DNA of 64,000 nucleotides from Planoprotostelium fungivorum (Eukaryota > Evosea > Variosea > Cavosteliida > Cavosteliaceae): assembly GCA_003024175.1 (NCBI GenBank), contig MDYQ01000094.1:124001-188000 (forward strand), given 5' to 3'. This document shows, piece by piece, positions 1-64,000 of the stretch; within the stretch, counting starts at the first letter, position 1; each line of letters starts with the position of its first letter. The position numbers and the translations under genes were made by a program. The notes under the pieces are model-generated. The model saw only the letters and a list, made by a program, of their open reading frames with translations, was not told where the DNA came from and did no database searches.

Positions 1-3000
1 CATATGATGAACTCACACCGTTTCAGCTTTACAAGCGCAAGTGTATCGTAATATGAAGACTTTCCTCTTGAATCCAGAAGACATCCAACTCCGCAGATCG
101 ATGGACGATTTCCTGTCCAATCTGGCAGATTCATCTCAGATCCTGGAGAAACTCAACACGCTCGATTCGAAAATGATGACCAACAGCCGGCTCATCAACG
201 GCGGCCTCGATCGCATCCGCAAGATCGTCAATCAAGTCACATCCGCTCTCATCACGCAGAGAGAAGTCGATTCACTCATCGATGCCGTCAAATCGAAGAT
301 CACCGCCCACGTCCACAACACGAACGAGAAGGTGGAATCAGTCGTGAAGAACACTCAGATGCAGTACAAGCTCAAACAGGCCAGCAGTAAACTTCTCATG
401 ACAAGAGATCCGTTGGTCAACATCGCCGTGGCGATCATGAATGATCCGAATCGATCGGATGGGACCGTAGAACTGCAAGGACTTTTGACCGAAGTGGAGA
501 ATCACAGTTCGATCATCGAGAAGGAAGGGCATTTGGATAAGAGCTTTTCAACCCACACCAAGGCGTTGAGAGAGGTCGTCAAGAGGATGACCTCCTCTCT
601 CGAACACTATACCACCATGAACAACTACAAGAAGCTGATGGACAACTGCCTCGAGATGCTTCAAAAGTTGAGGGAAGTGTGCGAGTCCAATCACAGTGCA
701 AAGACGAACGATCCACAATCGTACGCGTTGTACCAGCAGCAGTTGGACAGAGAGTTGAGCACGTCTTCGAAGGTTTGGTCAGACAACGTCCAACGCATCA
801 ATGGAGATGATTCCGTTTATTCCGATCGTCTCCACACCCTCCTCTCCAGAATCGAAAAGACAGTGTTAGAAGCACAGAGACTTCATCCATTACAAAAGAA
901 AGTGCACATCCAAGGTGGAAATCGTTTGTAATCGAATGATTCTGATGATATGCAGCCGCTGACATCTACTTGTGCATCAATGGACTGAGATCTTTTGTGA
1001 TGAGGAAACAAGCCGAACAGACCGAAGGTTCTCAGGGTGGACCAGAAGCACATAACGTCGCCAATCACATCATGTTCGGTATCGCATTCGGCAGAGAGGA
1101 CGCAGCCACGAACAGTGACGAGTCATTCCGCAACATCATCGTCGGTGAGAATCATCCTGAACGAAATCAATGATGTGATGACAATCGGATCAGGTGAGAT
1201 GGATGAACTCGAGAATGGCATGGAAGAAACCATCGGCGTCATCAACAAAGGCTTGGAATCACCAAAGGACCCGGAGGCTCAATCGTTACTGCGCAACAAA
1301 CTACAGAGGTCGATTGAAGTTCTGTCCAACACTGAGAAGAGGTCCGGCCGAGCGGAAGATCACAGCCGAAAGATCCGCAACAGCCTCCAATTCGTGAACT
1401 CGTGTGTCAGCTCGATCACCCAGGCAGAATCCTCCATCCAAAAGTACAGAGAAGTCTTCGCATCATCCATTCAATCGACCAAATCATTGGCCAAGTCCAC
1501 GAGAGATCTCAAATCGAGGACGTTCATCATGGATCTCATTGATCGCCTCGAGAAGGTCAACACTTCCATCGAAGGTACCGTCGACGAAGATTTGGCGTCC
1601 TGCGTGAGGCACATGAGAGAGTACCCACAATTCGTCACGTCGACCGCACAGAACAAGAACGAGAATGCAAAGAAGATGATCACGATCATGCCCACACCTT
1701 CCACCGACGTCAATCAGATCCTGGCGGAAGTCAAGACGGGAAGCTCCACCGTGGACTACAATCTGTACAAGATGATCCAACGCATGGATCTGAGGTCTCA
1801 CCTTGCAAAGAAGACGGCCCTGAGAAGTACCGACGTCCAGCTGAGAATCGATCTCATCGATCTTGCCAATATGCTGGATAATTGGATGGTGCCCCTTGTA
1901 CAAGCTGCCGCGGCTGTTGTGGCCGATAGTGACGACAGACCAGCACAAGGAAAGGCTCAGCACATCATCGAACGTTCTCTGCAGGCCATGGGTAGAATCG
2001 AAAAGGCTTGCGAATCGCCGATCGATCCGATTCCCGATGGTATCACGAACCTGTTCACCATCATGCAAGGAGAAGGTCTGAAGGGGAAGATACAGAGAGA
2101 GAAGGAAGTAGCTGATCAACGAAGAGATGAGAAGGTGGAAGCGAAGCCTGTGGAAGAAGAACGACCAGACGTCTCGACAGATGAAGATTCGACAGACGAA
2201 GACGAGAAGGGTGAGGACATTCAACAATAGTTGAAACTGAAGTCGTGAGCAGGTCAGAAAGAGAAGGTCAAATCACCGATGCAGGCGGAGAAATTCACAC
2301 AGGGTGACTATCAGCCAAAGTTCCAGATGCCAGAAGAGAGTCACATTCAAGATCACGATGCGATGGATCACGCTCAAGTCGCTGAGATCAACCCAGAGGC
2401 CTTCCATTCGGGTACGATTCCCGCTTATTTTAACCTCTTTGATTTCGAGTTCCTCAACACCGACATCTTTGGCTCTGATTTCTTTCTGCTGGAAATCGAG
2501 AGATTGAAGACGAAATACGAATACGATAACGAGAGAAGAGCTACCGGTGAGTCGTCTGAGCAATTGAACCGCAGTATGGATAACGCGATGCAGGTGACAT
2601 CAGGAGACAGCAGAACGTGAGGTTCCCGAAATCAACGGACGAGCTGATGCAAATTGCTCAACGTGAAGAGCTGTACGCCACTCACTTTGCAGAGAAACTC
2701 GAATTCGAATGGGCTAGATCTCTCATCAAACAAGCCGTTCTCATTCGCATGCAAGTCTACAACGCTTTCTCACAGTATGAAGAGGCCGGCGTCGAGGACA
2801 GACAGAAGCAGTTGCTTCAGATCGAAAAGAACTGGGAGAAGTACATCTACCTGTGTCTAAAGGGTCAGCCGTCAGAGGATCGTACGGAGCACGGTGTAGA
2901 GAAGACGCTCGAATTGCTGGAGAACGCTGCAGATCTGGCTCCCATCCATTTGAGAGATGCGAGATGTGCACAGTACGTCAATCTGTGGGAGAATCGAGTC

Positions 3001-6000
3001 AAGTATGCCCTTCTCATGTATGATTCCGTCTTCGATAGACAAGGTGAGATACATCGTGGATGTATCGTGGCTCACCGTACTCTGCAGGTCCGGTACATCA
3101 CGTATTAGAACGTTATATCACTCCATTACTGCAGAACGTTCCGTTCTACCTTGATCGCCAGAATCAAGTCTTGGATTATCTGTGGTACACGGCGGAGAAG
3201 ATTCACAAACAGGCCGTAGGCCTCACCATCCAGCACGGCATTGCTACTTTCAAAGGTGACGGCCGTTCCTTTTATCTTTATTCACGCGATGTAGATTACC
3301 TCTTGACTTTACACGGTTATTATCAGGAGAAGTTGGTTACGGATAACTCGATCTTGCCTTCCGTCCCAGAAGCTTTCCCTCTCTTCACCGATGTGGGCAG
3401 AAGTCTCTCCCTCATCTACCTCGACGAGAGGGACTATTCTTCAGGTCAGGAGTTGGCAGTGGAGGAGATGATGATCCATCTCGAGATGGATGAAGAGCAG
3501 CAGAACGACGAGAGATTATTGGAGGCTTGGGACAGAGTGTATTACTGCGTCAGACAGATGAACTCGAAGCCGTCCGATCAATTCTTTCTGCTGAAGGAGG
3601 TCCTGCAAGAGATTTCGGTTTACAACAACAACGTACTGAAGTCCAGAATTCAATCTGATATGCACAGTATCGGTGAGATCGATTGTTGTATAACCTTTCA
3701 GGCTGACGATGGCTCAGGAAATGGAAGAGAGGTCATCTATAATCTGCACTACGAAGAGATATTAGACAAGTGCGCAAGGATCCATTTCGGAGATCAATAC
3801 GATGAGATCGCCAGCAAGAATCTAGACAACGCGTCCATGCTGGAAGAGATCTTGATCAACTTGTACGCTGCGAGCACGCCAGCATCGGTGCAGATGGCCC
3901 TGGTGCTCGAACTGGGTAAACTAGCAGATCTCAATTACGAGTTTCAATTCGAAGTGGCCAAGAACAAAGACTTCTCTCGCGCAAAGAAGGTGAATCCGAT
4001 GGATCATGTCATCACATCGACATACTGAGCACCCATAGGTCATCGAAGAAGGTTTGTTGATTCGAAAACACGTGGACCCTCCTTCCATCCACGACAACGG
4101 GGTGCACATCGACGATAAGACACGTCAATCCTACGAGTTGGAGATCGATTGTGCCGTGGCTCTCTCTTCGAAAGCGACAAAGTCTCCGATCGCCATCACA
4201 CACTTGATGCAAGCTTACGAGCTGAGACCTCTCTACTGGCCCTACGGAACCGAGAAGATGAAGAAGCTGTGGAACGAGATGGTCAAGGTCAAGGAGTTCT
4301 ACAGTGACACGCTGGAGAATTTGTATCGAAAGTTCACGTCCGATAAGAAGAAAGTCTTGGCTGAGACGATCACCAGCACGAAGCCGCACATGTCTGGATA
4401 CATGGTGGGTCATCGATAGATCCATTCAGATGTAGATCTGACGTGTCATGCAGATCATGAGAGTCAACAAGACGTGGCAGAAGAGATGGATGGTGCTAGA
4501 AGAGCAAGTCTTACACTTTTTCAAGAACCCGAAAGCTCTCAAATCGTCCGGAGTCATTCCTCTCAGGCAACTCGACTTTGGTACAACCGTTCCAGAAGAA
4601 TTCATTCGAATGGTACCAGAAGGCTTCGAAGACAATCTCATGACGCTGGTAACTCCCTGGCGTGGCTACGTCGTCTACACCGAGACATCGGAAGATTTGG
4701 AGCAGTGGAAGTCAGCCATCGAGAGAAGACAAGTGGACCTATCAGACGATGGACAAGACCATCTGTTGGAAGAACTGATGATCAACAAACAGCTGCTGGC
4801 CAGACACCCACTCATTCTGGACACACTGCATGCGTTGGGACAATTGTGGGACGGGCAGGAATTTGAGGAAGAAGCCGTGGTCATGTACGTATTGGGACTG
4901 GAGATCGCTACCTGCGTGGACAACGTGGAGCAATTGAAGCGGTTTTGGAATACCATCTACAATCTGATGATCAAGACGAGAAATATCTACGAGATTTTGG
5001 AATTCTTGGAACAAGAGAAAGATCGGTGGACTGCCTATGGTGAATATCTCATCCGTTACCATCCATTCATTGTCCGCAGGATTGTCAAGGGATCACTTGC
5101 TGATGCAGCTGATCGAAATGAGCACCGCACGTATCACGGAGGAAGAAGATCTCAAATTACGATACATGTACCAAATCAGAAAGTTCAAAGAGATCACAGA
5201 GGAGATCGTTCCGGCCAGAATCTACCATCTGAATCAGATCTACTCCCTCATGTTTTTGAAAAACGGAGCGTTGGAGGATGCTATCTCTCTCACGAAAGAT
5301 TCTCTGGAGCTCCTTAAGAGGCACATCTCCACCAACAAGGGTGAGCACGTTCATCTTACATTCATCGTGTTGACCGATTGTTACAGCCGATATGGATGAG
5401 TTGGCTCACTACTATCGTCTATCGACTTGGCATCAACTCGTCGTACGTCTACGTCATCACATTCATACATGATATCTGATCACAAATCAGGATTTATACA
5501 TCATGAGAAGTCGTGAGAAGGAGACAGACGGAGATTACTATGGCGGCAAGGTCCTGCTCCAATCTGTCTTCGATGACATGCCAGCGGAATCACTTGATCC
5601 ATTCAATCCTTATCTCAACAAACTTATCGACGAGATCTGTATGATGTACGACAAAGATCCAGACACGGCACCGAGGTCCTCTCAATCTGGTCTGGAGAGC
5701 GAGGCTTTCAAATGGGTGCACGCTCTGTACGTATCGTACGATGAACACTTGGCCCAAGTCTATTCTTCGGAAGCTCTGGGAAACAAGAATCTCCTTGTCA
5801 CGTACAGGAAGGCCGTGGACAGAGAATCGCTCGAGGCGAAGAAACCACAATTCTTAAAGCTGGTGGAGAGATTCCCTCACATGATGAACTTGTGCTCCAA
5901 GTTGGCTTCTGCGTACTATCTGGCTCATCAGCTAGAAACTGCTCTTCACATGACCAGGTGAGATGCTTTCAGAATCCACGATGACTGATGACGATCAGGC

Positions 6001-9000
6001 ACGTGTTGCACGTCATGATAGCCGCGATGCCCAACCGACATGCCGAGATCGATTATCAATGGAGTTTGTGCAGAAAGTATTTCCTCGCTCAGAGGTGATT
6101 TTTCTCCTTTTCCTTCCCATGTTAATCTCTCGTTCAGACACTCCAACGCCGAGATCAAGAATTTCATCGAAGAAGAAAAGTTATTTGCCACGGTGTTCTT
6201 AGCGCCCAACCACCCTCACTCCATCAAAGTCACACAGCAGCTGAAACAGCTGGAGAGCAAGATGGCTCTGTACGAGAAGTACATCCCTGCTGCAGGATGG
6301 TATCTAGCTTACGCAGCTCTTTTCGCTGGTGAGAACGTCATAATTTGTTGCTCCATTCTGAATCTTGTCAGTGTTCTTCTATTTCATCAGAAGTTACAAA
6401 GATTGGCAAACTCTGATTCACAATTACGGAACGCTGACGAACGTGTGGCTATTCATAGCGGGTCTATCACTCGATTTGGGTCTACTCACGTCAGCTATGA
6501 TCTTCATCACTTGGCCTCCGTTGCCTATTGGTGAATAATTCACTCTAATCTCACACAATTCGACTCTCACACCATCAGATACGATTCATCGAACGGCCAT
6601 CCTCTTGAAGCGGAAGAAATTAGTGCAGAATGTGGGACTTCTCATCGCTTGTCACAACTCTGCCGAAGCTTTACCTCAAACTCTCCGTGCAGCGCTGCGT
6701 ATCTTCCCACCCGAACATATTTTTGTCGGTGACAATGGAAACTCACCCAAGCCCACCGGTGATCCATCCCCGAAGCATCGATTTCATCGTGACTCATCTC
6801 TACAGATGATTCAGAAGAAGTGTGCAGGAGAATCTCGCTCGAATATCAGATACAGAATGATTTACCACCCGAGTCACCCAAAATCAACTATTTCTACATG
6901 CCAGAGGGAAACAAATCACTCGTCTTCTGGTATGGTGAGTGCTTAACGATCACACGATTATCCATTGTGAATCATCTTCAGGTGCTAAATATTACTGCCA
7001 CTTCAAATATGTCATGGTCATCGACGACGATGTGCAGCTGCCTCCTGATCTCATCATTCCAATGAAGCGTTTCAAGATCCCCGGCACGAAAGTCCTGGCC
7101 TTCACCATCTGCGCCGAAAATTTACACACGCACCAAGGAAGCCCCATTTACGTGTCCCACTGGCAGGACTTGGAGTACAAACTGGCCGGTTTCATGAAAA
7201 TGTTCCAATCGTGGGTGGGGTCAGCCATCATGGCTCACGGAGCGATTTCGATCTGGGAGAGGTGAGATGACATGACATCGACGATCTAAATCTGATCCAT
7301 CCCGTAGAACTGTCATGATGGAAGTCTTGTGGAGGCACGATACGGTGTTTCACGGTGACGATCTACAGATGGGTCTCATCCTTCAGAAATTGGGTCTCGA
7401 GTACAGAATCGACACGTGTGGAAATGTCAACGTACCGACCACCGTACCAGATCACGTCTTCTGCCCCACTCGCCCCTGGTCACTCTACTGCAAGTGCGGC
7501 AAGGATGGTAACCTGTTGGGACAACGCGTCCGATCCTGGGACGTATCTTCCCATCGATTCATTGGAAAATTCATCAACATCATTCTCTTCCATTGGAACC
7601 GCACGACCATATCGATCAAGCCGTTCTTACTGTACGAGCTGTGGAGTATCTTTCAAGATTGGGTCAGAGTGCCACTGTCCGTCACACTCTTCTTCGCCAA
7701 TCCAGTTGGATTCATCCAAGTCACTCTCATCTTCATTGCCATCGCCGTGGGACTCAACACGATCTTCAACTTTTGGGTACTGAGGAGACGACCCGATCAA
7801 CAACACCCTCCCATCATCTTCCTGCTATTCCCCTTCTACAAGCTCCTCACCATGGTCTTCCGCTTCTTGGCTCTGATTTACAACATGCTGTACTACACTC
7901 CTTTCATCCGCAATCGTCAGATCTTGGGAACACGTCAAGATCTACCGCTGGGACCAGATCACATCCGTATGATCAACCGCATCGTCAAGGAACAAGAAGA
8001 GCAGGCGGCGAGATACAGAATACTACCCAAAGACGACCACGATTGGGACATCATCTCGAAGCTCATCATCAAAGAGGCCGTCGTATCCCCTCCTCTGTCC
8101 CACTGGTTCTTATCTTGCATCACGAAATTGACGTGGAAGAAGGAGAATCCAAGGGACAAGATTCTGTCGGGCTCCCATCTCAAGAGGCTGAAACCCATCA
8201 CGGGTAGAACGGAGAAATTCTTCTACACGAAGACGAGAGACTTGTTTCAACTGGTGCCTGGGACTTATCTCACCTGCCTGAATGCCATGTGCTTCTTATC
8301 GAGAAAGGGTCGATGCTTGGGCAAGGACGTTACGAAGGCAGTCAAGATCCTCAAATGGCTCTGGGTGGAAGAGAGACTGAAAGAAAAGGTGATCGATCGC
8401 GTCGTCATCATGTGACCTGATGATGAACAGTGCAACGATCAAGAGAAGGTGGAAGAATTCATTCGAGACTATTCCGCTCGCTGTGAAAAGGGAGTGTCTC
8501 TCTACGAGTTCGTCGGCTTCATGAGAGAAGTTCTAAAGCCAACTCTACAATATCTCGACACCAGTCCACTCCTCCTATCGAACCTCTTCCACATCCACAT
8601 CGTAAACGAAGATGGACTGTGGGGGTGCAAGTCCCTATCTCTCACCTCCAGTGACGACAGACTCATCGTCCGGCACTTCCAAGCCAGCAACCTAGCCAAG
8701 ATCTTAGAAGTCATGCCTCAGTCTCTGGTCATCTTCATACCCCTTCCAACCTCAGAGGACGTAGTAGTCGAGCCCTTCAAGCCCTCCGTCGTTCACGCCG
8801 CTCTCTTCTTCAACATCGTCGAACGCTCCGTCACCATCTTTGCTCCACAAGATCGATTGGCCGACCGCATCTACGCGATCATGACCATCTTGGAGATCAC
8901 ATCGCTGCCACAATTCGACACCATCTACTCTCTGTCACCCGTGACCGCCGCCTGCAGGAAGTTGGACGCCGACGAGATCGAGAACCGAGCGAACAACTTC

Positions 9001-9728
9001 TTCTCCTCGCAGTACAAGATCCAGAGCAATGCACAATTCTTCTCGGAGACACCATACGAGGTCACGAGAGCCACCAATACGGTGAAGAACATGTTCAGAG
9101 GAGAGAAGGAGACCAGCGTCAAGAGGAACATCATGACATCATCTGGCTTCTGGTTACTACCCGTGATGGATATTTTAGACGGTCCAGTCTTGTTCTTAGA
9201 TGAGAACGACAAACCCATAGACGAGGAGATCTTCTTTGAATACTATGGAGCGCTGCTGGACCCCCTCCACGAGATCCAGTCGAGGCCGATGTCAGCTCTG
9301 AAGAGGAAGATCATGCACACGTCAGGCACCAAGTTCTTGCAGACGCTGCGACCACCGAAGGAGATGACCGCCAACGCCATCGATCAGAGGTGAGATTCTG
9401 ATGATGGGACATCTCACCTGACGGATTGTAGGTTGTCTGTGTCTGTCTTCAGGGTCACAGGAGTCGAGGAGAAGCAGTTTGAGTTCAGACTGATGGACAT
9501 CCACGAAAATTGGCAAGTGCAAGCTTGTGTCATTGATTATCTGTACATCCAAACGAAGAAGAAACGTGCTGCAGACGAAGCTGCCAGGAAGGGTGAGAAT
9601 AAGAATGCAGAAGTGAATGCAGAGATTGACGTCCATCAGCCTTGGTCTACGCTGCGAAGAAGAGGAAGGCCAAGTTACTCCAGAAACAGAGCAAGTCTGG
9701 TAAATCCAAGTCAGACAAGAAGAAGTGA
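1..9728 (+). CDS. Giant multidomain protein: helical region, PH domain, helical repeats and membrane GT2 polysaccharide synthase (5' partial)
   Basis: An exon is entered at about position 29 after a TTTCAG acceptor, so the start lies outside the window. About 20 introns of 30-55 bp can be placed with matching phase, and I find no frame-compatible stop before the TGA at 9726-9728. The product would be about 2900 residues from here. In order: about 700 residues of amphipathic helices, vinculin- or spectrin-like only in general character; an acidic linker; a helical part; a PH domain (about 4384-4730); TPR-like helices (4740-6250); then two membrane helices and a family-2 glycosyltransferase (6256-8300) with VIDDDV, HGDD and QRVRSW motifs and two more membrane segments. 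A C-terminal region I do not recognise ends in a Lys-rich tail. The GT2 part resembles fungal-type hyaluronan/chitin-synthase relatives. Two or three adjacent genes remain possible, for instance a separate GT2 start at the ATG near 6262. Confidence 0.6.
4384..4730 (+). other. PH domain within the giant gene
   Basis: After splicing out the intron at about 4404-4456 the reading is SGYM followed by IMRVNKTWQKRWMVL, then a beta-rich stretch and a closing helix with the invariant-type Trp (EDLEQWKSAI). This is the standard PH pattern (GxL...WKxRW...W in the last helix). It would be expected to bind phosphoinositides or proteins at a membrane. It sits between the helical N-terminal half and the TPR-like/GT2 half of the same open reading. 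Confidence 0.8.
6256..8386 (+). other. GT2 synthase module within the giant gene
   Basis: Two N-terminal hydrophobic segments (around GWYLAYAALFA and VWLFIAGLSLDLGLL) precede the nucleotide-sugar fold. The sequence reads VGLLIACHNSAEALPQTL, FVGDNGNS, then VMVIDDDV (DxD, metal/UDP), HGDD (catalytic-acid position) and GQRVRSW (like the Q-x-x-R-W acceptor motif of processive synthases). Hydrophobic stretches follow at about 7680-7790 and 7810-7905. This layout is typical of membrane-embedded processive beta-glycan synthases (hyaluronan, chitin, Cps1-like). The sugar used cannot be told from sequence. Confidence 0.8.
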
Positions 9729-9922
9729 TGTGTTTCCTTTGTATAAAGAAAAAGTATTATTCGACGTTGGATCGTCATATATAACGCTGAATCTTGGACC
9801 GATAGAGGCTGTGCTTGTGTGCTTTCGTATATTTTGAGGAATGTTTAGATTTTGTCTGTCAAGAACGGAGCTGAAAACTGCGAATTCACATCACACAATT
9901 TGACAACAGAAGAACGACCAAC

Positions 9923-12900
9923 ATGGGGAAGAAGAAGCATAGAAGGTGTCGACCTTTCGTATGTCGATAGATTTGTTGATTGACACTCTCATAGATCGGC
10001 ATCGCAGTGGAGTGATGAAGACAGTGTGAGTTTGAACAAAGCGTCAGCTGTTCGACATCATCCATATTTAAGAGATGACGATGTGACTCTGACTGATTTC
10101 CAGGTTGCTTCAGATAATGTATCTCCCATCGAGCGTAAGACAGGGAGGTATGACAATATAGACATTGGTGCCTGCCTTCTCACACTCTCAGACACAGAAG
10201 CGAAACCCCGAATCATCACGTGACGAATGCGAATCGTGGAGGAAGAGGTACACAAGAGTTCAGACGACCGAACACATTGGGAAACCGTGTTCCTTTCAAT
10301 TACAATGACCTTCCAGACTCATCAGACAGCGGTGGGCGATGATGGATGGTGCGACACGATTAAACATTCGAAGACAATCTGAGGGGGGAGGGTGCCGAAG
10401 ATAAAGGTGATCCTCCAAGCGATCATCACGTATTGACTGGTATATCAGATAAACCTCCATCACAGACGAGGGAAGAGAATCGCTACAATGGAGTACATCA
10501 CATCTTGCGAAGGTGGCGTGTCGCTATTCTCACCATTCATCGACTCACATGATGCAGGCTCCAGATCCATTCAAATCCGACCCTTTCAGAATATGAAGCC
10601 GAAGATGAGAGAGGAAAGAGTGATTCCGCCCAACCTATACCCCATTCAGAAGGTGACTTTTATTTCAATTTAATCTTTTTAAATCGGAACTGAAGGCCAC
10701 AGATGCAGAAGACTCTGCAGAGGAGGTGGACCCCATGGATTTCGAGGCACAAGGTATCATCGTCTGTGTCTTCATGATCTGATCTCCATCATCAGAGATG
10801 ACGCACCAGCTGCTGATCGAGAGAGTGAATCAAATGGAAGTTGAATCACCCGTGAGTCACTTTCGATCGAGACGTGAGGCTGATGAAAATGGCAGCGTCA
10901 GAGTTTCCAGAGAGATTTCAGTAATCGAAGTAAGACGATGGGATGATGGTGTGATGACGTGTTCAGGAGCTTGGGACAAAGAGATCGGACACAGTCCTTC
11001 CACAAATGTTCGAACGGGGGTGAGTGTTCAGATGGTGTCGATCTCATCGCGGTGATCCATCATGATCGAGATGTGATGTCAACATATCATCACTTTGTGA
11101 AGATTGTGACGCGTTTGAAAAATATCTCTCGAGCTGAACGATACGATCATCTGATCACATGATCACCATCACGATCGTGTGACGCTCATGATGATGCAGG
11201 GCAGAGGAGTTAAGAGGGTCAACGCGTCGAAGGAGAAGCACGGAAGATATGTAAAAGGTGGCAGACAATTTTCCGTCCCTGAGCACAACAACATGTGGGT
11301 GAAAGGTGAATCTCTCAACCAAGAACTTTCCGAGAAAAAGCCCGTCAGCCTGCGGACCACACGGGTAAGATGTTATGTGACCACACGGCTCAGCGTCCTA
11401 GGTTGAGACGGAGGGAAATTTCATCGAGATTTCATACGTACCTCCCGCACGAGTGGAGGTAGTGGAGGTCGATCCGGCAACACAAGACCCACTGGAAATT
11501 TCTCAGAATATTTTAGAGAGGATGACTAGCCCCACACCTCGACCAGGTGATCGTCATGATATCTCGTATGACGTCATGACACGCATCAGACATGAAGAAG
11601 GAATCAGACGATGGAATCGCGTCCACCGAGGTGATCGCTAAACCTTATCCCCACTGTACACCACACCTGACACGCGGCAGACGGACGACATCACCGATAT
11701 CCACAAGCTACTGAAGCGAGTGGGCACAGATGACTCGTGGGATTCTTTAGAGGATGTCAGAGCTATCGTAAACAAGAGGGTATAGATCATCGTCATTCCT
11801 CCGTCTGCTAAACCCTAAATCCAGATGATGGAGAGAGATTTCCTCGAGAAGCGGCTCGCCCGAGCGGGAACGCCGGACAGTATCGATGCTTCTCTCGATG
11901 GAGAGGGTGGGGAACGAAGGCGTTGTAGATTGACATAGACATCAGATCAACCGATGGAGGATGATTTGGACGAGTCGATGTTGGATGACTACCAGACGAG
12001 TGATGACGAAGAGCTTGTGAGTCTCATCTTCACGATGATCATCGACATCATCGCGATGATGATCACCAACATCATCTGATGATCTTGCTCATCTGATGAT
12101 CTTGCTCATCGACTCGAGCAGAATTCTCTTCGAATCGATGTCACTGCCAGCTACAAGGAATACAAGAAGAACGTACAAAACGGAATCGTGGACGCCATGA
12201 GTGAGAATCGCTGTGAGTCATCTCGTTCGTGATGGACGCTGATGATCGAGACAGATCGAGCGAGAGAGATGAAAGGAAAGAAAGGGAAGCAAGGAAAGAA
12301 GGAGCAGTGGACCATCTATCAATTGAGAACGAGAGCAGAGCAGTTGGTTCAGTTTATGAGCGACACCACTCTGGAGAGGTACATTGTCCCTACACCATCA
12401 TCATCATCATGCATCTGCACCACGCTGAAGACAGACAGCACTGTGATGGAAGCGTTACCCAATGGATACCGTAGGCAGGTGAGCGACATCTTCTCAATCG
12501 ATGTCATCTCATCTCGATCAGATGGGACTGTTGGCCGATCTGTTTCACTTGCAGACACAGACCGAGAGCACGAGTTCCACTGTTCGTTTCATGACCATTA
12601 GAAAGACGGACAAGTGAGTCCTCGTCTAATCGTGATGTCCATCTAATGTACCTGCAGATCTTGCACGCCCACATCGACAAGATTAGAGGCCGGCATGAGA
12701 TCCATCTGTAAAGAGGATGAATCACCAAAGGCCAGTGTCTTCAAAGATGAACTGGAGAGAAGCAAGAAGAATGGCAATAAGAAACAGAAGAGAAGCGAGA
12801 AGACAAAGAAACCGATGAAAGATGCAGTGCAACCGAAAGGAGGAGCTAAAGTGGGAGCCAATGCAGCCCCCATTGCCCCCGATAACATTGGAAACCGACT

Positions 12901-13089
12901 CTTAAGAGGAATGGGGTGGGACGGTGGAGGTCTCGGTGAGTCTCTCTCCGAAATGCAACATGAGATCTCATATGATACGATACGATCACCATCACCGCGT
13001 TGACTCGGCATGCAGGAAGCGACGGACAAGGGATGGTCACACCGGTCGTTGCCATCGTGAAACAGAAGAGAACAGGGTTAGGGATGTGA
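9923..13089 (+). CDS. R3H and G-patch RNA-binding protein (Sqs1/GPATCH2-like)
   Basis: The start is MGKKKHR, split by an intron at about 9946. The protein has an RG- and acid-rich N-terminal half, then an R3H-like segment (AEQLVQFMSDTTLE, then ALPNGYRRQ and MGLLADLFHLQ, around 12330-12600). A Lys-rich linker follows, then a C-terminal G-patch: IGNRLLRGMGWDGGGLG spliced to SDGQGMVTPVVAIVKQ. G-patch proteins of this layout activate DEAH-box helicases such as Prp43 in splicing and ribosome assembly, so a nuclear or nucleolar role is likely. There are many short introns; the exons between 10.3 and 12.2 kb are only roughly placed. Confidence 0.75.
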
Positions 13090-13454
13090 GATTCACAAAA
13101 CATCGTGAACCGCCTGCGGCCTCGGTGGATGACCCGCGGATACGATAAGATGTGATAAAAAATGCCGGGTCTTTACGTTGAGCACGCCACATGACTTCAT
13201 CATCATCGCGACACGCTCGCCTCCCTCTCCACGGACGAAGATGTGGATTCGACCAGTCGGCAGGGCAGACAAAGACGTATGGGTTTCCTACTCGTTCCAT
13301 GTCTTTGTGTGCGTATCAAGGAAATGAAGCCATCCCGCATAAGGTGTTGCTCAGCCGCCTGTCTTGGCCACCCGGGAAGTCACAATTTCCTTAGGATTAC
13401 CCGGTCTCACCTTGTCTTCTCATTTTCACAGAGAGCAGCAAGGAGGAGGCATCA
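13090..13454. other. Spacer between G-patch gene and desaturase gene
   Basis: Short open readings occur on both strands, but none has good codon texture or splice-compatible neighbours. It probably holds the 3' end of the G-patch gene and the desaturase promoter. I see no RNA gene, repeat or mobile element. Confidence 0.4.
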
Positions 13455-14966
13455 ATGACTGCAGATAAGAGGTGAAGAGAAGCCTGTGATGGAGGTGATG
13501 GTACTGACGGTGACGACAGCAACGGTGCGGTCTATAAAGATGGTTATGGCAGAGACTTCCAGGTCCCAACCTTCACTATGAAGGTGTGACTCCGTGTGGT
13601 CTAGAGTGACGAGGACTGACCATCATACAGGAGATTTATGATGCCATTCCCAAGCACTGTTTCGAGAGGGACACTCTCCGCTCTTACAGATACGTCGCCA
13701 GAGACCTCGTGATGGTAGCAGCACTGGTCTTCGCTGCCTCGCACATCCATCTCCTTCCCCACATCGCACTCCGCATTGTGGCCTGGACTCTCTATACCAT
13801 CGCACAAGGCATGGTCTGCACTGGAATCTGGGTCCTAGCCCACGGTACGTTTCTTCTCTGCAGTAATGACATTGCATCACTCACCCATTTTTCAGAATGT
13901 GGACATCAAGCTTTTTCGCCTTCCAAGATGGTCAACGACTGCACTGGCTGGGTTCTTCACTCCGCCCTCTTGGTTCCCTATTTCTCTTGGAAGTACACCC
14001 ACTCCAAGCACCACAAGTCCACTGGTCACATCGATAGAGACATGGTGATCCATGGACGATTTGAGTCAGATGATATTGACGACCACTTCAGGTGTTCAAG
14101 CCCAGATCGAAAGGCGAGATCATCAAAAACAAGAACCACACCGACATCTACGAATTGATGGAGGAGACTCCTCTCTACACCGTTGGCAAGATCATGAGGC
14201 AACAACTCGCCGGGTGATACCCTCCATCACATTCTCGACCCGTTCTCATTTTCAATCAGATGGCCCGCCTACATAATCGCCAACGTAACCGGCCAGACTT
14301 ACAAGGACCACGATCCTCTCACAGTCAACCACTTCCACCCCGATTCTCCTCTCTTCGATCCCGAGCAGAGAACCGACATCATCCTCTCAGACATTGGAGT
14401 CGCCATCACGGCTTCCATCATCGCCTACGCCGTCCATGTCTTTGGAGTCCTTCCCGTCATGCTCTATTACGGCATTCCATACCTGTGGGTGAACCACTGG
14501 CTGGTGCTCATCACATACCTCCAGCACACCGACCCCGCTCTACCTCACTACAGAGGTGGAGAGTGGAACTTTCAGAGAGGTGAAGAAGATGACTTCAAGA
14601 TGGTCGCTGATGACGTCATCCAGGTGCCGCCGCCACGATCGACAGAGAGTTTGGATTCATCGGCAGACATCTGATGCACGGCATCATCGAGACGCACGTC
14701 TTACATCATCTTGTGTCCAGAATTCCCTTCTATCACGCAGATGAGGCCACCGAGGCCATTAAGAAGGTCCTCGGAGCTCATTACCAGAAGGATGAGACAC
14801 CCATCCTAACTGCCCTGTGGAGGAACTCGAGATCCTGCCAGTGGTGAGTCGATCTTTTATTCTATTTTATTTGTGGCTGACGAAAGACAGGGTGGAAGAC
14901 GAGGGAGACGTTGTCTTCTTTCACAACGCTCATGGGTTGGGATACCACTCACAGAAGGCGAATTGA
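13455..14966 (+). CDS. Membrane fatty acid desaturase, delta-12/omega-6 (FAD2) type
   Basis: The start is MTADKSNGAVYKDGYG, formed by splicing 13455-13471 to 13520. The three histidine boxes of the family are present: HECGHQ (split by an intron after 13844), HSKHH, and the late HVLHH. They surround two pairs of membrane segments. The enzyme would insert a double bond into oleate (18:1 to 18:2) in the ER membrane using di-iron, cytochrome b5 and O2. The PAYIIANVTGQ and LITYLQHTDP stretches fit plant/fungal/amoebal FAD2. Introns are about 45-70 bp. The exact regioselectivity cannot be read from sequence; an omega-3 enzyme is the alternative. An AATAAA lies just past the stop near 14988. Confidence 0.88.
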
Positions 14967-15730
14967 ATGTACAGATAGAGTGCGCGAAATAAACAAAACC
15001 GATGATGTCAGTCAATCATGTGGCTCGACGATGATGGATCATCGTTGATAATGTCCAAACTTGATTATGAGATCACGTCTTCTATCGTATATGTCCCATG
15101 AAAGATGCAATCCAGGAGACTTTGTGTCTTTTAATATCTTGGGCTCGTCTCTGTCTCAACACCCGGGAGCTCCAGCACTGCGAGATTCCCTACAGAATCC
15201 CACTCAGAGCACACACAACCACCCCTTCACCACAAAGGTTGCCGTCATCACACGAATCTCTTCTAGACTTCATAGATACAATTATACGCCACCGTCGGCC
15301 TATCCAAGCGAATACATACCACCACCTTCCATACAATTAGACGATGGGTGACGGCAGCGCCGCGCGATACGAGCACCTCACTGTGACGCCGAGTAAAAAC
15401 AAGAGTCAAATTACTCTCCCGCATCGTAAAGGCCCCCGGCTCTTGAGCTGCTCGTACCCCTACCTCCCATTTTTTACGCGCTTCTGCAGAATCAGGCCCA
15501 ACGTTCCCCACCTGAAAGCCCTTCCATCGAATCAGCTGTCTACTTAACCTCTTACGAAGCACCTGTAGTCAAGGTAGTTGACGTGAATCCCCCAATGTCG
15601 AGACAATCTCAGCCTCCGTCCTTTTCATTGAAACACCTTGGGAGCCCATAAGGAGTTAATTGGTTGAGAGGGAGGAAGACATAGGCACGAAGAACAGTGG
15701 ACATTTTGACTACAAGATAACACCATCACC
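14967..15730. other. Spacer between desaturase and homeobox genes
   Basis: About 760 bp. It contains the desaturase poly(A) signal and then moderately GC-rich sequence. Short open readings (15061-15351, 15263-15562) have no recognisable domain or coding texture. It likely includes the homeobox gene promoter. No RNA gene or repeat seen. Confidence 0.4.
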
Positions 15731-16543
15731 ATGCCCGAGTGGTTGTGGACCGTTCACACCGTCAAGGTAAAGAAGGCGATTCGGCATGGTGATTGAGACA
15801 TCTTAGGAGAAGGGAGAGCAGAAAGTGGCAGAAGATACAGTCACCATCATAGAACCCAGTCCATATGTGAGCACCTGCGAAAGAGTGGCTCAAGATTGTC
15901 GAGAGAAAGTGGCTATTCACAGACTCCTTCAGCAACCAGAAGAGGAACAATGCATTCCAGACTGGTTCAAATCCAAGAAGAGGAAGGTACAATCGGAGAG
16001 TCCGATGGAAGATGCTGTCCACGAGACGCTGATGCAGTGGTCTGAGGTCAGTCGACAGAATATGCCCATGGTTGACAAGTGGGTCAGGTACTATCACCCT
16101 CTATCCATGCGAGGTCGAGAGAGTGTTCACCTCCTCCAAAGGACTTCCCCCTCCAACGTCGAACCTTTGCACCCGAAGTGGTCGATATGTTAGAAGCATC
16201 CTTCACGGAGGGAAAGAAATGGACACAGATCGAGAGACAACAACTCATCAACATGACTGGGCTCACTCGAGAGCAGCTGCAGAAATGGAGAGACAACCGA
16301 AAGAGGGTAGGACCACCCAAGAAGACGAGATCTTATCTCACCGACGCACAATACGAGAGGCTCTTAGAAGTCTATCACCATGATGGGAGGATGAGCATCC
16401 CATTAGAAGAGAGGGAGCAGCTGTCGACGGAGCTGGGGATATCGAGAGAGAAACTGAGATTGTGGATCAAGAGTCATTCATCGAGAGGAGAAGTGACGAG
16501 GAAGAGAAAGAATGTGTACAGCTGCAAGACAGAGCAGAAATAG
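15731..16543 (+). CDS. Protein with two tandem homeodomains
   Basis: The start is MPEWLWTVHTVK, then an intron and a charged N-terminal region. A short intron (about 35 bp, near 16077-16111) leads to the DNA-binding part. The first homeodomain runs RRTFAPEVVDMLEASF to LQKWRDNRKR: helix 1, helix 2 and a recognition helix with the W-x-x-N-x-R core. Directly after a KKTRS linker comes a second, more divergent one (YLTDAQYERLLEVY to LRLWIKSHSSR), where the usual Asn is not conserved. The protein would act as a nuclear transcription factor. I see no other known domain. The gene has about 240 residues and two introns. Confidence 0.75.
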
Positions 16544-17525
16544 ACGATGTGTTTATGAGAAGTGTCATGCAGGTGCATGGTGAGTCGTGGAAGATGCATA
16601 CGAAGGAGATGAGAAGGAAAAAGCGATTCGAAGTGGATTCTGTCCACTCCACGTTATTAATCATGTGATGATTCACGATTGAATGTGCTGTCGAGAAACG
16701 AAACTCGAAGAAAGCACAACCTGAATAGAATGATGTGCGCTGTTCTCATACAACTTGGTAGATTGTGGTGATTAACTGATACAGTGACGATGGTACGATC
16801 ATCAGACAAGTTGGACTGAATAGATGGATTCTTCAATCGATGTTGAAGACCATCACCTCTGCAGAGGTCGCTGATGTATTAAAGACCGGGGAGCATTGGA
16901 AGATGCACTCCAACGTGTCACCTGTCACCCCACCAACCCTGCAACCAGGTAACCTCTATCACGTTGACTATTAATTTATCATAGAGATCAGGAACCATTT
17001 GATATTACCCAACGCTCACCCTGACTCCTATTGCAATCCTCGAGCGTGACCCTTTCTCTCCTTCCGCTTCTTCCGTAAAAATAGGCAGTGGCTTCCCGTC
17101 TAACAAACGAGGAATATCAACGAAAGACAGTCAACCGCCACCAAGGAAGGGAGGCCGTACTCTCTTGCCCGCCACCTCTTCTCCACATCGAACGGTCTCT
17201 CATCGTCTAGCGCTCACTCTTTCGGTGGAGGCGTGGGTTATCTCCCTCGTTCTATCTCAGAGAAGCATTTCTTTGGAGAATAAGCATAGACAGCCAGCAG
17301 ATTTTGATGAGTTTTCGTTCTCGGACTTTGTCATGGCAACGAGATCCCCGTGTTGGGCTTCAAAACGAACGAGCTGCATGCTTGCGGAGTTTTAGAGATC
17401 ACCTGTGAGAGACGAAAATAGAGAGGGAAGACTGATCGTACGCGTAGAGTTTGTGTCATGGAGGGGGCATTATCGAAGAGGGTAAACAGGTATGATATGA
17501 TGAAGGGAATCGGAAGGGTGTGACG
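16544..17525. other. Long spacer upstream of the rhodopsin kinase gene
   Basis: About 980 bp, the longest spacer in the window. A small open reading at 16462-16668 overlaps the homeobox 3' end in another frame and looks like a shadow. No tRNA, repeat or transposon signature was seen. It presumably holds the promoter of the light-sensor gene downstream. Confidence 0.4.
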
Positions 17526-20500
17526 ATGGACAGCTCTTCGTCTATACAAGACATGCTTGTCTCGAGGAGTAGCCAAGCGGACAGACAACATCTAGAGAGT
17601 GAGATGGAATCTCTCTGTAATGACGACGTCGATCGGATGGAGGCTTTCGATCAGCACGCGGAAACATCACAACAACAACAGGCACAATTGGAGATCCTCT
17701 GGTGAGTCAGGAGGACATCACCACCCACGTGACATTTGTATTTTAGGTACATCTTCCTCATGTTTCCTCTATATCTATTGGGGATTGGGCTGTTGTGGCT
17801 CATCAGTAGCTACGGCAGCACTTCACTTCTCGGTTACTCCACGGTATTTTTTCATATCATACAGACCATCGCTCATCTCCTACAGGACGAAGGAAAAGCC
17901 GCCGAAGTCTTTACCTTCCCGGACATCACGGTTGCCATCGAGAACAATTCGACTCAACCATTTCACGAGGCCATCATTATCCCCAAAGTACACCTCGCTT
18001 ACTCTCTGGCTCTCACCGCCTTTCTCATGATGTTGATCGGCGACGCCATCAACTACTATATGGTCGTCAATCCTCTAAAATTAACGTGAGCCCTCCATTC
18101 ATCCCTCACCAAAATTCCTCCACATTTATTACGAAATTTCTCCTCACATTTGCCCACCTTTCTCGGATATTTCTCACTCCAGTAGCATCGGCACTGTCGT
18201 CTGCTTCGTCCATTGGGTGGCTGGCTGTACATATTTCTGCCTCATCAACAACATCTTCCCTATCTGGGCGACCTCTACCGGCAGACCTCTCTATCCCATC
18301 ATCTATCTCGAGTGGTTCTTCACCACACCTTCCCTCCTCTTCATTTTGGCCAAATTGGCAGACATCGACAAGAAGAAGATGATACGAGCTGTCATGGCAG
18401 ATCAGGTCATGATCGTCGCGGGTGAGCATCTCATCCCGATCACATCGATCATCTCCATCTCATCTCGTTCCATCATCGAAAGTCCATCCATCATCCCACG
18501 TTCATCATCATGTCCGCGACAGCCTTCTAAATCCTTCAGGTTTTCTCGCGTCTTACACCTGCTTCCCTTGGAACATATACTGGGGCTTAGTCTCCTTCCT
18601 CTGTTTGTTTCCAGTCTTGTCTGCACTGAAGAACTACACGGAAGACATCGAATGCCTCATCCTCAAAGACAAGAAGACTTTCACCTTCGGAACGTTCGGA
18701 ACGTTATCTCTCATCATCTGGTCTCTGTTTCCGGCCGTGTGGTTGGCAGGTACGCTCGAGTACGTATCGTCAGACACGGAGGCCATCGTCCTCTCTTTCT
18801 TAGATGTCATCGCGAAGGTAGTCTACTCGTCTTCGGTTCTGGTGAGGCTCGTTGTAGATCGTCGCGAAATATTGAGACGGTCAGGCGAGCAATTACACCA
18901 TCAAGGAGATTTCGAGTGCAGCGAGGGAGGAGAAATTGACAGACACATTGAGAGACACGTACGATACAAATCGAATGCTGGAGACAGCCAAAATGGAAGC
19001 CGAATACGTCGCTCATCTACAACGCTCCTTCCTGGCCAACATGACCCACGAGTTACGTACACCGGTGAGTCGTGGAAATTTCCCGGAAATTTCTGAGACG
19101 AGCAGTTGAATTCCATCATTGCATTCAACGGACTACTGATGGAGGCAGACATCGAGATGCAGCTGAAAGAATACGTCGGTGCCGCCCTCACCTCTGCCGA
19201 AGCTCTGCTGTCTGTGATCAACAACATCTTACAATACGCGAAATTCGAGTCGAGCGGTGAAATATCTCTGGAGAGCTCCCACTTTGACCTCTTTCAACTG
19301 GGCGACGAGCTGGTGGACATCATCTCACCCAAGGTGAACAAGAAGGACATCGAGTTCAACTTGCACTTTGATCCACAGACGCCACAACATCTCGTGGGGG
19401 ATTCGTTTCGTCTGCGAGAAGTTCTCATCAATGTCATCGACAATGCCGTTAAATTCACATCGGTGAGTTACAATCAAATCTACAATGAAAAAACATCGTT
19501 CACATCTGTATCGTATATATGAGACGATGAAACAGACTGAACAAATGACAGACGGGAGAGGTTGCTCTACACATTCGAGTTCAAGATCTACAACAGAGCA
19601 AGGTGATCGAAATTCCCTTGACATTTCTCATCCAAGGAAAGGTCACCCTCGAATTCTCCGTTGTAGATACCGGAATCGGAATTCCGCCCTCCAAGATCGG
19701 AGTTTTATTCAAACCGTTCTCTCAATTGAACCACCAGAAGGCTTATGGAGGAACGGGATTGGGACTCGTCATTTCACAGAAGATTATCAACGCATTCGGT
19801 GGTGTCATCAACGTAGAGAGGTGATGGAGCGTCCACACATCATGATGCGATCGTCATCATCGTCATGATGATCCACGCGATCTCTCATCGTCTGTCCTCA
19901 CCAACTCATTCATCATCTCATGATCATCGTCATCATCTCTGTGAAAAAACACGCTCATCCTCTACAGTGGCCCAGGCCCAGGCACCCGCTTCTTCTTCAC
20001 CATCACACTCGACAGGAAGAACGACCCCAACGATCGAGCTCATCACATCAAAGACCTCCCAGTCTACCTTCTCGTCCACTCTGATTCCCTGCGAACTTCC
20101 CTGCAGAAGCAGCTGATCGCCTGGCAAGCGAAACCGATCTTCATACACATCAACGAGAGGGGAAGACCCACAGACTTGGGCTCCACCGTCGCAGCGTCAG
20201 GCCAGACGAAAAAGTGTGTCGTTGTAGACATGGAATTGGCGATGGATCCGGGCGTACAAGAGGTCATACGGTGAGAGACGGGTTTTAGGGTTTAAATTGA
20301 TGGGGAGTAGATCACAGAGCAACTGTACGGTTTTGGTCTTGTCTAAATTGGAGGGACAATCGGCACAATTGGCCGCGCTCGGCAAATTGGGATTCGTCTG
20401 TCAACCGAAACCCGTCAGGAGGTGAAATGTCATCGAAATCTCGCGGAAAATTGACGGAAAAAGGTCGACTCTGCTGAAGAATTTGAAATTAGCCACGGAG

Positions 20501-21651
20501 TCTGGTGCAGTGAAGAAGACCGTTACCGCGACTACAGCTCTGAACGTCCCGGATGATTATAGACTTCTCATCGTGGAAGATAATCCCACCAACATCAAAG
20601 TCATCAGTGCCATCATCGTGAGGTCGAAATTTCGCTTAAACCCTAAAACCAATGTACAGGGTCGGCTGAAAGTTCCATTTGACGTGGCCCACGACGGTGT
20701 TGAAGCCGTTGAGATGGTCCAACAGAAATCTTACGATCTCATCTTCATGGACGTAAGTACCGTACGTACTGTACGTATAATGACGTCATCAGGTACGTAT
20801 GCCACGTATGGACGGTCTCCAGGCCACCCGCCTCATACGTAAGATGGAAGTAGAGGGCAAGATTCCATCGAGATCTCTCTTCCCTCTTCCCATGGAGCGT
20901 TTCTCCATCTTGAGGTCGAACAACTCTTCTGAAGATTCACTCTTGTCTACTCTACACCGACACTACATCGTAGCTATGACTGCCTCCGTATCGGCAGAAG
21001 AGAGGGAGGAATGTCTCGCGGCAGAGATGGACGCCTTCTTCTCGAAGCCGGTGTACCCCAACATCATCAAGGGTGAGGATTTGAAATTTGAACGGAGAAT
21101 AATGGCGGGAAACAGAGATGCTGGAGAGCCACATCACGAGGAGGAAGAAGCAGAAGGCGATGGCGGAGAAATTCAACGGTAACATGTTGCAAGTCAACCG
21201 CCACGCGAGCAGCAGCCCACCCATCAACCCAGTCTCACCACTTCGTAACGCCAGCCAGCCCATCCTCTTTAAAGACACGACGACGCATGGGCCCTCATCA
21301 GCACAGCCGGCGAGGTCGGCGTTGAGAGGGAGTCGAGAGATGCACAGGGGGGTCGATCAGACGCCGATCAGTAGAACTGCGGTGTCTTTCTCAGACGGAA
21401 AGAGGAAGAGTCCGGAGGTGTGTGACGCGTCAGATGGAACGGATGAGATGCTGATGATCGACAGACGATGGAAGAAGAAGAGAAGAATGCAAAGAGAGCG
21501 AGAGGAGAAATTTGAGAACAAACACGTACGAAATAAAGAGGTCTCCTGTATGAAAAGGAGATCAAAACGAATGCTGTCTCATCTGTCTCTTCCACGTTCG
21601 AAATGGTTACGAAGACGGATGAACATGATGTTCTGTGATGACATGAACTGA
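17526..21651 (+). CDS. Microbial (type I) rhodopsin-hybrid histidine kinase with receiver domain
   Basis: A soluble N-terminus (MDSSSSIQDML) and an extra membrane helix precede a seven-helix opsin. Helix C reads YLEWFFTTPSLLF: BR Asp85 is Glu at about residue 215, BR Arg82 is Ile and BR Asp96 is Ile. Helix D reads MADQVMIVAG and keeps the Asp115 equivalent. Helix F is WSLFPAVWLAG. Helix G reads SFLDVIAKVVYS, with the retinal Schiff-base Lys at about 344. A coiled linker leads to HisKA (NMTHELRTPLNS, His at about 407), HATPase motifs (N-box VLINVIDNAVKF, DTGIGIP, GGTGLGLVIS), a degenerate receiver-like stretch, and a receiver with IVEDN, phospho-acceptor FMD and FFSKP. A basic tail ends the protein. 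Light on retinal should control autophosphorylation and phosphotransfer. About ten short introns. Confidence 0.9.
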
Positions 21652-21743
21652 AAGCCTTTCTAGATTTGATTTATAAATCGAGTTTAGAGATGATTTAAAC
21701 CGGCCGGGCGGTGACGATCGACATTTTTACATCCGACTCTGAG

Positions 21744-22045
21744 ATGAACGACGACACTGTAACTCACGAGATCTCTCTCCTCGTCACAGCCCTTAAGAGG
21801 ATGGCTGACCCCCAACCCGATGGAACATACAAGACCACATTCATCAAGATCTTCAAAGATGAAGTCCTGGAGCAGCAGCTGGTGAGTTTGATCCATTCAT
21901 TCCTTCAGAGGAGATTAACTTGAGACAGGAATCTCTCGTTGGAACCATGAAGGCGGCTAAGAAGAGAGGAATCATCGATTTCCAGGGACAAATGCTTCTC
22001 CAAGGAGCTCACGATAACGTCGAAGTTACCCTCAAGAAGCCCTAA
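21744..22045 (+). CDS. Costars family protein (ABRACL-like)
   Basis: Two exons joined over a 46-bp intron give about 85 residues. They begin MNDDTVTHEISLLVTALKR and end ESLVGTMKAAKKRG, then IDFQGQMLLQGAHDNVEV. This matches the whole length of the Costars domain, a winged-helix-like fold found alone in ABRACL/costars and at the C-terminus of STARS/ABRA. Family members influence actin organisation and motility in Dictyostelium and animals. I chose the inner ATG because the upstream open reading lacks similarity. Confidence 0.88.
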
Positions 22046-22245
22046 AGTCTTCGTTTTGCAGACGATTGTGTTTTAATAGACCATCATTAGAAATGGATGT
22101 TCATACATCAAGCGACGTAGAATGCCACAAACGAAGAACTCGTTGATCAGCATTCAAGATGTGCACGTTCTACCGTCAACATGACACTATCAGGAAGTTG
22201 ACAACTTCATCACACTATATATCTATTTTTTGTTTTGTATTTCAG

Positions 22246-23313
22246 TTATTGACCTCGTCTCCTCTTGATGACCGTGCTCACGACCCACTCGACGAAGAGG
22301 ATGAATCCGATGATGAACGTGGCGATGGCGACAGTCAGAAGGTCCTGCCGCGTGTTGAAGACGAGGTCCTCAAGATCTTTCAGCTCTGTCTCTAAAGATG
22401 CACTGAGGTCACAGTAGAACATGTTGGTCGTCCCATCCACCATTCTGCAGTCTGGATACAGAGTGGGTGCATTCTGACACAGGCTTCCCCTCGAGTAGCC
22501 GCTCATGCCGTCAAAGACTGCGAGTCCACCTACCGCTCTCACTCTCTGCACGGTGCCGGCACAGTCGGCAAATTGAAAGAAGAAGAAGGATTCGAGCTGT
22601 TTGATGTAGACCCAACCACAGACGGTTGGAATTGGACACGAGCCAAGAAGAAGTCTTGATGGAAGGGGGTAAACTCAATACGTAAGAGGATGTGTGTGCT
22701 TCCTTTAAGATGCGATAAGGACCGATCCATTTATCCGCCCATTTTGGCTTTGGACTTGAGGTCCCAAAATTCTTCGTTGATAGAAGAACTTTGTCCCTGG
22801 TTGATAGATCGGGGCTGCTGAACGATGTCGGTCAGCAAACCTCTTCATGTCCTGTCTAGCCTTTTCAAGGTTTGTTAAGCTGTAGAGGACGGTGACCAGC
22901 CATAAAACGAGATCCACCATGCTGAGCGTGAAACCGAAAAAGATGGCGAGTGTGAGGATGCCGAATCCTACTCTGTCCTCTTTGAGCTGTCCTTCGAGGT
23001 GTATGGGATAGCTCATGCGAATGCAGGTGTTTATGTCGACCGGGTACTCGTCAGACGCTCCCAGTATGAAACGTTCATCGAAAGAAAGATCTTCAATTCC
23101 GACCTGCGTGGTGTCAGGCGATCATGTGGTTGCATCGCAGCTCACCGGAAGAGAGTAATCGAAAGTGGGTGGCCTATCGAGCGTCATGGTGGTGGAGACA
23201 CCTGAGTAGATACCATATATGGATAGACCGATACCAGCCACATCCAAGATTAAGAAGAAGAGCTTGATATATTGCCTGGGGCCGAGGTTCTTCAAGAACT
23301 CAATGAGGTTCAT
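22246..23313 (-). CDS. Three-helix membrane protein of unknown function
   Basis: The minus-strand start is MNLIEFLKNLGPRQYIK, followed at once by a membrane helix (LFFLILDVAGIGLSIYGIY) and a lumenal or extracellular loop. A short intron (about 23112-23154) and a second helix (ILTLAIFFGFTLSMVDLVLWL) follow. The C-terminal part has a Cys-containing loop (FADCAGTVQRVRAVGG, CQNAPTLYPDC), a helix (LLTVAIATFIIGFILFVEWVV) and a KRRRG tail. A retroelement remnant lies between helix 2 and the loop, so the middle of the gene model is uncertain; the remnant may be intronic. I do not recognise the family. Confidence 0.5.
22650..22870 (-). mobile_element. Ty3/gypsy-type LTR retrotransposon fossil: integrase C-terminal fragment
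   Basis: A short minus-strand stretch has the texture of the integrase end of a Ty3/gypsy polyprotein: a basic segment (RQDMKRFADRHR) followed by a region matching the GPY/F subdomain. It is a small piece with no LTRs, reverse transcriptase or target-site duplication visible nearby. It looks broken, with at least two interruptions. It lies inside the membrane-protein gene above. Confidence 0.55.
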
Positions 23314-23790
23314 CTGGCTTTTTTTGATGTGTTTCGATCGATGGTCGAAGGTGTTCTGCAGCCTGCATAGTGGATGATATATCCTATAGAGTTCCACTCT
23401 ATAAAATCTCTAAACATCTCTGGTCGATGTGGCTCATGCTCTGTTGAATCTTTGTATCGAGTATCAAGGCCGATCTGTGACACGATTTCATCTAATATAA
23501 TGACGGGAGAGATCCAAGTTCGAGTAATCTCTCAACATCATGACATTCAAATTTGTATGCCACTTCTTCCGCATAGCTTTTCTCGGCCAGATGCAACATG
23601 ACCCCACACTTCAATAGATGATTCTGATACATTGTTAGTCCATCTATCCACTCTATTTGTAGAGATAGAGAAATCTTCATTGCACGGTGTTGACCTTTAA
23701 TTTCTCATACATCTGTAACGGTAAGGAGGACTCTTCGCGTCGTCGATCACAAAAGGTGAAGGATGCACATATCATTCGTGCAGTATTACT
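23314..23790. other. Spacer between membrane-protein and START-protein genes
   Basis: About 480 bp, AT-richer than its neighbours. It holds the 5' side of the minus-strand membrane-protein gene and the 3' side of the minus-strand START gene. A minus-strand open reading (23492-23680) has no recognisable domain. Nothing else is supportable. Confidence 0.35.
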
Positions 23791-24734
23791 TTATCTCGTT
23801 GTTGGTGATGATCTCAGAAATGCCTCCAACTTTTCAAACTGGGACCACAGTTCTCTCTCTTCTGCCTTGGCCACGAGGAAATGGGGTGTCTTTCCCTTGA
23901 TATCGACCTGCACCATTTCTCAATCATCCATGATGGAATGGATCTCGATTGGATGTGATGTCACCTGCATGATCTCGTGGACTGAAATCCCTCCTTGTTC
24001 GGGTTGGACGAGCCAACCGGCGGTCATGAGCTGTCCTGTAGATGGTGAGGAGATGAAAGTCGATGCACTGCAATCACCTCGAGTGGTGTTGGGTGATTCG
24101 GGATATCGCGGATCATCGATCGAGAAGACCATCATCTGCCACGCGCCATTTGGAAGGAATCTCCAAGTTCTATCGAGGTCGTCACGATGGTGCTCACGTC
24201 GGAGAGTGATGGAATGGACGTCGTATGAACCCACCTCACGGCGATGAATTCTCTGTCTGAGATGCCTCTGGGGGCGCTGTGCGTGTCTTTCAGAATGTCG
24301 TAGCTGTAATCCTGGCCTTCTACACTTCGGTAGCTCTCTAAGATCTGCGTCTGTGCATTGGACATCCATTTTCCCTGCTCGACAAAGACAGCCTCGATGA
24401 ATCGTTCGAGAGTGACGGGAACGGTGCCAGAGACCTGCTTGACTGTTAACGTGATAAATGGAGGTGTTGAATCCTTTCGATTCGTGACACTGACCAGAAA
24501 GACTGGGATATCAGTGCCAGCGCGATTGGCCTTCTTCAAAGTGATGTTTCCTCCCGTCTTCTCTTGGGTGTATTGGATACCTGTGACACTCATCAGAGAC
24601 CATCTCCACCTCTTCACACCTTTCTCCGTCAGATCATCCAAGTGTCTTGGAAATCGTTCGGCGATCATTTTCTGAATGGAAGGATCGCTGGGCACGAGCT
24701 GTGCATTTGAAAAGAACTTTGTGTTGTTAGCCAT
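23791..24734 (-). CDS. START-domain lipid-binding protein
   Basis: Three exons on the minus strand start MANNTKFFSNAQLVPSD and end SPTTR-stop. After splicing out about 24173-24237 and a second intron near 23908-23965, the C-terminal half reads as a START/Bet v1-like fold. It has SYDILKDTHSAPRGISDREF, then WRFLPNGAWQMMVFSIDDP, TAGWLVQPEQGGISV and a final helix ELWSQFEKLEAFL. START proteins bind sterols, phospholipids or ceramide in a hydrophobic cavity. There is no signal peptide or membrane anchor, so it is probably cytosolic. The ligand is unknown. Confidence 0.75.
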
Positions 24735-24930
24735 GTCTGTCGTCGTTGATTGTGTATCGTTTGTGACGTATGATTCTTTCTGATGCGTCTGCGGTAGACA
24801 CCAACTAGTTTTCGCTCTCGCAGCCTTGCACCTGCCGTTCGGAATCGCATTCGCTGACTTTAGTTCAAATGCGAACGGAACGCGAGGGGAAAGTTCATCA
24901 CAAGTTGTCTCATATCAGGAGAGTGACAGA

Positions 24931-27900
24931 ATGGACGACCTCTTCTCTGTTTTTCAGGACACCTCGTCGAAACCCAAGACAAAGAGGAAGATCTCTGAAG
25001 ATGAGAATGAAAATGGGAATGGAGGAGCACTGCCTGCAGAATATAACGATGAGATGGATATAAAATTGCAGAGAGATGTAGATAGAGAGGTTGCTCGATC
25101 GAAGAAGGCAAAGACAGTCGAAACTCCTGATTTCGAGGTGATCTACTCCGTTTTGCATCGATCGTTCAGAAGTAATCTCTTTGAAGGTTCGTATCGCTCC
25201 CAAGGTGAGCATCCGTGACACTTCTGGAGCCCAACAAGTCGAAATCCTTCCATCTACCGTCGAAGAGGATGCCATCAGTTGTTTGCACGAGCTGTGTCTC
25301 CCACCTCTTCAAGAGGGACAAGAGTATCCCCCCGAATTCACAAAAGATCCCGTGTGTGATCATCCATCATCACATATAATCACCACCTCTCACATCTCAC
25401 CCCTGACCTCTGAAGGTATTCCCGGCCAACCCAGCCAGAACGTACAAGTTCAAATTAGATCCCTTCCAACACAAGTCCGTGTGTTGTCTCGAAGCCAATC
25501 ACTCGGTCCTCGTTTCGGCTCACACTTCGGCCGGTAAGACCGTCGTCGCAGAGTAAGTCTTCTCATCCATGTAACATGCACATCTAATCATCGCAGGTAT
25601 GCCATCGCGATGTCTTTGGCCAGGAAGCAGAGAGTTATCTACACCTCTCCCATCAAGGCTCTCAGCAACCAGAAGTACAGAGAGCTATACGAAGACTTTC
25701 AGGACGTGGGACTGATGACAGGTGATACGACCATCAACCCCAATGCCAGTTGTCTCGTCATGACAACAGAGGTGAGATACACATGTTCTATCTGTTTCAT
25801 CTGCTTCGGTTGTTCTGTCTCATATGTTGTATACGCTCTATCTCATATGTTGTATACGCTCTATCTCATATGTTGTATACGCTCTATCTCATATGTTGTA
25901 TACGTTCTATCTCATATGTTGTATACGTTCTATCTCATATGTTGTATACGTTCTATCTACTCCACATGTTCTATCCACATCATTCCTCTCACTATCGTGG
26001 AAAGACCTAAATACGAGAACCAATGTACGATGACTGAGAGGATATAGATTCTGCGTAGTATGTTGTACCGAGGTAGTGAAGTGATGAGAGAGGTCGCCTG
26101 GGTCATTTTCGATGAGATTCACTACATGAGAGACAAGGAGAGAGGAGTCGTCTGGGAAGAGACCATCATTCTCTTACCCCCCGCAGTCAGGTGATTTTCC
26201 CGCCAAAATCTCCCGCCATAATTTCCCGCCAAAAACTGAAATTTCTCACAGATTCGTCTTCTTATCGGCTACCATTCCCAACGCGAAGGAGTTTGCACTC
26301 TGGGTGGCCAAGATCCACAAGCAACCCTGTCATGTGGTCTACACCGATGTCAGACCTACACCTCTACAACATTACATCTTCCCTGCAGGAGGTGATGGTC
26401 TTCACCTGGTTGTAGACGAGAAGGGAGTCTTTCGAGTGAGTTTCTCATGCGTTGACCATCGTTGACCCATCGTTGACCCATCGTTGACCCATCGTTGACT
26501 TTTCTCAGGACGAAAATTTCAGAAAAGCTCTCGCGGCCCTCGCCCAAAAAGAAGGAACGAAACCAAAGAAGGGAGGAAACAACAAGAGCGGCACCGGAAA
26601 CGATGTCTACAAGATCGTCAACCTCATCATGGTCAAGAACTACCATCCAGTCATCGTCTTCTGTTTCTCAAAGAAGGAGTGCGAGAGTGAGTGTGGCTCG
26701 TTGTAGATGCATCGGATGACGTGGACAGCTCTGGCCATGCAGATGTCTCGTATTGATCTGAGCTCGGACGAAGAGAAGCAGACGATCGAGAAGGTGTTCA
26801 ACAATGCCATCGACATCTTATCTGAAGAGGATCGTACTCTGCCTCAGGTGAAGATCCACATCGACATCAACATCACATCAACATCACATCAACATCACAT
26901 CAACATCACATCAATATCACATCAACATCGACATCGACATCAACATCACATCAACATCACATCAATATCGACATCAACATCACTGACTCCATCAGATCGT
27001 TCACATCCTGCCCCTCCTCAAGCGTGGAGTGGGTATCCATCACTCCGGTCTCCTCCCCATCCTGAAAGAAGTCATCGAGATCCTCTTCCAGGAGGGCCTC
27101 ATCAAAGCTCTATTTGCCACGGAGACATTCTCCATGGGTCTAAATATGCCAGCCAAGACTGTAGTCTTCACCAGCGTGAAGAAGTTCGATGGAACAGGCC
27201 ACAGGTGGCTCACCGGTGGTGAATACATCCAGATGAGTGGAAGGGCCGGTAGAAGAGGACTCGACGACCGAGGTGAGTTTTTGGCGGGAAAATTTCGGCG
27301 GGAAGATTTTGGCGGGAACTGACTCGGGCAGGTATCGTCATCATGATGGTGGATGCGAAGATGGAGCCCGAGGTAGCGAAGGGGATGGTGAAGGGACAAG
27401 CAGATGCTCTCATGTCCTCTTTCCACATCAAGTACAACATGCTGCTCAATCTATTGAGAGTCGAAGAAATCAATCCAGAGTACATGTTGAGGAGGTCTTT
27501 CCATCAGTTCCAAGTGGATAGAGGAATACCCGTCATCAAAGAGAGTGAGTCGAGGCATTCTATCATTTGTTCTTGTGAAGACACGATCGTGATCATCATG
27601 GTTGGTGTGCCACGATGATGATGATGCTCATTATGATGATCACGATGATGATGATCATGTCATCATGAAGAGATGAACTGATTGAGAGCAGAGATCAAGA
27701 TGTTAGAAGCGAAGCGAGACGACATCGAAATCAAGAACGAAAATCAAGTGAATTCATCTCCCCCCTCCCTATGACTGAAATCTCCCACAGATATCCAATT
27801 ACTTTGAGCTAGAGAAGACTCTCGATCAGATCCAATCTGACATCAGAAAGATCATCGTACAGCCCGTACACATCTTACCCTTCCTCCAGCCCGGCCGAAT

Positions 27901-29811
27901 GATCAAGGTGACCCACCATCTACAACGCGCCGACTCACCTATAAATAGATCATCGGGGAGGGTGAGGTCGAGTGGGACTGGGGCGTCGTGGTCAATTTCC
28001 AGAAGAAGGGAGACAAGGGAAAAGGAAACAAGAACAACTTGCAGGCAGACTACGTCGTAGATATTCTACTGTCGTGCGAGCCCAACCTTCCCACGGGTGA
28101 TAAGCCGAAGCCACCCACGAAGGGTAAGGGAGTGTATCAGGTGCGTACAGTACGTACGGGGGTAGTGGTGGTGACGGACATAGATCGTACCGGTGATGCT
28201 GAGCAACGTGAAGAACATCAGTTCCATCAGGTTGTACGTACCAAAGGACTTGACGAATCCATCACACAGAGAGTCCGTTGGGAAATCACTGCAAGAGGTG
28301 GGATCTCTCTTCTATGATCATCGCCATCACGATCGTCTGCACGATGATGACGATCACCATCATCCGTCTCATCACCATCATGTTGAACATCATCCCATCT
28401 GATGATCGTCATGCATCATCCCATCTGATGATCGTCATGCATCATCCCATCTGATGATCGTCATGCATCATCCCATCTGATGATCGTCATGCATCATCCC
28501 ATCTGATGATCGTCATGCATCATCATGACATGATGATCATCACCCTCCCACCCCTTCATCATCACAACACAAACACCCTCCCAACCACTCCAGGTCAACA
28601 AGAGGTTTCCCGATGGCATCCCCCACCTCGACCCCATCGAAGACATGAAGATTGATTCCCCCGACTTCAAGCAACTGGTTCGAAAGGCAGAGACGACAGA
28701 AGAGAGACTCAGACTGGTGACGAACAACAAGACGAAGGACAAGAAGCAGCTGGAGAGATACGCACAGAAGGTACAGATCGAGGGCGAGATCAAGGTGTTG
28801 AGAGGTCAGGCGAAGGATGCAGACGAAGTCATTCTGAAGGATAATTTGAGAGGTGGGTGTGATCGTGTGATCGCGTGATCGTCATCGACATCATCATGGA
28901 TCGTGATCATCCACATGATTATGATCATCGTACTCCTGATCGTCATGATCATCTTCATGCACATGATCATCATCGTCCATCATGATGATGACACTGACCG
29001 AATGCATCAGCCATGGGAAGAGTCCTCCGCAGACTCGAATACAGTAACCAAGACGACATCATCGAGACGAAAGGTCGCGTCGCATGCGAGATCAACGCCG
29101 CCGATGAACTTGTCATCACCGAACTCATCTTTGGAGGCACTTTCAATGACCTCACCGTAGAACAGACTGTCGCCCTTCTCAGCTGCTTCTCCTTTGGAGA
29201 GAAGGTGATGAGGAAACCTCATCGTCATGAACGTCATGACTGACTCGTTGTAGTCGGACGATGTCTCGAATACGTTGAAGGAAGAATTGAAGGGGCCGTT
29301 CAGGGTGCTGCAGAACGTGGCATTGAGGGTATCGAAGGTGGAGGCGGACTCGAAGATTGCTGTGGAGCCGGAGGAGTACGTGAAGAAGTTTACGTGCTCG
29401 ATGATGAACGCTACGTATGCGTGGGCGAAGGTGAATGTCTTTATCAGAACTCATCATCATGATCGTGTGAAGACGATCATCAAGATTCATGATCATGATG
29501 CAGACATCACATGATCATCATCTCATGATCATCATCTCATGATCATCATCTCATGATCGAGACATCACATGATCATCATCTTGACATAGACGCTGAGACA
29601 CATACAGGGTGCCAAGTTCTCTGAAGTGTGCACGATGACCGAAGTGTTCGAGGGCAGCATCATCCGGTCCATGAGAAGATTGGAGGAGCTGCTGAGACAA
29701 CTGGCAGCTGCGTCCAAGTCCATCGGTAACACAGCGTTAGAGGCCAAGTTCAGTGAAGGTATCGTTAAGATCAAGAGAGACATTGTCTTTGCTGCTTCTC
29801 TCTATCTGTAA
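24931..29811 (+). CDS. MTR4: Ski2-like exosome RNA helicase MTR4
   Basis: The start is [14 protein letters not shown]. An acidic N-terminus is followed by the DExH core: Q-motif region [14 protein letters not shown], Walker [16 protein letters not shown] box IFDEIHYM, motif [11 protein letters not shown], and motif [19 protein letters not shown]. The long arch/KOW insertion follows ([11 protein letters not shown], then [13 protein letters not shown]) and then the C-terminal DSHCT helical domain ([37 protein letters not shown]). MTR4 feeds RNA 3'-5' to the nuclear exosome, in rRNA processing and in surveillance with TRAMP. The arch and an N-terminus without the SKI2 extension favour MTR4 over SKI2. 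Introns are short, but four carry tandem repeats. AATAAA (29810-29815) overlaps the stop. Confidence 0.92.
25815..25952. repeat. 23-bp tandem repeat, six copies, in an MTR4 intron
   Basis: Six direct copies of CTATCTCATATGTTGTATAC plus GCT/GTT run head to tail. The first copy has one difference, and the last bases alternate GCT to GTT, so copies 1-3 and 4-6 form two variant blocks. They lie inside the intron 25772-26048, which is five times the usual length here. The unit contains a CATATG core. Confidence 0.9.
26450..26499. repeat. 11-bp tandem repeat in an MTR4 intron
   Basis: About four and a half copies of CGTTGACCCAT (the first lacks one C) fill most of a short intron just before its TTTTCTCAG acceptor. 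They act as intron filler; no coding role is seen. Confidence 0.8.
26860..26990. repeat. CATCAACATCA-type simple repeat in an MTR4 intron
   Basis: Irregular repeats of ACATCAACATC with ACATCAATATC and ACATCGACATC variants fill an intron between the TLPQ and IVHILPLL exons. Low-complexity, intron-confined sequence. Confidence 0.8.
28388..28517. repeat. 26-bp tandem repeat, five copies, in an MTR4 intron
   Basis: Five copies of a 26-bp unit beginning CATCATCCCATCTGATGATC, with no visible differences between copies. The unit contains an internal inverted sequence (GATGATC against GATCATC), so single-stranded copies could fold. It lies in the intron before the [14 protein letters not shown] exon. 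Perfect copies suggest recent expansion. Confidence 0.9.
29510..29560. repeat. 14-bp tandem repeat in an MTR4 intron
   Basis: About three and a half copies of ATGATCATCATCTC lie in the intron preceding the [16 protein letters not shown] exon, within a longer ATGATCATC-rich stretch. Confidence 0.8.
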
Positions 29812-29815
29812 TAAA
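29810..29815 (+). terminator. Poly(A) signal AATAAA overlapping the MTR4 stop
   Basis: The TAA stop at 29809-29811 runs directly into ATAAA, so the canonical hexamer shares bases with the stop codon. The same arrangement recurs at several other genes in the window. Confidence 0.6.
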
Positions 29816-29930
29816 TCCGAGATCGTCGTGTTTTATTCTATTTTATTTGTTACGATTGGGAGTCTCAAAGGGAGATGGATCGTGTTTTATTGTTGGGAAA
29901 TAAAAGGAGGGAAATGTTTTGGAGGAGGAT

Positions 29931-31188
29931 TTATTTGGGAGCGGCAGGGAGTGCCTTCTTCACGAGCGGCTTCTTTGCAGTTCCCATCTGCAGCAGCCTC
30001 GTGCCACACGTCTGACAGACCAAGGTGATGCCACAATAGACTGCATCACATGTGAGCCGACATGATGGGATGTCCATGTCAGATGATGAAACTCACTCGA
30101 CAGACACACGCTGCAAACGAATCCCATGTCAATCGTTTCCTTGTGACAGAAACAAGAGGCACGAAAGTCTACTCTGGTCAGAGTAGGTAAGCTGAGGAAT
30201 TTACGTGCGAAGGGATCTGGTAAGTAACACGTCTGAGGAATGTGAATACAACTCTTATGCATCATCATCATGTATCGTGTGATGTCGTTTGATGATGTGA
30301 TGTCTCATACTTGATTCATGCGTCGTGATGATGATAATCTCACCAGAGCGTATTGTAAGAGTGCTTTCTGTTGACTTGGTTTGAGATAGATTCCACCAGT
30401 GAGATGAGAAGCTTGTTGAAGGAAAGGAGAATCGTTCGATCCAAGGATGCACGTGTCGATGAGAATACTCTGTTTGGATGGTGAGATGATCATCATCGTG
30501 TGACGTTATCTTCACCTTCTTCTGGGCGGAAAAGATGCAGTTCATGATGGAGATGTATTGATTCGAGACGTCTGGAGATGCATGAAGGACGAGGATTCTG
30601 GGTCTGATGAGAGGTTCTTCCCTTTGAATGCGGTTGATGTCTGTATGATGTGAACACCAAGCGATGGACGTTACAATGACTCACAACATAAGGCGAGAGA
30701 TAAGGCTCCGGATAGCATGGGTGACCAACCTGAGTTGGATTTGAGCAGTTCTTCATTTCGTGTATGTGCGTTCAATTGTGTGACGATCTCGTTCTTGATG
30801 TCTTCCATGTCGGTTCCCGTCGGATCGGTGGATCCTGGATATAACAACTTGCTGCATTGTCTGTCGGAAAATGATATGATTTCGAGTGGATGATGTTACC
30901 TCTCTCCTGGGTGAACAGAGATGAAAGCTAATCGATTTTCATGCTTCAGTAGACGATAGGCACTCATGAAATTGAACACGTGTTCTAAAACTGAGCTCCA
31001 TTCCAGCTCTTTTTGTTTTCTCTGTGACCATATGTAAGGGTTCGTGTCTAAAAGTACAACCAATAGACTGGTATCGTCTACATCATACGTCAGATCATCT
31101 TCACCCCTAGTTGACTCAAGTATGCATATACATAGGAGAACAGACTGAATATATACTAACCTTGTGTCAGGCCCTGTGATGTTGCCAT
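29931..31188 (-). CDS. TFB4: TFIIH core subunit p34/TFB4
   Basis: The minus-strand gene starts MATSQGLTQ, spliced to DDTSLLVVLLDTNPYIW, the beta-strand of the vWA-like domain. Later pieces read FMSAYRLLKHENRLAFIS, ILVLHASPDVSNQYISIMN, SILIDTCILG and LQQASHLTGGIYLKP, which is the order in p34/TFB4. The C-terminus is the family's C4 zinc finger: CFCH and CSVC in one exon, YCG and CQTCG in the next. The protein ends LPAAPK with AATAAA overlapping the stop. It is part of core TFIIH with p44/SSL1 in transcription initiation and nucleotide-excision repair. Confidence 0.88.
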
Positions 31189-31315
31189 GTGTGATGTGAT
31201 GTGGTGTCAAAGATGATGCGAAATAAAATTGGACCAACCGCATCGGCCTACCCGTGGCGCAGACAGCGCACCATCGGCTTCAATCTTACGATTAGATCTT
31301 AGAGCCTCCCAAGCC

Positions 31316-32975
31316 ATGGCTGTTGTAGGGTCTCTTGATGTGGTTCTCTCTTTGATGAAAGAGTATCAGAAGAAGGGGGAACGCATTCTACCTCGAGCCC
31401 CTCACGAAACGATAGCTTGGGAGTTTTTAGAGCAAGAACAGGTTAGAGATCGGCTGCGGAATGCTGGCTGATGGTTGCAGCGATCGCCGGAAGGAAGTTA
31501 TGAAGACAATCCCAGGTCGCAAATGGAGCCTAGTAACAAGAAGGAAGCTGTAGAGGTCACAGAGAAAGCGAAGGCGTTCGTGAAGCATTTTCAAGAACAA
31601 GAAGAGGCTCTATACAGCTTCGATAAAGTGGAGGAATTCCCTGTCCCCACACAACAGTGAGATCATTCAACAGAAGATCTCATAACGATGTTGACATAGA
31701 GCGTGTAGATCGCAGACGGCCTTGTCGTTGGAACTCAGAAAGAAGGAGGTCGCGAAGCCAGTTGAGATAACAATTCCCATCAATGTCTACATGCCGAATC
31801 ACAAGCCCCCGATACTTGTGAAGGTCAAACCGACGACCACCATCGAGGAGGTCATCGGAGACGTTCTTTCTAAAGTGAGGGCACACCCATCGGCGTCACA
31901 TCGCACTCATTTCCTATAGATCGGATCAATCGATTCTCTTCGTTCGATGAACCTCAATGTCCGAGGGTATCTCCTTCGCATTGCAGAGAAGGACGGCACG
32001 CCCGACGAGGACATACCAGGTGAGCCACCTTCTAATGTTCTCACACCCTAACGACCATCCAGCTCTTGTGAGAAACAAAAACATCGGTCAATTTCTGAAA
32101 ATCAGCCAACACTATGCCCTCTGCAAGGACCCCAGTTTCTTCAAAGAAGTGTGGCCCATCAACGAAGATCCATCAGAGGTCGTCTTGAAGGTGATCTACC
32201 TCGAATCATCGTGGAAGTCAAATGTCCACAGGTGATGGTGCCTGGTGATACTTCGTACTCCACTTTCTTGTTTAAAGATGAGTATGCCTTGAAAGAGATT
32301 CGAGAGCAAGCCTGCAGCAAGAGAGGACTGAAGGCAGACGATTATCGTGAGATATTGATTGCGTAATCGCGAGCATCATTGATGAGAGGTGCAGACGTAG
32401 TGCTGTCCTCACAACCGGATAAGCCTCTCTCGCTCGATCAGAAGGTCGGGGCGCTGCTAGAAAAGACACTGAAGCTCATTGATGGTGACTCATGCGATGA
32501 TCCTCTATCGGAAAGCTTACACGATCCAGTGAGAAGTATCAGCAAGAGAAAGGACAGTAACGCTTCTCTCTTTGTCAAGAAGGTGAGAAGACTCACATGA
32601 TCTTCGTGATGATCATCGCAGATCAATCGAGTTAGAAGACCGAGCTCAGGGAACTACGCAGTGAATCCCTCTTATACCGTCGTTCGAGTGGGTAAGAAGA
32701 GAACTAGCCTCATCACACTCGATGGTATCAACGATCAGCTCATCTTCCGATCGGCCGAACACAAGAAGGAGAAGGTGAGAACATTGTCTCTCGCTGTCTC
32801 ATCATCGCAGACGAAACATCTGAGGGAATTGGCTGCCGTGAGTCTGGTCCCTGGTAAACAGATGCAGTTTCAGATGGACTTCAAGCAGAAGATCTATCGC
32901 TTCGAGACACAACAAGCCGATGAGATCGTTGCAAAGATCGATGTCCTGTGGCAACGATACCTGAAAGACAATTGA
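31316..32975 (+). CDS. SIN1: TORC2 subunit SIN1/AVO1 (RIP3-like)
   Basis: The start is MAVVGSLDVVLSLMKEY. The central CRIM domain is clear: VEITIPINVYMPN, then the signature GYLLRIAEKDGTPDEDIPAL and KNIGQFLKISQHYALC. It is followed by a Ras-binding-like ubiquitin fold (VMVPGDTSYSTFLFKDEYALKE, split over exons) and a C-terminal SIN1-type PH domain (PSYTVVRVGKKRTSLITLDG to IDVLWQRYLKDN). SIN1 recruits AGC-kinase substrates to TOR complex 2. In Dictyostelium the orthologue RIP3 links Ras to chemotaxis. Seven or so short introns. The protein is compact (about 450 residues). Confidence 0.85.
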
Positions 32976-33214
32976 ACGTGTAGATATAGATGGACTTGTA
33001 CGACTCATACGTGTGATTAATCTTCAGAATCATCTTCATGTGCATGCGTGAGGACAGAGAAAACAATAGCGGATAGGTACGTTGAATCATTGCATCTAGC
33101 TTGACGTGTTTCACTCGCTCATGTGGTGGTGTTGAGAGGTCGCAATTGTTTGACACGTGTCTCTCCCTCGCATAAATTTGGGTCGCAAGAGAATCACAAG
33201 ATCATCGCACAGAT

Positions 33215-34245
33215 ATGGTAGGTCACAACCAGCCCGAAGGAGAGTTCGACTCCACCTCTAATAGAGACAACACCCTCGTCTTATTCGACGTCGATGGAAC
33301 ATTGAGCCCATCTAGAAAGGTGCTATACATTCTATCTCTCAACCGAATCGCATGCTGAGATGATGGACAGAGTGCGAGTGAGGCCATGAAGGAGACTCTT
33401 CTCAAGTTGAGAAAGAAGGTTTCGGTTGGTGTCGTAGGTGGATCCGATTTGAAGAAGATCGCAGAGCAAATTGGCAGCCAGGATTACCTCTTGTCCAACT
33501 TTGACTATGTCTTCGCCGAAAATGGTCTCACATTTTACCAAGACGGACAATTTAAAGCTCAAGCCGTGAGTCGATCATCGTTGTCTGTCGTTCTGTCTTC
33601 ATCACAAATGAAGCTAACGTGCCCGATAGAACATCTTGAAGCACTTGGGAGAGGAGACCCTTCAGAGGATTATCAACTTCACTCTCCGTTACGTGGCTGA
33701 TCTCAAGATCCCAAAGAAGAGGTAATGCAGAGCTCACATGCGACATCTCATTATCATCAGAGGAACCTTTGTCGAGTATAGAGCGGGCATGTTGAACATC
33801 AGTCCCATCGGTCGAAACTGCTCTCAAGAGGAGAGAGACGAGTTCTTCGCCTACGACAAGGTCGATCTCTCATCCATCCGTATCATCCATTGACACGCCC
33901 GCAGATCCACAACATCCGAACCCAAATGGTCGATGCTTTCAAGAAAGAGTTTCATGATCTTCCCCTCACCTTCTCGATCGGTGGGGAGATCTCATTCGAT
34001 GTCTTCCCCACTGGCTGGGACAAGACCTATTGCCTCCAATACGTTGAGAAGTTCCAGAAGGTCTATTTCTTTGGTGATCGAACGCAGCTGGTGAGACGAT
34101 GGTGATGTCATATGACATGAGCTGATTGGAGATGTCGCAGGGAGGAAATGATCACGAGATCTTCAGCCACGCCAGAACCATTGGAACGACAGTTACTAGC
34201 CCGGACGACACTCGCGAGAAATTGCATAAGATCTTCCAGCTATAA
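33215..34245 (+). CDS. PMM: Phosphomannomutase
   Basis: The start is [14 protein letters not shown]. The HAD active-site motif [13 protein letters not shown] carries the nucleophilic Asp and the acid/base Asp two residues later. Downstream are [62 protein letters not shown] and the Mg-binding end FFGDRTQL spliced to GGNDHEIF. The length (about 250 residues) and order match PMM1/PMM2. The enzyme converts mannose-6-phosphate to mannose-1-phosphate for GDP-mannose, feeding N-glycan and GPI synthesis. Cytosolic; five introns of about 40-55 bp. Confidence 0.93.
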
Positions 34246-34273
34246 ATGTTTCATCTCATCCTTCATCTTCTAT

Positions 34274-37200
34274 TCAATCGTCCATGTCTTCGATCTCTTC
34301 TGCTTCTAATTCTTGGATGTCTTTCTTTTCTCTGCCCGTCTTCTCTTCTTGATATTCTATCTTTTCTTCCTCTTTGTGCTCCACTCTGTGCGTGTGGATC
34401 TCAGCTTCATCACCTCCTCTCAACTCTTCTCCTCGATTCTCATCTTCATCATCGACCACCACAACCTCTTCCTCTCTCTCTTTCTTATCCTTGCTCTCTT
34501 TCTTTTCTTTCTTGTCCTTCTTGTCCTTCTTGTCCTTTTCTTTCTTCTCTTTCTTCTCTGCTCTGATGGTTGCTTCTATTCGTGCATCTCTCTCTTCCTC
34601 CGTCTCGATTAACTTTTGACCATCCGATGTCTCCTCATCATGATGTCTTCCCGCATCGTATGGGACACCACTTCTCTCAGCTCTGACTCGTGACAATGTG
34701 TTCTCTAATCTGTTCTTCCTCTGTTCTTCTCTCTGTCTCTGAAATTCCTGCGGATGATCAATTCCGATGCAGACGGACGTGCAAACTCTTTACCACTTCG
34801 GGGGTGTTATCGAATGGACGTGTCCCGGACCAGAGACCTCTAAACTTTGGCTCGCGATTCGTCTCCATCATGTCCCTCTCTGCCGATATAGACGACGTCC
34901 CGTAATCGATCCTCCGATGGCCACCCTCTTCTCTCCTCTTCCCAGTCTTTAGAGGTGGTGGCGACGGTAAATTGCTGAGATAATGCAGAGCATCCATCTG
35001 TCCTCCGTTAGAACCTCCATCGTGATGACGATCGCATCACCGTCGGTGGTGGTGCTTCTTGTGCATTGCTTTCCGTTCTTCTGTTCGTCTGAGTCTTTTG
35101 AAGGGAAGATGTCTTCGTGGGACGACTGATGTTGACAGAGACCAACGTGATGACGTCGGTGTCGTGGGAGCATGCAGCGATGATGTCTCCCTTTGGTGAC
35201 CACGCAGTGCAGGTGATCGGTCCATTCATCGTCTTCGCTTCTTCAGACGGTAGTTTGTAGATGCACTCCCCACTGTCCACGTCCCAAATGTACCTTCCCG
35301 CCATTCAATTTCGATTTGGGACGCTCTTCCTCACATCTGAGAGTCCTCCGACCCAGACACGATGAATTGTCCGTCGTAGCTGAAATCACCTTTGATGATG
35401 CTCTCCTTGTTCGTGTGGCCCAAGTAATCTCGCAGGGGCTCGAAGAAACGAAGATCGAGTGAGAAGAGCTTGTCTTCTTTCAATTGAACCAGTAGGCATT
35501 TACCGAGAGGACTCATGACGAGGTGATTCACCGGTATTCCCTGGTCTCGTGTCACGGATGTACAGAAAGAATGATGAAGGGAAGGGTCACCTTGTACTGA
35601 TTGACTGTGCAGAGGCATTCGTAATTCCAACCTAGAGCTGCTTTTCTCATCCAGATCTTGACGACTCCTTCTGCATCACCGCTGTACAATTTGGAGCGTG
35701 GACCAGCCTGCACAGTGAGTGAAATGAATGAGATCGATTCAGGATACTCACATTGCTGACATCAAAGGTGATGGCATTGATCGCAGCCTGCAAACGGATC
35801 AGATCACACCGATTCCATTTCCATGGAGGACCCTCGCACGCAGGTGTCGATGAGACAGAAGATCTTACCTTGTGAGCTGCATCGATGGTCCCGATGATAG
35901 AGGAACTATCTCTGTCCCAGAACCTCAAGACACGATCGTAACCAGCGGTAACCAATACTCTGTTCCTCGTTCATCACGATGTCCCAGCAGAATTTCACCT
36001 GGCACTGGGGTGGAAGATGGCAGTGTAGACGTAGGACGTGTGTTGATAGATCTCGGGTGATCTGTGAGGCTCTTCCACGTCCCAGATCTTCGCAGTGCCA
36101 TCAGAAGAAGCGCTGGCCACTTCGGTGCCGGACATGTTCCAATCTGTGATGACTCAGGATGGAGGATGGATGGATGGTCACCCAAATGGTAGATGTTGTC
36201 GTGATGACCCGATAGAGTGAGGGCACAAGAACCATCCTCTACATTATAGATGTTGATGACAAAGAGGATCTGTCCTTCATGTCACCGTCTGAAGATTGAA
36301 TCGACACGAGTAATGTACCTGAGTGGAACAAGCGCAGGCGACGTGTCTTCCATCGGGTGCAAATTTGACGAAGAGACAATTGAGAAAACCACCGCGGATC
36401 CTGTGAAGGACTTGTGTGGAACCCACCTCAGGCGGAATCTCGTACAAATCTTGCGCTCCTCGACTCACTGTGGACATCCATCAGCGAGATGGTGATCGTG
36501 TGACGGCGCAATATGCGATGGAGATGAAGTCGTGACTCACCCGCATCTTCGTTCACGGTCAGATCTCTCATCGAAGTGGCTCTCATCAGTCCCTTCGATG
36601 TAGATGTCCTCATAGCTAATTTACCCATGCTCTTCGAATTTCTCAACGGATTCGTACCGGTCAACTGTAGGGAGGACTGCACGGTCAGACCCCCTGGACT
36701 TCCTTTCGAACTGAGGTTCAACGCATAATCTCCAGCGACGTTCCACTGATCGTTGTTCAACTTGGCTTCCTTCACTGTGAGGTAGATGGTGGAAGGATAT
36801 GCCTTCCTCTTCTCTCTCTGGTACTGATAGAAGACCTGGACATATTGAGAGGTCGACCGATGCAAAGCATCACCTCCGGGATGATCTCGCCGTCGAGTGG
36901 TCGTCGAGGTTTCTTGTTCTTTTTGTACTCGTAGAGTTGAAGTCGAGCGCGATCTCCGTGGTTGGCCTCTTCTCTCTCCCCCACCATCTTCATAAAGGCC
37001 CAAGCGATCGGCAGGCTGATGAGGTGAGAAGACGGATGGAGGAGAAGACACACCTGATCTTCTCAGTTTCTTCATCTTGGACGATTTTTTTCGCGGCGAC
37101 GGCTGTCGAAGGTGAGTGGAGGTAGGCATAGTGACGCATTACCGGGTGATGATCTCTGACCGGGAATGATGCTGATGCGCTTCATTTTGGGTGTCTGATA

Positions 37201-37629
37201 TTCGATGATCTCGATGAGCAGTAGTACGTCGTCATGCGTAGTCGAAGCGTAGATCTCGTCCAAGATGAGGATCTGGGGACCTTGTGAACGGATGGCATAG
37301 AACGGACTCTGTTTCAGATCATAAGATAGACTCTCGAAGCTCGTCAATTGGATATCGTCATCGGTTTCTCTCTTCTTCTCCTCCGGTGGTTGATAATCAT
37401 CTTGTCCATAACCTCGAAATAAGAGCTTTCCTGTCTTCGTTTTCTGTAGATATTCACCGGTCTCCCTCTCTGTCTCTCTTTCAGAGGACGATTGACGCGC
37501 GACAGACTCACGGACGAAGTGAAATCTAACGACTGGATTGAATAGCCTCGAATCTGGCTTCAAGAGGTCGGTACCGTGTATCAATATAGCTGTCAGCTCA
37601 TCGATATTCTCATCTTCGTCTGAACTCAT
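34274..37629 (-). CDS. AHI1: Jouberin (AHI1), WD40 ciliary transition-zone protein
   Basis: The minus-strand start is MSSDEDENIDELTAIL. The N-terminal AHI1-specific block is recognisable: NPVVRFHFVRES, later ISLPIAWAFMKMVGE, ARLQLYEY and YPSTIYLTVKEAKL. Seven WD40-type repeats follow (FLNCLFVKFAPDGRHVACA, DWNMSGTEVASASSDGTAKIWD, LVTAGYDRVLRFWDRDSS, GDFSYDGQFIVSGSED, CTAWSPKGDIIAACSHDTDV). A Lys/Glu-rich coiled tail ends DMDD; there is no SH3 domain as in mammals. AHI1 sits at the ciliary base and transition zone with CEP290 and NPHP proteins. The joins from the last WD repeat to the coiled tail are less certain. A 5'UTR intron probably lies at about 37640-37690. Confidence 0.82.
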
Positions 37630-37823
37630 GCTGCATCTTCTGAAACAAGATCAATGCTGCCGGTAGCCGTTAGAAATTCAATTTTACGTACCTCATATTT
37701 AGCAGCAGTGACACAGAGAGGGCATTGTCTGATCATTCACCATGTTGAATATAGTCAAGTGTGTGACGGTTTAGATTAGACAGCCGAATCGTGATGCTGA
37801 TCTGATTCAGATCTAAATCACAG

Positions 37824-39520
37824 CAAAATAAGGAAATTCACACACTAGTGAAGAAGTTGAGAACGTTCACCTTCGAAGAGGTAGGAACCGAAGAGTGAGC
37901 TAATTAGAATCGGTTCACCTCATCTCATACGTCGAACAGATGGACGAATCAGAAGGAAACCTTAGACAGACTCAACCAATTGGTGCGTGGTGGCACGTGG
38001 AATAATCAATGGTAGGATGACATTTGAGACAGGCACATCAAAATGCATCCAAAGGAGAAGAAGAACAAGTGAAATCCGCACTCATTGAACACAAAAAGGT
38101 GATCCGATCGATTCACTACCCTCCTAACCGTTGCAACCAGTTGAATGTGATTGTGCACGAGCTGATCATGATCGATCTGTGGGTCACAAAGATATGGCCA
38201 CAGATACAACCCAGCATCTACCAGAATTTGGGCCAAGGCTCTTTCCTCAAACCTTATCTCATCGTGGGCATCAAGTGCCATCCCGATGCATGACGCTGAA
38301 CAGATCACAACCGAAATGAGCTGCGTGAACCTCCTCGAAATCCTCTTGTATCATCAAGATGCATGCGAGGCCACCGAAGATGCAGTCTTTGAGCTCGTGG
38401 AATACGGCTACAGGAAACTCAACCACCTTCATTCTCTGTGGGCCATCATCGCAGAGACTATGACTGATGTGACTGCAGCGGTAAAGATGACATCGCGAAG
38501 CTGATCCAGATGGATGAGGCACTCGACCCAGTGGAGAAGTTGAACCGAAAGATAGACTCCATACGATTCGATGTGGCGATATCATCCCTCACGCTGATAC
38601 GGTATATTCCACATCATGCAATGTCATCCATCACACCTCCGTTAACATCATGTGATCATCTCCTCAAATACAGACAGATACATCACAGACCACGTCATAC
38701 ACCTCCCAGTCGGCATCACAAACAGCCTCTTAATCGCTAATGACGTCATCTCATCTGTCTGTCAGCTGCTGCAAGAGTCTCGCCCTTGGTCTACCGTGGT
38801 CAAGAGAGACAAGTGGAGATTCATTGATCACAACTGGGAGAAGACACCGGCGGCTGATGTCCTCAGACTCTCAAAGACAGAGGCACAGTGTTGGCTGATC
38901 CTCTATAACCTTCTCTTTCAAAAGGAGACGAGAGAGAAATATCCTTTCACCAGTTCTTCTCAGGCGACGCTGTTAAGGGTGAGTGAGTGATGATGAGACG
39001 AGATGGACCGACGGATGATGCAGTTGAGACCGCTCATTCACGAGACGTTGGTGGATCAACTGCCGATATTAGATCAGTTTCAAAAGTTTCTGGATCATCT
39101 GAGTATACAGACACCTCCATCTTCCACTGCGAATCCCATTCGTGTGATGCAGGTGGACATCACAACGCATCGTGTCCACCGACTAACGAGAGAAAGGTTT
39201 CTGAATACGAGAGTATGATTGACACGATGGATTGGACCAAGATGGGCGATCTCCATCTGAAGATGGCATTAGAGGAGGATGCAACCACGACGCTGGTGCC
39301 TAAGAATGACAAGGGGAGAGAGAAGGAAGAGAAGCGATTGATCGAGGAGATCAAACCACAGACTGTTGAGAAGGAAGAAGATGCACCTCCATGTGCAAGA
39401 TGCTCGGCCGCATCGTGGAAGAGATGTGCACGATGTAAGAAGGAGTGGTACTGCTCGAGAGAATGCCAAGTGGATAGCTGGCCACAGCACTCCGCGTCGT
39501 GTGTGCCAGATGAACAATAA
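37824..39520 (+). CDS. ZMYND10: ZMYND10, dynein-arm assembly factor with MYND zinc finger
   Basis: The spliced reading begins IHTLVKKLRTFTFEEVGTE, then WTNQKETLDRLNQLAHQNA, aligning with the N-terminal block of human ZMYND10/BLU. Other family blocks follow: IVHELIMIDLWVTKIWP, NLLEILLYHQDACEATED, RYITDHVIHLPVGI, AQCWLILYNLLF and LIHETLVDQLPILDQFQKF. The C-terminal MYND finger has CARC, CARCKKEWYC, CQ and the final HSASC. ZMYND10 helps preassemble axonemal outer and inner dynein arms in the cytoplasm. The first coding exon with the ATG is not resolved and probably lies within 80 bp upstream of 37824. AATAAA follows the stop. Confidence 0.85.
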
Positions 39521-39612
39521 AATCATCTCAAATTGTGGGTTTATTTCATTTCCTGGTTTTCCGCTCTTTCCTGATCTGATCTGCTTAATCATCATCGTCC
39601 ATCTTATGCGAG

Positions 39613-40452
39613 ATGCTCAGACTACTGGGTAAGACAACTTTCGCAACCAAACATGCCGTATATCCCATCCACAGACCCTATGCATCACTGTCCGAATCAC
39701 TATCGAGAACATCAAATTCGGTATCACGTGGTCCAGAAAATCGAGCGACCAGACCTCCACCACGTTCCTTGAAGAGAGAAGGTCTGCAGAGGGAATACAG
39801 ATCAAAAGAAGAGACAGAGGAACCCAGAGATGAAGAGGAGAAGCCAGAAGAGAAGAGTGACGAGATGGAGAGAGATGCAAACGGGATACCATCGGTCGAC
39901 TATTTTACAAAAAAGTATGGAGTCACGGTGGGGAGGAGTCTCTACCTCAGGGCGGCCAGGAAAGCTGAAGATCCAGATTTCACGTGGCAGCCAGACAGGA
40001 GGTTGAATCGAAGACAGATGCTCGAAGTCAAAGAGGCATTCCGATTGGTGTGACATCATCATGTCCATTTTGGCTCATCCTCATTCTTCCACAGGCACCA
40101 ACATTTAAGACGAAACAACTTTTGTCCGAGAAATTCAAGATCTCGATGGAAGCCATCGACAGGATAACCCATTCCAAGTGAGATCGTGATGTCACATTGT
40201 CCATCGTGATTGATCCATCTCAGGTGGGAACCAACGACGGAACAAGTGAAACGACAGGAGACGAACAAGGTGATGGAGAGGAGGTTGGGGAAAAATTCTG
40301 GTGTGATGGGAGACATTCAGGAAGAGAGCAGGATTCTGTCTCAAATTGTAGATATCTACGTGAGGGATCCGAAGGACAGGCAAGCCGTGAAGCACCTGCG
40401 GCACACGCTGACAAAGATGTTGGACATGGTCGACTCGATCGACTTCAGATGA
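39613..40452 (+). CDS. Neugrin/Rrg9-like mitochondrial protein
   Basis: The start is MLRLLGKTTFATKHAVYPIHRPYAS, a basic, Ser-rich presequence of mitochondrial type. An acidic linker follows, then the conserved part: RRQMLEVKEAFRL spliced to APTFKTKQLLSEKFKISMEA and IDRITHSK, then WEPTTEQVKRQETNKVMERR. This helix-turn-helix pattern (L..K..F.IS...I..I..SKW.PT) is the neugrin/RRG9 signature. Family members support mitochondrial 16S rRNA or respiratory function. The C-terminal helix HTLTKMLDMVDSIDF closes the protein. Confidence 0.65.
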
Positions 40453-40787
40453 CAATAAATGATCTGAAAGGTATATTCGTTTTCTATGGTTTGTATACGT
40501 GCGATATAGAGATGCATGATAGTACGTACGTACGTGTGAATTGTTTGGACGCAATGGCATTGAAGTGCCATCACATCATGATTATCTGCGAACATCAAGG
40601 AAAGTTGCAATCGACTTCTATGAACTGATCCGCATCGTTTGTCTGATGATAGAATGTAGAACCATGCATATATGCCATGTACAAAGAGAGGGAAGAGAGC
40701 CTAATACAGAGAGGGAAAATGGGCAGCAAACAACGAGGATTATTTCTACGGAATGCCACACAATACATTCAACGAAGGGAGTGAAAC
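40453..40787. other. Spacer upstream of NEDD8
   Basis: 335 bp with a short TACGTACGTACGTG run at about 40524-40537 and no plausible gene. An AATAAA just after 40452 serves the upstream gene. It probably contains the NEDD8 promoter. Confidence 0.4.
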
Positions 40788-41104
40788 ATGCTGATCAAAG
40801 TTAAAACGCTGACGGGAAAGGAGATTGAAATCGATATCGACGCCTCCGATAAGGTCAGACCCTCCCATTTTATGTTCATCTGAAAGAACGGTAGATTGAG
40901 AGGATCAAGGAGAGATTAGAAGAGAAGGAAGGTATTACGCCCTCTCAACAACGTCTCATCTACCTCGGAAAACAGATGTGAGTCATTCAAACATCTTTCA
41001 AATCTCTAACCAATCATAGGGCCGATGAGAAAACCGCACAAGATTACAACATTCAAGCCGGTTCAATTCTTCACCTCGTCCTGGCTCTGAGAGGTGGTCT
41101 GTGA
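40788..41104 (+). CDS. NEDD8: Ubiquitin-like protein NEDD8
   Basis: Three exons give a 77-residue protein: [59 protein letters not shown], ending LALRGGL. The ubiquitin fold, the Ala in ALRGG (Arg in ubiquitin) and the single residue after the di-Gly identify NEDD8/Rub1. It would be processed at GG|L and attached to cullins by the APPBP1-UBA3/UBC12 cascade. AATAAA sits 4 bp after the stop, and the next open reading starts 14 bp downstream. Confidence 0.95.
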
Positions 41105-41117
41105 TTCAATAAATCAG

Positions 41118-41565
41118 ATGTGTTTTTCGTGTCATCATCCTTACAGTCATCATTCCACTTCAAGATATCAATTCATAAATTGGTTACGACTAGATGTGAT
41201 CACATTGGAGACAGATGAAGTGATCGAGCTGACCTAAAAGACATTCACATGCACTTCTAATCCGATCCCAGTGTGATGCCCCATCAGTTGAGAGGAAGGA
41301 AGAGATTCACCCTTACGTCTTCTATCCACAAGGTAGATCTCAACAAAATACGCAGGCGTTGTTCGCGCTATCGTATGTTCTAGAGAGGAGAAAATTGGCT
41401 AGTGACGAAGCTTTCAGCTCATCTCTGACTTTGCTCGACCTCCCATCAACAACAGTCACATTTACATCAGCGACAAGTTTATCTCTCCCTCGTGATGCGA
41501 TCTCCTATGTGCATCCGACGTCGTTGAGTCTCTTCCCTCCTGAACTCATCCTCGCAAAATCTTAA
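41118..41565 (+). CDS. Hypothetical protein, two exons
   Basis: Starting at ATG 41118, one 52-bp intron (41220-41271, GTGATC...CCCAG) joins two open stretches into about 131 residues. Readable blocks are YQFINWLRLDVITLETDE, EEIHPYVFYPQGRSQQNTQ, ALFALSYVLERRKLAS and LSLFPPELILAKS. Consistent phase and coding-like composition support a real gene, but I recognise no family. The start is only 14 bp after the NEDD8 stop, so the N-terminus could differ. Its stop overlaps the stop of the convergent gene on the other strand. Confidence 0.45.
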
Positions 41566-42260
41566 AATTTAAGACAGATGCAGCACCTGTTCGAGTCTGA
41601 GTCACAATGATTCCACATCATACAAATCGTCACCTCTAAAATGGGAACTGCTATGGAGTTGACCACGGCGTTCCACCTGCATAAAATTCTCGTTCCTGTG
41701 TGTACGAGCTCGCCGTCTTCGTTTCTAGAATCCTCTAGTGATTCAACGTATGTCCCCCAAGGTTCTTTACACAGGACTCTACAGTTATACAGTGTCTCAC
41801 AGCCTTGATAGCGAAAGAGAACATAACGTGAATTTCTCGTTGTGTGGCGCAAAATGGGCGGACGATTATCGTGCTCGTGTTTGAAATGCTTCAGTGTTTG
41901 CTCTTTCTAGAGTCAATCCATTGAATAAGACCAGTCAGCTCACCTGTATCGCGTTCTGAGCTAGGAATGAGAAGATCTGCCTCCTCAGGTTCCGCTGCGG
42001 GACGTTTCTTGCATCTAATGAACAGTGCTTCTGTCACCATGTCATCTGAGTTTGGGTCCATCGATCTCTGAGATCTCTCTCCAGAAAGCCGATAGATAAT
42101 GCTCAAAAATTCCAAGAAGGTGTTCCATTGTAGACCATTCACAGATTCAGCCACCGATTTTATTAAAATCGATATTCCTCTCCTCTCGTCACAGAAGCGC
42201 ATAGACACTCACACATCGCTCGTGTCTTCACCCTGATCCTCCAAATTATGGATGGTAGTC
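41562..42260 (-). CDS. Hypothetical protein (minus strand, start unresolved)
   Basis: Exons readable on the minus strand are NLEDQGEDTSD, then RRGISILIKSVAESVNGLQW, FLEFLSIIYRLSGERSQRS, KKRPAAEPEEADLLIPSSE. After an intron come EQTLKHFKHEHDNRPPIL, YVLFRYQGCETLYNCRVL and KEPWGTYVESLEDSRNEDG. Phases match across two introns, which argues for a gene. The first exon is missing and may lie within or before the SPC3 5' region. No domain is recognised. Confidence 0.4.
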
Positions 42261-42338
42261 TAAAATGAAATGAATAAAATACGTCACGCGTGGCAATTTG
42301 GTCCGATCTCATCACAATCAATCCGAGGAGGAGCGAAC

Positions 42339-43059
42339 ATGAACACAGTCTCCAACCGTCTTAACGCCATCTTTGGATATGGATCAGCCGTCCTGTTTAT
42401 TGTTTTGGTCACGAACGGAATCAGCTCGTTCTTCATTCCAGTCAATCCAAGAGTCGATCTGAAGTTAGGAAGCATCCAACAGACGTGAGATCGATTTCAA
42501 TTGATTGAACGACACCTGATGCATATCAGGGGAACATTTGCCCACAACGATGTCGCAGCCATCACTTTTGATCTCGATGCAGGTGAGAAATATAAGAGGA
42601 GATCGATGGAACTCAACATCATTCGCAGATCTGTCTTCATTATTCCACTGGAATACAAAGATGTTGTTTGTGTGGGTCACGGCTTCTTATTCGACGCCAG
42701 ACAGAGTGAGTCTATTCGAAAAGACGATCGAACGCTCAACCATTAACAGCCCATCAACCAAGTGGTGATTTGGGATGATATCATTCAGGTCGGTCGACTC
42801 TTTACCATCTCATCTGATGATTTTTGCAGACGAAAGAAGAGAGCATCATCAACCTCCAACATCAGACCAGAGAGTACGATCTCATCGACAAAGGAAAGGG
42901 AATGCTGTGAGTAGTGGATGACGATCTAAAGGTGCATGATTCTGAAACGCATGCAGTGGACAGCAAGTCAACCTCACTTTCTCTTGGAATCGCATACCTG
43001 TTACTGGTCTCTTATTGACAGAGTCTTTGGGCCACCACACCTTCATGTTGAACAAATAA
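42339..43059 (+). CDS. SPC3: Signal peptidase complex subunit 3 (SPC22/23)
   Basis: The start is MNTVSNRLNAIFGYGSAVLF, a single N-terminal membrane helix typical of SPCS3, followed by the lumenal beta domain. Blocks are FIPVNPRVDLKLGSIQQ, ITFDLDADLSSLFHWNTK, LFVWVTASYST, INQVVIWDDII, NLQHQTREYDLIDKGKG, QQVNLTFSWNRIPVTGLL and GHHTFMLNK. It is the non-catalytic but required subunit of the ER signal peptidase. I chose the ATG at 42339 over the one at 42270 because the family starts close to the membrane helix. The AATAAA overlaps the stop. Confidence 0.88.
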
Positions 43060-43139
43060 ATCATCGAATAATTCACATTTCGTCTCATCACCACCCATCG
43101 TCCCGATCTTCACGGACATCACCTTCATCTTCATCCTCT

Positions 43140-44655
43140 TTATAAATCTTCAATGTCTCCGACCATTCTCTTCGATAACCTTCCCAACATCATGACGAAC
43201 AGTATCATCAACATGAGATGGAAGGCCCCCAACGATATGGGCGACACCTTCTTTACACCACTATCTACAGATCTCGTGATTCTTCCCTCTACGCTGTTCA
43301 TCTTTGTAGAGAGGTCGTTCTTCCACTGTTCTAAAGCATGCATGGTTCTGTCTTGCTGCTCGAATGCCTCCCTGCGTTGCAGCTCGTTCAGGTTGCTAAA
43401 GAAGACGCGGTTGTGTCTCTGGCCAGGCTCTTGGTTGATGATGGGCATGGGTTCAGGCAGACTCTCAAAGGAGAGACCTCTGTCCACCGTGATGGGCTGG
43501 ATGACAAACGCACCTGTAGAGGATGAGATGAGATGAGATGGAGGAGTTACCGTCTTCGTGGAGGGTGCTGGCGGTCGTCGGGGTCAGGTGACTGATGGTA
43601 GATGAGTCGTGATGGAAGATCGGATGATGGAGATGTCTCACCCCGAGTGGCTGATGTTGGCGTTGGCTGCAGAGACGACGTGTTGTCCTAATGATGAAGG
43701 ATGGTGCACGTCTCTTCGGCTCAACTTGGGAGAAGTGGGTAGACCTCCTTCATCGGACTCGTCCTGTCGATGATTGAGCTCGATCATGGAGTAGAAATAA
43801 AATCCACCTCGTAATCAGATTCCTCATCGTGACTGATGTTCAAGTGGATGGCATTCTTGTGTGATGTCGCCCACTCGATCTGTGGACCGATCTGTTGTAT
43901 CCATAGCTTTCTCGCATTTTCTGATGAAACTCTGAGGACGGCGTAGCTGGGATTCCATCTCAAAGAGGGAGCGATCTTCAATCCTGGTTTCGTCTTATAG
44001 ATGGAGCGGTTGTTGTTGGACTCGATCTTGAGAGAGAACATGCCGTCTTTCGATATCCTGTGCTCTCGGATGTCTGTATCTCCCAACATGATGGCCCCCG
44101 ATGGTTTTCGCTTCGGTTGACTGGCCACCTGTTTTAGAGGATGAATAAACAGATATTTCATCGTGAAGACGAGTGGAAGATGAGTTGTTGTTAGGTTTAA
44201 AGAGTTAAGACGAACGTGTTAAGATTCTCACCTTCTCATCTCGATACCATACGAGCACTCCTTGCCTGACGTCTTCATCAGCCCCGTCGTCTCTAGAACA
44301 TATCGGATTCGACTCACTTGAGAACGAACCATCTCGATACCCAGAATTTGACGGGGTGCCTCATCTTCATCCATCCAGAGCAGAATGCATCCGGATCATA
44401 GTATCTCCCAATCACGGGACTACTGTGAGATGGAGGTGAAGAACTGATCGGAATGACTTCCTTCTCTTTTGGTAACAACTCTCGATCTCGCTGGTCTCTA
44501 TCGGTTGCTCTAAGATCTCGTGTGGAAGAGGAAGAACCACCAGTCAGTCCCCCAATGATGTTCTTTCTGAGCTCATTGATCTCTCTCGCTGACGATCTGA
44601 GGAAGTTGAGGGATCGACCATTAGAAGGTGTGCCTGGATTAGATTCTCCTCTCAT
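43140..44655 (-). CDS. PH-domain protein with C-terminal membrane anchor
   Basis: The minus-strand start is MRGESNPGTPSNGRSLNFLR. A split PH domain follows: SGWMKMRHPVKFWVSRWFVL, then QGVLVWYRDEK, then ASQPKRKPSGAIMLGDTDI, and a final helix ENARKLWIQQIGPQI. A Ser-rich linker leads to a coiled segment (FFSNLNELQRREAFEQQDR, ALEQWKNDLSTKMNSVEGR). The C-terminus is a membrane helix (GAFHLMLMILFVMMLG) followed by SKRMVGDIEDL. This would place a lipid-sensing domain on a membrane by a C-terminal tail anchor, suiting an organelle-contact or trafficking role. Family unknown. The exons between 43.5 and 43.8 kb are approximate. Confidence 0.6.
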
Positions 44656-44932
44656 TGTATTCTCTCCTCTCCCTGCTGACGTGACGTATTCTTGATTCTT
44701 TAGAGGAGAGGAGATGTGTGTCGGTGTTGCTTTCGCCCGAGGAAAGATGAATGAGGTTACGTGTAGACCACTGCCACAGACACAGAAGGCACTTTTCCCT
44801 CGGTCTTCTTATGCAATCCACTGGAGAGTGTCGATCGATACACCGCAGACGGTGCTTCCGAACAGTCTCACGACGATGGAAAGAGAAAATGAAGATGTCA
44901 TTGTGTATTTATACTCGAGTTTCGCTTCCTCT

Positions 44933-45586
44933 TTAGTGGTGTCCGTGTCCTGGCTTCTTCAAGAGCTTGAGAGAGAAAAACTGACCGCACTCGAGACAAA
45001 TGGTGGGCTTTCCACCCTTGACCATGTGCCACAGTGTCTCGTGATCTTGTCCAGCTCCTCCTGCACATCTTTAGACACCACCCTCCACCTCTTCCATTGC
45101 AGACGACCTTCAAGATGGGAAAAAATGAATTCTCACCCTGGCATCCAACGACACGGTAACCGAGGAAAGAAGTAATCTCGACTGGCTTGTCTTTGGTACC
45201 GAAGGGGCCGTGGATCTCGAGGGTGGCGAACTCCTCAGGGTGGGCCTTCTCTTTGTATTCGTCTCCGACCTGTTGGGCGGGTGTCTCAGTGAAGGTAGCG
45301 GCTCCAGCTGATAATTAGGGTCAATCATGGAAGATCGATTTCATGATATGATATGATATGGAATGAACATAAAGTGAGGAATCGTCGAGTAGGTGGACTA
45401 TTTCAGGTATAGAATCTGACCTGCGGCAACGTTCTGGCTGCGGGCAGCCGAGGTGTGAGGTTCGCTGGCGGCAGAAGCAAAACGCATTTGAGAGCGCATC
45501 ATCTGTGGTCTGGCAACATTGAGGGGAGCTACTCTGGGCTGAGCAAAGAGATATTTGGGGGAAGCAAGTTGACGAAGAGAGGCCAT
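44933..45586 (-). CDS. COX5B: Cytochrome c oxidase subunit Vb (COX5B/Cox4), mitochondrial
   Basis: The minus-strand start is MASLRQLASPKYLFAQPRVA, an Arg-rich mitochondrial presequence. The mature part reads FTETPAQQVGDEYKEKAHPE, IHGPFGTKDKPVEITSF, YRVVGCQGGAGQDHETLW and KPTICLECGQFFSLKLL, ending HGHH. The zinc-binding Cys pattern (VVGC ... CLEC) and overall length fit nuclear-encoded COX Vb. It is an inner-membrane complex IV subunit on the matrix side. Two introns. It is divergent from HIBADH over a 265-bp spacer. Confidence 0.9.
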
Positions 45587-45851
45587 GATGGAGTCGATGT
45601 CTGTCTCTTGAACTAGAAAGAAGATGCGAGATGTTGGCTCGACGCTTTTTTTCTGAAGCGTGTTGTAGAGGTAATTTTCTGACCTGCCGCCGTGGAGTCT
45701 TTTACAAACCACAAACCGAGTAGACGATGCTGTCTGTTGTTGCAAAGAGGAGCACCCTTCTCCGTCAGAATGTGAACTGCATCCGTCAGTCATCATCCGC
45801 TTCGAAGGTGAATCGGCACAGATGACACGCTGATTTTCTTATGTCTATACG

Positions 45852-47378
45852 ATGCATGCCCGTCTCATCATCATCGATGTGATGTCCATAGATCTGATAC
45901 GATATCAGCCCATTGTCGGCTTCATTGGTTTGGGAAACATGGGGGCCTTCATGGCTTCTAATCTGGCACGTGGTGGACACCCTCTCGTCGTCCACGATCT
46001 CGATCATCAGGTATTATGCTACCATCATCTTCCATTACCATCACCTTTTGACGCTCATAAGGTGGTGGAGAAAGTGAAGGAGAGAGCCAGAGGACACGGC
46101 GGTATCGTAGACTATGCAAAGACACCGAAAGAATTGGCAGCCAAGGTGATCGGATGATATGCACGTTGTCCGTGACCCTATCGTAGGCCGATTACATCGT
46201 CACCATGCTTCCATCTTCCCCTCACGTCTTATCCGTCTACACTTCAGGTGATCGACATCATCTGATTATGATATCTCACCATCATCAAACATCATCCATC
46301 TCATCTGTCTCACGCGATGGACAGAGAACGGAATCTTATCCGCCGTGAAGAAGAACGCGCTGCTCATGGACACGAGCACCATCGACCCCACCGTGGCGAG
46401 AGATCTCGCAAAGACAGTCCACCAATCTGGAGCCGCCATGGTTGATGCCCCTGTATCCGGTGGTGAGACATCGTATGACTGTGATTCCATTCGAATGAAA
46501 CCTTCAGGCGTGGGAGGAGCAGAGGCGGGCACGCTGACTTTCATGGTGGGCGGAAGTGTCGAGAATTTTCAGAGAGCAGAGACTCTACTCAAGCTGATGG
46601 GCAAGAACATCGTCCACTGTGGAGAGGCTGGCAGCGGTCAGGTGATTCGACATGATGGACGATGGTGATTGGACTCATCGTGATCAGGTGGTCAAAGTGT
46701 GCAATAACCTTGCCCTGGCCATCGAGATGATCGGTGAAGCATGTGTCTCGTTGTAGATGGTGACGGTGGTAGGTGTGGCCGAGGCGATGAACTTGGGCGT
46801 GTCGTTTGGAATGGACCCCAAGATTTTGGCGGGAATCTTCAACACTTCTTCTGCTAGGTGCTGGAGCTCAGACACTTACAACCCTGTTCCAGGTGTCATG
46901 CCCAACGGTGAGTTTCCATCGTCTTTTATTCTCTTCATTTATTTCTTTTTTTCATTTGACCTTGTCTATCGATCACCTTCTCCATCTTGTCTTTCTCTTT
47001 CCTCTCACCTTTCTTTTCGTAATTATTTCTTTTCTCTCACCCTTCTCATCACATCTTCTCATCTCATCTTTCATCCATCTTCATCTTCAATCATTTCAAT
47101 GCAAAGGAAAAGATTCACCATCGACCGAAAGATTTGGCGGGAACGGCATCCAACTGACCCCCTCAGTTCCCGCCTCCCGCGGCTACACCGGTGGATTCGG
47201 CGTGGATCTCATGGCGAAGGACCTCGGCCTGGCCTCTTCCGCTGCCAACGCCGTCAGAGCTCCCATCCCTTTAGGAAGCCAGGCCCTGCAGCTTTACAAC
47301 ATGATATCAGCTCACGGGGGAGGCAAGAAGGACTTCTCTTTCGTCTACGATTTCCTCAAGAAGCAGAGCGAGAAGTGA
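45852..47378 (+). CDS. HIBADH: 3-hydroxyisobutyrate dehydrogenase
   Basis: The Rossmann start [20 protein letters not shown] has the GxGxxG NAD motif. DAPVSGG is the substrate-binding signature, and [10 protein letters not shown] holds the catalytic Lys. The middle reads [20 protein letters not shown], and the C-terminal helical domain reads [18 protein letters not shown]. It oxidises 3-hydroxyisobutyrate to methylmalonate semialdehyde in mitochondrial valine breakdown. Little mitochondrial presequence is visible before the Rossmann fold with this start, so a short upstream exon may be missing. One intron (about 46909-47165) is unusually long and pyrimidine-rich. Confidence 0.88.
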
Positions 47379-47643
47379 AGGGTGAAGAATAAACGAGGTG
47401 CATCGATAGAGTACACCGTCATCTCACGATGGGTGCTGTGACATGATGATGTCCGTTTGGCAATGATGCACGATGATGATATGATCACTCTCGAGAATTC
47501 GCAAGGAGAAAGGAGATGGAGGAGAAACAATTTTTATGTTTACAAATTGAAAAGCTGTGAGCCAATGTGCGCGTGCATCGTTCCATCAATTACCATGCTG
47601 TGAGTTCATCTGAACTACCCGACTCGACGTTAGCGCTTGTCTC

Positions 47644-48826
47644 TCACCAAGAAATCTCCCACAACTCTAGATCAGGCCCTCTCTCGTATTCAAACCTCAT
47701 CGGAAAGTCCATGTCCACCTGATTGGCCTCGAAGATGGTCCCATCACCTGTCTCCGTCACTTTCGTTCCTCTCGATCATAAAGATCTCATCTCACCCTTG
47801 ATGTGTCTCATCAGGTGCTCGTGTGCCGCCGAATACAACCTCGCCTCTGTCCCATCGAAACAAAAGTTGAATCTCTTTTCCATGGCTAGGTACAATTTTC
47901 TACCAGGGACACCTCTGGGAGTGCTTCTGTCACAGTTGATCAGGCCACGGTGATTTGTTTCGACTCACTTTAACAATTGAAAGAGGGAGTCTGTGAGGAC
48001 ATCATCGTAGATGACTATGGATGTCATTAGAAGGAGAAGAGATGAAGATGATGGGCACCGTCGGCGGCGAGGAAGATTTGACACTCTTTGAGGCATCGAA
48101 TGTCTTCCGGCGTCCAATCATATGGTGATGGATGGGTGCAGGTCGTCGTGCTTTCGTAAGAGGATGACAGTGGGTTATGTTCGGGTTCGACCGTCCAATC
48201 TAATCGTCTGGCGAAGATGTGTTGGTGATCTGATGTACGGTTGGGAAGATGATCCATGATCGATATCTGACCCACCGTCTCGGTTCAAAGTGCAGTCATT
48301 GATGTCTATATTACGACGGCAATTATCCAGCACTTCATCCGAGTAATCTGGTTCCAATTAGCGACATCTTCAATGGTGAATACCTGTGAGAAACACTCTC
48401 TTAGCCGTTCTCGCCATACAGAACCCAGACAATCCTATTCCCGCTCCCAACTCGATGGCCACCACGTCTTTGAATTCACCATTCTTCTGTCGATCGAGAA
48501 TGAAATCTCCCAACAATAAAGCGCCTCTCCACAATTGCAATCCAACTTCATGTAGCTCTGTTTCCATCGCGTGCAAAATGTTGAACGATTCTGATTTCAA
48601 TCAGATGTCTGCGATCACCATCATTCAACACACCCTTTCTATTTTTCTTTCTACGTACATTAAGGTCTCCATCGCTAGATGTCTCTGTCGTATCGACCTC
48701 ATCATCATCATCCACGTCAAATCTAAATCGACTGTAGAATTTTCCATCATCTGAGGGTGTTGGATCTGCCGTCATGTGTACTTCAGAGAGGAAGCCTGAG
48801 TCTTCCATCTCGACCTGATCACCCAT
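47644..48826 (-). CDS. METTL22: METTL22-like protein lysine methyltransferase
   Basis: The minus-strand start is MGDQVEMEDSGFLSEVHM with an acidic N-terminus. The class-I methyltransferase core of the FAM86/METTL21-22 group follows: EVGLQLWRGALLLGDFIL, then AIELGAGIGLSGFCMA (SAM motif I), LDWTVEPEHN, FLAADV spliced to IYDDVLTDSLFQLL, and KLYLAMEKRFNFCFDG. The end YERGPDLELWEISW matches the METTL22 C-terminus. The human enzyme methylates KIN17 lysine. Introns break nearly every motif. The FLAADV position stands where related enzymes have their D/E-xx-Y motif. Confidence 0.8.
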
Positions 48827-49058
48827 CGAGATGAAGAATAAAAGCTCTCCGTAAATTGGTCATTTTGTATGACATCATTTTCTCGTATAGCCTGAGCGAG
48901 ACAAGTAAGGAAGGCGCATCTATGTTGGACAACGTCAGAAAGGTCACTGGTTCGTCAACAGAAAGGCGATGATGTCGTCATCGGAAGTCTGAGATGACAA
49001 AATCAACGGATAAACAATTTCGGGTCACAATCACCCAACCACAACAAAGACAACAAGC

Positions 49059-49907
49059 ATGCCTTTCTTCTTGATCGCCGAACTACCGACTCACTCTGAG
49101 GAATCGAGGGCCAAGGTGAAGAATGATGCCTCTCGGTGAACTGATGTTCCCAGGCAAATGAGAGCCTGGTCGTCCTCGCTGAGCAAGTGAAAGAGAGGGA
49201 ACCATTTGCCAAGCCATATTACTTCTTTCACAACACGAGTGATCCCACAGATTTCCAGATCTACGGTTTCGAGAGGTGATTGTCATATCACCGTCACCAT
49301 CTCATCCGAGTCAGATACGACATCGATGCATCTGAACTTCATGCGAAACACGTGGATACCGAACAATTCAAACAGTTCAGCAAGAAGGTAGAGGAGGGAA
49401 ACTTGTACAATGGAAAAGAGATCGCAGTCCATCTCTACGATGAAGTTGCTGGTTACGTCGAGAGACCAGGAACGGAAGGAAAGGTATGCATCATATGATG
49501 ACGTCGGATGATGGTGACCCGGATATAGAAAGTGGAGACCGTATTGATCGCATGGCTCAAGGCAAACAACGCCCAAGATCGTGAGACAGCCTTGCAGCTC
49601 TTGACCAACCTGGCCAACGATGTCCATCAGAATGAGCACGACGCTTACACGTACATCGTCCTCAAGAGTAAAGACGATGACCAGAGTCTCGTGGTGTTCG
49701 AGAGGTGAGCCGATCAATGTTACAATCGTCAATCATCATTTCCATCGAAACATCATCTGACAGCGACACAGATACGCCACAAAGGAGGCACTCACGGGAG
49801 CTCACAGAGCGGGAAAAGTCTATCAATCCAATGGCCCCAAGATGGCCCCTCTCATCGCTCAGAAGAGTGTCATCGAATACGCCGAGAGTGGCATCGGTTA
49901 CATGTGA
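49059..49907 (+). CDS. Protein with two ABM (antibiotic-biosynthesis-monooxygenase-like) domains
   Basis: The start is MPFFLIAELPTHSEESRAK. Domain 1 contains ANESLVVLAEQVKEREPF, then PYYFFHNTSDPTDFQIYG, FERYDIDASELHAKHV and EQFKQFSKKVEEGNL. Domain 2 repeats the layout with VLIAWLKANNAQDRETAL, AYTYIVLKSKDDDQSLVVF, ERYATKEALTGAHRAG. The dimeric alpha+beta barrel ABM fold includes quinol and heme mono-oxygenases such as YgiN, so two copies in one chain could form the barrel by themselves. Substrate unknown; apparently cytosolic. AATAAA follows the stop at once. Confidence 0.6.
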
Positions 49908-50325
49908 TGAATAAATGTACGTCTTCGACCGAGTCTCTCTCAAAGACGATTGTCACACCGATGATGATTACGTTGATGATCCTGACGATCTCAACGCACG
50001 ACAAGATCTTCGTGACGAATACAAAATAGACGGTGAGGTTGAATATCTATAGAAGGATCGGTTCAATAGTCTGAGGCAGCTGAAGTGGTTGTCTGAGGCT
50101 TGTGAAAAAACCACTCGACTAACGTGGGAAAAAGAGGGCCGTCAGATGTTTCATGTCGGTTCATCCTATCAGGCTCATCTGTGATAAAGGATGAGTGATT
50201 GTGACAGGATGTGAGATCACACCCAGAGATAATTGTTGAGAAGACGAGATTGGTGATGGTATTGGACATGAGAATAGGTGATGGAAGATCAAGCTGATTG
50301 GGAACTCCAGAGGTGATGGGAACTT

Positions 50326-51030
50326 CTAACGGGGGAACGATCTCGTGGCTGCATGCTTCATCAATTGATTGTGATCATCCGTCCTTTTGCCTGGGTGTTT
50401 CGGCCTTGAAGATGATCTGTGATCTGTAGAGCTCTGTCTTCGAGTCTGAACTGTAGGCTCCTGTTCCTCTTCGGTATCGGTATCTTCCTCCAATTCGAAG
50501 TCGTCCACTTGTTGATACATGAGAGTTAGTCTTGCCTTCTCGCGCTCCCATCTTCCATCCTTCAACTCGATCACGTTTGGGGTTTCATTCTCTGAATCCA
50601 AGTAATCCTTCCAGAGACATACTCTGGCGACGGCCGAGTTCACATGATGTTTTTTTAAGACGTGACAAAGATGAAGGTTCTCTCTCGCTCGTTCCATCTT
50701 TTGCCTTTCAGTGTTGGCTGGAGTGGGTTGAAAAGCGACGAAGGGAGAGGGAGGTGTCTTCATCTTTTGCCTTGGCGGGAAATAATGTTCGAAATTTCCA
50801 ACCTCTTTGTAAATAGAAGAAAAGAAAGAAAAAATAGATGAGCTTGATGACAGAGTCTTGAGGGTGTTTCTCCACCATTGTGAAGTGAATGGATTGAGCT
50901 GATTCATTTGGTTGCCGTCCACGGTTTCAACTCGAAGGATCATCGTCCTTCTTGGAGATATCCGTTGATGTTGAAATCGTCTGTGACGAACCTCCGAAAA
51001 GTACAAGTCGCGGGGATCGCCACTCTTCAT
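50326..51030 (-). CDS. Hypothetical protein, 234 residues, single exon
   Basis: An uninterrupted minus-strand reading from MKSGDPRDLYFSEVRHRR to HAATRSFPR. It has a helical middle with ERQKMERARENLHLCHV, an acidic patch (ELEEDTDTEEEQEP) and a basic Ser/Arg-rich tail. No membrane segment or signal peptide is visible and no family is recognised. The length without a stop in an intron-dense genome and the even composition support a gene. Confidence 0.45.
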   Translation of the reverse strand: MKSGDPRDLYFSEVRHRRFQHQRISPRRTMILRVETVDGNQMNQLNPFTSQWWRNTLKTLSSSSSIFSFFSSIYKEVGNFEHYFPPRQKMKTPPSPFVAFQPTPANTERQKMERARENLHLCHVLKKHHVNSAVARVCLWKDYLDSENETPNVIELKDGRWEREKARLTLMYQQVDDFELEEDTDTEEEQEPTVQTRRQSSTDHRSSSRPKHPGKRTDDHNQLMKHAATRSFPR

Positions 51031-51355
51031 GACCGAGGAGGACTGTTGGCAACGGAACTGTACAGAGGAGCCAACAGCTGATCTCAGGCGAACTAACGGA
51101 GGTTCTCGAGAGCCGTACGTTCTATATCAGAATCCATCGTGAATTTGCAACAGCAGTCATAGTTTTTCCATCTTCGATCAGTCTCGTCACAGCTGATCAG
51201 ACGGTCCACCTTCATCACAGAGCGCGATGGTGTCCTCTAGTAACAATGGACCGAATTGTTCCGATAGTTGTTCCGGAAATTTTTCCGGACGATCAACAGA
51301 TGCCTCCATGTTCTTTCCCGCTATCTATTTGTACATGTCTCTGTGCCTCTCGATA
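51031..51355. other. Spacer upstream of the minus-strand 234-residue gene
   Basis: About 325 bp. A plus-strand open reading beginning at 51227 overlaps the small minus gene and has no recognisable content. A short inverted stretch (GTTCCGGAAATTTTTCCGGA) occurs around 51269-51290. Nothing else is supportable. Confidence 0.35.
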
Positions 51356-51620
51356 TCAATAGACCTCTTCTTCGATCGTCTGAAGGAAGTCTCTCGTCTT
51401 CTCTCTCTTGTCCAGGGTACGAAACATCAGGCTGCCCGTATACTGCTGCTCCAGAGGATCTCTTTTGAAGAAAGGATCAGATGTGGGTAGAGGGCGCTGA
51501 TGCGACCATTCCGCAGTCAGTTTGGCGTGGGCGATCATCCACGACGGTGTCGTCTCTTCTCTCACTCTGTGATGCGTCGGTGGGTGTCGGTGATCAGTCA
51601 GCTCACCTCTTGATGGTCAT
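51356..51620 (-). CDS. Small hypothetical protein, about 73 residues
   Basis: Exon 1 (51607-51620) encodes MTIKR and is joined over a 39-bp intron (GTGAGC...ATCACAG) to a second exon. It reads REETTPSWMIAHAKLTAEW, RPLPTSDPFFKRDPLEQQY and SLMFRTLDKREKTRDFLQ, ending EEEVY. The even amino-acid composition and canonical splice sites suggest a real small gene. I do not recognise the family. Confidence 0.45.
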
Positions 51621-51973
51621 CTCTTCTCCGTTACTGATAGAAATGAATGAGGGAGACCCACTTTCTGAGAGGATTTACTCCGATTACACAGGCGTGAGCA
51701 AGAAAAGTGGTACGTTTGGATGTCCTATGACCCTTCTTTTACGTGGGCTAAGTGCTCTATTCATATGACGATATCACATGTAACTCCCAAAGGGCTGGGT
51801 ACATCCTCCAAATTCCAGCGGGCTGTGTCGTGGAGTGACAGCAGCATAAGGCCGACTTCAGTTGTTGCTGCTCTGATCGATTCCCATGAACGTGAATGTG
51901 GTTACCTGGGCGACCTCTCCCACACTACAACACTTTTCTGTGAAAAAAAAAAGTATTTTGTGCGAAACATCAC
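51621..51973. other. Spacer between two hypothetical genes
   Basis: About 350 bp containing an A10-type run near 51945 and no supportable gene. It is probably the divergent promoter region for the small minus gene and the plus membrane-protein gene. Confidence 0.35.
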
Positions 51974-52679
51974 GATGCTGGACAACAAAACAAAGACATG
52001 TATGGCGATGTGGACATCGACAGTTCTCTTCCTCTACCTTGCCTTCTTTGTCATTCCCAACGATCACTCTTCCACATACACAGAACACGTTAGGTGGCTG
52101 TTTATCACCGAAGGAGTGGGTCAAATCTTCTTGGGATTATCAGCCCACGTCGAAATCAAGAGAGACATGAGATACTTTGAACACAACATTTGGGGTCTGA
52201 TTGCCTGGGTGTGTTGTCACTACTATCTCACGCACGAAGCAGCTCTCAACCCAAGCAGTTCATCTTTTCGATCACATCCGCGTGCCGATTTGTACTCGCA
52301 CTATCACATTTCGGGCTCATCGAGACGGACTTTCGATGGACGACTGCCATCGTGTTGATCTCTCTGTCTTTCTTATACATCTATCGCAGTAAGACTCGCT
52401 GGCTTTTCATTGGTATCGCTCACCTGTTTCCATCCGTGATCCTCTTCGCATTCAGCTTCTTGCACCTCTATTTGAAAGGTTAGAAAACACTCGGCGTCTC
52501 GTCTGATCTATTCAGATGGACACCACTTCGATCTGATGGGTGCATCGTCCGTTTCTGCATACTTTTTCATCCTGATCATCGGAAATTTTGGAATCGACAG
52601 CTGGTATCTAGAGGTCGTCAACCTCTTCCTGTGGACTGCCCTTTCTGTCTCTTTCCGTGACAAGATAAATCATCACTGA
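51974..52679 (+). CDS. Multi-pass membrane protein of unknown function
   Basis: The start is MLDNKTKTCMAMWTSTVLFL. Six or seven hydrophobic segments follow: STVLFLYLAFFVIP, LFITEGVGQIFLGLSA, IWGLIAW, FIFSITSACRFVLALSHFG, TAIVLISLSFLYIY, WLFIGIAHLFPSVILFAFSF, VSAYFFILIIGNFGI. Introns of about 49 and 36 bp fall after GLIAW and YLKG and keep the frame. No signature motif is recognised. The end is FRDKINHH. Confidence 0.55.
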
Positions 52680-52856
52680 TGTATCGATTGTCTGCTGCAT
52701 GTGAAATGCCTCATAAAGGGCATCGTACAGCATTGGTGATGATCAGACCATCCACCGACAGAGCTGACGATCGAAAATCGAGTGAAAACACGAGACGTTC
52801 TACAACGGCCTCTCGTCTCTGTCTCAATCATTTCTCAAATTTCCAGCAACTGAAAC

Positions 52857-55349
52857 ATGACGTCGAAAGATCAGAAACTAGTGGGTGTGATCATGGGATC
52901 GCAGAGTGATTGGCCAGACACCATGAAATTCGCTGCCAGCACATTGGAAGAGCTTGGAGTTTCATTCGAAGTCAACATCGTATCAGCACATCGCACTCCT
53001 GAACGTCTGTTTGAGTATGCCAAGACTGCCAGGTCCAGAGGACTCAAGGTGATGCCAGATGCATTGTGTATCATCCATTGATTTCTCCAGGTAATCATTG
53101 CCGGTGCGGGAGGAGCGGCACATTTGCCTGGAATGGTTGCCGCATTGACACCTCTTCCCGTTTTAGGTGTGCCCGTTCAATCCAAGTGAGTGATTGTATG
53201 ATACGATGATTAGACAGAGCTGATGACGTCCAGAGCACTCAGTGGTATGGACAGTCTCTTGTCCATCGCCCAGATGCCGGGAGGTGATACCACACCATCT
53301 CGTAATCTTCTACATCGTGACACTCAGAAGGAATCCCTGTCGGCACATTGGCCATCGGTAGAAGCGGTGCCATCAACGCAGCTCTCCTCGCAGCTTCCAT
53401 CTTGGCATCCTCTGGAAATCATCCAGACATCTCGCAGAAATACGACGAGTACAGATCGAAACAGACAGAGTCTGTGAACCTTGTTCCTGTGGATGAATCT
53501 GCAAAGTCTCTCCTCTCTCACGCTACATCATCCTTCACACCAACATCAAACACATCTTCAACGTCGGTGAGTCTCACACCATCAGGTCACGTCTAAAGAG
53601 GTTGATCTCACGACAGGAAAAGAAGGTGGAGACTACCGAGAAGATCGTCACGAAGGACAGGTGAAGATGATGTCCATGTCGATGTGAACACGGAATCACT
53701 ATGTCTTAGGAGTGCCAGAGTGATGACCGGAGGAAACATCGGAATCATCGGTGGAGGTCAGTTGGCCAAGATGAGTGCCATCGCCGCCGCTTACCTCGGT
53801 TACAAGGTGAAACACCTTTATCATCGACTCATCTCATTACTTAAGTGTGAGATGTGTTCGTCTGACGACATCATCTCGTGCCATCGGCATCATAGAGGAC
53901 TGGTCTGAATAGAATGTAGGTTTGGATCTACGCACCTGAGGAAGATCCCCCAGCCTCCCACTCCTGCTACAAGTGAGTCCACAATAAACTTTAAAATAGA
54001 ATAAATGACGACGAAAAGGTACGTGAGGGCAGAGTACGACGACGCAGAGGCGCTCAGAAAATTCGCAGAGAGCGTGGATGTCATCACTTACGAGTTTGAG
54101 AACATCCCTCCCTTCACTCTACAGACTCTTGACAAGTACTCACCCGTCAGACCGAAGCCACAGGTGAAGTCATGTTCGGTCGATCGACGACATCATCGAC
54201 ACATGAGACATGTTTAAATGAAATAAAATGTGATTTCTGACGATATGGATGCAGGTCAACGCCATATGCCAAGATCGCTACGCAGAGAAATCTTTCGTTA
54301 AGAATCTCGGCATTGCCACCGCCCCATTCGAGAAGGTCGGTTGTCCACTCTTTTCACCTCCCCCTGAATCAATTCGTACAGGTCAAGTCCCTCGAGGAAT
54401 TGAAGGAGAGCCTCTCTAGAATCGGATTTCCCTCCGTTCTCAAGTCCAACAATTTTGGTTACGATGGAAAAGGTATTTCAAGATGAAATTTCAAGATGAA
54501 ACGTTCAACTTGAAATCTCGAGTTGAAGAGAGACAGGCCAGCACACGATCAAGCAGGAGAGTGACATCCCTGTGGCTTGGGAGAAGATGGAGTCGGTCAA
54601 ATCAGAGTCAGCCATCTTAGAGGGCTTCGTAAACTTCACCATGGAGGTGATCATGATGAGCGTGTCTGCATCTAACGAGAGGAGGTGAGCGTCTTGGTGG
54701 CCAGAACTTTGGACGGACAGAAGAAGACGTTCCCCGTTGTAGAGAATAGACACGAGAACCACATATTGAAGCAGACTATCGTTCCTGCACAGGTGACACA
54801 GTCAAGACAACCATCATCGTCATCATCAAAGACAATCACCACCTTCAACTTCACATCATCATCAATCATCACATCACCGTCATTCAATAGTGCGATAGGT
54901 TTCAGAGGAGACAAAGAAGAAGGCGACGGACATCGCCCTGGCCATCGCAGAGGCCTTCGATCTCGTCGGTCTCGTTGCCGTAGAGATGTTCATCAAGGCC
55001 GACGGCAGCGTAGTCGTCAATGAGATGGCGCCCCGCCCTCACAACAGCGGACATTGGTCCATAGAAGGTTGCCAGACGAGTCAGTTCCAGCAGCACATCA
55101 GGTTCTACATCACATCATCTTCTTCATCTCGTGTGCATGTGTTGATGATGGGGCAGGGCGGTCTGTGGCTTACCTCTTGGAGATACAGAACCGTTGGGAG
55201 AGGGAAAATGGATGATGGAAAATCTGTTGGGAGATGAGATCAATCAATGGATGAAGCGATTAGAAGATGGAGAGTCCGTGCACGTGTATGGAAAGCCGGA
55301 GATCAAGCCCGGAAGAAAGCTGGGTCACTCGACTAGGGCACAGAAGTAA
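52857..55349 (+). CDS. PurE-PurK fusion: phosphoribosylaminoimidazole carboxylase
   Basis: The N-terminal half is class I Pur[68 protein letters not shown] linker ([13 protein letters not shown]) over two phase-matched introns leads to PurK, an ATP-grasp enzyme: [60 protein letters not shown]. Together they convert AIR plus bicarbonate and ATP to N5-CAIR and then CAIR in purine synthesis. The E-then-K order is the reverse of fungal/plant ADE2 (K then E) and matches the bacterial purEK operon. The linker carries no stop, so a fused protein is the simplest reading. Confidence 0.87.
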
Positions 55350-55595
55350 AGATGTCCATCCGTTCATCGCGTCGTCGTCTTTTAAATCAACAATACATCA
55401 TCGACATCGCATGCGACGGCGACACGTGACGTTCCACTGGAAATGAACGTCTGAGTCGATCGATCTCGTCCATGAGTCATCATGCTCAATCAGCCGACGG
55501 AACTACAAGTTGCTGTCGTGTTCGGATAAATCATTCGGCACTGCCACTTTGACTTCGTCTCGCAGTGCCTTCAGATTCAGATTTTTCGCAAAACG

Positions 55596-57608
55596 ATGAA
55601 GTTCAACTGCATCGTCCTCTTTGTGGTCCTCGCGGCTGCCGCTGTCGCAGAACAAGCCTACCCCGCCAGACTCTGCGTCAGTCACAAGCCCATCCGTCCT
55701 CTGTCGAGAACTGCATTGCCTGGCTTCTCCACTGCCTTCTCACAGAACGGACTCGACTACTTCCGGGGAGTAGGGCTTCAGCTCCTGTCTGAGGTAACAT
55801 TATGATTCAATCTGCGACGATGCATTCGGCTCACCGATTCAGAAACTGAATCACTTGAAAGTACCCGACATCACTGGTGTTGCGAAGGTTTGGCCCGCCA
55901 AATTCAATTACAATGTGTCCAGCATCCACTTGGAAGACGTCGACCTCTCTTCTTCCACCATCGAGATCGTCCCAGGTGTCGGTCTGTCCATCACTGTGTG
56001 AGTTTCATCACCTCTACCGACGTCTGAATCATGTTTCAGGACGAAGGGCTCTACCAAGGGTGACTTCAACTGGCACTGGCAACAACAGGGAATCATCCAT
56101 CCTCATGGAACTGGAACTGCTAATCTGACCGTGGCTCTATCAGCCAACATGAAGTTCACATTTGCCGCCGTGAACGATCACCTTCAACTCGACGCTGTGG
56201 ACCCCACCGTGACCATCGACACATTACAAGTTCACGTCAACAGCAAGAACAGGTGCATCTGATCATCTCCATCGACAACATCTCACCTCCATCAGCTGGT
56301 TCTACAACTTCCTCATCGAAGTCCTCACTCCCGTCTTAAAGAACAACATCGCCAACCAATTGAACAAGGCCATCCAGACCACCATCGAGAGTGCGTATCA
56401 CATCATCATCATATCATCATCCAAAGCCATCTCGTCTCATCCGTCGCGCAGGCAAGCTGAACGAACTCCTCCTGAGTGTTCCCATTCGCCAGACCATCCG
56501 ATCACCTCTCATCTTCGACATCGGCCTCTTACGAGACCCTCAGTTCAGCGCGGACAGTTTCAGATTATACGAGTCGGGAGAGTCCTACGATTCATCCAAT
56601 GTCACTGAATGTCCAGACCAAGTCTGCGTCCAGAGAGTTCTACCAGACACTACGACACAGAGGATGGCTCAAGTGTACGTGTCTGATTACGTGGCCAACT
56701 CGATGGGTTACGCTGCCTATCTGTCCGGTGAGCATTGAGAAACTGCATCGTCTGAAAGATTAAAATGACGTGAAATTCGATTTTAATTCGATTTTACAGG
56801 TATGATCGCAGCTCAAGTGACGCCCGATATGGTGCCCTCCACCAGCCCCTTCAAGTTAGACACTGGCTCTCTGAAAGGTGAGTTTCGTAAATCTTCTCTG
56901 TCATGATGGAGAACGCAGCGGTCCTCCCCCCTCTCTACGAGAAATACCCCAATTCACCTGTTATCTTGAACATCTCTGCATCACGCCCGCCGGCCGTCAC
57001 ATTCAACTCCACCGGTGCGTTCAAAAACATCTTCATCATCTATCCACGTCATCATCATCCACCATCACATCACGATCGAGATGAACTCCATCTCGATCGC
57101 GATGTGACGATCTCGACTCCCATCATCATCGACTGATGCGAGACAGGTGTGACCGTTACCGTCTTCCTCAAGATCGATTTCTACGTCGAAACGAGCTCCG
57201 GAAGAGTCTACGCTCTCTCCGTCCAAGGCGATATCTCCGGCCCCGCCACGGTGATCTCTCTACAAGGAGCCACTCCTGACCCACACCATAGGTCTTGACG
57301 AACAACTCGATCGTCTATCCCAAACTTGGAAAGTTTTTACCTCAAGATTGGGTCGTCTTAGAATCGAGCATGGGAGACATCAACATTGCAAAGTTGACCG
57401 GAGCCATCAAATTCATCGTCTCTTATGCCGTCAACAGTGAGTCGGTCTCATCGATCGGGTGATGATGATGACAGCTCTCAACATCAAGTATGCGAGCGGT
57501 GTGTCACTGCCCACCGTGGACGGTTTGGAGTTTGTCAACCCCACTCTCAATCTCTCTGAGGGATTTCTGTCTCTGGAAGTTGACTTTGTCTTTCACCCTT
57601 CTTCTTGA
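55596..57608 (+). CDS. Secreted BPI/LBP-family lipid-binding protein
   Basis: The start is MKFNCIVLFVVLAAAAVAE, a clear signal peptide. The mature part begins with the family pattern LPGFSTAFSQNGLDYFRGVG and LQLLSE, then LKVPDITG and LSSSTIEIVPGVGLSITV. The two-barrel layout follows, with WFYNFLIEVLTPVLKNNIAN closing the first half and VLPPLYEKYPNSPVILNIS in the second. About 480 residues, similar to BPI/LBP/CETP. These proteins bind lipid A or other lipids; in a bacteria-eating protist a role in prey killing or lipid handling is plausible but inferred. About ten short introns. Confidence 0.85.
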
Positions 57609-57820
57609 AGGGAAATGGTGGAATAAAGCGACCATTTTTGAAAGGAGATTGATGGTCGAGAGAATACATCGCCACAAGCTTCAATGACTGAATTTCATCA
57701 TGAATGAGTGCAAGCCTGCTGACTGATGATGGGAATAGTCATTTGCCGCTGTAGAAACAAGGTAGCGCACGCGTCTTTGTACTCGCATGAAACAAATGAA
57801 AGTCCACCTTCTTTATTCCT

Positions 57821-59454
57821 TCAAATATCATCAGTGTCGTTGTCATCGATGAGATCCAGTCTCGTGAACTGAGGCTGGGCGTTCTTTCGCTTGTGGTAGA
57901 TGTAGACCCCGACAAACGCAGCACCGGCCAGAATCAAGATACCAAAGGCGACACCCACTCCAATGATCGCCGCATGGTTGGACCCTCCTTGGTCGTTCTG
58001 ATCGTCTTGCGTCGACGTCTGACTGTGTGTCTCTTGCTCTGTCCTCTTTCAGCTTTTTTTCGAAGATGTGTTTTATTTCGATTTATTCTTTTTCCGTCTC
58101 TACAATAGGATTCGAATGAAATACGTCTCACTCTGTTGGGAGCAGTCGGCACCGGTGTAACCGTCATCACACATGCAGAGGTCACCCTGACACGTAGCGT
58201 GTCTGGTATCACAGGCAATCTTGCAGTGAGATGTGGGTGGTGGTGTGGTGCAGTCGAGTCCAGAATATCCATCGATGCAGAGACATTTTCCCTTCTCACA
58301 AGTTCCCCTGCCGTTACACATGTTGGGGCAACCGTGGAGGCACTTGCTGAGTCCATCTTGCTTGAAACATCCGAGGTCGTAAGACTGTTTAGAGGTGAGA
58401 AGTTTGTGTGTGAGAGCGCCTCACGTAGTGAATCTGTCCACTGCATGTGAGTCGAGCGTGACCGCAGCCCTCGGCGACGTCTTCAGACAGGGTGAGGTTG
58501 GTCCAGTTGATGCAGGCCTCGCAGCCAGAGAGGTCCTCGACGAGACAGTTGCGCTCGTCGCCGAGCCTGCCCTTGAGTTGAGTGATGGGGAATTTGGATT
58601 CGTAGAGTTGCTGGTGGCCGTCGTAGGTGCTGTTGGTGTAGACGGTGAGATCCTGTGAGGTCACGTGAGTTGATGGAATGACATTCGATGATGTGATATC
58701 ACATCACGAAATGTGATGGAGGAGATGGTTCGATGAGACGCACCGCTGTGCAGTCGTCGCTGTTGAAAACGACTTTGGTGCAGAGAGGATCGGAGTACTC
58801 TGGAATGGTCTCGAAACACTGGTCAAAGTGCTTGGGGTCGTTGTTCATGTGGTTGTTCTCGTCTGTGTTTCAGATCAGCGGGTGATCCATTCATTCGAAA
58901 TCACTCACGGCATGGCTTCACCGTATCGAGTCTGGATTTATCAAAACATCCGATATCCACTCTTGTCATAGGGATACCCTCGCACTGTGGAACATCAGTT
59001 CGAAATGTGAACGACGTCTATCCTAAAGATTTAGACTCACTGTTGGGAAACCTGTGAGGCATAATTTGTTTCCTGGCTGCTCGTGGAGGGTAGCCGTGAG
59101 ATAGCAGCTGTAACCGCTCATAGAAAATGGAGCTACGATCTCTGCTCCAACCGTTTTGTCGAAGTTTTCTTTGACGATGGACCTTCCATCGGCCTCTACT
59201 TCCAGTTCCTTGAGAAGATGTGAGTCCCAAGCGGCATTCGATTTCAATCACCAGACCACATGGGTCACCCTCTCTGATGGTAGAGCACACTTCAACACCT
59301 CTCATTCCTGGCTGGTAAGACACCGTCCTACATGACTTTGGCATCACGTCATCTTCGAGGGTCAGGAATCGATTATCAGTGAAATGTCTTCACCTCCTGG
59401 TTTGGCCGTCGTCAGCGCGACAAGCAGCAGAACGTAGACGAGTGTGGTTCTCAT
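57821..59454 (-). CDS. Type I membrane protein with EGF-like repeats
   Basis: The minus-strand start is [20 protein letters not shown], a signal peptide. A Cys-rich extracellular part of unknown type follows ([55 protein letters not shown]). Two EGF-like modules come next: [16 protein letters not shown] with [10 protein letters not shown], then [13 protein letters not shown] with [11 protein letters not shown] membrane helix ([19 protein letters not shown]) and a short tail ([10 protein letters not shown] to NDTDDI) close it. The layout suggests a cell-surface adhesion or recognition protein, as in social amoebae. AATAAA lies a few bases past the stop. Confidence 0.75.
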
Positions 59455-59562
59455 TGCCTCCGTCGTTGTTTAATGCTGAAGCTCAAACGAAAGGGAGTCG
59501 CGTTCGTTGAAATTTCGTAACCTTGCGGGACAGGGTACGATCCTCCCAAGATTTAACTGCGC

Positions 59563-59569
59563 TATAAAA
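59563..59569 (+). promoter_or_regulatory. TATA-box-like TATAAAA
   Basis: TATAAAA stands about 57 bp upstream of an ATG (59626), in the spacer before the minus-strand EGF gene. It is the best TATA match I noticed in an intergenic stretch of the window. It could serve the small plus-strand reading downstream. Confidence 0.35.
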
Positions 59570-59625
59570 ACACACCTTCTAACACCAGCAGTTCACATAG
59601 ACATCCTCTAACTGAACAGAACAGA

Positions 59626-59962
59626 ATGCCGTGAGCCACATGGTATCTGCCAATCAGCCATGATACGACAAGATCCATCCTGCGAATCTAATGTTGTTTT
59701 TCACAGAGAAGGAGAAGAAGAGAAGACAAAGAAGAAGAAGACAAAGAAGAGAAGACAAAGAAGAAGAAGACAAAGAAGAAGAGAAGACAAAGAAGAAGAG
59801 AAGACAAAGAAGAAGAGAAGACAAAGGAAGGAGAGGAAGAGAACAAGAGAAGAAGAGAAGACACAGAAGAGAGAGTTTAATAGAGTACAGGGTTCCTCTT
59901 TCCAGACCTCCTCTTCATCTTCAACAGGAAGAATCCGAGAACAGCCACCGTCTCCACGATGA
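59626..59962 (+). CDS. Possible Lys/Glu/Arg-rich small protein on a purine repeat
   Basis: ATGCC followed by a canonical donor (GTGAGC), a 76-bp intron ending TTTTTCACAG, and an open exon would encode MP-EGEEEKTKKKK and then about 70 charged residues, ending REQPPSPR. The coding part is mostly the AAGAAGAAGACAAAGAAG repeat, so the open frame may be an accident of the repeat. It overlaps the 3' end of the lectin gene on the other strand. A TATA box upstream is the main argument in favour. Confidence 0.25.
59707..59875. repeat. Purine-rich (GAAGAAGACAAA) tandem repeat
   Basis: About 165 bases of almost pure A/G on the plus strand, made of irregular copies of AAGAAGAAGACAAAGAAG and GAGAAGACAAAGAAG. 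It lies between the EGF gene start and the lectin stop, and would read as a C/T-rich tract in a lectin 3' UTR or upstream region of the EGF gene. Confidence 0.85.
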
Positions 59963-61908
59963 GAAAATAATGACCCTTGCTCAATCCTCCAGACACCTCT
60001 CCCCACCCAGAGTGCTCCACCACCCTCTGCTCACTCTCCCTGTACTACTCTCATCAGCGACTCATCTCCATCTCATCTTCTAAAGCCCCACCTTCTCCGT
60101 GTCGCTCACGCAGCCGAGGAGAGCAGACTGCAAGTTACTGAATGAAGTGGAGGACAGCTCTCCGAACAAGTTCTTCGACTGATCTCTGATCTCGGCCATG
60201 TCATGTCTAAAGATGTCGGTGTGTGTCTGTCGAAGCGGAGAGAACTCACTTCATGGTCTCCAATGATTTACCAAAGGGGGAGCCCGCAAAGGAGATGGTC
60301 TCCCGTTTCGAGAGGGTGAGTCTCTTGTGTGCCTCCACGGAGACACTCAGCTTCTCCATTTCGATTTGGATTCCTTCTATTGTCTGTTGTCTGTCTACTC
60401 TTAATACCTTGTTCACTCCCTATCTATTGTCACTCTCATGATGATGATGATGATCTTGATGATGATCATGATCATTACCTCGATCAATTGGTTGTGTTGA
60501 GAGGTGTACTTGTTTGCAGATTCTTGATAAGCTCGAACGGCGCTAGACAATCCCTGAATCTCATCAGACTCCATCACATCGTCCGATCATCACGAAGATG
60601 CAGATGATGTCCCCTCATCGACTCACCTCTATATGTTCACCGCTGATGCTGGTGTGTGTCACTTGTACCGGTTTCTCTGGTGGATTCACCACGGCTGCCG
60701 TTGTCCCTGGTATTCCTACGTTCGTCTCCTTCTTTGGCTCTTTCACTTTCCTTCCCTTCACCTGACCGATGTCACATCTTCTTCTTCTTCTCTCCTTCAC
60801 CTTCTTCTCCGTATTAAGAGGATGCTGTGCTTCTTCTTGGTCTTCAATTTCCTTCAACTGTGCATCTTGTATGTCTCTTGTCTCGGTTGAGATGGGGTCA
60901 AGATCGTAGTACTTGAGGCTGTAGAGGCTGTGGCTGTCTGTTGTCCACGTTAGACGATCATCATGGTGACGATGTACGATCTCGATGATGATCGCGATCT
61001 CGATGGGAGGTGATGAAGAGACGCTCACCTGTTGCCATCTCGTCAGTTGAAGCGGAGAACTGGAGGTGCAAGTTCTTCGGTAATTTGACGGGAACGTTGG
61101 TGGCACATGATTCATAAGCAGAGCTCGCTTTGGTTTTATACATGACCGACAGCAGTCCATTGATGTATCTCACCTGTCACATTCAGCATCATCAACCATG
61201 TTCCATCTTCACCTTCATCTTCATCGAATAGACCTTTGGTAATCCTTCCTCTGGTATGTTCTTGATGGAGCAGCCGGCTAATTCATCTGACTTACTCTCC
61301 AGGGGAACGAGCTCGTGGCTGCCATCGTTGGTCTGGATGGTAATGTAAGGTCCACCCGATTTGACATCGGCCTCTGATCCTTCGTTCTCGTCTTCGTAAT
61401 CGTCTCTCGAGTCATAGATGACTCCGAGTCCCTTCCATTGGGTGGAAGATCCGAAGGCAGGACCCGTGACCCCTGGCTTCTCTAACAACCACAATGCAAC
61501 ACCCTCTCCGTGGTCTTGAACGCCGCGAGATACTCCAAATTGGAGGGCGACTTCCCAGTTGTCTCCCTTCAGAGACTGATATGTTCGATTAGATTAACGA
61601 AATCGAAAGATGTGATATGACTCACTTCGGTGTTATAGATGAGACCCTCTTTACTTGGCTCGTTGGGTGTGAGTTTGATCAGATTCTGTTGGACAACGGC
61701 TGACCCGGCAGTCTTCCAGTCGTTCTCAAGAATTTTTCCATCGGCTATGACGATTCAACTCAAGGTGTTTTCTGTCTGTGAACTCACATGTGAGGAATGG
61801 CTTCTTTAATGTCAGAGATGTCTCCCACGAGTCTGTACTCTGACCCTTGATTCTTTTCGCAGCGATAGGCGCGATGAGGAGAAGGATGAGCACGAGTGAG
61901 ACCTTCAT
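59877..61908 (-). CDS. L-type lectin cargo receptor (ERGIC-53/VIP36 family)
   Basis: The minus-strand start is MKVSLVLILLLIAPIAAKRI, a signal peptide. The legume-lectin-like fold follows: TLKKPFLT, GKILENDWKTAGSAVV, WLLEKPGVTGPAFGSSTQWK, GLGVIYDSRDDYEDENEG, VKSGGPYITIQTNDGS, then NLHLQFSASTDE and DSHSLYSLKYYDLD. A Pro/Lys-rich hinge and a helical stalk lead to a C-terminal membrane helix (FLIVETVAVLGFFLL) and a short basic tail KMKRRSGKRNPVLY. Such lectins carry high-mannose glycoproteins from ER to Golgi. The tail lacks a clear KKxx or FF end. The stalk exons are approximate. Confidence 0.8.
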
Positions 61909-62056
61909 TCCTCAATGATCTGTCGTCTGATGTGTGAAAAATTCATATTACGTATGAAGATTTGTAGATCGATTATTCAGATTTTCTCTGGTGCGTTGTA
62001 TCGAGTCCTCTATATTTAGCTCCATCGTAATTGTCAGACAACAGATGAGGTAGACG

Positions 62057-64000
62057 ATGCTTCAAACTCCAAATGAAGACGTCGAGGAGGCAAAATCCAA
62101 CGGCGATAAGCAGGTGAGCCAGCGAGATGCATCGTGTTTTCTCATGATGTTCAGTCTAAAAGGTCAAAGACAAGCCAAGAGTATAAACCTAGATCTAGGA
62201 CAAAATCGAGGTATGTTCCACTGCGATCGGAAAACGATGATGATGTGAGACACTCGATGATTGTTGACACCATCTCAGTTCTAAACTAGAAACCGAAGAG
62301 AAAAGAAGTTCTACTGCAGACGTGCAGGTTTGTCGTGAGACGCATCACACTCTGATCCATTACAGGTTCAAAGACGGCATTCTCTCAGCAGGAGGCCGAG
62401 CCAGAAGAAGTTGCTACAGAAGGAAGCAAAGGAGAAGCAAGCATTGGAGGACAGAGAATGGGCTGAGAGAGAGAAACAACTGTTGGAACAAGAAGAAGAG
62501 TACGAGCGCCTGCGGATAGAGGCGGTGAGTGCGACGTGATCTTGCGATGGTCCATCTCATCGGAACAGGAGGAGCGAGCGAGGCGAGAAGAAGAGGAGGA
62601 GAAAGAACGGATAGCCAAGGAGGAAATGAATAGGAAGTGGAGGGAGGGAATCCTACCACCCGATCCAGACACACCGCAGACGGGTTCAGACAATGAAGAG
62701 CAGGGGGATGCATCAAAACCGTCGAATGAAGAAGAGAAAACGGAAGCACCACGAGAGATTGACGTGCATCACGAAGAAATGACAGAAGAAAAGGTGAGTC
62801 GTGAACGTGTAGAAGGTGGTCTGACAGTGCAGGTCGAGATGACCACCGAAGAAACAGAAAGAACGAGTCTCTCACCCGAGGATGATCCATCAACAACACG
62901 ATCTCAAACCGGAGAGGAATCAGAAGAAACTCACGACAATGTACAGTCAAAGGAAGACAGTCAAGATCTTCCCACGCGAGACGATAGATCGTTCGATTCC
63001 ATCGAGACGGATCCCAATCGTGACCCCAGCGAGGTGAGACCCATCACATCATCATTATCATCACACTTGGATGTCAACAGAGATGCAGGGGATGAATCAG
63101 TTGGCTGTCTCGTCCAGAGCGACATCCGCTATGTCTTATCCGGCGAGTTCGATGGTTTCACCCGAGATGAGAGGGTCTTCAGCACGTTCGAGCCTCTTTG
63201 AAGAGACGATCGAAGCGGGCACCGGGAAAGTTCTGACGGACGACGATTACGAGAGGATGATCGAAGAGAAGAGTTTACCTCAGCAGCGGATGCTCATCAT
63301 GGAACACGCCAGTGGAACGCAGGTGAGACGGATGACTGTAGAGCGACGTTGACGGTAGAAAGACGATCGTAGAGTGGGACCTCATCAAGAAGCCCTTTTT
63401 GGGAGGATTCATCAGTCGACTGAGTGACATCGAATATCATCACGCTTCAACGCAGACACCACCGCCGCCCAAGACGCCAGAGCAGATCCGAGTGAGAGAA
63501 CAAATCATTGGAATCATCATCTCACGTCTCCCAGCGAGACGAAATGCTTCGATTTCACAGAGAGACACAGACGGCAGAGACTCTCACACGCTCGACGCAA
63601 GGCCAGAGAGAGGCCAGCACTCAGATGGCTCGAATCGGTGAGACAAAAGAGATTGCCAGAGTGACAGACTTTAGGTGTTTACGAGATCGTGGAGAAACCG
63701 GGGGAAGAGAGGACGATCGTTCCGAAGAGATATTACACCAGCAATATGCTCGAAATCGACCGATGGAATTCTGCCATGAAGATACAGACGGTCACGAGAG
63801 GCTGGATGGCCCGTCGAAGAGCACAAAAATTGAGAGAAGAGGTGACGACCCTGATGATGAGGCGACGTGATGATGAGATCCAATGCAGGTGGATGTCAAG
63901 GCTGACCAGAGGGAGGAGAGGCTGAGGAGAAAAGAAAAGAGAGAGGAAGAGCAGAGACAGAGGGAGATCGAGCGGAGGAAAAATCCGAAGACAAAGGCGG
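62057..64000 (+). CDS. IQUB: IQUB-like ciliary protein (3' end beyond the window)
   Basis: The start is MLQTPNEDVEEAKSNGDK. A long charged, Glu-rich coiled N-terminal half leads to the IQUB-specific block: KPFLGGFISRLSDIEYHH, ASTQTPPPP, HRETQTAET, REASTQMARIGVYEI, RYYTSNMLEI and the IQ motif IQTVTRGWMARRRAQKL. The repeated STQT/ETQT/STQM pattern after FLGGF is typical of IQUB. IQUB associates with axonemal radial spokes. I do not see the ubiquitin-like domain that precedes this block in animals; it may be absent or hidden by misplaced introns. The window cuts the gene in its C-terminal coiled region. Confidence 0.75.

Follow-up and report, generated by a model that had tools for sequence, protein, structure and literature searches.

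A predicted histidine-kinase rhodopsin, encoded by an intron-rich gene, as a candidate light-gated phosphorelay sensor

Positions 17526-21651 (+ strand) of the window, the whole 64,000-nucleotide stretch of DNA that was analysed, very probably encode a histidine-kinase rhodopsin, a light-gated phosphorelay sensor predicted from its domains and residues. These lie in a predicted single gene, in which an extra N-terminal transmembrane helix (TM0) is followed by a type I opsin, a linker, HisKA, HATPase, a tentative degenerate receiver and an intact receiver, and both the catalytic and the retinal residues are present. A sequence-only reading had proposed just such a union of an opsin bearing the retinal lysine with a hybrid histidine kinase and receiver, and this is borne out. 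The helix C, F and G, HisKA, HATPase and receiver motifs that it named are present, in frame after splicing, and the four Pfam profiles that it suggested for a search (Bac_rhodopsin, HisKA, HATPase_c and Response_reg) all match well above their cut-offs. The sensor probably responds to green light. Its kind is known mainly from algae, and the protein is thus not unprecedented.

Gene structure and origin

The predicted gene has 13 exons, and removal of 12 GT-AG introns of 40-147 nt yields a product of 1112 residues. The exons, picked by eye and then spliced and translated from ATG to stop, lie on the + strand at 17526-17701, 17747-18085, 18183-18421, 18540-18841, 18885-19064, 19106-19462 and 19552-19820 (exons 1-7) and at 19968-20270, 20311-20421, 20464-20617, 20660-20752, 20793-21072 and 21116-21651 (exons 8-13). 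Ten of the 12 donors read GTGAG (nine) or GTAAG (one), and 11 of the 12 acceptors read CAG (nine) or TAG (two). The unspliced frames are full of stops (45, 39 and 30 in the three frames of 17526-21651), so the protein requires removal of the 12 introns. The earlier description of one open, phase-matched gene therefore holds for the phases, which match after intron removal, but not for the unspliced DNA. With this gene itself as training data, a simple Viterbi gene finder returned 11 introns with lengths identical to those of the by-eye model; its protein starts at a later ATG (17637) and is identical from Met38 onward, save that the 42-nt in-frame intron 20618-20659 is retained as 14 residues. 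Because the finder was trained on the same gene, this agreement is a consistency check rather than independent proof. A scan for bacterial-type promoters and terminators was uninformative for this gene, and the 64-kb window gave neither a tRNA nor an Rfam match at gathering score. Acrasis kona is an unlikely host: its intron-containing genes are reported to average 1-2 introns (PMC11589745), against several in each gene here.

It is unlikely that the sensor is foreign, whether acquired recently by horizontal transfer from an alga or a prokaryote or present as contamination from one of these. Such an origin would suit the tabulated relatives, which are described as algal (PMC7693036). On the other hand, the 12 introns are styled like those of the adjoining genes, codon frequencies correlate at 0.85 with those of the other predicted window genes scoring >25, GC3 (0.63) falls inside the range of the other predicted window genes, and the same strand carries a Costars gene that begins 92 bp further downstream. 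A prokaryotic source is further disfavoured by an alignment search of a prokaryotic genome collection, in which 518 stretches yielded 131 opsin relatives: among the best 80 of these 131, none (0/80) is followed in its own frame by two kinase motifs. The opsin frame ends no more than 80 residues past the opsin match in 79 of these 80, and in one opsin (L064) it runs past the contig end. In viral contigs, a single-protein opsin search gave 14 pattern matches and no relatives (tblastn E<=1e-3), and an alignment search gave 114 stretches and no relatives; a viral version was not found by these patterns. An old transfer of the rhodopsin-kinase gene is possible.

The opsin domain and its N-terminal helices

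The opsin domain (helices A-G, residues about 138-355; 17982-18893, introns within) matches Pfam Bac_rhodopsin over residues 148-349 (E=1.6e-18) and, by phmmer, the bacteriorhodopsin (BR) entry 3hap_A (E=1.7e-14). Once spliced, helix C (LEWFFTTP, at residue 214), helix F (WSLFPAVWLAG) and helix G (FLDVIAKVVYS) are in frame. Helix G carries Lys344 (codon AAG, 18815-18817), the predicted site of retinal attachment, and the retinal lysine thus lies within the predicted mature reading frame, as had been claimed. In the alignment with bacteriorhodopsin, Lys344 corresponds to Lys216, Glu215 (18310-18312), the predicted Schiff-base counterion, to Asp85, the Thr-Thr pair to Thr89/90 and the helix-G Asp to Asp212; the W...P.VW residues of helix F are also retained. 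Neither the carboxylate at BR96 nor the Arg82 of a light-driven proton pump is found in this alignment, Ile occupying both the proton-donor site and the Arg82 position. Ile at BR96 argues against a pump and is in line with the sensory members in the table of PMC7693036.

A putative signal-transmitting linker (residues 356-397; 18894-19019) connects helix G to the start of the Pfam HisKA match. Its heptad periodicity is weak (in the best register, the hydrophobic fraction at a/d positions is 0.53). This weak periodicity and the Ile in place of Arg82 would both fit an opsin that is vestigial, or that acts as a retinal-free membrane input on a functional hybrid kinase after loss of photoreception. 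This is nevertheless very unlikely, since the retinal Lys, the counterion Glu, the helix-G Asp, Thr89/Thr90 and the helix F residues are all retained, and such retention of the pocket would be unexpected in a vestigial opsin.

TM0 (residues 61-80; 17751-17810) is not part of the Pfam opsin match, which begins at residue 148. It is indicated by hydropathy (2.22 over residues 61-79), and a single-sequence AlphaFold2 model of exon 2, itself of low confidence, also places a helix at residues 61-80. Residues 83-110 are also helical in this low-confidence model, and a nine-helix topology was considered; their hydropathy is borderline (1.39) and they are strongly amphipathic (moment 1.4), and the high hydrophobic moment favours an interfacial helix rather than a ninth transmembrane helix. 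The N terminus is acidic (13 acidic and 3 basic among 58 residues), which is a poor fit to a cytosolic N terminus under the positive-inside rule. With regard to the type Ib (eight-helix) opsins, TM0 is thus clear before helix A, but the N-terminal charge disagrees with the cytosolic side. Weak Pfam matches to CrgA and PAH_ZNF598 at the N terminus, under the cut-offs, were dismissed as chance or receiver-like similarity.

The predicted kinase fusion and the proposed phosphorelay

The predicted fusion of opsin and kinase in a single gene depends on intron 4 (18842-18884, 43 nt, donor GTGAGG, acceptor CAG), which is well predicted and whose removal brings helix G into frame with the kinase linker. 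Among 43 GT-AG pairs of 30-300 nt that preserve an open frame at this join, only 18842-18884 combines a GTRAG donor with a YAG acceptor. It is most improbable that an opsin gene and a neighbouring hybrid kinase gene have been wrongly joined and that 18842-18884 is no intron: the fusion is by prediction, 42 further GT-AG pairs also preserve the frame, and the unspliced opsin frame continues for 84 residues to a stop at 19096, but the frames are linked by a canonical GTGAG...CAG intron of a length typical of the window, there is scarcely room between helix G and linker for a transcription end and start, the kinase frame, open from 18876, has no ATG until a late-linker Met, and algal Rhod-HKs are described with the identical domain order (PMC12704426).

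The fused kinase begins with the HisKA dimerisation and phosphoacceptor domain (19020-19252; Pfam residues 398-461, E=2.9e-15), whose H-box FLANMTHELRTP includes His407 (19047-19049). It is followed by HATPase_c (19397-20010; residues 510-635, E=1.3e-24) with N, G1 and G2 boxes (NVIDNAVKFT, VDTGIGIP and GGTGLGL). A tentative degenerate receiver (residues about 645-765; 20038-20482) is suggested by one phmmer alignment with the hybrid kinase 6qrj_A; it has lost the acidic pair and retains Asp708 and the Lys of QPKP, and it has no Pfam receiver match up to E=10 and, searched alone, no PDB match up to E=10. The intact receiver (20564-21117) matches Response_reg over residues 794-863 (E=2.5e-21), with the phosphoacceptor Asp841 at 20750-20752 and MTA and SKP motifs in its C-terminal half. 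An insert of about 40 residues lies just before AMTA, where the aligned 7p8e_A has fewer extra residues. By motif check and alignments, the kinase and the intact receiver retain their catalytic motifs. Weak Pfam matches under the cut-offs, to Peptidase_A3 in the receiver-like region and to PDE8A_N in the receiver, were likewise set aside as chance or receiver-like similarity. The basic C-terminal tail (residues 936-1112; 21118-21651) has no known domain; residues 960-1112 match no Pfam profile at an E-value of 10 or below. Scanned with Pfam at E up to 0.1, the whole protein shows no guanylyl cyclase domain, and neither does the tail at E up to 10.

From these residues we infer retinal binding, colour, the sign of light control and the phosphorelay partners, as follows. 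Retinal would be bound to Lys344 through a protonated Schiff base, for which Glu215 and the helix-G Asp would serve as counterions. Absorption of light, probably green and predicted to lie at about 500-560 nm, would isomerise the retinal, and movement of helices F and G would pass through the linker to the HisKA dimer and alter autophosphorylation of His407. The phosphate would then be transferred from His407 to Asp841 of the attached receiver. From there, a separate phosphotransfer protein and response regulators would probably take it up, since the protein has no recognised output enzyme. By analogy with the reported algal 2c-Cyclops, the kinase may be light-inhibited. For Cr2c-Cyclop1, kinase-to-receiver transfer in the dark is reported to have been demonstrated via mutagenesis, and its cyclase is inhibited by light, most likely through a block of this transfer (PMC6284317).

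Relation to known rhodopsins

The sequence-only reading had pointed to HKR/COP5 as kin. The assignment to the histidine-kinase rhodopsins stands, but the nearest described architecture is the Rhod-HK of Mamiellales, since COP5/HKR1 has a cyclase and Met as counterion; in architecture and pocket residues, our protein resembles the cyclase-less Rhod-HK/Ot-HKR of small green algae, as published, more closely than COP5/HKR1. Mamiellales Rhod-HK is described as a green-light photoreceptor of the order Rhodopsin-HisKA-HATPase-REC, and Rhod-HK/Ot-HKR (OtRh1; Ostreococcus and other Mamiellales) likewise holds these domains in a single protein, with no cyclase named in the description (PMC12704426). 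At BR positions 85, 89, 90, 96, 212, 204 and 216, OtRh1 is tabulated with Glu, Thr, Thr, Leu, Asp, Glu and Lys (PMC7693036) and the opsin studied here has Glu, Thr, Thr, Ile, Asp, Glu and Lys; MpuRh1 shares Ile at BR96 but has Gln at 204 (PMC7693036). Judged by description, the present gene is set apart from Rhod-HK/Ot-HKR by its richness in introns, a two-residue gap around BR194, the basic 177-residue tail and the tentative degenerate receiver between kinase and receiver.

For COP5/HKR1 and the 2c-Cyclops of Chlamydomonas and Volvox, too, the opsin is described as having one more transmembrane helix at its N terminus, together with a histidine kinase and a response regulator; Cr2c-Cyclop1 has 2549 residues and Vc2c-Cyclop1 2210, against 1112 here (PMC6284317). 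The counterion is Glu here, in contrast to Met in Cop5 and Gln in Cop6 (PMC7693036). Unlike COP5/HKR1 and the 2c-Cyclops, the studied protein has no guanylyl cyclase. We take the Gt of GtRh4-10 to be Guillardia theta. This cryptophyte, outside the green algae, is also reported to have predicted rhodopsin genes with a histidine kinase domain (PMC7714340), although, as far as the tabulated residues go, GtRh4-10 have Gln at BR85 instead of Glu (PMC7693036). The BgRh of the same table are probably from Bigelowiella.

The histidine-kinase rhodopsins described in the cited papers stem from photosynthetic algae (PMC7693036, PMC12704426, PMC7714340), in which they are discussed as circadian or behavioural light input. 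Among the literature matches listed, mostly titles and abstract openings, no report of one in a non-photosynthetic protist was recognised; the Hyphochytrium rhodopsins are described as type I, with no kinase mentioned there (PMC5795050). It is conceivable, though we put it forward tentatively, that a native histidine-kinase rhodopsin senses green light in a heterotrophic, plastid-less protist of amoeboid or flagellate form; the class would then not be bound to photosynthesis and would be older or more widespread than its algal record implies. In a host without plastids, such sensors would serve cells that do not photosynthesise, which would make the find clearly more interesting. A compact cyclase-free form from another eukaryote lineage, in which the counterion is acidic and the receiver intact, would offer a simpler test case for switching of a histidine kinase by a rhodopsin, and possibly an optogenetic input for phosphorelays.

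The rhodopsin-guanylyl cyclases and rhodopsin-phosphodiesterases of fungi and choanoflagellates are also enzyme rhodopsins with Glu at BR85 and Asp at 212, but have Cys at BR90 where the studied opsin has Thr (PMC7693036), and their effector is a cyclase or phosphodiesterase instead of a histidine kinase. For BeCyclop, eight helices are reported as most likely (PMC6284317). In the haloarchaeal sensory rhodopsin-transducer phosphorelay, the light signal of a type I opsin likewise reaches a histidine kinase, but the coupling is described as indirect, via Htr transducers (PMC6798134), in contrast to the covalent fusion predicted here.

Domain composition and predicted retinal pocket

The predicted 13-exon rhodopsin gene (17526-21651, + strand) encodes 1112 residues once its 12 introns are spliced out. 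By the sequence features tested, its predicted product is a histidine-kinase rhodopsin, a kind already known, with Pfam matches to Bac_rhodopsin (residues 148-349, E=1.6e-18), HisKA (398-461, E=2.9e-15), HATPase_c (510-635, E=1.3e-24) and Response_reg (794-863, E=2.5e-21). Among solved structures, bacteriorhodopsin (BR) 3hap_A was the top match of the opsin (E=1.7e-14; best 60 of 107 distinct sequences), and the kinase-receiver part matched the hybrid kinases 7p8e_A (E=4.2e-50), 7z8n_A (7.7e-45) and 6qrj_A (1.9e-42; best 60 of 152 distinct sequences). We take 7p8e to be a plant cytokinin-receptor-type kinase and 6qrj to be ShkA of Caulobacter; a single 6qrj alignment spans the kinase, a receiver-like middle region and the receiver. 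In this middle region (residues about 645-765), Asp708 is kept at the phosphoacceptor place and the acidic pair is missing. Because the region, searched alone, gave neither a Pfam receiver match nor a PDB match up to E=10, its label as a degenerate receiver is tentative.

Aligned with bacteriorhodopsin and 6lm0, the opsin has Ile (BR 82), Glu (85), Thr (89), Thr (90), Ile (96), Glu (204), Asp (212) and Lys (216), so that Arg82 of BR is not kept. The BR194 equivalent lies inside a two-residue gap, and Leu occupies BR93, presumably the counterpart of the proteorhodopsin 105 tuning site. At BR 85, 89, 90, 96, 212, 204 and 216, Table 2B of PMC7693036 lists Glu, Thr, Thr, Leu, Asp, Glu and Lys for OtRh1 (Ot-HKR, from Ostreococcus), Glu, Thr, Thr, Ile, Asp, Gln and Lys for MpuRh1, and Met, Thr, Thr, Leu, Asp, Glu and Lys for Cop5 (COP5/HKR1). 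At these tabulated sites the predicted pocket is of the Ot-HKR acidic-counterion type: Glu at BR85 is common to both proteins, whereas Cop5 has Met. Ot-HKR is described as green-absorbing (PMC7693036).

Splicing and the opsin-kinase junction

The sequence-only reading had described opsin, kinase and receiver as one open, phase-matched gene. Openness holds for the spliced gene only, because every unspliced frame of 17526-21651 carries stops (45, 39 and 30). The introns measure 45, 97, 118, 43, 41, 89, 147, 40, 42, 42, 40 and 43 nt (median 43), with donors GTGAG (nine), GTGAT, GTGAA and GTAAG (one each), a strong GTGAG preference, and acceptors CAG (nine), TAG (two) and AAG (one). A Viterbi gene finder started at 17637 and returned 11 introns matching the manual model in length; from Met38 onward its protein equals the manual one, apart from 14 residues of a retained in-frame intron (20618-20659). 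Since the finder was trained on the rhodopsin gene itself, this agreement is a consistency check only. Intron 20618-20659 is regarded as spliced out because the receiver, aligned with 7p8e_A in its spliced form only, runs gaplessly there.

The predicted fusion of opsin and kinase in one gene rests on the 43-nt intron 18842-18884, whose removal would join helix G to the kinase linker. Between the retinal lysine, Lys344, and the H-box, 43 GT-AG pairs (30-300 nt) would leave the frame open; in the list read by eye, 18842-18884 is the only pair whose donor fits GTRAG and whose acceptor fits YAG. Left unspliced, the opsin frame continues for 84 residues to a stop at 19096.

Membrane topology and proposed signaling

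Ahead of the kinase lie nine segments that are hydrophobic or helical: an extra N-terminal helix, TM0 (61-80), helix 83-110 and helices A-G. TM0 is clear-cut (hydropathy 2.22); helix 83-110 has a borderline hydropathy (1.39) and a hydrophobic moment (1.4) above that of every other segment. This moment points to a helix at the membrane interface, which would leave eight that span the membrane, the number concluded for COP5 and the two-component cyclase opsins (2c-Cyclops) (PMC6284317). A low-confidence AlphaFold2 model of exon 2 alone (mean pLDDT 63) contains three helices. The first 58 residues hold 13 acidic and 3 basic residues, a composition that by the positive-inside rule does not favor a cytosolic placement. 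Eight helices are therefore likely rather than certain.

Light would isomerize retinal and shift helices F and G, and a 42-residue linker would relay this movement to the HisKA dimer, altering autophosphorylation of His407; phosphate would then pass to Asp841 of the receiver and on to separate partner proteins. The product probably works in this way, the anatomy alone being demonstrated. For Cr2c-Cyclop1, mutagenesis showed that the kinase passes a phosphoryl group to the receiver in the dark; its cyclase is light-inhibited, most likely through inhibition of that transfer (PMC6284317). The Ostreococcus Rhod-HK is described as a receptor for green light, with the response regulator TOC1 as a possible recipient of its signal (PMC12704426). 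Given these precedents, inhibition by light is a reasonable guess at the sign of the control.

Genomic setting

Codon frequencies of the rhodopsin gene correlate at 0.85 with those of the other predicted window genes scoring above 25, and its GC3 (0.63) lies among those of the 22 other predicted genes (0.55-0.71), both in keeping with a native gene. A Costars gene (21744-22045, +, E=1.4e-23; one predicted 47-nt intron) starts 92 bp past the rhodopsin stop codon. Among prokaryotic opsins (best 80 of 131 found), none carried an H-box or G2-box in the same frame; 79 have no room for a kinase, because their frames end within 80 residues of the opsin match, and the remaining one runs off its contig. 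Searches of viral contigs found no relative.

Pfam scanning covered 16 of the 22 other predicted models (some partial) and one further frame; three of the 16 had no match. The neighbors are ordinary eukaryotic genes: PH plus glycosyltransferase, fatty acid desaturase, homeodomain, Costars, MTR4 helicase, Sin1-like, phosphomannomutase, PurE-PurK, BPI/LBP, EGF, L-type lectin, WD40 and G-patch. No photosynthesis family appeared among these 16 models and one frame, which says little on the whole genome; the rhodopsin gene is of moderate interest now, and of more if the host is heterotrophic. Neither tRNA nor Rfam families were found within the 64-kb window.

The genome style is compact across the window, with several introns per gene, many of 38-50 nt. 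A homeodomain open frame (16076-16543, +, E=3e-12) lies just upstream of the rhodopsin gene, and at 22246-23409 (-) several overlapping frames with membrane-like hydrophobic stretches, judged by eye, have no predicted model. The model at 4448-9728 (+), a PH-domain part plus a family 2 glycosyltransferase, is possibly two genes fused by the simple gene finder. A BPI/LBP-type protein (55596-56262, +) is followed by a second model (56664-57608), which may continue it. In a predicted PurE-PurK fusion (52857-54486, +), AIR carboxylase precedes the PurK part, opposite to the arrangement in fungi and plants.
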